Source: Malania oleifera
Lineage: Eukaryota; Streptophyta; Magnoliopsida; Santalales; Ximeniaceae
Direction: 5' to 3'
Assembly: GCF_029873635.1 (NCBI RefSeq)
Contig: NC_080428.1
Span: 61,491,957-61,555,956 of the forward strand
DNA length: 64,000 nt
The notes under the pieces: model-generated
Told to the model about the DNA's origin: nothing
Database searches by the model: none
The model's input: the letters and a program-made list of their open reading frames with translations, nothing else
Translations under genes and position numbers: made by a program
In this document: positions 1 to 64,000 of the stretch, piece after piece
Position numbering within the stretch: the stretch's first letter is position 1
Layout of the letters: every line of letters begins with the position of its first letter

Positions 1-373
1 TGAAACTTTTGGCCCAGTTGCCAAGTTGGATACCATAAGGATGTTGCTGGCTCTTGCTGCACCAAAAGGCTGGGTTATACACCAAATGAATGTTAAGTCG
101 GCCTTTTTGAATGGATACTTGGAGGAAGAAATCTTTGTGGACAACCAAACTGCAATTTCAATTGCTAACAATCCAGTGTTCCATGGCAAAACAAAACACT
201 TCAAAATAAAATTTTATCTTCTAAGAGAGGTACAAAGGGAAGGAGAAGTGCAGCTGATCTACTGCAAAACAGAAAATCAAAGTGCTGACATCCTAACAAA
301 GGCACTTCCGAAGATTAGATATGAATTCTTGAAGCAGAAGCTTGGTGTTTGCAACTCCAGAGTCAAGGAGGAG
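1..373 (+). pseudogene. Ty1/copia pol remnant with large internal deletion
   Basis: The reading frame from base 2 starts with the copia reverse-transcriptase block ETFGPVAKLDTIR and runs through MNVKSAFLNGYLEEEIFV, the normal RT N-terminal region. It then jumps in frame to DNQTAISIANNPVFHGKTKH, the end of the RNase H domain, and finishes with SADILTKALP and a stop at 377-379. The RT palm, including the YVDD box, and most of RNase H are missing, so this is a deletion derivative that cannot code for an active polymerase. A polypurine tract (about 364-373) leads directly into the LTR. The 5' part lies outside the window. The element probably sits in an upstream KDSB intron, because KDSB exons on both sides would flank it. 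Confidence 0.85.
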
Positions 374-730
374 TGTTGACCGGCATGACTCATGAAGTTG
401 AATCAGATTTATTTGTTGCTATTCTTTAGGAGCTGAATTAGATTTATTTGTTGCTATTCTTTAGGAGCTGAATCAGATTTATTTGTTGCTATTCTTTAGG
501 ATCTGAATTGGATTTATTTGTTGCTATTCTTTAGGATTATAACCATTTCTTCATGCTGATTTTTAGGCACTTAGTTGTTACGCTCAACAAGTAGCAAATT
601 TTTCTGCAATTCAGTTTTCATTATGCTATATAAATAGATAGCTTGTTGCTCAATAAAAATTAGCCTTCTGCAGTCTCTAAATCAGCTTCTCTTATTATCC
701 TTAGTCTCTGTTTTTTAAAAAAAATATCCA
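374..730 (+). mobile_element. 3' LTR of the deleted copia element
   Basis: The LTR begins TGTTGACCGG immediately after the polypurine tract. It contains a 35-bp tandem repeat in U3 and a TATA-like TATATAAATA at 627-636. The right edge is approximate because no flanking LTR copy or target duplication is visible in the window to fix it. Confidence 0.6.
399..538 (+). repeat. 35-bp tandem repeat, four copies, in LTR U3
   Basis: Four consecutive copies of a unit beginning TGAATCAGATTTATTTG and ending CTTTAGGAGC, differing at only a few positions. They lie 90-230 bp upstream of the LTR's TATA-like box, the usual place for repeated LTR enhancer modules. Confidence 0.9.
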
Positions 731-2067
731 ATAGAATGATCTTAAATGATACAAAATATTTAGTTGTCATGATGAAATCAATGTGAATAATTTGGGATTT
801 TTGCTTTGATTAATGAAACTGGAATATTTTTGGGGAGAACTATATTCTTATGATTGCGTGCGAGCTGTTATGTTGATCTGTAAGTACATTATAATTGAGT
901 TCCAGTTGACATATAGATGAAAGCAATGATGTTAAATGCAAGCTGTTTGTTTAGAGTTAAAAAGGATTCTTTCTATTCTAAAAATGTCAATTAAGTAAAC
1001 ATGTCTTCTAGAGTCATGAATCGTCTCAATCCTTCAACTCTTTTACTAGATCTTCATGAATCATCTGTGTTCAGCCTAGATCGTTTTTGTCTGCTGGGGG
1101 TTGGAATGTTTACTCTCGTTCGATGTCCATACTAAGTTAACAAACTCTGCACAAAAGAGGCTTGTGCACATCTGTAAGTTCAACCCAATTCATATCCTTA
1201 TGAATGAAATGCGTTAAGAATCTTAAGATCACTGCAGAGAAACAAAATGGCGCAAGATCATGCAGAAAAGACTGATGTGCAACTCCAAGCCTAGCTGATG
1301 CAAATATATAATGAAGTTATGATGAGAAGCAGGCAAGCATAGCTAATATTAAGTAGTAAAGTTCCCAGGCATATCAGTACTCAGTCCCATAAGGAAAAAA
1401 ACGTTCTCAATCTTCTACAAATAATTGTATGAAAAGAAAACCATCCTATTAAGCTTCATTGTGCCTGTCACATGCCCCTTTTATATATTTGGATATAGAA
1501 GGGGAGAAAGGAAAAAGGTTCAAGACATGGTTCAAAACTGGAATGATTATTATAATTGTTGATAAGTCAAAACTAGGATGAATATAAATGATAGATGGAT
1601 GCTGATGTGCGTGTTTGGGCGATATTGCTTTGTTGCCTTAGAGCTCTTGAACTCTGTAAGGGATTGATGCATATGAGAAACTTTGACCATGCAAGAGGAA
1701 GTAAAACATCTCAATATTTCAAATATACCAGTATAACATTCTCTGGTTGCAGAGACAACCTTTTTGCTTTCCAAGTTAAATATCATATCACTAAAAGTAC
1801 AACTTTTATCATAATAAATGCAGATTTTTTTATTTTTTTTTTACTGTTTTAATATGTAATGAGAAATATTTAGATTGTGGGGGTTACGAAGTTAACTCTG
1901 CTTACGAATGGCTTCTATGTTTATATTCATAATTACAATCATTTGGAAAGTGTGATCCATGTATTAGAATTTTTCATTTTGGTTTCAACCAGTGCTTCAG
2001 AATATCATATTTTACTTGGAAAATATGCTGCAATTTAAAAGAGAGACTTATTTTTTGCAATTTCCAG
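731..2067. other. KDSB intron sequence, no gene seen
   Basis: AT-rich sequence between the copia LTR and the first recognised KDSB exon. I searched it for the conserved N-terminal KDSB block (the PARYAS-type nucleotide-binding motif) and did not find it, so that exon should lie left of the window. Confidence 0.5.
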
Positions 2068-5000
2068 AGAACATGGGAAAGGGCAAAACTTGCAACCACT
2101 TTGGGCCAACTTGGTATGTCCAGCAGTTGAACTCCACATTTTTAGTTTTGTTCCACATCCTTATGATGATCCACTCCACAATCCATATATGATTACTAAG
2201 GAAAGAATATCAATATGAAGATGATGTTACTTAGAAAAATAAATTTTCATATTTGGTTGTATTTGGATATATTCCCAAAACAAATATATGTAGCTTTGTT
2301 TGACTGCCAGTAACAAAAGGAAATCAAATTGCCATCACAATTCATTGCATTTTATTGGGTTGAGAGATGCAGTGGACATCTCCATTTCTTATGGAATATC
2401 TTTAGTTATTGTTCATGATATAGTTAAGCATTAAAGACTGCAAGGATTCCAATTAATGTGTGCATTTTATTTGGAACCGTTTATTGCATACTTTAATAGC
2501 AATTTGTGTGTAAATGGGCTCACATACCACAGGAACTAACATGCAAAATGTCTATAAAACAGTGCAGCAAATTACATCTTATGCTGTTCATCTACTTTTG
2601 TACAGGCAATGAGATTTAAAAAAAAATGGAAATGTCAATTGAAATTTGTATCAATGAGTCATTGAGCTTGGCTTCTTGGTGGCTGTATCATAATAATTTC
2701 ATAACCTAGAATACTAGAGGCTGTTTGGTTTTTTTCATTATGGCAAGTAATTTTGCTTATGGATCTTTGGGCTGTTGCCACTGGTGCATCTGTGATCATC
2801 TTATTGTGGACCACATTAATCATGAATACAGAGGATAAAAACTCTTGCTGAAAATGATGACTTATGAGCATTCCAAACATACTTGCTGTTATTACCCTGA
2901 AAATTTATCTGAAGATATTTATCCAATGCAGTGAAAATTTTTCTGAAGTTACTAATCTGAGACAGCATGCTTTTAGGCCATACTGCAAGTGAAAATTTGT
3001 TCAAATGTGACCCTCTCTCTCTTTATACCCCTCATACTTTAACTTCCTCTTGAAATAGTTGTGGCAACGGATGATGAGAGGATAGCAGAATGTTGTCAAG
3101 GATTTGGAGCTGAGGTGATAATGACATCAGAATCTTGTCGAAATGGTAGGAGCCTTGCATATGCTGCATGATTTTACACTTCATTCTATTTGAATTGACT
3201 TTCGACTGACATTAGTTATCTGATCTTCAGGGACTGAGCGCTGCAATGAGGCAGTCCAAAAGATCAAAAAGAAGTTTGATATTGTTGTCAATATTCAAGG
3301 AGATGAGCCTCTTATTGAACCAGAGGTTATAGATGGGATTGTCAAAGCTCTGCAGGTAATTTGTTTTGTATATCATGTTAATTTCTCTTTAAAAGTTCAT
3401 TCAATATCTTCAAAAGTTTGCTCATATCCATTACTTCCATCATTTCATATGGAGCAACATGAAGCACTGCTTCGCCCTCATTAAATGCTTAATCAGGTGA
3501 AACGAAAAACCTGGTCAATGACCTCAACAACCAGGGGAGGGGGGAGGAACTATTCATATGCCAGGTTAAGATGAATGAACAACATTTTTCAACTGAAATA
3601 CCTGATGGTGGTAACTGCCTAACTGGTACAGTTGCCATTGTGGTGGGAATTTAAACAGTGAGTCATATACCTTTTCTTGTTTGAGATCTGGACCCATGCA
3701 CTGTCTCCATGCAATCTATTGATATAAAGTGAAGTAAAGAGGAACATTTTTTCCCAGCATTATTTTGCCATAATTCTCAGGATCAAATAGAGTTCATAGA
3801 ATGGGTCTGCCTACTGTAGTATTAACTTGATTTTGGAAAAAAATTCTAATAGTATACTAGATGTACAGCTTGTTCTACATTGTTGGCCCCCCAATGCAAC
3901 AGTTTTAAGATTTTAGGTAAAGTGGCAGTTGACATCATACAAGAGCCATGGTTGCCAGGAGGTCCTGGATTCTAGTCTTGTTGCCTGCATTTATGGTCAA
4001 TTTGTTAAAACTATCTTATTCCCCTTAATTTTTTGTTGACTCATGATGAGTGCTATTCATTGCTTGTTTATTTCTTCATGGGCAATCTGGCTGCATGTAT
4101 GGAGTACTGCTGAGGCTTGATATACATTGTTGGCCTGCTACCTTAGAGCTTAAGCTTTTAGGTAATATCAGCAATACTCAACCATCTCCAGCTTGAGCAT
4201 ATTATTTTCTGTTTCAAAGAATATTTTCTGTTTTCTTTTTATTCTGTTCTTCTGTTAGTTTGTTGCCAGAGAATATTTCTGGCTTGCTGCCGTGTATATA
4301 TACAGCTGTGCGAGGACTGTTCATGTATGGAAAACTAATACGATAATTTTACAGTTTATCTCCTTTACTACATTTCTCCTGTTTTTCCATCATGGTATCA
4401 GAGCTTTTTAGGACTCACGTCCATCCTTTCTCAAGGTCTGCATCTGCAGCATGGCTGACTCTCCTGCTGCATCCTCTTCCCATACGCAACCTCCCACTGT
4501 CTCACTTCTTTCTCCCATCAACATGATTACAGTAAAGCTGAATCACAAAAATTACTTGCTGTGGAAGGCACAACTCATGCCCTATCTCAAAGGCCAGAAC
4601 CTATTTGGCTACATTGGTGGCTCTACTGCTCCTCCTCATCCGCTCAGAAAAAACAACACACCATCTCCTGAGTTTCTCGCTTGGCAACAGCAGTATCAAG
4701 CTATCATCAGTGTTCTGATCTCCTCTCTCTCTGAAACATTCATTGCTCACGTTCTCACAGCCACTTCTTCTCAAGAGGTGTGGACAAATCCAATGCTAGT
4801 ATTATGCAAGTTCAACTTCAGCTCACCACTCTCAAGAAGGGTTCAGAATCCATTATAGAATACTATCGTTGTGCAAAGCTCCTTCAGGGCTCCCTTGCCA
4901 TGACTGGTAAAATCATTCCAGCCTCTAATTTCATTACATTTCTCCTGGCTGGATTAGGCTCCGACTACAACTCACTTGTTACGTCCATCACTACTCATGT

Positions 5001-8000
5001 GGATCTGCTCACTCCTGCGCAAGTATATAGCCATCTCCTGACTCATGAGGCACGATTTAACCATCAAACCTCCACACTGACTGCATCTCCCGAATTCTCT
5101 GCTAATTCTACTCAAACCAAATCTGTCTCCAGCTTTTCTCGTGGCCGTGGTTCCTCACACGTCAGAGGTAATTTCAGAGGTCGTGGTGGTCGTGGCAGGC
5201 ATGGTGGTCGCCATTTCTCCTCCTCTCTAGCTCCATTTAATCGGCCTATTTGTCAGGTCTGCCATAAAAGAGGCCATACTACCATCACATGCTACCACAG
5301 ATTTGATTTCAGCTACCAATTTCCCCCTCCACCTTCCCTCTTAGCACACCTCACCTCAGGACCTCATTTTCAACAGCCCTCTTCCACGTTTGCAAACTCC
5401 AACTGGTATCCTGATTCCATAGCCACCCATCACTTCACTCATGATTTTTCTAATCTCTCGATTAACCCATCTAAGTATAAGGGTGATGAGCAAGTTCGTG
5501 TCGATGATGGCTCATCTCTTCCAATTCACCATGTTGGCAGCTCCACCATCCGGTCCCCCAATGGCAGTATTCTTCTCTCTAAACTCTATCATGTTCCATC
5601 AATTTCTAAGAATTTAATTTTTGTCAGGAAACTATGTGAAGATAACTCTGTATATTTTGAGTTTCATTCTTCTTTTTTTTGTGTGAAGGATTCCCAAACC
5701 CAGAGAGTTCTTCTTCAAGGTCCTACTAAGGATGGCATGTCCGTGTTTCCACATCCATCTCCTCAAGCTTATGTTGGTGAACGTGTTTCTCCTGTTCAGT
5801 GGCATAATCAGCTAGGTCATCCTTCCATGCTCCTGGTTCAAAAAATTATTTCCCAGATGTCTCTGCCCACCAAATCCTCTTCGTCCCTTGAACTATGTCC
5901 CTCGTGTTGCAAGGCCAAACTTCATCAACTACCGTATGGCAGCTTCTCTCTCCGTTCAACTTTCCCTGTTTCTCATATTTTCTCGGATGTCTGGGGTCCT
6001 GCACCGATACTTTCTCGTGGTGGTTTTTGCTATTATGTTTCCTTTGTTGATGACCACAGTCGGTTTACTTGGATTTTCCCTTTAAAATGTAAATCTGATG
6101 TGGTTTTTGTTTTTTTATTTTTCAAACAACATGTAAAAACTCTTTTTAATACAAAAATTCGTTCCTTACAATCCGATTGGGGTGGTGAATTTTGATCTCT
6201 TAATAAGGTGTTAAATTCTTTTGGTATTTGTCATCGCATTTCATGCCCCCATGCTCACTCACAAAATGGTTCAGTTGAACGCAAACATAGACACATTGTG
6301 GAAACAAGTCTTGTTCTCCTTGCTCATTCATCTTTGCCACACTCTTACTGGTCTGATGCTCTTGCTATTGCTGTCTTCCTAATAAATTGCCTCCCTACTC
6401 CCACCTTAAATAACAAGTCCCCATTTGAAACCTTGTTTCACCACACTCCCGATTACATGTTTTTAAAAACATTTGGCTGCCAATGTTGGCCCAATCTTCG
6501 ACCTTATAACAATCACAAAATAAAGTTTCGCTCCCTTCCTTGTGTATTCCTTGGCATGGCTACTTGTGCTTCCATATCCCTACTGCTCGTATGTACATAT
6601 CTAGGGATGTCTTATTTGATGAGACTGTTTTTCCATTCTCTAACCCCTGTGCAGGCTCTCTTCCACATTCCTCAGCCTAACTCACTCCCTCTAATTCCTC
6701 ATTACCCCCCATTTCTTTGCCCCGGCCCACGAGTCCTGTGTCCAATACCCGTTCATTACCTCGGCCCAACCCATCTATACCTCATGACTCCCTAGCCCAA
6801 CACCCGTCTATCATACCCAACTCCTCTCCTCGTTCTAGCCCACTCACTCCCAAATCTTGGGCTTCTCTCGGCTCCTCCTTGCCGTCTTCATCTTCTCGGC
6901 ATTCTTCTCCTTCCCTTTCTGCAATCCCTTCCACATCAACACACCCTATGCAAACGCAAGCCAAGGCAAACATTTCTTGCCCTAAGCTCCAAACAAATGG
7001 CACCATTTCTTGGCCTCCGCCTCGCGCCCACACCACCTCAGTTGCTGTTCCAGAGGAGCTCTCTTCAGTAACTCATGCCTCCAAGTTTCCCGAATGGAGG
7101 CATGCGATGCAGCAAGAGTTTGATGCTCTGATGTCCACCAATACTTGGTCCCTTGTTCCTCCTGCTTCAAATTAAAATGTTGTTGGTTGCCGCTGGATCT
7201 TCAAGACAAAGCATATGTCTAATGGTTCCATTGAGCGATGAAAAGCATGCCTGGTCGCTAAGGGTTACAGTCAGCTAGAGGGCTTCGACTACACTGAAAT
7301 TTTTAGTCCTGTGGTCAAGCCTACTACAATCAAGTTAGTCATCTCCATTGCAGTTTCCTCTTTCTAGACGATTCATCAATTGGATGTTCAGAATGCTTTT
7401 TTACATGGTTGTAACGACCTGCTATTTATTTTCCTGTTCTGATTTTTTTTTTTTTATACTGTAAGATTTATAATGCTCTGATACCTACTAAATTTAATCA
7501 AACCATCAACCTAAGCAGCGAGAAGCAAAATCTATATAAACACAATCAAGAAAATATACAATACCAGAGTGTTAAATGTGTCCCCAAAATATACATATAT
7601 GATTGTTTCCCAAAATACCCTCAACTGGGCTAGGGCTATACATAAATACTCTAAAAAATACTCACTCTACTGACAGGGCAGTACTGAGGCCCTTCTATCT
7701 GCGAGCCTAATCTGCTCGCCTACTTGGATCACCTGAAAAATGTTGAAGTAATGGGATGAGACGACGCTCAGTAAGACGAAATATGCTATTGCTAGTGTGT
7801 GGCAAATGAGTTACAATACTTTAAAGATCTGTTTCTAAATGATCATGCATAACTAAATATGAGAATACAAGTACAAATAACATATACAACCACCACCTGT
7901 ACCCATGTTGTTTAACATATCTGTTTTTATAGGTTCTCCATTCATAATACTTCTACTATACATAAGTACCCCCACTGTTACTGTAAAATTGTATATACAT

Positions 8001-11000
8001 TTAATAGCTGAAAACTTCCCTGTGGATAACTGTATGTCATGATTTAACCCCTCATGGCGGGATCTACCCTTGTTGGCCGATCAAGATAAACCACTATACT
8101 CCATCAGTCTGATCAGCCCTCCTCAACCCATATCTGATGGGGAGTTTGTCCACTCGTGGGCTCTATGATCAACTTTCATACCACGTATTATCTGAATAGG
8201 TGGTTGCACTCTATACTGTATGTAGCAATGGTATCGTGCTATGTAAACTGTATCTGTATGGTCCATCAAGGTCTGATACTATATAATTCATTTCTATATA
8301 CAACTATCTATTTTACCATGATTCTGTAATAACTGTATAAATCATGACACTGTGATAAACTATATTTGTATCAACTGTATTTCTGAAATGAACTGTAAAA
8401 TTGTATGTCATGGTACTGTAAACTATATCTGTATCAACTATATAATCATGGTATTTTGTAATTACTATAAAATATATTCACTGTTTGTATATTCTGTAAA
8501 ACATAATTCTGAAAAATACTGTAAAGCATGTCTCTGTACTATATCTATATTCTCAAGCCGCACAGTAATTTAAAACATATTATACATAATGGATAAACTG
8601 TATAAATTTATGTTGTGAATAATAATCTGGTAAAAACATATAGTTCATACTGAAATTATACTAGTATTGCCTAGCATAGCATATTTCCCTTACCTGATTT
8701 CTACTAAAATCCCCCTACCGTGATGGGTCCTACACCCGCAGGGTTCTCCACTCAACACCCTGAAAACTATATATGTTAGAACAAAATATTACTATTTCTA
8801 CGTCTATAGTATTTCCTACAACTGCTGGAAAGTCAAATTCTAACAAAAAGGTCTTACCCTAAATCTGGGATGAAATCCAACTTCGTCCCACCAACGATCC
8901 GCTCCGACAAACTTAGGGAGAACTTCCCCAGGAGCGTCATGGTGGTCTCAGATCGTCGATCCTGCAAACGACGGGCCGAAATCTAAGAGAGATGGAAGTG
9001 GAGCCATAGGAGAGAGAGGGATTGAATTTCTGTGAATTTTCTGCGTAAAAATCCAATTTTCAGCTATTTATAGAGTCGGATTCGTCAACAAGACATGTCA
9101 CTTCGTCGACGAGTTCTGTAGAAAGTTCGTCGACGAACCTACACCCTCGTCGACAAATGCACCCTAGTCAACGAATTTCAGACTTCCAAAAATCCTCTCT
9201 CGGTATATTCTCGTCGAAGAAACTTGTCTTCGTCGACGAGGCCCTCTTGTACCCTCGTCGACAAATCCCCTGTGTTCATCGACGAGAACCTGATAAATTC
9301 TCTTGGGTCATTACATCCCAAAGTGTTTCCATTTCTATTTCGCATTCGTTGACGACGTCGGCTGCCTCCTTCTGTTACTGTTTCCATTTCTATCCCTCTT
9401 TATTATTTAAATACCCTTTTTCTTTGGGTCGTTACAATGGTACTCTTGATGAGCATGTTTTCATGTCTCAACCTCCTAGCTTTATACATCCACAATTTCC
9501 ACACTATGTTTGCAAACTCAATCGAGCTCTTTATGGCCTTAAACAAGCTCCCCATGCCTAGTGTGCACGGCTCAGCTCTCGTCTATTGGAACTGGGATTT
9601 TTTGTTTCAAAATCAGATGCTTCCCTATTTATTTATCGTCATCAGTCAATGCTTGTGTACTTCCTTGTGTATGTTGATGACATTGTGACTACTGGCTCAA
9701 GCCCGAACGTGATTTCTCACTTCATATCTGTTCTGAGCAATGATTTTTTGATTAAAGATCTGGGAGATTTACATTACTTTTTGGGCCTTGAATGTCATCG
9801 CAACTCTACTGGTCTCATGCTTTCTCAACGAAAATATATTTTAGATTTGCTGCAAAAGACAAACATGTTAAACTGCAAGCTAGTCAGCAGTCCAATGTCC
9901 TCCTCCACTAAGCTAACTGCCTTTGACTCCTCTCTTGTGACTGACTCTACATTATATCGTAGTGTCGGGGCAGCTTGCAGTATTTACTTTTCACCAGGCC
10001 ATACCTAGCCTTCTCAGTTAACCGTGTTTGTCAATATATGCATGCTCCATGTCTATCTCATTGGCAGAGTGTTAAGCGCCTACTACGCTATTTAAAGCAT
10101 ACTATTCATTATGGCTTACTTCTGCAACCTTCTCTCACTCCTTATCTGGCGGCCTACACCGATGCCGACTGGGCAGGTTGTTCCGATGACAGAAAATCCA
10201 CTGGGGGTTACTGTGTCTTTTATGGAAACAACTTAGTTTCATGGAGCTCAAATAAACAATCTACTATAGCCAGATCAAGTACTGAGGCCGAATACAAGGC
10301 TCTTGCTCTTGCAACCTGTGAGTTACTATGGTTACAATCTCTCTTATCTGAATTGGGTATTTTCCTCTCCACCCCTCCAACTCTTTATTGTGACAATTTG
10401 GGAGCCACTTATCTGTCCATGAACCCTGTGATGCACTCTCGCACCAAACATGTCGATGTGGACTATCATTTTGTTTGCGATCGAATTCAGGCCAAAGCTC
10501 TTCAGGTTTCTTTTCTTTCAAGCAAGGATCAACTAGCTGATATTTTCACCAAACCATTATCTTCTTCCAGATTTGCTTCTCTCAGATCAAGCCTCACTGT
10601 TCTTCCAGACCTGCTTGGCTCGCCAGGGCGTATCAGCAATACTCAACCATCTCCAGCTTGAGCATATTATTTTCGGTTTCAAAGAATAATTTTTGTTTTC
10701 ATTTTATTCTGTTCTTCTGTTAGTTTGTTGCCAGAGAATATTTCTGGCTTGCTGCCGTGTATATATACAGCTGTGCGAGGACTGTTCATGTATGGAAAAC
10801 TAATACAATAATTTTACAGTTTATCTTCTTTACTGCATTTCTCCTGTTTTTCTATCAAGGTAAGATGGTGTTCCAGCAAATTCTCAATCCAAATATAATC
10901 AATAAAATAGGGTCTACCATTTTTTCTTAGTAACAGTATTCCAATGTTAATGTGATGAATGAGGGAGGGCATCTAATACACAGGGATTGCTTGGAACTTA

Positions 11001-12100
11001 ATTTTCTTGCTCAATTTATTTTTCAAAATTTCTTTATTTCTTACTTGTTCTTCTTATTGTTCTCAAGTGTTCTTGATTCATCACAATGTTCATTGATGAA
11101 TCTGCATTTGTTCCTCATGTTGTTTCATTCACCTCGCCTGTTAGTCAAGGAATATGGCTCAAGCCACTTTGAACCCATGGTCAATGCCAAATGTGGAGTG
11201 ACAATTGAAAGATTTTTCTTTAGACCATATTTCTTTCTTATTTTTTTTTACTGTTGAATTGATTGAATTAGTTTGAGTTTTACAGGCAGCCCCCGATGCA
11301 GTATTTAGCACTGCGGTTACATCTTTAAAACCTGAAGATGCTTCTGATCCAAATCGAGTGAAATGTGTAGTGGACAATCGTGGTTATGCGATCTATTTCT
11401 CCCGGGGATTGATTCCATATAACAAGTGCGTCATATGGGATATCTCTCAGATTGTTTATAACTGCATTCAGCACGCATGTTTAATCAATTTTCATTAATT
11501 TATTATTGCACCCAACACAGGTCAGGGAAGGTTAATCCATGTTTTCCGTACTTGCTTCATCTTGGCATCCAGGTATTAAAATAAAATGTTGTTTGCTAAG
11601 CCTAAACAATAACCACGATGTGGTAGTATATCCCATGATTGTCAAGTGCTAATGTTGCCTTTCTTCTGCCAAGCTAGAGCTACGATGCACAGTTCTTAAG
11701 TATGTATCCTGAGCTTTCACCAACACCACTGCAACTAGAAGAAGATCTAGAACAGCTTAAAGTGCTTGAGAATGGGTACAAGATGAAGGTACTTCAATTC
11801 ACTATCTTTTATATTGCTCTATAAAATAGGAAATAAGGATTAAGAAATAAAATAATATGTTTTGGATTTCACAAATCTTGGTATTCAATAGTGGAGTTTC
11901 GTACCAATTTGTAGAAAATTGAGTCACTGGTAATTGTAGTAACATACTTAGAGAGAAGTGACCACTAAAACTACTCCGAATTAGAAATTCAACTGCTCTT
12001 CTTATAGGTGATCAAGGTGGATCATGATGCTCATGGTGTTGACACTCCAGAAGATGTCAAGAAGATAGAATCTTTTATGCGAGAAAGGAATTTATCTTAG
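2068..12100 (+). CDS. KDSB: CMP-KDO synthetase (3-deoxy-manno-octulosonate cytidylyltransferase), 5'-partial
   Basis: Seven exons with GT/AG borders and continuous frame: 2068-2113, 3059-3145, 3231-3355, 11286-11425, 11521-11572, 11678-11788 and 12008-12100 (stop TAG). They encode the last 217 residues of a protein that is about 290 aa in Arabidopsis, from memory. The enzyme couples CTP to KDO to give CMP-KDO for rhamnogalacturonan II. Visible landmarks are [25 protein letters not shown], the nucleotidyltransferase block [44 protein letters not shown] and GVDTPEDV, where the family's metal-binding aspartate lies. The N-terminal exons (membrane segment and first nucleotide-binding loop) are not in the window. 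The intron 3356-11285 is almost 8 kb because a copia element has inserted into it. No coding lesion is seen. The gene converges on the phosphatase gene downstream. Confidence 0.93.
3356..4159. other. KDSB intron before the copia insertion
   Basis: Non-coding intron sequence. Two stretches, near 3878-3990 and 4120-4160, resemble each other (TACATTGTTGGCC followed by TTTTAGGTAA) and may be old retroelement ends, but too little is left to classify. Confidence 0.4.
4166..4392 (+). repeat. 5' LTR of the KDSB-intron copia element
   Basis: Nearly identical to 10631-10857. It contains a TATATATA box near 4305 and ends ...CATCA directly before the primer-binding site. Confidence 0.9.
4393..4404 (+). 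other. Primer-binding site (initiator tRNA-Met type)
   Basis: TGGTATCAGAGC follows the 5' LTR with no gap. This is the common plant retrotransposon PBS complementary to the 3' end of initiator tRNA-Met. Confidence 0.88.
4451..6570 (+). pseudogene. copia gag-protease-integrase, broken
   Basis: The ATG at 4451 opens a gag domain ([19 protein letters not shown]). The frame shifts near 4780-4790 and gag continues to an RG-rich stretch and the zinc knuckle [14 protein letters not shown] (CX2CX4HX4C, about 5253-5294). The protease motif reads [10 protein letters not shown], so the usual DSG active-site triad has become DSI. The pre-integrase motif WHNQLGHPS and the integrase core ([25 protein letters not shown]) follow. 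A TGA at 6196 interrupts integrase right after SDWGGEF, and NGSVERKHR continues beyond it. A further frameshift near 6555 ends recognisable integrase. The damaged protease, the stop and two frameshifts make it non-functional. Confidence 0.9.
7410..9436 (-). mobile_element. Solo LTR (gypsy-like) inserted in the copia RT gene
   Basis: The ends are perfect 10-bp inverted repeats, TGTAACGACC and GGTCGTTACA, flanked by the 5-bp target duplication ATGGT (7405-7409 and 9437-9441). Removing the insert rejoins the copia RT frame exactly. It is 2027 bp with no coding capacity. A TATA-like CTATAAATAG on the minus strand (9064-9073) gives the orientation. The terminal sequence resembles plant Ty3/gypsy LTRs, an attribution from memory. 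U3 holds palindromes related to TCGTCGACGA (9082-9285). Confidence 0.85.
9082..9285. repeat. Paired TCGTCGACGA-type palindromes in solo LTR U3
   Basis: Sites start at 9082, 9103, 9127, 9147, 9211, 9230, 9255 and 9276, with a degenerate one near 9165 and an isolated one at 9346. Steps within pairs are 21, 20, 19 and 21 bp. Successive pairs are 45, 84 and 44 bp apart. The array abuts the minus-strand TATA-like box. Confidence 0.85.
10631..10857 (+). repeat. 3' LTR of the KDSB-intron copia element
   Basis: Matches 4166-4392 over its whole length with about eight substitutions. It is followed directly by the target duplication AGGTAA. Confidence 0.9.
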
Positions 12101-13590
12101 TTCATTATATTGTCGCTGGGAAGAGCTCATTTTTTTCAGCCGCAACAAGCATGCCCAGTTCTCCATTGTAGCAAATTTGTTTCTCTTGCCGCGACCAAAT
12201 TCAGACATCTGCGATGTGACTTTATTTATTATCAGTTGCTGGTGTCACCATCATCTCCCAGACACTATGATCAGCAATGAGCAAGGTCTCCAAGTTAAGT
12301 TTGTTCTAGCAGATCTGGTAGGCCTTAATGTGAGCCAATTCAGACTATTTTCTGATGACATGTAGAGAGGAGTGTGCTTCCATTGTTTCTCATGTTTCTT
12401 GTTCAACTAAGGATAAATTTGGAGCATTGTTTTGAGGATTTTATGTACAGTGAGTTGTGAGTTTTGGCTAACTGTATGTTTGAAATGGCAATCTGGCATT
12501 ATGAATTAAAAAAAAAAAGCAAGATAATAAACCATATAAAATGGAGAGCCAATGCGCATATACTCATAAACCTTCAGCCCCCTAAAGAAAAATGTGAGCT
12601 AAACCATAAACAGAAAGAAGAAGAAGCTATTGTCATTCTAGACATAGCTTCCAAACAAACATCTCTTAATGACCTTTCATGGTCAAAATCTCAAAACCCC
12701 AAAAGAAGAAAGAAGATACTATAGTCAAAGGTAACAAGATTGTCTTAATAAGAAACATTTTATCCGAGAAAAAGAAAAGAAAGTAAGAAATGTATTTTTC
12801 ATTATATTTCTTCTCTATATTTATATCAAATAGTATTAACAATAATGATTTACTCTAATATGATTAAGAATTAAGAATAATAAAATGTTTATCATGAGTA
12901 AAATCAAAATTTTATTCAGTAATATATACTATTTTCCTCATTTGTTATAATAAAAGTGAATTCTTTTATATTTTCCTTTAACTTTATATTTTTCTAGTTC
13001 TGAGCGGGCCCTAAAAAATATTAAGGCCCAAAGATGATTGAAATGATGGATTCCTGTCATTCTACCATGTAAGGTTCTATAATTGCCAAGCTCTTGGTTC
13101 TGCATATTTGGAAAATGCTTCAAGCCTTTGAGAGAGGTAACTAAATTTAGTGAACAAAATCTACTAAAGAGGAAAATGGAAATCATTAAAAAAGTTCAAT
13201 TCATCCTAAAGAAAATGTAAAAAGATGAAAATCATGATCATTACAAGAGTTGGAGCAGTTAATAGACAATCTGATCCAAGTTTCTTTATTTCAAAGTTGA
13301 AATTCTATACAGTAAATAAGACTACAACAAGAGCCAAATTGTTGATTAGCCTACTCCCATGTGGCTGCATGATTTTATCTCTCTCACACACAATAATGAG
13401 CAACTCCAACCCAGTGTTTGGACACAGGGAAATTCCATGTTGTATGCAAACTACTGCATCCACTCATGCTAAGAGCATTTCTGTATCCGGCAAGCATGAT
13501 TCAAGGATTTGTCTTGTTTTCCTCCTTAGTTGCTTCCTTGACCAGAGACTTGGCTTCCTTTTAGCAACCAATGCGACAAATCAACCAATT
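12101..13590. other. Intergenic region and 3' UTRs between convergent genes
   Basis: The KDSB 3' UTR should occupy the first few hundred bases and the phosphatase 3' UTR the last few hundred. The middle (about 12480-13200) is AT-rich with no recognisable gene. Confidence 0.55.
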
Positions 13591-15664
13591 TCAGGAAAGA
13601 TAGACGTGATCACTATACATGTGGGCTGTCATGTTCAAGGACTGAAGCATGGCTTCTCCTCTTTTGTTGAAGTTAAATACTGATATTCCACCATTACTCA
13701 AGTCAATTGCTCGAAACCTGTAAACAAGAGTGTAGCTGACTGAAAAATCTCAGCATTTATCACTGTCATTCTAACATAATTTTTCATTTAAAAAATATTA
13801 AAGGCGGCCTGGTGTACAAAATTCACGCATATACGCAGTACGGGGAAAAGGCGGACCATGATGGGTCTATAGTACACAGTCTTATCTTGCATTTTTTCAA
13901 GAGGCTGTTTTCACGTCTTGAACCTATGACATCCAAGTTACACAGCAACTTTGTCATCACACCACGGCTCCCCTTCTAACACAATTTTCATGAAAATCTA
14001 AATTCGAACTAGAGACTATTGTTCCTGGCAAGCAATTTAGTACAACACTAGAATTGAGGAAAAATCAGCCACCTGAGCAACATCCAATTGAAACAGTTTC
14101 CATGTACTTGTCAAATCAGTGATTAATCATTGTGCTCTTACCATGAATGTTTCAACTAGTACAACAGTAAAACACTTCATCTGGAAAAAAAAAAAATTCT
14201 AAGAGTATCATCCAGGATTACAGTCTTGGTGATTGCACTTAAGGCAACTAGAATACATACCTCTCTGGGCCTAGTCCAAGAGCTGTGCAGATCAGCGCCC
14301 TCAATATTGACTTGTGTGTCACCACCAAAAAATTCTCCCCCTGATGAATGAAATCAGTGATGCCAAAAAAAATCCTCAGAGAGTAACAGGTCAATGAAAT
14401 GGACCATTATATGACAAACAAACAGGTTATGACAAGCTTACAGCTGTAAACAAGATCTCCTTCCATGCCTCATTTGCTGTTCCCCATAGTCTTCGAACAG
14501 GATAGACACCATTTACTTTGAAATTAACTGGATCTTCTCTCCATGTTGTATACTCCTTCGGATATCTCTGCCTCGCATCCACTGCCTCCAAATTCTGAAT
14601 GTGATTTAGTGTAGTCCAGATATATTAAAGCAATGCATAAATTAAGCCCCAATATGAAACCCAATGAGTCAACTCAAATATCAATTACATCAAGTCAACT
14701 GACCAGTTTAAAGTCTACAAGAAAATCATCACGTCAGAACTCAACCAAGTCAATCAAAACATGTGTAAGTCATGAGAAATGTCAATGATGCATAGAAAAG
14801 TAAAACTTTAAGAATTAAATTTTCCAATATTTTGTGATGTATATGGCATGATCAATCATTTAATTTACATATCAAACCAAGTTGTTTCAAATCTCAAAAT
14901 CAGTTTTTTTAAGTAACTTGGGTACATATCTAAACAAATAAAGCACAAGAGCACAGAATACAGACCATTTTTCATGCCTTCGAGAAAAAATAAATGAGCT
15001 TCCTTCAACGAATCAAGGAAAACCAGTGGTTCTTCTCTCCCTTGCCATATTATCTCAGCCGAGGACTGCATTAAACATTAAATCTGAGAATTGCTTTACT
15101 CGCATATGCCCAATGTGGCATTTCAATTATGCTATCCAAACCTTTGCACGGGATATTGGACTTGCGAAGCACTGATCGAAGTGTACATTTGATAAGCCTT
15201 TCTTACACCTTTCAGCTTGCATTATACCTGTTTCCGTTAGGATAGACAGATTTGAACTTCCCTGGAATTTATTTATAACAGTCAGTTTGCAGTTCAAAAA
15301 ATTATTTAATGCCAAGATATGAAGATAAGCAAAGGCTTGCAATATGTCTTCAATCATCAAAGGAAGCCCTTAAATAGAAAAGGAAAGATGGGGGAATAGG
15401 CCCTTAAACCTTAATAGGGGAAAGACTGGCAATATGAGAAGAAAAAAATCATGAAATCAAAGTTGAGAGGTTTTTTCATAATTTTATTGCAAATTGACCA
15501 ACTTCCAGAATGGTTCGAGCATATAGTAGAACATACCATGGAATGTTATCCTAAATAATTGAAATCCTAAGACATAGTTTTCACAAAAAATCATAAATTA
15601 TTCTTGTCATATATTCTCTTTTTTAACTCTCTTCCAATAGGAAGGGGGGAAACAGATATTAAAA

Positions 15665-15715
<51 letters not shown>

Positions 15716-18700
15716 TGATTGACAAGTTATTTTCACCACATTAAATTGCAAAACAACAGCCATAACTTTTCATTAACTTCTAATATAATGAGTGAAATAC
15801 TCACAGAATTCCAAATAGAGAACCTGTAAGAGAGTTCAGGAACCAAGGGAAAGTACATAGCTATACTTCCTAAACATGGATAAAAATTTATAATTTGAGC
15901 AAGCCTGTTTAAACATGATGAGCAGTATTCCTTCATGTAAGCTGAAAGAAATATGACTAATTAAAGATTTAAGTGTGGCACTTTAACATGTCCAACATGG
16001 AAACTCCTCAAATCCACATGCATATGTGCGTAAATAAATTTGTTACAGTTTTTTGTATTTTACTTAATGAGTGAAGAGCAAACTAGCCAAAAAGGTAACT
16101 AAGTTAATAAAGATTTCGATCCAGGAGGTAGATTCAAGATCAAAGTCCATACAAAATTCTTTTTCCATATATTTGTGAGAAAAAATATTTCTAAATAGTT
16201 CTTCAAGTGATAGGAGCAAGCTTCAAACACTAATGGGTACAGGGTTTTGTCAGGGTCCATGCAACAGGCCAGAAATTCTTACAGAAGCTTTTATGAACAA
16301 TGATGTTTTATCAAGGTAAGCGAGAGCATCTACAGCTCATTTCCCTTGTTATGTACATTAATAAAACAGACTAGCTAAAACCATAGAAAATAGAAACCTG
16401 AGGCCAATGTCTTTATTCTAAGGCACAACCAGTTAACACAGTGCGATCATTATTTTTTCTCCAGTAAACAAAAAAGAGAAATGGGTTTTTGGCCATGAGA
16501 ATTGGGGATATTAGATAGAAAGGGGCCACACCAACAAACCTGAACTCTACTTTCTTCATTCCAAGAGCTAAGGCCATGCCTCACAAGAGTCACCTTCTTT
16601 GGTGAAGACAATAATTTATGGGTAAGCGATGTTGCTGCTCTTTCGAAGTCATATGCACCACCAGTTATAGAAGCATCATTTCCAAGTTTCTCTGTTGTAG
16701 ATCAAGAGTCAAAATCATCCTCAAGCTTTATATAATCACATTGTTGTGAAAATAACGCCTCTTCAAACAATGCACAACGGAATAAACATTGTGAAGGATC
16801 AAATAATATCATATGCAACAATCTAAAATGGTGAAATAGAGAATTATTCCACAACCATAGCAATATAAAGAAAGTAAAGATAAAACAACAACACCAAGAA
16901 TTACGTGATTCGGCAAAACCTACATCCACGGGAGCAATCGGCAAGAGATTTCACTATGAAGATCAAAGATTACACATTACAATGATCTTCTCTCCTTCTC
17001 TCACCCTCTCTCATTCTCTTATAAGTCAAAATATGCCCAGAAGAACATATATAACAAGCCCTCAAAGACTTCCCTACGAATCCCCAACCGTCAAAACATT
17101 TACATTCAAAATTTAAATATTTTCTCGCAGCCCAAAAGCACTCATTGACGAGAACAGGGCACTTGTCGACGAGACAGAGAAGACCACTTGTCAATTAGTC
17201 TATCCACTCGTTGACGAATCTTTAAACTCTGAGATTTTCTGACTCTCGGTATCTCCTCGTCAATGAGCACTCTGTGCTCGTCGACAAGTCTATGCTGCTG
17301 CCCTACACCATAAACCCCCGAAGTATAAGAGTCACACCATAAATAACAATCTCCACCTTAACGATTATATGCCCCTTAGGAGAACCCTATCTATCTGCTC
17401 CACCTTGAACTCGGAACGCTCGGTTGGGACAGCCTTCCTTCTAGCACTTGGAGACATGTACCAAGTCTAAGCAACGCTGCTTGAACTTGCTGATGGCAGT
17501 TTCAGCTTCTACCATCAACCCTGATACAGTTGTACATGCAACACTCGAAAACTTCACCCTAGACTTCCAACAAGACCTTTCCACAATAGAAAACACAAAA
17601 ACTGTTGCAAGCCTTATATCACCAAAGCCCTATGTATAATCTTCAACAAAACTAACAACTAACAGTTCACTTTATTGCCTGCTGAAACACCCCATTGCAC
17701 AATCATGGGGAACCTTTGACATATCCCAAACATTACAGCCCGTCCTTGGGTACCGTACGGTACATTCCACATTGATTCTCCATAGAACCCCCTTAAGACA
17801 GCAAACAAAGTCGGTTCCATCCATAAAGCCACATTGAGATAACACCAATCTTCCTGTAGCCCTGTCCACAAAACCACTCTAAGATAACACTAATCTCCCT
17901 ACAGTTTTGTCCATGCGAATCAGTAAACAAAGACCCACCTTGGCCGTACCCAACACATTCATGTCAACTTTTCAACAGAGTTTCCAACTGATCAGCCTCA
18001 GTCAAAGCATTTCCAACCAATAACATGTTATTCACACACAACATATACATCACTCCACGCATCCTATCACCCTCTTCCAAACTAGAAGCTTCACCAACTC
18101 ACCTGAGTAGTGATCTAATAGTGCACATCGGCCCACCATGATTCTACTAGTCTCTCGAGCTCAAACTCCCTGCAATATGAACTACGTCATCTCTGCTTTG
18201 AGTCTGTTGCTCCACCTACATCACATACCCATTCATACTGTGATACTGTTGACCCGAGATAGAACTCCCCGCATTTTTGTCTTGAATCCCTAACTCCACC
18301 TAAATAATATGATTGCTGCTGCCGCAGTTTTCTGGCATTTGTTTCTCTTCTTTTACTTGAGTACGCTGCCCCATGACTTTATCACCAAAAATCATGTCCT
18401 CTATCACCACTTTGTTTGCCATAGGATCACCCAACTTGCACCCACCTTTCTTATACCCTAGAAAAGTGTACCGTCCGAACATAACACCAAGCCTATATCC
18501 TCCATCACTAGAATAGTGCACCAGTGGACATCCACTCACAACCGAGTAGTTTACCGCAAAACCTGTCTACAATTTACCTGCAACTTTTCCATCTATCAAT
18601 ACCTTTGGCGATCGGTCACATGAGAAATACGTCATACTCACTAACTTCACCAAGAAGTACTCTACAAGCCCTGCTCACAAAACTTCTTGAACGAAACCAG

Positions 18701-21467
18701 CGTACTCAACCCCAATATTTGACTTGAGAATCTCTCTCTCGGTTTGGTTCTCCACCTCAGCCACTGCATGAAATACACCAAGACCCTTCGTGATAAACCC
18801 ACGAAATACATATGTCTATTCCCTGATGCTATCATCATTAGTTCCCAAATATTTGAATGCATGTAGTCACGCATATGCTTTAACCGCATATGCCACAAGA
18901 TACCCGAGTCAGATTCAACAGTTGCAACCCCACCAACAATCGTAACACCTTGCAATGCATAGATATTTCCTACTACTTTTTCCCTTTTCATCATTATCAA
19001 GTTACCTTCACACACTTTTATTTTTCCACATTCAGACTCGTAATAATATCCATTATAGTCTAAAGTTCCCAATGAAATATCATTCTTCCTTAAACCCGAT
19101 TCATGCTTTACATCACATATGGTTCTTACAACACCATCATACATTTTGATTTTGACATTTCCAATAACAAACATTTTGCATGAAATATCATTTTTCATCA
19201 AAATATAATCAGTATAAACTGACCTGTAGATGTCAAACCATTTTCTACAGCATCTAGTATCTAAGATCCAAGAATCACCCGTGAGGCACTCCGAACCCGA
19301 TGAAACACATAGCATATCTCTATCACTACACTCTAAGTCTTCCTCCACTACACTTGCAGATTTTGACAAACCCTTAGACATATATCGCCATTCCCCTTTT
19401 CACCAAACTAATGTCGGAGAATTCTCATCCATGACGTGATACAACACGTCCTTAGCCAAACAAAAACAAATGATTGCTCCCAATTCATTCCAAGTCGTTG
19501 CATCCATGCTATCCGATTGAATTTTGTATAAACCTTTCACCAAACCTTGTTACGTACACTAAAAGATATTTCAATTCAGAGGCCATACAACACGCTCTAA
19601 TACCAATTGTTGTGAAAATAATGCCTCTTCAAACAATGCACAGCGGAATAAACATTGTAAAGGATCAAACAATACCATATGCAACAATCTAAAATGGTTA
19701 AATACATAATTATTCCACAATCATAGCAGTATAAAGAAAGTAAAGATAAGACAACGACACCAAGAATTACGTGGTTCGGCAAAGCCTACATCCACGGGAG
19801 CAATCGGTAAGAGATTTCACTATGAAGATCAAAAATTACACACTACAATGATCTTCTCTCCTTCTCTCACCCTCTCTCATTCTCTTACATGTCAAAATAT
19901 GCCTAGTAGAACATATATAACAAGCCCTCAGAGACTTCCCTCCCAATCCCCAACCGTCACAACATTTACATTCAAAATTCAAATATTTTCTCGCAATCCA
20001 GAAGCACTCGTCAATGAGAACAGGGCACTCGTCGACGAGTCTTTAAACTTTGAGATTTTCTGACTCTTGGTATCTCCTCACATCCCTATGTTTTTCTCTC
20101 TTTGTTTATAAACCCCCGAAGTATAAGAGTCACACCATAAACAACACACATACTACAAAATTATTGAAAAAACACACGGGTCCCTGCACATATGTACATG
20201 CATGTGTGCACAGGAAGAGGGGGAAGTGGAGCAGACAGACGAGATTAACATTACAACTAGAAAAAAGGAATAGAATATAGAACAAAATGAGCAAGTGACT
20301 TCCCAAAGCGCTTCAGTCAAAATATTCAATGCACCAATGGTAGTAATGTGTGTAAAATCACCAAACCTGAATACGCTATGGATTCAGAAACCTCCCAAAC
20401 CTCTTCCCCTCCACCAAAAAACAAAAACAAGAAAAAAAAAACAAAACAAAACAAAAGTATTTAAAATCACTCCTTCCATTTGCTTCATTTCTGCTCCTTT
20501 CCCCTCACATAATGTGAATAATTGCAGTAGTAAAAGATTAAGATATCATTTTTTAAGGCCAATTTTGCACACATTACACGGAAAGAAAGTGATTGAGATA
20601 GCAATCTTCTAAAATTTTTATCATCAATAGAAGTGAGGACCAACTTTAAAACCTAATAAGATATGTGAAATCAGCTACTATTCTAAGTGCAGTTCTAAAT
20701 GATCTCATGTGGGTTGATTCAATTATGCACAACCCAGAATAGGATTATACACGAAAACAGCAAAAAGAACAACAGAAAATCCCTACAAAAATCCCCATTC
20801 TACTTAAAAAAAATATCACAGCCTGCTCTAGAATTTTCAACCCATAACTACAAAACATATAACTCTCATATGGAAAAACTCAAACACTCGAGCAGCAATT
20901 GTGGAACATAGCGCCTGCTCCTGGGCTCAAATCACTTTAAGCCTCGCACCCTATACGCGAGAACTTCCTCCACTTACGAGCTTACGGCACTTCTACATAT
21001 GCGCCACATCTCAACGCGTTTCTTGAGAAGTTTAAAAAAAAAAAAAATGGAATCAACAAATACGAATCATTACTGTAACGCATAACTTGCATTTAAAGCC
21101 GCAAAAATCTGTCAGCCACATGGGGCAGTCTGAAATTCACAGACCCCTCTTTCCGGTTTAGTGATTTTTATTTTTTGGCGACCGTCAAGAAATTTCAAAT
21201 GTGTTTTTGTTATTTCTGGAGATCGAAACATACCCAAATAGAAAAAATGCAAGCACGTCACAAATTCAATCCAACAGGACACAGCAAACCCACAATTTCA
21301 TCTATTCGTAAAGGATTACCGGTGGCCAGAGGAACGTCTGAACCGGAAGAATAGCATCGAACTCGAGGGGCCGCCGGTGAATGAGTCTGCAGCTCGTGAA
21401 GCTTTCTTGAAGGACCAGCGGAGGGCCAAAACAGAGAGGTCGTGACCGCAAGAGTTTCACAAGTCAT
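13591..21467 (-). CDS. Plastid histidine phosphatase, 2-carboxy-D-arabinitol-1-phosphatase-like
   Basis: Seven minus-strand exons with GT/AG borders and continuous frame: 21320-21467 (ATG at 21465-21467), 16540-16691, 15142-15261, 14966-15065, 14442-14581, 14261-14340 and 13591-13717 (stop TGA). They encode 288 aa. The first ~45 residues are rich in Ser, Thr, Pro and Arg with few acidic residues, like a chloroplast transit peptide. The catalytic LVRHGLSSWNEESRVQGSS carries the phosphorylated-His RHG motif. The second signature histidine is in FLVVTHKSILRALI, and QCFASPISRAK is the family's substrate-arginine block. The family includes plant CA1P phosphatase, which removes phosphate from the nocturnal Rubisco inhibitor. 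Substrate is inferred from resemblance only. I am unsure whether homologues extend further at the C-terminus. Intron 1 carries a copia element and intron 6 a SINE. Confidence 0.9.
13788..13973 (-). mobile_element. Au-like SINE in intron 6 of the phosphatase gene
   Basis: Read on the minus strand, it starts with a tRNA-derived head (GGGAGCCGTGGTGTGATG, then a B-box-like GGTTCAAGACG). The body includes AAAACAGCCTCTTG and ATAGACCCATCATGGTCCG and it ends CAGGCCGCCTTT before an AT tail, all typical of plant Au SINEs as I remember them. It is flanked by an imperfect 18-19 bp target duplication (13769-13787 and 13974-13991) with one substitution and one 1-bp indel. Confidence 0.85.
15668..15711. repeat. 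(TA)n microsatellite in phosphatase intron 2
   Basis: About 22 uninterrupted TA units within the 1.28-kb intron 15262-16539. Confidence 0.9.
16742..17348 (-). repeat. Left (3') LTR of the intron-1 copia element
   Basis: Carries three palindrome pairs starting at 17142/17163, 17188/17208 and 17257/17278 (steps 21, 20 and 21 bp; pair-to-pair 46 and 69 bp). Reading on the minus strand, a TTATATATG box lies about 90 bp downstream of the array. A purine-rich AAGGTGGAGA just outside the LTR is the likely polypurine tract. Confidence 0.88.
17440..19400 (-). pseudogene. Decayed copia pol in the intron-1 element
   Basis: The best-preserved stretch (18662-19381) contains a protease-like WILDTRCCRKW, where the active site should read D(S/T)G, then IYALQGVTIVGG and the pre-integrase LWHMRLKHM. 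Further along the minus strand, 18300-18539 holds the integrase C-terminal block FLGYKKGGCKLGDPMANKVV. Near 18020-18075 the RT active-site region reads MLCVNNMLLVGN in place of the usual YVDDML, so both catalytic aspartates are lost. Remaining RT/RNase H sequence toward 17660 is barely recognisable. It is certainly inactive. Confidence 0.8.
19592..19607 (-). other. Primer-binding site of the intron-1 copia element
   Basis: On the minus strand the sequence right after the 5' LTR reads ATTGGTATTAGAGCG, one substitution from the standard initiator-tRNA-Met PBS core TGGTATCAGAGC. Confidence 0.75.
19608..20146 (-). repeat. Right (5') LTR of the intron-1 copia element
   Basis: Homologous to 16742-17348 but 68 bp shorter. 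Only one palindrome pair is kept (20008 and 20029, 21 bp apart). The second pair is deleted and the third is replaced by unrelated sequence. Confidence 0.88.
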
Positions 21468-23060
21468 CTTCTGAGAGCAGTTGGAAGTCTCTGAGTTCTG
21501 CTTCTCAGTTCTCACTTCTCAACAATATTACTCGAATTCCCATTTAGATATCCTGATCAGCAAACGGTGGGGCAGAGTAATCCGTTTGAAAGGTGGAGAT
21601 TGATTAGCAAAGCAGCGTATGGGTACTAACACCATGAATATGCTCATTGCAGAAGAGAAGATTCAGAATAGAGAATTTAAGGGCAATTTGATAGTGAGAA
21701 ATAGTATTCTTCATTTTATTTTATTTTAGAATAATTCTAAAAATGTACTTTGATTTTAATTGTATAAGAAAATTAAAAATCAGTTTTTTTTTTTTGTTTC
21801 AGTTGTCTTAAGCTTTTTTCACTAATGTTCAAGAAAAGAAAAATAAAAATTATTATCTCTATCTCTATGACCATAAGCTTGGAAAGTTTATACACGAAAG
21901 TGATTTCTTTGGACCCCCCAGGCCCCATCCCTCAACCTACTAGAAGGCAAAAGAGAGTGACCTTTCCTTAAATTTTATTAAAACCTTTATTGAAGTTTTA
22001 AAAATATAGAGAATGATTTCAAACTTAAACCTCTCCTAACATTTGATTCTTGAGATACTAATATCTTTTAAAATGTTTGTCTTTTTATGAAATATAATAG
22101 AATGTCTATATCTTTTTGACAAATCTCAAGAGAGGTTTGTGAGATTTTTAAAATCTCGAGTAAGGTTTTTGAAAAAATATCAAGAAAATTCTTTATCATT
22201 TTGTTTAAAATAAGGAAAGATAAATGTCTTTTACCTTAAATTTTAAATTGTTATATTCACATACATAAAATTATCACCCTTTTAATTGGTCTCTTAATGC
22301 GCTCACGAGCTAATCAATTACAATTTTTGCATGCATATGCATGTGTCTTATATTTTAAGAGCTCAAGAAAGCAAGTTATATTTTTAATAAAAATGTAAAG
22401 TAAATTGAAAATCAACAAATTATGTGAATTGAATGTGCCTTAAAATTGAAAAATAATAATTTATTTTTTATTTATCTTTTGATTTGAATTATAACATGTT
22501 AGAAGCGACAAAAAGGATCAAAACATTCTTTCTTATAAACTTTGTATTAAATAATTACAGTACAATGTATATCAATGACTAGTATTATTTTAACTATTTC
22601 TCCCCAATGTTTAGGAACCAATCACTAATTAACAACCACTTTTTTTTTCATTATAGAAGTCAAGTCATGATTAAGAATCTTAATGATGTATTCAACCCAT
22701 CTTACTACATTTGAATTCATCCACATTAACTTTTCATAGTTTTAAAGTTTTAAAAAAGTACTTAATGTTTATAGTTATTTGTAAAAGCTATTTATAAAAT
22801 TACCAATAATCCAAGGCAAATTTTATAACTGAAATGTGCAAAATTATGTAAAAATAAGAAAGATGAAATACTATTGAAAATTATTAAATTAAAATAAAAC
22901 CAACTAAAATTACAAGTATGAGACTGAAAAAGAGGAAAATATCATATGATAAAAAAAAGTGGGTTTGGATAATACAAAATTAAAGGAAATAAAAGAAACA
23001 TGCATGCATATTAATATGTTTGTCACTAATATATTTTTAATATGTCAATTATAAGATAAC
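21468..23060. other. 5' flank of the phosphatase gene and AT-rich intergenic DNA
   Basis: The first 200 bp upstream of the ATG should hold the 5' UTR and promoter. From about 21700 the sequence is strongly AT-rich with no coding signal or recognisable element. Confidence 0.5.
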
Positions 23061-23065
23061 GGTAT

Positions 23066-24547
23066 TGTTAGACCAAGTGGTTAAGGGTCTTTCATTCCAA
23101 CTATGTTTCGATGACAACAACTCATTAGCAGTTCTTTAAGGCTACTAACCTCTTTCTCTAGTCCTGTTCAGTTGCACAGAATGGCACCAAAGCAAGCAAG
23201 TTTCAAATCAACCAAAAGCAACTCGTGACATGACTAAAAGTTCAGCCACTCAAATCAAAGCACTCATGGACTCTACATAGTATGCAAGTGTTCTAAAGAT
23301 TGAGTGTGAGAGTTAGATAAATTATCTTTGTAAATCCCTTATATATGGAGTAACTCAAAGCAAGAAATGGGCATATCACACACACACAACAAGACAAGTA
23401 AAACCACTTAAGATGTCTAAAAACCCTCAAAACATGTTTTACTAAATTTAAGACATCTTACAATGAATTAGGGATCATTCATCATAAATATATATAAGGA
23501 CCTTTTTACTTAGAACTTAAAAGGATTTTTTTTAAAAGTAGAAAGAGGAGCCTTGTCGACGAACATAGGGCTTCGTCGACGAGTATAACATATGCCCTCG
23601 TCGACGAACACAGGATTCTCGTCGATGAGAATATACTGAGAGTGCCTAAAAGTTCAGAGCACCCCTCGTCGACGAATACAGGGGACTCGGCGACGAGGTA
23701 TGTGCAAACTTCGTCGACGAACACAGGGTTCTCGTCGACGAAAAGAAACTGAGACTTGTATGAATTCAAAACCAAAAACTCGTCGACAAACACAGGGCTT
23801 CGTCGACAAATGTATTGAAGAGCTTGTCGACGAAGGTGAGACCTCGTCGACGAATGTCGGGCTGCAAGCTTCATTAAATGCAGGAGAACGACTGGTTTTG
23901 CTCTTGTCTTACATCAATAAATGCCTAACGGCTCTCCAATGCCCAGCTCACCCATTTGGTGTTTAAATAAGGGTTATGCATTTACTTCAAACTAAGAAAG
24001 CTCATTTAGTTATTGAAATTATTTATTGTGCATTCACTCTAGGGTTTCTTTGTGCAACTCACTTGCCCTCTTCCTCTTGTTCTTGTCTTACTCCATTGAA
24101 AAAGAGGATAGTGTGTGAGGATTTGGTTGTGATACTTAGCTCAAGAGGAGCACTTAATATTGTATCTACCCATCATCAACTACTTGTATAGAAAGGCCCT
24201 TTGTGAGCCATTGTAGGATATCTCTAAGTGAGTACCTTGTAAAAGCTCTTTGTGAGCAACTGTGTGTAGTGACTTCTCTGCCCGAAGAGGAGGATCGTAT
24301 AGTGGATTTTGGGAATCCTTGAGTTGCTCTCAAGGCATGGACGTAGGCGGGGTGCCGAACCACGTTAATATCACCGTGTTAAGCTTCTCTTCTCTCTTTT
24401 ATTTTGCTCATTCATTGTCATTTGCTTCACTTTTGTATTGTGATATAATACACTTGTTCTTGGCAAGATTTTTGTGTTTGTAGAAAATTTCCATATCCGA
24501 GAAAAACGTCTATTCACCCCCCCTCTAGATGCTCAACCGGGCCATTA
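23066..24547 (+). mobile_element. Solo LTR, copia-like, 1.48 kb
   Basis: Starts TGTTAGACCAAGTGG and is flanked by the direct repeat GGTAT (23061-23065 and 24548-24552). The end region contains CTATTCACCCCCCCTC, similar to the ends of large plant copia LTRs, but the last bases are CATTA rather than the canonical CA, so the right end may be mutated. A TATA-like TTTAAATAA lies at about 23962. No coding region is inside. The 300-bp palindrome array is in U3. Confidence 0.75.
23552..23853. repeat. Array of twelve TCGTCGACGA palindromes in six pairs
   Basis: Sites start at 23552/23572, 23597/23618, 23665/23686, 23710/23731, 23780/23800 and 23824/23844. Within-pair steps are 20 or 21 bp, usually with spacer ACACAGGG plus 2-3 bp. 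Pair-to-pair steps alternate 45, 68, 45, 70 and 44 bp, giving a higher-order unit of about 114 bp. The array ends about 110 bp before the TATA-like box. Confidence 0.92.
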
Positions 24548-25115
24548 GGTATGTTTTTAAAAATTAAAATTTTAAAAATAGGATGAGCTCATAGAAATTA
24601 GATACACCAATAATTTGTTTTAGAGGCCGAGCCTCATTCAATTATAAACGTTCTATCTACAAATATAAAGTCTACATTTTCAAAACATAGAAAAAATCCT
24701 TTATGCTCTTTGGGAGTGATTGCTTATTCCGTATTGCTCATCATTGTGTGCTTGCATTGCATGTTCTGTGATTGTTTCGAGTTTTAGTGAGGGCTTCCGT
24801 TGCGCACTTGTACCAACAACAAATCTAAGGGGAAACTTAAAAAGAGCCTTTAGTCCATAATAAAATAGGTTTACAGCTAGCTCAATTGATCTAAGGGCAA
24901 TATCATTATCATTTTGACAAACAAATTTAAAATTAGAAAATTTTATATTAGTATTAAATTAAGATTGCCTTACAAAATTTGGCTTTCTTCAATAGACACT
25001 AAATTGATATCATAAAGGGCATGAATGTAGAAACCCGAAAAATTAAATTAATGAAAGTAATAAAAGAAAATAAATGAAAGAGAAAGGAAAAAGAAAAAGA
25101 GGAATTAGCAGGGAT

Positions 25116-25309
25116 TCGTTGATGAACTCAGGGTCTTCGTCGATGAATGTCCCTATAAAACTTGTCGACGAAGTACACGTATCTTGTCAACAAGAAGATA
25201 CTGAGAGTCTGGGAATTTCAAGAAATTTCAAATTCTTCAACTAACGAACCTCCTCGTTGACGAAGTGTCTTCATTGGTTCATCGACGAATCACTTGAACT
25301 TGTCAACAA
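25116..25309. repeat. TCGTCGACGA-type palindrome array ending at a TATA box
   Basis: Sites start at 25116/25137, 25162/25184, 25254/25279 and 25300. Steps are 21, 22, 25 and 21 bp; the first two pairs are 46 bp apart. The last site ends 9 bp before TATAAATA. Most sites differ from the consensus by C-to-T or G-to-A changes at CpG. Confidence 0.85.
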
Positions 25310-25391
25310 ACGCCGCCCTATAAATATGTAAACCCTCATTTTTCAGCATATTTTCTCTCTTCTCTCGCTCTCTCTCTCCCTCTCTAAACCT

Positions 25392-25395
25392 ACAG

Positions 25396-25451
<56 letters not shown>
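25392..25451. repeat. (CT)n microsatellite in an LTR leader
   Basis: About 60 bp of uninterrupted CT, some 70 bp downstream of the LTR's TATA box and so probably in the transcribed leader. Confidence 0.9.
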
Positions 25452-25454
<3 letters not shown>

Positions 25455-26679
25455 ATTCTGACTTCGTTATAGGCCGAATTAACGATCGGGAATTGCCACG
25501 AGGTTTGTGGGGAGATTCTCTACAACTTAGCCGGAGCGGATTGTTGGTATGGAGTACTTGGGCACCACTCCAAAGTCAAGGTAAGTAAGTTATTTTAGGA
25601 TTAAAGTATTTATTTGGAGTATTTGGAACCTAGGAAGTGTTAAATGAGAATTGTTCTGGGGGATGAGTTGAGTTATCTAGGAAAAATGTGATTTTTAGGA
25701 TTTTGAGTTTCGAACGCCGCAGGCATAGGATTTGGGTGTTTTCAAACCTATCAGTAAGTTAGGTAAGGGGAATAAATTATAATAGTTATTTTGAGAATTA
25801 TTTGTTGAATTAATATGTAAAAATGTGAGTATGGTATTTTGCTTGAAATTATTATGATACGAATATCAGATAAAATTGTGTGGCATATGAGTAATACTGA
25901 ATTGTGATGTTTGGAATATGAAATATGATTATAGAAATGTTTTCTATGATAAATGGAGGAAATTTGAGAATATTATATGTTTTATTGAGAAATGTGGAAA
26001 TTCGCAAAATAAGATATATACTATTATGAAAATGAAATGTGTATTGAAAAATGGGAAAGAAACAGAAAATGAGGAGAATATTGAAATGTGATATATACCA
26101 TTATGAAATGAGATATGAATACTGAAAATGTGAATATTGTAATGTAAATACTGCAATGAGAATGTTGAAATGTGAATACTAAGATGCGAATATGAAAATG
26201 TGAATATTGTAATGTGAATACTGCAATGTAAATGTGAAAATGTGAATACTAGAAATGTGAATATTGCAATGAAAATACTGTAATGTGAATACTAAAATGA
26301 GAATATGAAAATGTGAATATTGCAATGTGAATGTTGTAATATGAATACTAAAATGTGAATATGAAATGTGAATGATGAAATGTGGAAATGAGAACCCTGA
26401 TGGACGATTGTTGATATTGAGCATGATACCTTTGCCAGTAAGGTGTTAGTGCAACCATACGGTCTCATGGTGAGTGTGGTGTGGACGGTTGATTGAGCCA
26501 GTGAGAAGGGTAGTTTTGCCCCCTAGGTCTGGACAAGGGTTATGGTAGGCCAATCGTACTACAGACGCATGGATGAATTTCCTATTTTGATCTAACCGGG
26601 TAGGCCAACCGTGGTTAGATTCAGCCTTCGAGCCGCACAACCTCTACCATGGGGGGAAGCATGGCTTTGAGAGAATAAA

Positions 26680-26860
26680 CCTCGACTATGGGAGGAAGCA
26701 TGACGTGGAGAATATCCTTAGGGTAGCCATGAGTTACAAACACGAATGTATTGGTTACCGAGGACACAACCTCGACCATGTGGGGAAGCATGACGTGGAG
26801 AATATCCTCAAGGCAGCCATGAGTTACAAACGCAGATGTATTGGTTATCGAGGACACTCA
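26680..26860 (+). repeat. 90-bp tandem repeat, two full copies plus a partial
   Basis: Copies start at about 26680 and 26770 (CCTCGACTATG and CCTCGACCATG) and share AAGCATGACGTGGAGAATAT and GCCATGAGTTACAAAC. A shortened third copy starts at about 26641. The single-copy relative at 44690-44780 shows this is a local expansion. Confidence 0.8.
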
Positions 26861-27184
26861 TGTGCTAGATGATGAAATGAAATTGAAAGTGAAAAGAAAG
26901 AGCGTGAGTTTAATAATATAGATAAATAAGGTGAAGTAAAACTCTCCGCCTGAGGGCTTACTAAGTAAGATGAGTGCCCTAATAAGTATCAGTTGTAACT
27001 GTACTCAAGTTAATCGGGTAGGTTATAAACGATATCAGAGTAGAGAGGAGCTACATGTATGGGCGTGTAACCTCCCAAATCCTCGAGAACTTTTGCTGAT
27101 AAATATGGGTTGCATGTGAATGGGTTGAAAAATGGAAATAAAGCTTATAAAAGCTTGTGTTTTATATCTATATGATTATGAGAT

Positions 27185-27402
27185 TATTTGGTATAATTTC
27201 TCCGATGGTATTATCACCGAAATGAATATATATTATGATATGATGAAACTCATGCTGCCACACACTGTAAATGATTTATTCCATCTTACTGATATTTGGT
27301 ATAATTTCTCAGATAGTATGATCACTGAAATGAATAGATATTATGATATGATAAAACTCATACTACCATACTATAAACCCCTTTTATCTCTCTGCCTTTT
27401 GT
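27185..27402 (+). repeat. 109-bp tandem duplication, diverged
   Basis: Two copies of a unit beginning ATTTGGTATAATTTCTC (27185 and 27294), differing by several substitutions. The edges are approximate. Confidence 0.65.
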
Positions 27403-28045
27403 TATTCAAAATGGAAAATGACAAATGCACAAACTTGAACATTTTGTTAAAATAGCTTCAAACATAAACTGCACATTAAACCACTGAGCTTAACTGTCAA
27501 CTTGAAAATTTGTGAAGCCTTCATGTTTATGGTTGAGTATTTTTTTAATATCATTTTCAATTTATGCATATCGTAAGGGGGAGCCTTATCAAGCAATCCC
27601 AATTTTGCTCCTGTGTTTGTCATCATAAAAAAGGGGGAGATTATTGACTTTTTGAGTCCAATTCCTGTTTTGATAATGACAAACCATAGTATCCCACTTG
27701 TGTAATTGAGTGTGAACACGTTTATATTTCTATAAGTACAAGTGATAAATGCAAAATGGAAGCCATAAAGAACACTGAGAAGAACACTAATCGGCGTATT
27801 CCATGGAGCATTGAGGAGTAGAAGACACGAAGACTTTATCTATTTTCTGGGTTGTAATAGTAATTAGGGTTGAATGTGCATACATCTTATATGATTTAAA
27901 ATTGAAGCTCTACCTGACCTTAGATTGACCATAGGACGTCCAAATAAAATGAAAAACTATTTTCATAAAATGTCTAACTTATACAAAGGTTTTTAAATGG
28001 TTTTAAAGTTAAAAGAAAGCAAAAACAAAATTTTTCAAAGGGGTC

Positions 28046-28515
28046 GGTCAACCGGCCAGTCGACCAAATGTTAGAAATGAGCAATTTTCTCACTCAATTC
28101 GATCTCATCTCAAACCATGTTCAACATGAAAATTGGGGCATTTTCCCATAGCTTGTGTTTGATACCAAGAACGTTCAAATTAGAGTTACACAAAAAAAGT
28201 TATGGGTAAAACACTGAAATGTGTCTATAAGAGAAAAACTCCCTTTATGTTTCTTCCGTCTCATTGACGGGCATTTTTATCAAACCAAAACTCATTATCT
28301 TAAAATATGTTCAACATAAAAGTTGTGGATTTTCTCTTACATTTCTATTTATATCAAGAACATCCAATTTGGAGTTATATAGAAAAAGTTATTGTCAAAA
28401 TACTGAATAGTGTCCGTGTAGAAAAGTCGAGGCCGGTCAACCGAACCTTCACTACGGTCGACTGAAACTCGCGAATTTCAAGCCTCAGTCGACCGTACCT
28501 TGAGCTTAGTCGACC
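28046..28515. repeat. (G/A)GTCGACC palindrome sites in a SIRE-like LTR
   Basis: Sites start at 28046, 28058, 28435, 28456, 28487 and 28508. Two pairs are exactly 21 bp apart (28435/28456 and 28487/28508) and one is 12 bp apart. The motif shares the GTCGAC core with the TCGTCGACGA sites but has different flanks. Confidence 0.8.
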
Positions 28516-30139
28516 GACCTTCTCGAGAAAGTGTCCCAATGACCGAAAAATGGCTAGTTTTTAAAATAAAAATATATTTTAAGGTCTCAACGGCTATATA
28601 ACAATTACAATGGGATTTTGCCTATAAATACAACCCCAAAACACTTGAAAATTGTTGGAGAATCCATTTGTTAATTTAGTTAATCATTCTTTGATTCTCT
28701 CACACTTCTATACCCCATTTGTTCTTTAAATTCTCATTTTTCTCCTACTCTTCTTTTATTTGAAAATCATTTTGGGAGAAAATATTCTTAGGGGTTTTAT
28801 GTGAAGAGACTTGAGCATATATCATATACATATATATTCCTTGATGGCCTTCTTCTTTCATTTGTGATATATTTTCAAAGATTAAATTTCTCCCATATTA
28901 TTTTATTTGAAAAAATATTTTTTAGAGAAATTTATTGTGAATAATGTCTTGAAGGCTTGGGCTAATATTCTTGCTCATATATTTTACTTGAATATATTCT
29001 TGGGATTAATTTTACTAAGGTCAATCGTTTTGAAGTAACCCTAATATTCTCCTCCTCTTATCGTTGAAATACATTTGTTGGAAAATTTCTTTGGGTTATA
29101 CAAGAGGGAGCCTTGAGCATATATTAATTTAATATATACTAGCTTGAGAGGCTTCTCCTTTTATTTTATAAAGGTCAATCATTTTGATAACAAAATCTTA
29201 GTTTCTCCTACTTATCTTGAAGTATATATTTTTGGAGAAACTCTTTGGGTTATTTAAGAGCTTTGAGCATATATTCATTAAAATATAATGGCTTGAAAAG
29301 CTTCTTAAAAAAAAAAAAAAAGGCTAAAGCATATATTCATTTTTGCTTGGTAACCTTTATAATTTGAATTTGAAAAGGTCAATCATTTTAGAAAAGAAAA
29401 TCATTTTCCAAACTCTCAAGTTTTACTTGAAAAATATTTTGAGAGAAAACTCATACACTACATGAGTTTCATTTCAAAATCATATAAGAGTGCATATTAG
29501 ACTTTAATGTTGTACATCCTTGCTTAGTTTAGAAGCATTTGTTTGTACACAAATTCTATTAAATATATTTGTATTCCAGGCGTGGCCTGAAGAGGGAGAC
29601 TCGCCCTGTGAAGAGTCTCGGATAGACTTAGACCCGGTTAAGAAAGTCCCAGACTGGTTTAGACCCGGTTAGGAAAGTTAGGTGCCTCATCCTGGTAATG
29701 CATGACAGTTGGGTTCAGCCCGTTAATTAAACTAGGGAGTCTCAGCCCCGTAAATGAGACCGATTCGGTTTAGCCCAGAATTGAACTAGAGAGTCTCAAC
29801 CCCGTAAGTGAGACTAGTTTGACTCAGCTTAGTAATTGAGCTGGGGTTTTTCTCACCTCATAAGGAGATAATGTAAAAGGCTTTTGCTCTACCCAGTTAA
29901 GTGAGCATGTTATAGTGGAATCCTTGGGGATAAGCCCAAGGCAGGGATGTAGGCTGGTTTGGCCGAACCTCGATAACAAATCTGGTGTCGTTCTCTCTCT
30001 ATCTTATTTAAATTCCTGTACTTTAATTTCAGCATGTGTATGAATGTTTATTTAATGTCAAAATTATTCTCATGCACACGTTTAATTTAAATAAGATACT
30101 ACACACGTGTATGTTTGCTTTTATTATTAAACTCGATTT

Positions 30140-30143
<4 letters not shown>

Positions 30144-30211
<68 letters not shown>
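30144..30211. repeat. (CA)n(TA)n compound microsatellite
   Basis: About 23 CA units followed by about 10 TA units, inside the SIRE-like LTR. Confidence 0.92.
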
Positions 30212-30329
30212 GTTGAATGGGATATGAATTATGGTGAATCGGTGAAACATTTAAATTAGTTGAAAAGTTTTTAAAACCCAATTCACCCCCCTCTTGGGAT
30301 CACATAAATTCCAACAGAGATTAGTGAGA

Positions 30330-30740
30330 CCACTAGAGAAGCAGAGACCTAACCTTGTAGCGGTGACGTGGAATCGATTCAGGGAGATTTTCTTTTAGAG
30401 ATACTTCCCCGCTACTATTAGAAGTGTGAAGGCAGCAGAGTTCTTGCACTTGATGTAGGGGCAAATGAGAGTACAGTAGTATGCAACCAGATTTATCGAG
30501 CTGTCCCGGTTTGCCCCGTATTTGGTACCAGATGAGGAGAAGAAGGCGAGGATGTTTGAGGAGGGCCTGAGACAGAGTTTATTTGAGCAGGTTATAGGCT
30601 TCTGAGCCTAGACTTTTGCAAAGGTAGTGGATAAAGTTGTAATGATTGAGAATGGCCTGCAGAGAAGCACTGCAGCACAGAGGCAGGGAAAGAGGCCCAT
30701 GCCTTCAGATTTTCAAGCAAGGTCCAACCGAGGGCCTTGG
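30330..30740 (+). pseudogene. Ty3/gypsy gag remnant
   Basis: Conceptual translation with several stops gives RYFPATIRSVKAAEFLHL, then [19 protein letters not shown] and [16 protein letters not shown], a block typical of plant gypsy gag capsid as I recall it. It lies just after the SIRE-like LTR and may belong to the gypsy element whose LTR starts at 25026. No intact frame remains. Confidence 0.75.
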
Positions 30741-30829
30741 AGGAGGTAGGATAACAGAGGAAAACGGAGACAAGGAGTGGAAGATCGGGCAATATAAGGC
30801 AGACAGATGCCCCCATATGCTACAGGAGA

Positions 30830-32534
30830 CACTCGGCATATAGTTATTATATCAAAACTCGGTACTTAGTCATCAAATCAATCTCGGCATACGGTCGTTA
30901 TATTCAAAGTTTCATAATTTCCCATATTTCCAGTATTTTCATCAATTAGTATAAATCACATTTTTTTTTTCACGATAATACCACAAAAATACTAAGATTC
31001 AATCATGCAGTAAAATATAATTAAATCTCATGCCACACAATTTATTCAATAATTATATTTTCACCAATTGCCTGCAGAATTTTCAAAATTCATAATTGGT
31101 AAATTTAATTATAATGTAGATATGATCAATTCCCCATTTTTAAATTTAATCCCCAATATATTTTTAAAACCCGAATATGATCAAATCCCCGTTATTTAAT
31201 TTAACTCCAAAATATTCTCAAAAAAATCTGACTTAATCAAATACTACAATTTAATAAGTTAATTTTGAAATAACGATTATTATAAAATCCCTAGACTCAC
31301 AAACACCAATTTAATTAACTCATAATAATAATAATAATAATCCAAAATCCAATTTTCATATGCCAGAATATTCAAAAAAACGTATATATAATTCCTATAA
31401 TCTCATATTACAATCTAATTGGTTAAATTATAAAAATTCTTGACATAATTTATTCCCCTTACCTCACCTTAGGAGAAGTGTTTATTACGCTCGTACGACA
31501 AATCCACCCTGGTTAAAATGTTGGTGGTCGAGATAGGAATCTAGTGGTATTTTTTATTTTTCAAACATCAAGCTTTAGGATGGTATATATAAATATTATA
31601 TTATATTATTAAATTATATTATATTATATTAATATATCATTATATAATATTATATTATTAAATTAATAATAATTATTTATTTATTTATTTTTTGGAATCA
31701 CTACATCCTCGCCCTGAGTTATGCGCTAATCCATTTTATGCCTTTTCTTAATTTTCTAATTCCATTAGCCAAGATTTTTAAGATTTTCGATGGTTTAAGC
31801 TTGGCGATGAATGCATTAGGCTTATCGGATCAAAAAACCACAATGAATATTTGTTAAGGTGATAAGTTAATATCTGCGTCTTTTCTTATGAATCTCAATA
31901 CGTGTAAGAGGTCCATGTTCGAATGACTTTCAGTTTTAATTACATGTGGATAGGTCTCCTTCAATTTTTCATTCCATCATCTATATTTAAAACCTAGTGC
32001 AACAACCTTAGCCATTCAACATCATTAAGTTATATAGAGCCCTAAAGGATTTGACTTGAAGTTTGAGAGCTTGTGAAGCGACGTATAAGACAAATACTCT
32101 TAAAGATTAAATTTCTAATACATTCATAAGAGTATTTAGAATGAGTAGGACATTGTTTAAAGTATTTTCGTGCGAGCGACTATATCTAAACAATTTTAGT
32201 AAAGAGTAATATAGAGTTTAAGAGTTTTTTGAACATAGCTCTTTGATGATTGGAACGTATCCTTTAAATATGATCATAATTTGGAGCAGAGATACAAGTA
32301 GTTTAATAGGTGAAACCTTACCGAATATGATCATGGTTTGGTAAGGATTTCCTATGAAAGGGATAGGTGAATCAAAACTAGAGGATTTATATTTTAAACT
32401 CAAAGGGAATAATTTGACTTGATCAAAAAAGCATGAATCCCTTAGTCGATGCCTCTAATTTTGATTAGCACTAAGAAAATATGGAATTTATTATCATTAG
32501 TGCTTATACCTAAAGTGATGACTAAGTTTTGATC
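30830..32534. other. AT-rich retroelement debris, unassigned
   Basis: Very AT-rich. At 31440-31500 the strings TTATTCCCCTTACC and ACGACAAATCCACC look like the minus strand of the gypsy-like LTRs nearby, so part is probably a reversed LTR fragment. No coding region is seen. Confidence 0.4.
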
Positions 32535-32539
32535 TAGGC

Positions 32540-32739
32540 TGTAATAACCAAAAAATAATAATTTAATTAAGAGTAATTATTAATTAATTACTTAATTAAT
32601 ATTAAATTAATTAATTAAATAAACAAATAAAAGGAATAGTTAAAAAATTAAATTAAATTAAATTAAAATTATTTATTAGTAATTAATTAATTAATTAAAC
32701 ATTATTAAATTGAATTAATTAAGTTAAGTAAATTGGTGG

Positions 32740-32772
<33 letters not shown>

Positions 32773-35078
32773 TATATAATATAATATGATATTATGTTAA
32801 TGAATAAAGGAAAAAAAAAAAAAAAAGCTAGAAGCTTTTTGCGTATTTGAATTGAAATCCATAACTTCAATTAATCTAGAGTAGAGAGGTCGTGCCCCCC
32901 CTGAGATTTCTCTCGTCGCCTTCCTTCGTCTCCTCTCCCTCTCTCCTCAATTTCTCGACAGATATTCGATTGATCGGAAAAGGAAAGGTATTGTTGGGTT
33001 CTTAGTTCCGCCACCGACATTTCTATCGAAACGGATTTGTCATATGAGTGGCGTAGGCACCATTCCTGGGGTAAGGTAATCTTTCTCTATTTTCTTAATT
33101 TCTCCTTAGATCTTCAGCCAAATAGACGATCGGGCACCACTACGGGGTCCTAGTCGCGATTCAAATTGGGTATCCTAAGCACCACTCCAAAGCGAGAGTG
33201 GAATTTGGGGAATTAGGTAAATTGGTTATATTTGAGCATATAATTATTTATTTGGAGTTTATGGGCTTAGGAAATATTAAAATAGTATTTTATTTAGGGT
33301 TGATTTAATTGAACTAGGGTTTTTGAACCAGGGTCCGGGTGAGTGCCACGGGCATCTGTGTGGGATTCTTGTCGGTGTAGCTCAAGAAGCCAAGTAAGGG
33401 AAAAAATATATATTAAATCAGAATTTTTATGAATTTAATGGGAAATGAATTGTGTTATATATACATGTATATGTTTCGGTATGAGTTTAAAATACCAGCC
33501 ATTTAAATTATGTTTTTCTGAGCTTATGACTATTTATTAGATACGTATATGCGAAAATGAAATGATGAAAGTGAAAGATATTTTCAGGATAATTATGTAA
33601 GATAAGAAAGGTATATTTTGAGTATATGAATGTTAAATGTAGGTTGTCTTATTTTATAGGGAATATATATATATATATATAAATATATATATATATAAAA
33701 TTTTACTGCTAAATAGTTTGACATGAGTAAATTGAACCTTGTATGAGACTATGTTATATGTATGAGATGCATGTTATGCAAGAAATGCACTGTTAATGAA
33801 ATGTTATAAGGACCATATTGCTTGAGTTTAATAATGCAACCATGTATGCAATGACAACTAAAAGAAACTGTAAACTAATTGATGACAGTTAAAAGGAGTT
33901 GTGTTAGCAAATTCTAACGCATATCTCTGTGGACTAACTGATGTACAGTTAAAAGGAGTTATAGTACGAATAAATGAAATGAAAATGAATGAAATGGAAA
34001 TGTGAATGAAATGGATATGAAATGTGAAATGTGAACAATGTAAAATGTTAAAGGTTACGTAAAGTGAAATGTCAAGAAATGCTAAAGTTATGAACATGAA
34101 CAGATATGGATAGTTGAATAACAACAGATAGAATAATATATTAAGGTATTATCAAGTATTTATGTTAGTAGAACATGTTACTTTAGGGCGGGGCAAACTC
34201 TTCACTTGAGGGCTTGTTGAGAAAGGCGAGTGCACTAGTAGTATCAAATTAGCAGTAGGTTGCATAACGCACTAGGGTAGAGGGAAACTACTTGTATGGG
34301 CGGGTAGATTTCCTTATTCTTGGGGGCCTTATTGGTAAACTTTATATGAATCGTGTGAGTACGAGATTGATTTATCACTTGAGGGCTTACTAAGTAAGGT
34401 GAGTGCTCTAGTATGCTTCAATTGTAACCTTTGGGTTGCCTAATTATCAGGGCAGAGGGGTGCTACTTGTATGGGCGGGTAATTACCCCTATCCTTGGGT
34501 AATCTTGTGAGTAAAATGTCTCGCATGTGTTTGATTAAGAACATGAAATGATTTCAGAGATTATGCCAATGATTTGCAAATGATGAAAATGTATACTTAT
34601 GTTATTTACTAACCTCATGCTAGCCACACGCTGTTTTAATATATTGTTATTTCCCTTACTGAGATATGTCTCGTCCGAATATGAATTTATCTTTTTCAGG
34701 ATCTCCACGAGATCGAACTTAGAGAGCTCGAGGTTATTACAACATTTTTGGGTTATAGAAAGAAAATGGTATATACTTAGCTGATATTTTGAGTTATATA
34801 TAAGTTATGCATGTTTTAAGTCTTCTGAGATATGGATGGTTGTGAAATATACTGGTGTTTATGAATATTGAATGTTTTTGGAGATATGGGTATATATGAG
34901 GATACAGGGTGATGAATAGTTATTTTGGAGTATGGATAGAAATTGTAAACTTTGGTATTATATTTGTGAAGATTATATTTATGTTTTTCGCTGCATATAT
35001 GATATTAAAATGTGAAATATCAGGTAAATGAATTGATTAGTAGCACTCCGGACTTACTTAGAGGGTCGGGGCATTACA
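32540..35078 (+). mobile_element. Gypsy-like solo LTR, 2.5 kb
   Basis: Starts TGTAATAACC and ends GGTCGGGGCATTACA, a terminus typical of plant gypsy LTRs. The flanks TAGGC (32535-32539) and CAGGC (35079-35083) are a probable target duplication with one transition. No coding sequence is present. It contains (TA)n stretches (32741-32770 and 33667-33700) and a duplicated block at 34203-34520. Confidence 0.75.
34203..34520 (+). repeat. 173-bp direct duplication inside a gypsy-like LTR
   Basis: Two copies (from about 34203 and 34376) each start CACTTGAGGGCTT and include a CTACTTGTATGGGCGGGTA-type string. Related LTRs at 26950-27070 and 44860-45000 have one copy. Confidence 0.75.
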
Positions 35079-35083
35079 CAGGC

Positions 35084-36253
35084 CTTTATGTTCAAAGAAT
35101 GTCTTCAGGGAAGTGACTCGTTCTGAGTTATGCTTCCAAGTGCAGAAGTGTCAAGTTGTATCAAGAATGAGTCCAGAATCATATTCCACAGGGACCACTG
35201 AGTATCAAAGTATTTATAAAAGTTTAGTGAAATCCTGTTGCTGAAAAATGGGTTTTGAAAATCTTTTTTGTCTTTTACGATTTTGAAAACAGTAAACAAA
35301 GTAAGAGAAATTTGAGTAAACGATCAAAATGAAACTAAAATTTTATCAATTTTCCAAAAAAATGTAAATCTAATAACGCAACCAAAATTAAACAGATTAA
35401 CTGAAACACTCGGGTTACGGGTTCAACGTTTGTTTGCTTCCACCGTTTACTAATTTCCTAGGCCTTACTCCTCTTCTTGTTAATCCAATCAAGGCATTAA
35501 TAAGATAAATTTTTATCACTAAAGATCGAGTAAATTGGCCACATCCAAACGGAATAAAATAAAAACTCTTATTACGCATCAACCGATTTATGTAAAAATA
35601 AGTTGATTAAAATCCTAAATTAACTCAAGGTTTTGATGTGTCTAACGTCAACAACAAAACAAGAAGCAAAAGCTAGCGATTTATCAACAATTCCTTCAAT
35701 TTTCGGTTTTAACCAAATAAAAGTTTAACAATGATATCATAGGATAACTAATAAACCATGGAACGCAAACGACATCAACCCACAACTCGAGTTACCGAAC
35801 TTAGCCACTCATGCTTGCAATAGAAAAAACAAGTATGGAAGTCCTAATCTACTTAAGGAAATACCGGAGCACATTAACTAAAAATGGGAACTTTAAACAT
35901 GAAATTAAAACACGCAACACTGAAAATTCAATTAGACACATACGCGGACAAAAAGAAACGAATCTTTAACAAAACTATGAAATTAAAGCAAGCCCCATAA
36001 TTTAACCGCAAACAAGAATTAAAACAGAATTTAAATTAAGCGAAGATAAATGAAGCAGCCAATTTAAATGCTTAGACCTAATACTAACTTTAACTACGAA
36101 CAAGATAAGTAAATAATAATAAAAAAATCAAACTTCAATAAAAAAAATTAATATCCCTTAACAATTATTCAAATTCCAAACTTCCAATAAACTATAACAA
36201 AGATAAAGAAATATTATTTCATTGCAATTAAGAAAAACAGAAAAGAAAAGAAA

Positions 36254-36299
<46 letters not shown>

Positions 36300-37300
36300 A
36301 AGGGCCTGTGTGCTGCTATTGGTGTGGATGAGTTCTCGGCTTCAACTGGTTGCAGTAGATGCACTGTATGCTACTGCTAGGGTTGCCGTAGGGTGCTGGT
36401 GGAAGCCAAGGATGATCTGGTGTGGTAGGGGAGTGCTGGAGTTACTGTTGCTGAAGATAAAAACTCTCGGGACCTGCTACTATTATAGAGTGAAACAGAG
36501 GAGAGCTGGCCATGGTGCTGTGTGGTGGAACTCAGGTGGCAACAAGGCAGCGGCCGTGCGCTGGAGATGCTGGAGTGGCTTGGCGGCTGTGCGGGAAACA
36601 GAGGAAGCTAAGGGACGGAGCTAATACAAGAAGGAAAAGAAGAGTATAAAGGAAGGAGAAGAAAGGTTGCCGGAAGAAATAGAGAAAAGAGAAGAGAAAA
36701 CAGAGTGAGAGAGGAAGAAAGAAAAGAAAAAAAAACAAATCCAAAAGAGAGAGATGAGAGGCTAAAAGGGAGAGGGTGCGGAGGCACCCGCACACCGGGA
36801 AGAAGAAGAAGAAGAAGATGTTAAATAGGGGAAGAGGGAACCACAGCTGCCCTAGACCTGTGAAGCCATCAAGCTGACCCGGTTATCCAACCCGACCCGA
36901 ATTGTTATATATTTTTTTTTTTCATTTTTTTCATTCTCTGTTCATTACAAATCTGACTCTTCTGAAGCCCATTTCTCACAAAACTCACAACATGAAAGTT
37001 GTAGATAATCCTTTCCTATTTCTTTAGAAATTTGAAATTTCTCGATCGGACCTCAGACGGAAAAGTTATGCATGAAATACGAATAGGTATTGGTTTTGGT
37101 TTCCGAGATTTTTCCTGCAACAAAAAATTACCAAAACTTCATAAATAATGCAATAAAACTCAAGAATGATGATTTTGGCACTTTATTAAAATATTGGATA
37201 ATTTTGGACATTTAATTAAAAATATAAACCGTAAAGACTGGGTTAAACGTCCAATTACGCAGTTTCGGCGCGTAATCAGGAAGAATGATGTGAATTCCCT
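35084..37300. other. Unidentified repeat-like DNA, no gene supported
   Basis: Looks like non-coding retroelement sequence (for example 37010-37275). It contains a GA microsatellite at about 36256-36298. An open stretch at 36310-36624 has low-complexity composition and no recognisable domain, so I do not call it a gene. Confidence 0.4.
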
Positions 37301-37766
37301 GCAATGGACAAAGTATGCTTAACTTTAGATATTCATATTAACGTGTGAGTTAAGCAATAAGAACTATATACCAAGCATAGATGTCTTATCCATTTGGAAG
37401 TGGATTTTTTAGAGCATGCTTCGACAAATATTTTTCATATTTTATCCAGTCATTATGATATATATAAATTAAGTTCAGATGGGTTATGTTACTTTAATTT
37501 GCATATTGACTTGATTTTCTGAAGTTCTTAGTATACAAATAGTGTATAGTGAAGGCATGTATTAAGATTTTAAAATTTTAGTCAGACACCACTTCCCAAG
37601 CCTTTTAATCATTACTATCCTTATACCTAAGAGGTAAGGAAAAATTAAATAATTATGTAGTTTCTATTTGAACCCATTCTTCATCTTGTCCTACAGGGTT
37701 TGCTTTCATGATTACCTATAGCATTTTCTTATTTAAGCCTCTCGCACTTTTAGATGGACAAGTAAA

Positions 37767-38595
37767 TCAAGTGTGCCATTTCTCTTCATCAAATAAGCAT
37801 GTTATGTTTATATGGGAGAGACTTTGCTTACTAATCCTGTGTTTGCTCCATGAGACATGATTATGGGATTTGTAGGATGTTTTTGAACCCTTTTTGAAAA
37901 ATTTCTTTCTTTTAGCTCTTGAGGGTTTTTCATAAATCTTCCTTTCACTTCCTTCCAAGCAGATAATTTTCAATATCTTCTCAATCTTTTTCTTTTATAG
38001 AATAGCATGATAATCTTTTAGATTTTCTAATTGTACTGCAGACCTTTTACTTTCACTTTTGAAGACTATTTTCTGCTTAGACATTCTAATTAGAAGTTTA
38101 TGCATTTTAAATAAAGTACATTCTAGTTCTTTGTTCAAGGGCGTGCTTTCATCATAAACTTCAACATATGATTCATCACAAGATTTTTCGCAATAAACAT
38201 CGCATGAATCATTTAAAGTATTATCACAAAGTTTGACAAATGATTCTATACATGATATTTTGCAATAGTCAACACAAGAATCATCAATTGCATCATAAAC
38301 TGAAATAGGGGGTGGATCATATACCTCTTCATTGATTGGCGTTATTAACGCATGATTTACCTCCTCTAGATCATTTGAGCTTAATTCCGTCAGAGTGATA
38401 GTCTCCTTCTCTTTTTGCCTCTCCATATTTCCTGTCCAACTCTTCCCATATATCCTTTGCACTTTTACATGCCATAATCTCATGAAAAATATTAGTTTCT
38501 AAAGTACAGTATAACAAATCCATGGCATATGAATTCGCATGCAATAAATTTATATCATTTTCGTTAGTTGGCATACAAATTCCTTTAACAATCAC
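37767..38595 (-). pseudogene. copia (SIRE-like) gag remnant
   Basis: The minus-strand frame starting at 38595 contains NSYAMDLLYCTL and MACKSAKDIWEELDRKYG, matching the conserved part of copia gag (UBN2-type: small residue, AKDIWE, L). A frameshift near 38430 moves the rest into another frame with a Glu/Ser/Cys-rich tail ending near 37995, and a third piece runs 37767-37973. It lies about 180 bp beyond the PBS, as expected for gag of the element whose 5' LTR is at 38787-40935. Confidence 0.75.
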
Positions 38596-38772
38596 CTGTC
38601 AGACCCTCCAGTCAATTGATTTTATAAATACGCTCATTCTAATTTTCCAGTGGGTGTAGTTTACACCACAAAATAATGGAGGGCAAGTAGGTGACTGTCC
38701 CTCACCGAATGGGGATACACCAATGTGAGTCATTGTGATCTTTTGCAAAAATGTTTAAGTCTAGGCAACGTG

Positions 38773-38786
38773 GCTTTGATACCAAT
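38773..38786 (-). other. Primer-binding-site-like sequence
   Basis: On the minus strand ATTGGTATCAAAGC follows the LTR end TCTAACA. It matches the tRNA-Met PBS core at TGGTATCA and then diverges by one base from the standard GAGC. Confidence 0.7.
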
Positions 38787-40935
38787 TGTTAGAATTGATG
38801 TATGTCCAAGAGAGGGGTGAATTGGATATTCAAAAGTTTTCTCCTAGGTCAATTCAAATTTCACAAACAGTATTACACAAACCTAGGGTCTATCTAAAAA
38901 CATACCAATTCAACAGATAAATTACTGAGTAGATATTTAAACAAATACGCTCTTCTCAGTAATTTACAATCATTCAAAGTGCATATGTAAAAGAATCAGA
39001 GCATTAAATAATAACATATAGGTGTGAAAAATAAATTGTGAAAATATAAAGTGCACATATGATATATTATCAAGGTTTGGCCAATATTGTCTACATCCCC
39101 GCCTCAAGCTCATGAGCAAGAAGATTCACTAAATTTGCTCATTTGCGGGTGGAGCGATACCGTTTACAACCTCCCTCTCGTTACTGGACAAGGGAATACC
39201 TCGGGTCAGATTAATAGGACTGACCCCAACCTTTACAACACCTTACTAGGATGGTGCACCTAGTTCTCTTAACCAGGTCTGAACCAGTCTGGTGCTCTCC
39301 TAACTATGTCAGAGCAATTCGAGACTATTCAAAAGGCTAGTCTCCCTCTTGCAACCACCCGTCAGGAATACAACAGATATTCAAATAATTTTTGTGTACA
39401 AGGAAATGCTTCTTACACTAAGCAGATATATACCAATACAGTCAATCTAATCAATGCACCCACAGATGATGTGATCTAAAGCTTAAGTAAGATTTCGTTA
39501 ACCAATGTGTTAATCTCAACAATATGTGTATCAATATGTACATGTGAGAGTGAGACCTTTGACTTCAAAATAATATTTTTTGCAATATGAATATTCAAAT
39601 AGTCTCTACAACTCTAAGCAAATATCACAATGGTATTTTTCAAGTATCAAGCACAATGGATATTAGGGTTTAAGTTTGCTAAAAATATTTTTATCAAAAC
39701 ACAAAGTAAGCTTATGAAACTTGCAATGAGGATGTAAGTTCTTAAGCAGATATAGAGTTTTCCCAAACAATATTTATGAACGAAAACACAATAGGAAAAC
39801 TTTAGCTTACTCTCAAAAAATCAATACACAATCAAATGCAAGTATGGGAGAGTTTTAACTCGTGAGTACTATGAGATTTGCTCACGAAAATGCACACTCA
39901 ACCTAGCTTCGAAGTGCAAACAATATGCAAGTGACGAAGGTGAGGAAATATACTATTTCTAAAAAATATAATCAAAAGTATATGAGAAAGAGTTTTAAAC
40001 AATATGCTTTGTAAAAATTTGGAGTATGAAAGATTTAGCAACAAAAGATTTTGAGAGGAAAATTTTGCTAATCAAAATGCTAATCTTGTGCTAATTAGGA
40101 CAAATGAGGGAGTATATATAGGATTCCCACAAAATATGACTGTTGGGGATATCAAGGTATTTTGAAAATTGTTTAATTATGTTTTGCAAAAATTAACACA
40201 GTTTAACTTCGGTAAAAATTTCGCCAATCCGAGAGGTTCGGTCAACCATTTTCAAGGTTTGGTCGACCATATTGCTAAGTTTGGTCGACTGTGGCAATTT
40301 TGAACTACGAAAATGGTCGACCGTCTCAAGGCGATTTTGAACTCCTTCGTGGGTTCAGTCAACCATGGCAAAGACCGATTGACCATTCAATAGGTTCAGT
40401 CGACCAAGATAATTTTGAACTACAAGGTTTGGTCAGCCAAGTAGTTGGGGTGACAGTCCTTTATGGTTCAGTTGACCGAGGTAGGTGTGTTCAATTTAGA
40501 ACGGTCGATCGAAGGAAGTCAAAATGTTGACTTCTGACCAACTCAGTTGACCAAGCCAATTTGTGCATGGTGGATTCGATCGACCAAGCCAAGTCAAACT
40601 TTGACTTCGGGCTTTGAGTGTGTTCGGTCGACCAAGGGCTATAACACATAAACTGGTTGGTCGACTGAGGCTTTTAATTAAATCTAAAAACACAATGTCG
40701 GTCGACTAAAGGCTTTGCTTTTGCCCCGATTTTGACCCTAACCAATTTAAACCTTTTTGTATGAATTTTAGCTTTTACAAAAAAAGGTTTTGAGTTTAGG
40801 TTAGGTCCCCTAAGGTTAGGTTTGGATCCATACGGTCAGACTATGATCATTTTGAGCTTACATCCACATCATACATGTCATGCATTTATTACAGACCAAA
40901 TTAAAAACTGAAATGCATTGACAATCAAAATAACA
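38787..40935 (-). mobile_element. 5' LTR of a SIRE-like copia element (minus strand)
   Basis: In plus coordinates it begins TGTTAGAATTGATG and ends AAAATAACA. On its own strand it therefore runs TGTT...AACA and ends with a CACCCCTCTCTTGG block like the LTR at 27645-30316. The distal half, 40237-40710, is filled with GTCGAC-core sites. The 40935 edge is inferred from the TG/CA rule. Confidence 0.7.
40240..40640. repeat. (G/A)GTCGACC palindrome array in a SIRE-like LTR
   Basis: Sites at 40240, 40261 and 40283 (steps 21 and 22), 40315, then 40357, 40377 and 40398 (steps 20 and 21), plus scattered sites near 40431, 40470, 40502, 40550, 40579 and 40626. Many are exact GGTCGACC; others are one C-to-T or G-to-A change away. 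Confidence 0.85.
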
Positions 40936-40989
40936 AATGTTTTCTTCTTATTCTTTTGCTTCTCGGATTCGTCATGGAATACGCCAGAT

Positions 40990-42044
40990 GATATGGTCTT
41001 TATGTTCCTCCTAGCTTCCATCTCTTCCTTATGTGTGCGCTAAAGTATTTAGTCTGCTTCAAGCACTGAATACACACATAAATAACTTGCGGTTTGTCAT
41101 AATCAAAACTAGGGATTGGACTCAAAAAGTCAACACTAAGCTTAAGAAACAATTGGCGAACGAGTTTGAGATGAAAAATCTAGAAGGACTTAAATATTTC
41201 CTAGAAATAGAGGCTGTTAAATCAAGGCAACGAATATTTCTTTCCCAGCGAAAATATGTATTAGATTTGCTAGTTGAGGTTCGAATGTTGGATTGTAAAC
41301 TAACAGACACTCCAATCATTCAAAACCACAAGCTTAGTGAATATCTAAGTCAAATGCCAACAGACAAAGGAAGGTCCCCAGAGATTAGTTGCTAAACTTA
41401 TTTACCTCTCACATACCCGTCTAGATATTGCTTACACAATAAGTGTAGTAAGTCAATTCATGCACCAACATAGGAAGGATCATATGGAAGTAGTGATCCG
41501 AACTTTATGATACTTAAAACCCACTTGACAAAAGGGCTTTTGTTTTTGAAACAACCATCTCAGGGTTAATGGTTATACGAATGCAAATTGGGCAAGGAAC
41601 GTCGCAAACAAAAGATCCACCTCAGGTTACTTTATGTTTGTCGGGGGGAATCTTGTTACATGGAGAAGTAAGAAGCAAAATGTGGTGGCATTATCAAGTG
41701 CTGAAGTAGAATTCTCTGGAATGACTAAGGAACTTTGTAGACTCTTGTGGCTCAAAATACTCTTATTGAAATTGGATTTGCTCCTACCTCTAAGATGGAC
41801 CACTTTTTGCGATAATAAGGCAGCTATCGTCATTGCTCACAATCCTATCCAACATGATCGTAAAGAACATATGGAGGTTGATAGACACTTTATCAAAGAA
41901 AATCTCGAAGCTAAAATAATTTGGTTTCCATTCGTGAAGTCCGAAGACCAACTGACAGATAATCTTACAAAGGTCGTATCAAACAAGAATTTCTACAACT
42001 CACTAGACAAGTTGCACATTGAAGAGTTGGATGTTTCCACTTGA
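40990..42044 (+). pseudogene. copia RT-RNase H fragment
   Basis: Starts with a degraded VCALKYLVCFKH (RT fingers motif). It continues LKKQLANEFEMKNLEGLKYFLEIE and SQRKYVLDLL, but the YVDD catalytic box is missing. Frame breaks near 41380 and stops near 41510-41560 precede RNase H: NANWARN, STSGYFMFVGGNLVTWRSKKQ, SSAEVEFSGM, TFCDNKAAI and EDQLTDNLTK. It ends a few bases before a polypurine tract (GAGGGGGAG) and LTR. It is inactive. Confidence 0.85.
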
Positions 42045-42051
42045 GGGGGAG

Positions 42052-42415
42052 TGTTGGCATGAATTGTCAATTAAGAAACAAATCAGAGAGATTATAGGAA
42101 TAAACCAATCAAATAGATTATAGGAATAGTCATAACTGTAAAATCCCTTCCATCAAGGGATTAACCATGATTATGATTCCTAAAATTTGTATCATGATTT
42201 TTAGCATGATTATAACCATAAAATCAATATAGCCAATGATAGGGTTGTTAATATCTATCTATCTGTCTATCTATATATATATATATATATTTGTACAATG
42301 CCTCTGTAAATTGATAAATAAAAAGATAGATAATTTGACACTGCCCACACCCGTTAATTATACATTATTTTTTTTGGATTTGAGTGTTCCAAAATAATTG
42401 TTTCTCTTTCCTCTC
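42052..42415 (+). mobile_element. 3' LTR of the copia fragment
   Basis: Begins TGTTGGCATGAATTG directly after the polypurine tract. A TATATATA run near 42270 is the likely promoter box. The right end is uncertain because a CT microsatellite follows. Confidence 0.6.
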
Positions 42416-42424
42416 AATATTAGT

Positions 42425-42430
42425 GCTCTC

Positions 42431-42482
<52 letters not shown>

Positions 42483-42703
42483 ACATGGTTCTCTAGCAAG
42501 TGAAATGAATGGGTAACGACAACGAGGGGCGGCTCTCTCTCTCTCTCTCTCTCTCTCGCGGTTCTCCAGAAAGTGAAATGAATGGGTAATGACGATGAGG
42601 GGTGGTGGCTGGATGTAATGGGTGGCTAACGAAGAAGAGTAATGTTGGTTAGATGGCGACACTCGCACAATGGGATCGCATGTAGCCATCTTTCTTTCTT
42701 TTT

Positions 42704-42751
<48 letters not shown>
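42425..42751. repeat. Three (CT)n tracts with a duplicated spacer
   Basis: CT runs at about 42425-42479, 42532-42557 and 42711-42751. After the first and second runs comes the same spacer (GGTTCTCTAGCAAGTGAAATG versus GGTTCTCCAGAAAGTG), so the middle unit is a diverged tandem copy. Confidence 0.8.
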
Positions 42752-42755
<4 letters not shown>

Positions 42756-42759
42756 AGAT

Positions 42760-44195
42760 TTAAATGGGTGCATAGAAGAAGACACTGTTGGTGGTTAGGA
42801 GGTAACACTTGCGAAGAAGTATTGTAGCTACATTTTTTTTTATTTTGATTTTTAAAAATATTTAAATTTATCTTCACATTAATATCCGTAATCTTACATT
42901 TTTGATAACTCATATTTGTTTATAGAGTTAGGGTATTCTCCACTTAGTCAAATTTACACTCAACAATGATTTGCTATATATTTTTTTTGTAAAATTTGTT
43001 TGGCAAAATGCAGTTATTGAAGTCAAATTTTCAAATAAAAAATACGGTCTTTACATCTTAAGATTGTTAATGAGTGGAATTGATTCATTTCTTACTCTTC
43101 TTTCTATTAGGACAAACTAAAAAATTTTATGCGTTAATCGCGGGTATTTTGGGTTGCCATTTTTTTTTTTTCTGGTTGTGAAGAGAAAAAAGGAAGCAAA
43201 TCTATGGGCTTATTATTAGTTATGTACACCTAGATAGGGAAAGAAAGGGTTTTTGGATTAATAGTTAAATTCAGATAAAAGCTAAATTAAGGAAAGAGAA
43301 TGGGAGCCAAAAAAAAATATTAAAGAGGAACCTAAAACTTAAATAAATGTTATTGCTATAATCTTGCTACCCCTTTGTCATTCATGTTTTTTTATTATAA
43401 TTTTTAAAAGTTAACAAAAGTTTTTTTGTTAAGGTTTAGTAGACATCTCAAAGAAAGTCCCAAGATGATGGACATAGTAATACAGGATCTTGCAAGGCAA
43501 TTGACATGGTTGTATAAGCATATAGTTTTGATTGGGTAGAATTGAAGAACAATCTTTAAAACTAGAGGTTTGGTCCGTTTTCTTTCTTTCTTTCATGTCA
43601 CGCTATCCTTTGAGACTTCAATCGTTCCTGGGAATGCATGCATTACTATAAATATGTATATATATATGTTCCTTTTCTAATTAGTTTAAGGAGATATGAT
43701 TAGGGTTCTAGCCAAATAGATGGGGTGAGAATTTTGTTATTTTGGTATGTACATTGTTACAAATTCCAAAAGAATAATTTTTTGCAAAATTATATACTAT
43801 ATCTTGATTTTGTTTGTATTGCAGTTACAATGTTGAACTTATGTTGACACTTGCTATGGCTGGATGGTCACAATCAATTAATTGTGCCTCATGGTTGTGT
43901 AACATGGTGACAGAATTTTAGTCGTTCTTTTTGTTGTTGATGATGCAAAGCTTTTCTTTTTTGAAATTGATAATTTTAAATAATAAAAAAACCCTTAGCT
44001 TTGTTTGCATGTAGGTTTTAAAATCTTTGTTGCTTTGTCATATACTCTTTAATTTTTAATATATTTTTTGCTTGATTTCTTTAATTTTATAATTAAAATG
44101 AATATTAATATATAGAAAAGCTTCATTTGTGAAGAAAGGATGGACATATGTCATTCTACAATAATTATGTTGTCAAGTTAATATTATACTGTTTG
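42760..44195. other. Intergenic, no gene seen
   Basis: AT-rich with several poly-T runs. No domain, RNA gene or repeat boundary could be identified. Confidence 0.45.
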
Positions 44196-44199
44196 GAAG

Positions 44200-45492
44200 C
44201 ATAAAAAAATAGTCATATGATATGTGTTCTAGTATGTGTAGTGCAGATTTAATGTAAATTCTGCAATATGGATATTGAAGTGTGTTTTCTGAAACATAAA
44301 TACTGAATTGAGAATGATGTATGTAAATACTAGGAAATGTGAAAATTGTAAAGTGCGAAAGCTGCAATGGGATCATTGAAATGTGATTGATGAAATGTCA
44401 ATATCGTATAATGATTGCGAGTATGTGGCAATGATAATCCTGGCGGATGGTTATGGAAACCCTAATGATGAGCATGATACTGTTGCTAGTGGGGAAAGTG
44501 CAACCACACAGACTCTTGGAGCGTGTGACATGACAGTTGGCTGAGCCGTTTAGTAGCGTAGTTGTGCCCCCTAAGTCCGGATCAGGGCTATAGGGCGGTC
44601 AGGTGTACTACAAACACAGGATATGTGATATGATATTTTGATCTAACCAGATCGGCCAACTGCGGTTAGATCCAACCTTCAGGCTGCACAACCATGACCG
44701 GGGGGAAACATGTTGTGGAAAAGAGATCCTCAGGGCAACCGTGACTTACAGACGCGATATTAGTACTGGGAACCAAGGATACTCATGTGCTGGATAGTAA
44801 AATGGATATGTGTGAGTTAATAACATAAATGATTGAGGCGAAGTAAAAATCTTCACCTGAGGGCTTACTGAGTAAGGTGAGTGCCCTGATGAGTATCAAT
44901 TGTAGTCGAACCCAAGTTAATTGGGTAAGGTTACAAACGATATCAGAGCAGAGGGGAGCTGCATGTATGAGCGTGTAATCTCCCCTATCCTCATAAACTT
45001 TACTAGTAAATATGAGTTGTGTAAGAATGAATTTGAGAAATGATTTTAAAGCTTATAAAAGTTAGTGTTTTATATCTATATGATTATGAGCATATATGTC
45101 AGTGTATTTTCTCATATGAATTAATGATTTGAAAAGTAAAATATGTTAAAACTGAACTCATATTACCACACATTATAAATAATTTATTCTGTCTTACTGA
45201 AATGTGTTTCACCCAAATTATCTAAACTTTTTAGGGAACATAGACAGGCCAGGTGATAAAGCTTCGTGTTAGTAGGAAGTTGAGACCTTGATATATAGGG
45301 TGAGTTTTGGACTAGGGAGGTGTGATTCCCCTAGGATTGTATTGTTTTTGCGTATGAGATAGAAATGTATGTGTATAGATATTGATACTCTAGGTATTGT
45401 ATTTTAGATGGTATGTACATTATGTCTTCCGCTATTAGGTTAATATAAATAAAATGTCTGTTTACCCGGTATCCAATGCAGGTCGAGTCATA
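44200..45492 (+). mobile_element. Gypsy-like LTR segment
   Basis: Shares blocks in the same order with 26100-27180: GAATACTG-type low complexity, a TTTTGATCTAACC(A/G) block, a GAGGGCTTACT block and GATATCAGAGCAGAGGGGAGC. The left end is not resolved. A TGGTATCAGAG PBS-like string at 45496-45506 follows directly, so the right end is placed at about 45492. Confidence 0.6.
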
Positions 45493-45599
45493 TAGTGGTA
45501 TCAGAGTTGTTGACGTGATCGATGTGATGTTTGATGTGTATGATTTAATTATTTATATTTAAAAAAAAATGGTAAGAAAATCGGGGCGTCACACTAATC

Positions 45600-47451
45600 A
45601 TGGACTATTTTAGCCTTGACGATTTTCTTTTGTTTTGTGGAGTATTTTTCCTTACTAACTCCTTCTATTTTCCTTTTTCTCATTTCTCTCAAATTTGTGT
45701 TTTCTAATGACATAAGCAATGGGTTGTGTTGTGGTGCCGTGTTCGATGAGCTTTGATAATTCACCACGAGGGATTGTGGATGAATCCACTAGTAAAGCCA
45801 CACCATCATTCCCAATTGATTAGGATTCATCACTATTTAAACCCTTTTAAAGTTATTAAAGTTTATTTAGTATTCAAATTGATATTAGAAATGAATACTT
45901 GATCATCCTTATTTTGCTCGAAGAAGAATTTCTTATGATCAAAAGTGGGTATGATGACAAATGTTATTATCTCAAACAAATAACAAATTTAGTATTGTTT
46001 GTTAATTAAGTTGATTAAGATCACACGTTATCAATTAATAATTATGAGCAACTTTTGTCCCTTTTGCAAACATTAGGTGGCTAAAAATGCTTTCCTTTTG
46101 CAAACATTAGGAGACTATAGGTGCTTTTTTGAGTACATATTTAATATATAAGAAGGATTGGATTCAATTGGAACTACAACTTTTTGTATGTGTTGTTACC
46201 TACATTTGAAATCCTATCTTAAATCATGGTTAGAGCTAGACACATTCATGTTGAAAGTTACCTTGAAAGAGTGGGACATGAGTAGGGATGGGATGCAGAC
46301 TACATTTAATGTTTGGTTGATTCTCGATTTGTCTTTATGAATTATTTTGTTCACTGTTGGTGTGTGTGTGTGAGAGAGAGAGTACATATGTTGTGTGTTC
46401 TACTATTTTAAATGAGTTATTCTTTTAATAATTCTACTATTTGGATTAATCATATCTACTTTATTTTATTTATTAGCTATTAACTTCCATTGAACTATAA
46501 TAATCGCCTTTTTCCTCAATCCTACCATATACTATATAGTGTCAAGAAATAACATTTATATGATTTTCCTTATTAAATCATATTAGGCCTAACAAAAAAT
46601 TCAACTTTCAAAAAACATTCCTTATATGTTTATAATAAATGAAAACTTTTTTTATTATTATTTACTTTTAGGAACGAGTATTAATAACCTATTAACATGT
46701 TTATTTTAAAGTATTTTAATAAAAATTTAATGTTTCCCAGCGGGTCTTTTACTAGTGTAATATTAATTTTGGTAAGGATTGTTAATAAATATCTTATTTC
46801 ATGCTATAACAACTTGAAGAAAAAAATTGGCTAACCGACTATTGTGGATGAAACGTCCCAAGCTATGGCAAGTCAATTTATATGACTATAAGCTTTTAAT
46901 TTTTTTTTTTTGCTTAATTTAGAGTTTTACATTTTAAAGAATTTTATAATTTTTATTTATGAAGCGAGCTCTAGAATTTTTATTTACCTTTTATTTTTGT
47001 ATAAGTTATTTAAATTTTAAAACATTAAAAGGGCACATTTATAATTTAATTTATGAAGTAGATACTCTATAATTTAAATTAACCATTTACTTTTGTATAA
47101 GTTATTTAAATTTTAAAATATTAAATAATATTTATTTATTTAATCATTTAATTTGCACAAAAAATTTATAAAAATTGATATTGCCATTATTATCTATGTA
47201 TTTCTTTAAATTATTAATAATTTAAAATTTTAAAATTTTGAATAATAAAATATTATATTATTGTTGCTCGATTCATTGGAACCGAAAAACAAAGCTTCTT
47301 AAATTTTCAAATAATAAAATAAAAATGATATTAAATAATTTAATTTTTTAGAAAACATTCAAATGATTAAAACTTAAATCATCTATATTAGATGTCTCCA
47401 TATAAGATTGCCGATGGAGTTAAACTGAAGAACAATATGAAATTCTAATTG

Positions 47452-47493
<42 letters not shown>

Positions 47494-47640
47494 TATAATC
47501 TAATTCAAATATTAGATCAATTAAACCACAATCCTCTTATTTTCAAAATATTGTTTGGTTAATCCTCTTGTTACAGGAAACATGAGAACATTGAGGTTAA
47601 ATGGATATAATTCAGCAGCCCTCACGTAACCCTCTCGCCG
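45600..47640. other. AT-rich upstream region of NRPB2
   Basis: No coding signal. It contains a (TA)n run at about 47456-47490 and a small duplication of CCTTTTGCAAACATTAGG (about 46058 and 46094). Confidence 0.5.
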
Positions 47641-47658
47641 CCATATTTCGCCCTCTCC

Positions 47659-47665
47659 TATAAAA
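47659..47665 (+). promoter_or_regulatory. Probable TATA box of NRPB2
   Basis: TATAAAA in a CT-rich context, 150 bp upstream of the start codon. Transcription would begin near 47690 and give a leader of about 125 nt. This is inferred from position and sequence only. Confidence 0.6.
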
Positions 47666-47814
47666 CCCACGATCGACCCATTTTTTCCGAGGTTTGGATT
47701 TGAAGTCTGTTCATTCGTCTCGGTAGCTCCAGTCTCCAGCACCTTCCGCCCAATCCCATCTCCAAAATCTCACTCGCAGAGACCCCCGAAAACCCTAATC
47801 CTCATTTCCCAATC

Positions 47815-61116
<13,302 letters not shown>

Positions 61117-62142
61117 GATGCCTGGCTTCCTTAAGGTGGTTGTTTCCATAGCCTTATTTATCCACATGAACAGAGCTGTACAATTACCAACAAAAAACTA
61201 AAACAAACTGAAACCAAATCGTTCGACGTTTTGGTTTGTATTTTTTGCCTTCGGCTTTCTTTTTTCATTTTTTATAAATATTTTTTTCTTTGTTTTGGTC
61301 TGTTTTTCATGTAAAATAACCCAAAAAAAATCAAATCATTTATTAATATTTATTCTATGCACTATCATTTCCTTTTCAGTTATTTTATTAACTACATAAT
61401 TTTTTTTATAGGGCTGTATTATTAACATGCTATTTGCATTCGTCCAAACAACTGGTTGGGAGAGGGAGTTTTGAGAAGAGGAAGAGGCCCCTTTCCTTGC
61501 TGCCCGGAGAATGTGGGAACAAGGGAGGGCCTCTCATTGTACAGTCCATTCAACCTCCAATTAGACCCTTTTCCTACGGTGTTTTTAGTTTTTGGTTAGC
61601 CCAAATGCATGGATGGATCCTGTGTCTTACCGAATAGCAGCAGAAGCCCCCTTTGTCGCAGAGCAGCCTTTACCAGAGATTGTTGAGCGACTCTGATCCA
61701 ATGGGTCTTCCTTACCAAGTGCATGGAAAATGGAAAGTGGAAAATGGAGGATGGACTCGGGAGGAATTAGAGGCTGAAATATGTCACGGATATTGGTGTC
61801 AAGAAGATATGTTGTATGCATAATTAAAGGAGAGCTCAAATACTAGGAGAGAATCAATTTGTTTTCAGATTTTAGGCATGGTAATTTACGTAATCGATTG
61901 GGTGAATACATTTTGCTACATCAAATTAATTCATGACAAAGTTAATATGCCCGTTTGGATAAAAGATTTCGCTCCAGAGGAAAGAAAGAAATTTATTTTT
62001 ATATTTTTTTGACTACAGAACATTATTAGAAACAAAAGCCTATTTACAGCTTAATATATAATTTGAAAAAACAAAGCAGTTTTCAGAAAATATGTAGCTC
62101 TTGTGAGTTTAAAATTTAATTTTATTTTAGAAGTATAAATTG
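61117..62142. other. NRPB2 3' UTR and downstream intergenic DNA
   Basis: The first few hundred bases after the stop should be the 3' UTR. A moderately GC stretch at 61434-61860 has short open frames but no recognisable domain. Confidence 0.5.
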
Positions 62143-62151
62143 TGTATGATA

Positions 62152-63068
62152 CAACAAACAACAATAACAAACAACAACAACAACAAAATCAAGTCTTAGT
62201 CCTACTAAGTGGGATCGGCTATATGAATCCTTTTTCGCAAATTTATGCGATTATGGATCATTTTTTTTTATAGATTCAAAGATATTAAATCCTTACTCAC
62301 TATCTTCTCTCAAGTTATTTTAGGTCTACCCCTACCCCTTCTACTGCTTCCCACAGTAACTAAGTCACTCTTCCTTACAGGTGCACTATAAGGCCTACGT
62401 TGTAAGTGACCATACCATTTGAGTCGTCCTTCCCTTATCTTATATTCTATAGGAGTTACACCTAACTTACCACGAATATGTTCATTCCTCAATTTATCTT
62501 TTAATGTTATACCACTCATCCATCTAAGCATCCTCATCTTGGCAACTTTTACTTTTTGGATATTATGTTTCTTCGTCGTCCAACATTCTAATCCATATAG
62601 CATAATTGGTCTTATAGCTGTCTTATAAAACTTCTCTTTCAATTTTAAGGGTATTCTACGATCACATAAAACACTTGAAGAACTTCTCCATTTTACCCAA
62701 CCTGCTTTAACTCTATGCATTACATCATCTTCAATTTCTCCTTCAACTTGTATAATAGATCCAAGGTATCGAAATCTACAAGTGTTATTTATTTCTTCAT
62801 CATCAAGTTTAACTTTGTCTCCAATATTCCTCCTATCATTACTAAAATTACATTTCATATATTCTGTTTTATTTCTACTTATCTTAAAGCCTCTACATTC
62901 AAAAACTTCTCTCCATAATTCTAACTCAGCCTCTACTCCATCTCTAGTTTCGTCAATTAATATAATATCATCTGCAAACAACATACACCATGGAACCTCC
63001 TTTTGAATACTCTTAGTCAATTGGTCCATCACCAAAGCAAAAAGATAAGGACTCAAAGCAGATTCTTA
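62152..63068 (-). mobile_element. 5'-truncated RTE-type LINE with target duplication
   Basis: Flanked by the exact 9-bp repeat TGTATGATA (62143-62151 and 63069-63077). On the minus strand it ends in a TTGTTG-rich tail (about 62152-62187), a mark of plant RTE elements as I recall. The insert is 917 bp. It begins inside the RT domain, consistent with incomplete target-primed reverse transcription. Confidence 0.9.
62200..63058 (-). pseudogene. RTE LINE reverse transcriptase, C-terminal part
   Basis: Opens with MSPYLFALVMDQLT, then the RT active site MLFADDIILIDE (F/YADD box), FRYLGSIIQ, RPIMLYGLECW, RMLRWMSGIT, GRLKWYGHLQRR and RRGRGRPKITW near the C-terminus. The upstream endonuclease and RT fingers are absent. 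The surviving frame is open for 248 codons and continues past 62310 in the same frame, so it is comparatively young. Confidence 0.9.
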
Positions 63069-63077
63069 TGTATGATA

Positions 63078-64000
63078 ATATAAAAAATGATATTTTGTAA
63101 TCCAATAAGATAAATTTCTATATAAATTTATGTAAACAGTTGTAGATTCATAAAAATAAAATAATTGCATAAAAAAATCACTCTCGCAAGAGTTCTAGGG
63201 TAATATTTGGAGCTATCTGTATGGTTTTAGATAAAAAGCTTTTTATGTAATTCACACAACTTAAAGTCAGAGATTTGAATTCTATAATCTTATGCGAAAA
63301 GTAAGATAAACATTTTGAAAAATAGTGAAAAGATGTTTCTAATACTTTTTTTTATATAAATTTTAAAAATATTAAAAATAAGGTGGTTTCTTTATAATTA
63401 TTTGAAAACTAGTAATAAAAAATAAATCTATTTCCACAAGAAGATAATGTCAAAATTATTTATTGTTGTTCATAAATTTGACATATTTTTTCTTTTTTTC
63501 TTACTTTTCTTAATAACTAAATATGGATACGTAGTTTGTTGATATTTTTTTTTTTTCTCAAAAATTTTTTGAGTTCCAAATGCAACCTTTCTAAAAATGA
63601 AAAATTAGTCAAATATTTTTGCAATTTTTTGAAAATTTAAATAAAAAAAATTATTTTCCACAACAAATGGGCATTGACATTTTCTGGGGTTTCTCCTTTT
63701 TTGAATTCCTCATGGCAGATAAACTGATGAGATTATTTTGCTCATCAGGATACCTCGTAGGACAGACAAGGTGCTCATGGGCTTTTCTGAATATTAAGAT
63801 GATGGCAAGATTCACAGCACAGTCAAAAAATAAGTGATATCTGGTTTTAGGGTGAGCCTTGCACACCCATATTACCCAGTTCTTTCCCTAATTGAGTGGC
63901 GAGTTTGTAGAGTAGTGTATCTATTCACTGTGATGGTGATACCATCTGCACCATAGTAGCCTACCATGGGATGAACTTGGTTTGACATGGAATCAGTGTA
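63078..64000. other. Right edge, unassigned
   Basis: AT-rich to about 63650, then more balanced. An open stretch on each strand at about 63620-63866 has no domain I recognise. A gene fragment cannot be excluded. Confidence 0.35.

Follow-up and report, generated by a model that had tools for sequence, protein, structure and literature searches.

A palindrome-based cassette in the U3 of Malania oleifera LTR retrotransposons, apparently shared between Ty1/copia and Ty3/gypsy elements

LTR retrotransposons of Malania oleifera carry a compact U3 cassette upstream of TATA, in which groups of four TCGTCGACGA-like palindromes (quads) are joined by an ATACYGAGAG box in the order quad, box, quad, with three quads in the LTR described first; on balance this cassette is probably an enhancer that has moved between superfamilies. 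The starting point was a window on contig 12, the whole stretch of 64,000 nucleotides analysed here, for which a reading made from the letters without database searches (the sequence-only reading) had drawn attention to the palindromes.

Results

Twelve palindromes form three quads in the U3 of a solo LTR

The sequence-only reading had placed twelve palindromes, as six pairs, in an LTR, and both points were borne out: the positions matched, each TCGTCGACGA-like palindrome has at most one mismatch, and the array (window 23553-23853) lies in the U3 of a solo Ty1/copia LTR with the 5-bp target duplication GGTAT on both sides (Table 1). Within the six pairs the spacings are, in order, 20, 21, 21, 21, 20 and 20 bp, and the pairs recur at 45, 68, 45, 69 and 44 bp, the fourth value having been given earlier as 70. 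The proposed super-unit of 114 bp was found as a repeat at 113-114 bp, to which we add the quad as a level of organisation above the pair: the six pairs make three quads of about P-20-P-24-P-20-P, whose inner steps are, in turn, 20/25/21, 21/24/21 and 20/24/20; the steps from one quad to the next are 47 and 48 bp. The helical phasing that had been proposed holds within pairs (about 20.5 bp, or 1.95 turns at 10.5 bp per turn) but not across the whole array; since neither the 24-25 bp step (2.33 turns) nor the 47-48 bp step is a whole number of turns, the pairs do not all lie on one face of the helix. The TATA-like box noted earlier at about 110 bp beyond the array is TTTAAATA, at about 108 bp. 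What the earlier reading missed is the ATACYGAGAG box between quads and the presence of the array in other LTRs.

The window holds 43 sites with at most two mismatches, compared with a mean of 5.26 (sd 2.19, largest 12) in 100 shuffles. A coding repeat was considered and dropped: a reading frame on the minus strand (23509-23913) stays open across the array, yet the spacers vary by 1 bp between copies, and such changes in length would break a frame.

Elsewhere in the window, coding-like stretches (translated letters) are found at 47819-48000 and 60416-60928, which resemble the two ends of a gene for the second-largest subunit of RNA polymerase II. There is also a perfect tandem duplication with a 154-bp unit at 51897-52206 (100% matches), and about 22 copies of a 14-bp AT-rich unit at 26076-26384 (71% matches).

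Table 1. Positions of the palindrome arrays, boxes and carrier elements (window coordinates unless a sampled stretch is named)
Feature	Position	Strand	Remarks
Copia-1 solo LTR (Ty1/copia, apparently Sirevirus-like), array carrier	23066..24547	+	GGTAT at 23061-23065 and 24548-24552; ends aligned with 19 other copies
Quad 1	23553..23628	+	Palindromes at 23553, 23573, 23598, 23619
Box ATACTGAGAG	23633..23642	+	Starts 14 bp past the start of palindrome 4
Quad 2	23666..23741	+	Palindromes at 23666, 23687, 23711, 23732
Box-like AAACTGAGAC	23746..23755	+	+14 from the palindrome ending quad 2; two mismatches to the box
Quad 3	23780..23853	+	Palindromes at 23780, 23800, 23824, 23844
TATA-like TTTAAATA	23962..23969	+	Past the array end
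PolyC stretch	24512..24523	+	Near the LTR 3′ end, about 24 bp from it; as in the Sirevirus integrase signal
Copia-2 element, truncated	16742..20146	-	LTRs 16742-17348 and 19608-20146; CACAT at 16737-16741 and 20147-20151; Pol_BBD inside
Cassette remnant with box, one copia-2 LTR	17142..17287	-	From sequence
Palindrome pair (21 bp), other copia-2 LTR	20008..20038	-	From sequence
Cassette in LTR piece with gypsy-type flanks	9082..9355	-	Inside copia element 4166-10862; TATA 9 bp past the last palindrome
Cassette in LTR piece with gypsy-type flanks	25116..25299	+	Followed by TATAAATA
Second array type	40239-40708	-	Steps near 32-33 and 38-42 bp
Second array type, other copies	L009 3071-3383; L014 3377-3686; L021 3563-3833		

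Palindrome spacing falls into two narrow classes genome-wide

We counted sites across the 1.494-Gb genome irrespective of location, within LTRs or not. The exact TCGTCGACGA word occurs 132,361 times and the same word reversed 1,383 times, a conservative control because the reversed word lacks CpG and CpG is depleted in the genome. Exact pairs at 10-40 bp number 20,630, and all but a small remainder fall into two classes, with 13,519 at 19-21 bp and 6,374 at 24-25 bp (19,893 together); the reversed control gave no pair in either class or in the range as a whole. The other 26 spacings share the remaining 737, an approximate figure obtained by subtraction (a start may be counted once only). The sharp peak at 19-21 bp agrees with the one at 20-22 bp that the sequence-only reading had set as its test; the second peak, at 24-25 bp, was absent from its prediction.

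A box at a fixed offset is part of the cassette

The internal anatomy was examined in 36 arrays of at least four palindromes, taken from the window and 40 further stretches (L009-L048). The sample is non-random: 30 stretches surround exact palindrome matches near the start of contig 1 (first 0.72 Mb), and the other 10 are arbitrary places on contigs 2-9, two of which held an array of at least four palindromes. Groups of fewer than four palindromes, and window matches beyond 40000 (with a coding-like stretch near 47819), are left out of the array counts. Of 252 steps between neighbouring palindromes in these arrays, 126 measure 19-22 bp, 65 measure 24-25 bp and 40 measure 44-51 bp. The number of quads is commonly two in gypsy-type arrays and three in copia-1.

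A box near ATACCGAGAG (at most two mismatches) is present in 32 of the 36 arrays; 200 letter shuffles average 5.4 and never exceed 12. In 28 of these 32 it stands at +14 from the start of the preceding palindrome, which as a rule is the one that ends a quad, and these 28 include copia-1, copia-2 and gypsy-type arrays. The same offset is seen genome-wide, where the palindrome, 4 bp and the ATACYGAGAG box form 4,298 exact joint matches against none for the reversed form; the box alone gives 25,907 matches against 3,642 reversed.

In L069, which is almost a perfect copy, eight exact palindromes follow one another at steps near 20/24/20, 46 and 20/24/20; each of the four pair spacers contains AYACAGGG, the box is in place and TATAAATA comes soon past the last palindrome. 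On this pattern the base unit is the pair of the earlier reading, P-AYACAGGGNN-P. The spacers bear on the suggestion that the array is a structural signal, its palindromes folding as hairpins, in RNA or DNA, that serve dimerisation, packaging or strand transfer. Each palindrome can indeed pair with its neighbour, and the genomic RNA includes U3 at its 3′ end; however, in several arrays the stretches that would form the loops retain their own sequence (AYACAGGG), and hairpins leave the box offset and the proximity of TATA unexplained. A search of the window for structured RNA brought no Rfam family to its gathering score, and we regard this explanation as very improbable.

TATA starts 9 bp past the last palindrome in 12 of the 36 arrays, a distance frequent in gypsy-type ones, and within 30 bp in 24, and TATA[AT]A is absent within 160 bp in 10. 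Of the 17 gypsy-type arrays that have the slot between the last two palindromes, 13 contain an ACGT core there; in this last spacer before TATA it is often TGACGTGGC or TGACGTGTC (for example in L010, L012, L016 and L040). We take this core to be a site of the bZIP type and, as such, a further pointer to activation.

The palindromes vary mainly at their CpGs

Among 288 palindromes, detected with up to three mismatches and a CG-derived centre, a procedure that favours conserved sites, 276 of 336 mismatches are CpG transitions, and each of the four A/T positions is kept in 275-287 of the 288. In 20 copia-1 copies, A/T sites have a diversity of 0.017 within palindromes and 0.037 within spacers, against 0.061 upstream and 0.088 downstream; since these copies were selected as best matches to the array, only the contrast between palindromes and spacers, a descriptive one, is fair. 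Over all sites the order is reversed (0.181 in palindromes against 0.112 in spacers) because of CpG decay. As the sample is enriched for exact palindromes and the copia-1 copies are best matches, conservation is overstated to some degree.

The CpG content raises the question of silencing. Observed/expected CpG reaches 1.73 in the array (G+C 0.49), compared with 0.35 for the remainder of the LTR and 0.50 for the window, so that the array might be a landing pad whose dense CpGs attract methylation and heterochromatin, or whose palindromes bind a host repressor, and the excess of CpG transitions is as expected if the sites are methylated. Methylation of resident copies nevertheless leaves unexplained why elements would keep and share a costly CpG-dense array by TATA, and the exact box offset and the conservation of A/T positions outside CpG point to a use for the element; we consider silencing an unlikely explanation.

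The same A/T positions bear on whether the array is a passive, minisatellite-like repeat that expanded by chance in LTRs and has no function. The 45-bp pair unit and 114-bp super-unit do resemble tandem duplications, and copy number varies. The spacers, however, have diverged (mean slot similarity of copia-1 to gypsy is 0.24-0.56 outside the linker) while the palindromes have kept their A/T positions, and the box offset is exact, which makes a functionless repeat quite improbable.

The carriers are assigned to two superfamilies

The window's solo LTR belongs to a family that we call copia-1. Among the best 40 of 1,686 candidate matches (window included), all but one (39) span 315 or more of the 331 bases in the query. 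Seven pairs on the same strand are separated by 8.4-8.6 kb, as expected of LTR pairs. A relative on contig 8 (L068) has Pol_BBD, SH3_retrovirus and RVT_2 domains in 4 kb of internal region between array-carrying LTRs (RVT_2 E 7e-75), and by this copia-type reverse transcriptase we class copia-1 as Ty1/copia. Its 5′ LTR junction, which in Sireviruses reads CA / A(T or G)TGG / TATCAGAGC, has AGTGG in the six copies in view, followed by exact TATCAGAGC in four of them, and its polypurine tract is AGGGGGAG in four of five copies with the 3′ LTR junction in view, then AA/TG, where the Sirevirus form is AT/TG. Sireviruses are marked, too, by multiple polypurine tracts in the linker, a large gag and an optional ENV. 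A polyC-rich integrase signal lies about 21 bp from the LTR end in Sireviruses (PMC2829016), and by its 5′ junction and polyC stretch copia-1 appears Sirevirus-like. Three copia-1 LTR pairs differ by K2P distances of 0.082-0.096 over LTR columns only, equivalent to 3.2-3.7 million years at the Malania rate of PMC6377399. A second lineage, the truncated copia-2 element in the window, carries remnants in both LTRs (Table 1).

The main carrier lies outside Ty1/copia. In an element found on contig 1 (L013/L014), the LTRs measure about 2.05 kb and carry the array close to the start of U3. This element shows the target site duplication TTTGA and, between the LTR pair, Retrotrans_gag, Ty3_capsid and RT_RNaseH domains; by the Ty3-type gag and RT-RNaseH we class it as Ty3/gypsy, presumably of Del/Tekay. 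Gypsy-type arrays form the majority of those sampled, the superfamily of most being given by flank similarity to this one dissected element: by their downstream flanks, 23 other sampled arrays group with the window's two gypsy-type references and a few more join through other members, while L009, L017, L029 and L046 are unplaced by downstream flank, L029 being put near copia-1 by eye only. One of the two references sits within a copia element that has short LTRs of its own (4166-4397 and 10631-10862, 96% alike). Abundant clades reported for Malania include Del (6.99%), Sire (3.77%) and Tork (1.16%), which is in keeping with these carriers (PMC6377399); the terms 'palindrom' and 'tandem repeat' are absent from that article's main text.

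The cassette is homologous where the flanks are not

At E 0.001, neither the upstream nor the downstream flanks of the window's copia-1 and copia-2 LTRs matched those of gypsy type. When downstream flanks were clustered at E 1e-6, copia-1 did fall into the gypsy component, but the sole link was an AT-rich stretch of a copia-1 relative (L042) against a gypsy-type flank (L023), and we discounted it as homology for that reason. In contrast, the box-bearing linker slot has a mean similarity to its gypsy counterpart of 0.46 in copia-1 (three arrays, one placed by eye) and 0.53 in copia-2, against at most 0.09 when paired with other slots. The linker is the longest slot, and because much of this contrast is one of length, the exact box offset is the stronger evidence. 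We conclude from these comparisons that the cassette is one homologous unit in three lineages, one Ty3/gypsy and two Ty1/copia, and hence in two superfamilies that are only very remotely related. Since this unit sits in LTRs with unrelated flanks, it would have moved between the superfamilies; for the direction and route of transfer we rely on inference.

No earlier report of a cassette common to both superfamilies was found in the open-access literature, where, among the papers listed for the exact palindrome or for GTCGACCA together with retrotransposon and LTR, none dealt with an LTR module as judged by title or opening of the abstract. No U3 exchange between superfamilies was seen in the accessible part of PMC3601003.

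Relation to Sirevirus RM boxes and other repeated motifs

Short repeated, stress-responsive U3 sites drive LTR transcription in Tnt1 and ONSEN; they differ from the cassette in being few, of other sequences and confined to single families. A closer parallel is provided by the RM boxes of Sireviruses, which are palindromic and CpG-rich, number at least eight per element and precede TATA in the LTR's upper half (Bousios et al. 2010, BMC Genomics 11:89, PMC2829016). The earlier statement that no described plant LTR module of this form was known is therefore not supported. Like RM boxes, the present array has a palindromic motif in high copy (12 in the window LTR), the character of a CpG island and a TATA a short distance beyond it (at 108 bp in the window LTR and at 9 bp in 12 of the 36 sampled arrays), and the Vitis RM box CGGTCGACCG shares the GTCGAC core with TCGTCGACGA. 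Unlike them, TCGTCGACGA lacks the core CGG-CCG signature, and the cassette has fixed quads and the ATACYGAGAG box and occurs also in Ty3/gypsy and in copia-2, a copia without the polyC signal, whereas RM boxes were called Sirevirus-specific among the Ty1/copia elements compared in PMC2829016. The cassette is the same sort of thing as the RM boxes and works like one, but because TCGTCGACGA lacks the signature, as does the Tnd-1 box of that study, and is carried mainly by gypsy elements in our sample, we do not file it as one. PMC2829016 could name neither a factor nor a function for RM boxes.

A second type of array in the genome, YGGTCGACCR, equals the published Vitis RM box (PMC2829016). It has 116,989 exact sites against 1,649 for the reversed word and sits upstream of TATA in Sirevirus-like LTRs, with Sirevirus-like junctions nearby (a PBS junction at window 38774, polyC in L009 and L014, and a polypurine tract in L021). 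A CCGAGAG box common to both array types was considered but is not claimed, being inverted relative to transcription in the second type and present with at most one mismatch in only two of its four arrays.

A dense array of one short motif in non-coding transposon DNA is also known from VANDAL DNA transposons, in which the targets of VANC proteins, such as YAGTATTAY for VANC21, evolve by tandem repeat formation (PMC5735166). By analogy, a protein might bind the repeated palindromes and strip methylation from the element. The VANDAL motif is non-palindromic, however, and VANC is encoded by the DNA transposon that it targets, where here a single such protein would need to act in trans on two superfamilies; the array, moreover, adjoins TATA instead of spreading over non-coding regions. 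An anti-silencing platform is accordingly quite unlikely.

Discussion

The enhancer interpretation starts from the location of the cassette, its spacing, the box offset, the low variation at A/T positions and the homology across lineages, all of which are observed. A twofold-symmetric, and so dimeric, nuclear factor would bind each palindrome, and two dimer complexes about two DNA turns apart would co-operate. A separate second factor would read the box, and the assembly would raise initiation at the neighbouring TATA, which may give the element an advantage. The cooperative platform for a dimeric protein suggested by the sequence-only reading fits the U3 location, the tight genome-wide spacing and the place upstream of TATA, without the helical phasing of the whole array that it had also envisaged. 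The arrangement in copia-1 counts against an enhancer, its TATA being 108 bp away and non-adjacent.

Our search for a plant factor that binds TCGTCGACGA found none known. Proteins of the CBF/DREB group recognise RYCGAC-type cores. We did not adopt them as readers of GTCGAC: two sites with this core in RGL3 reportedly fail to recruit Arabidopsis CBF3 (PMC5209670).

Taking the enhancer interpretation further, we see about an even chance that the two superfamilies share a single portable promoter cassette of quads and ATACYGAGAG box, handed on between them, and that a single host factor reading GTCGAC-core palindromes drove the amplification of otherwise unrelated elements. If so, RM boxes would be exchangeable control parts and not a Sirevirus trait. 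With more than 130,000 exact palindromes, defined spacing classes and several element backgrounds, the Malania genome lends itself to direct binding, methylation and reporter tests. If our reading is right, the cis-regulatory cassettes of LTR retrotransposons can cross the divide between Ty1/copia and Ty3/gypsy, and much of a genome's repeat load could be under the control of one host factor.
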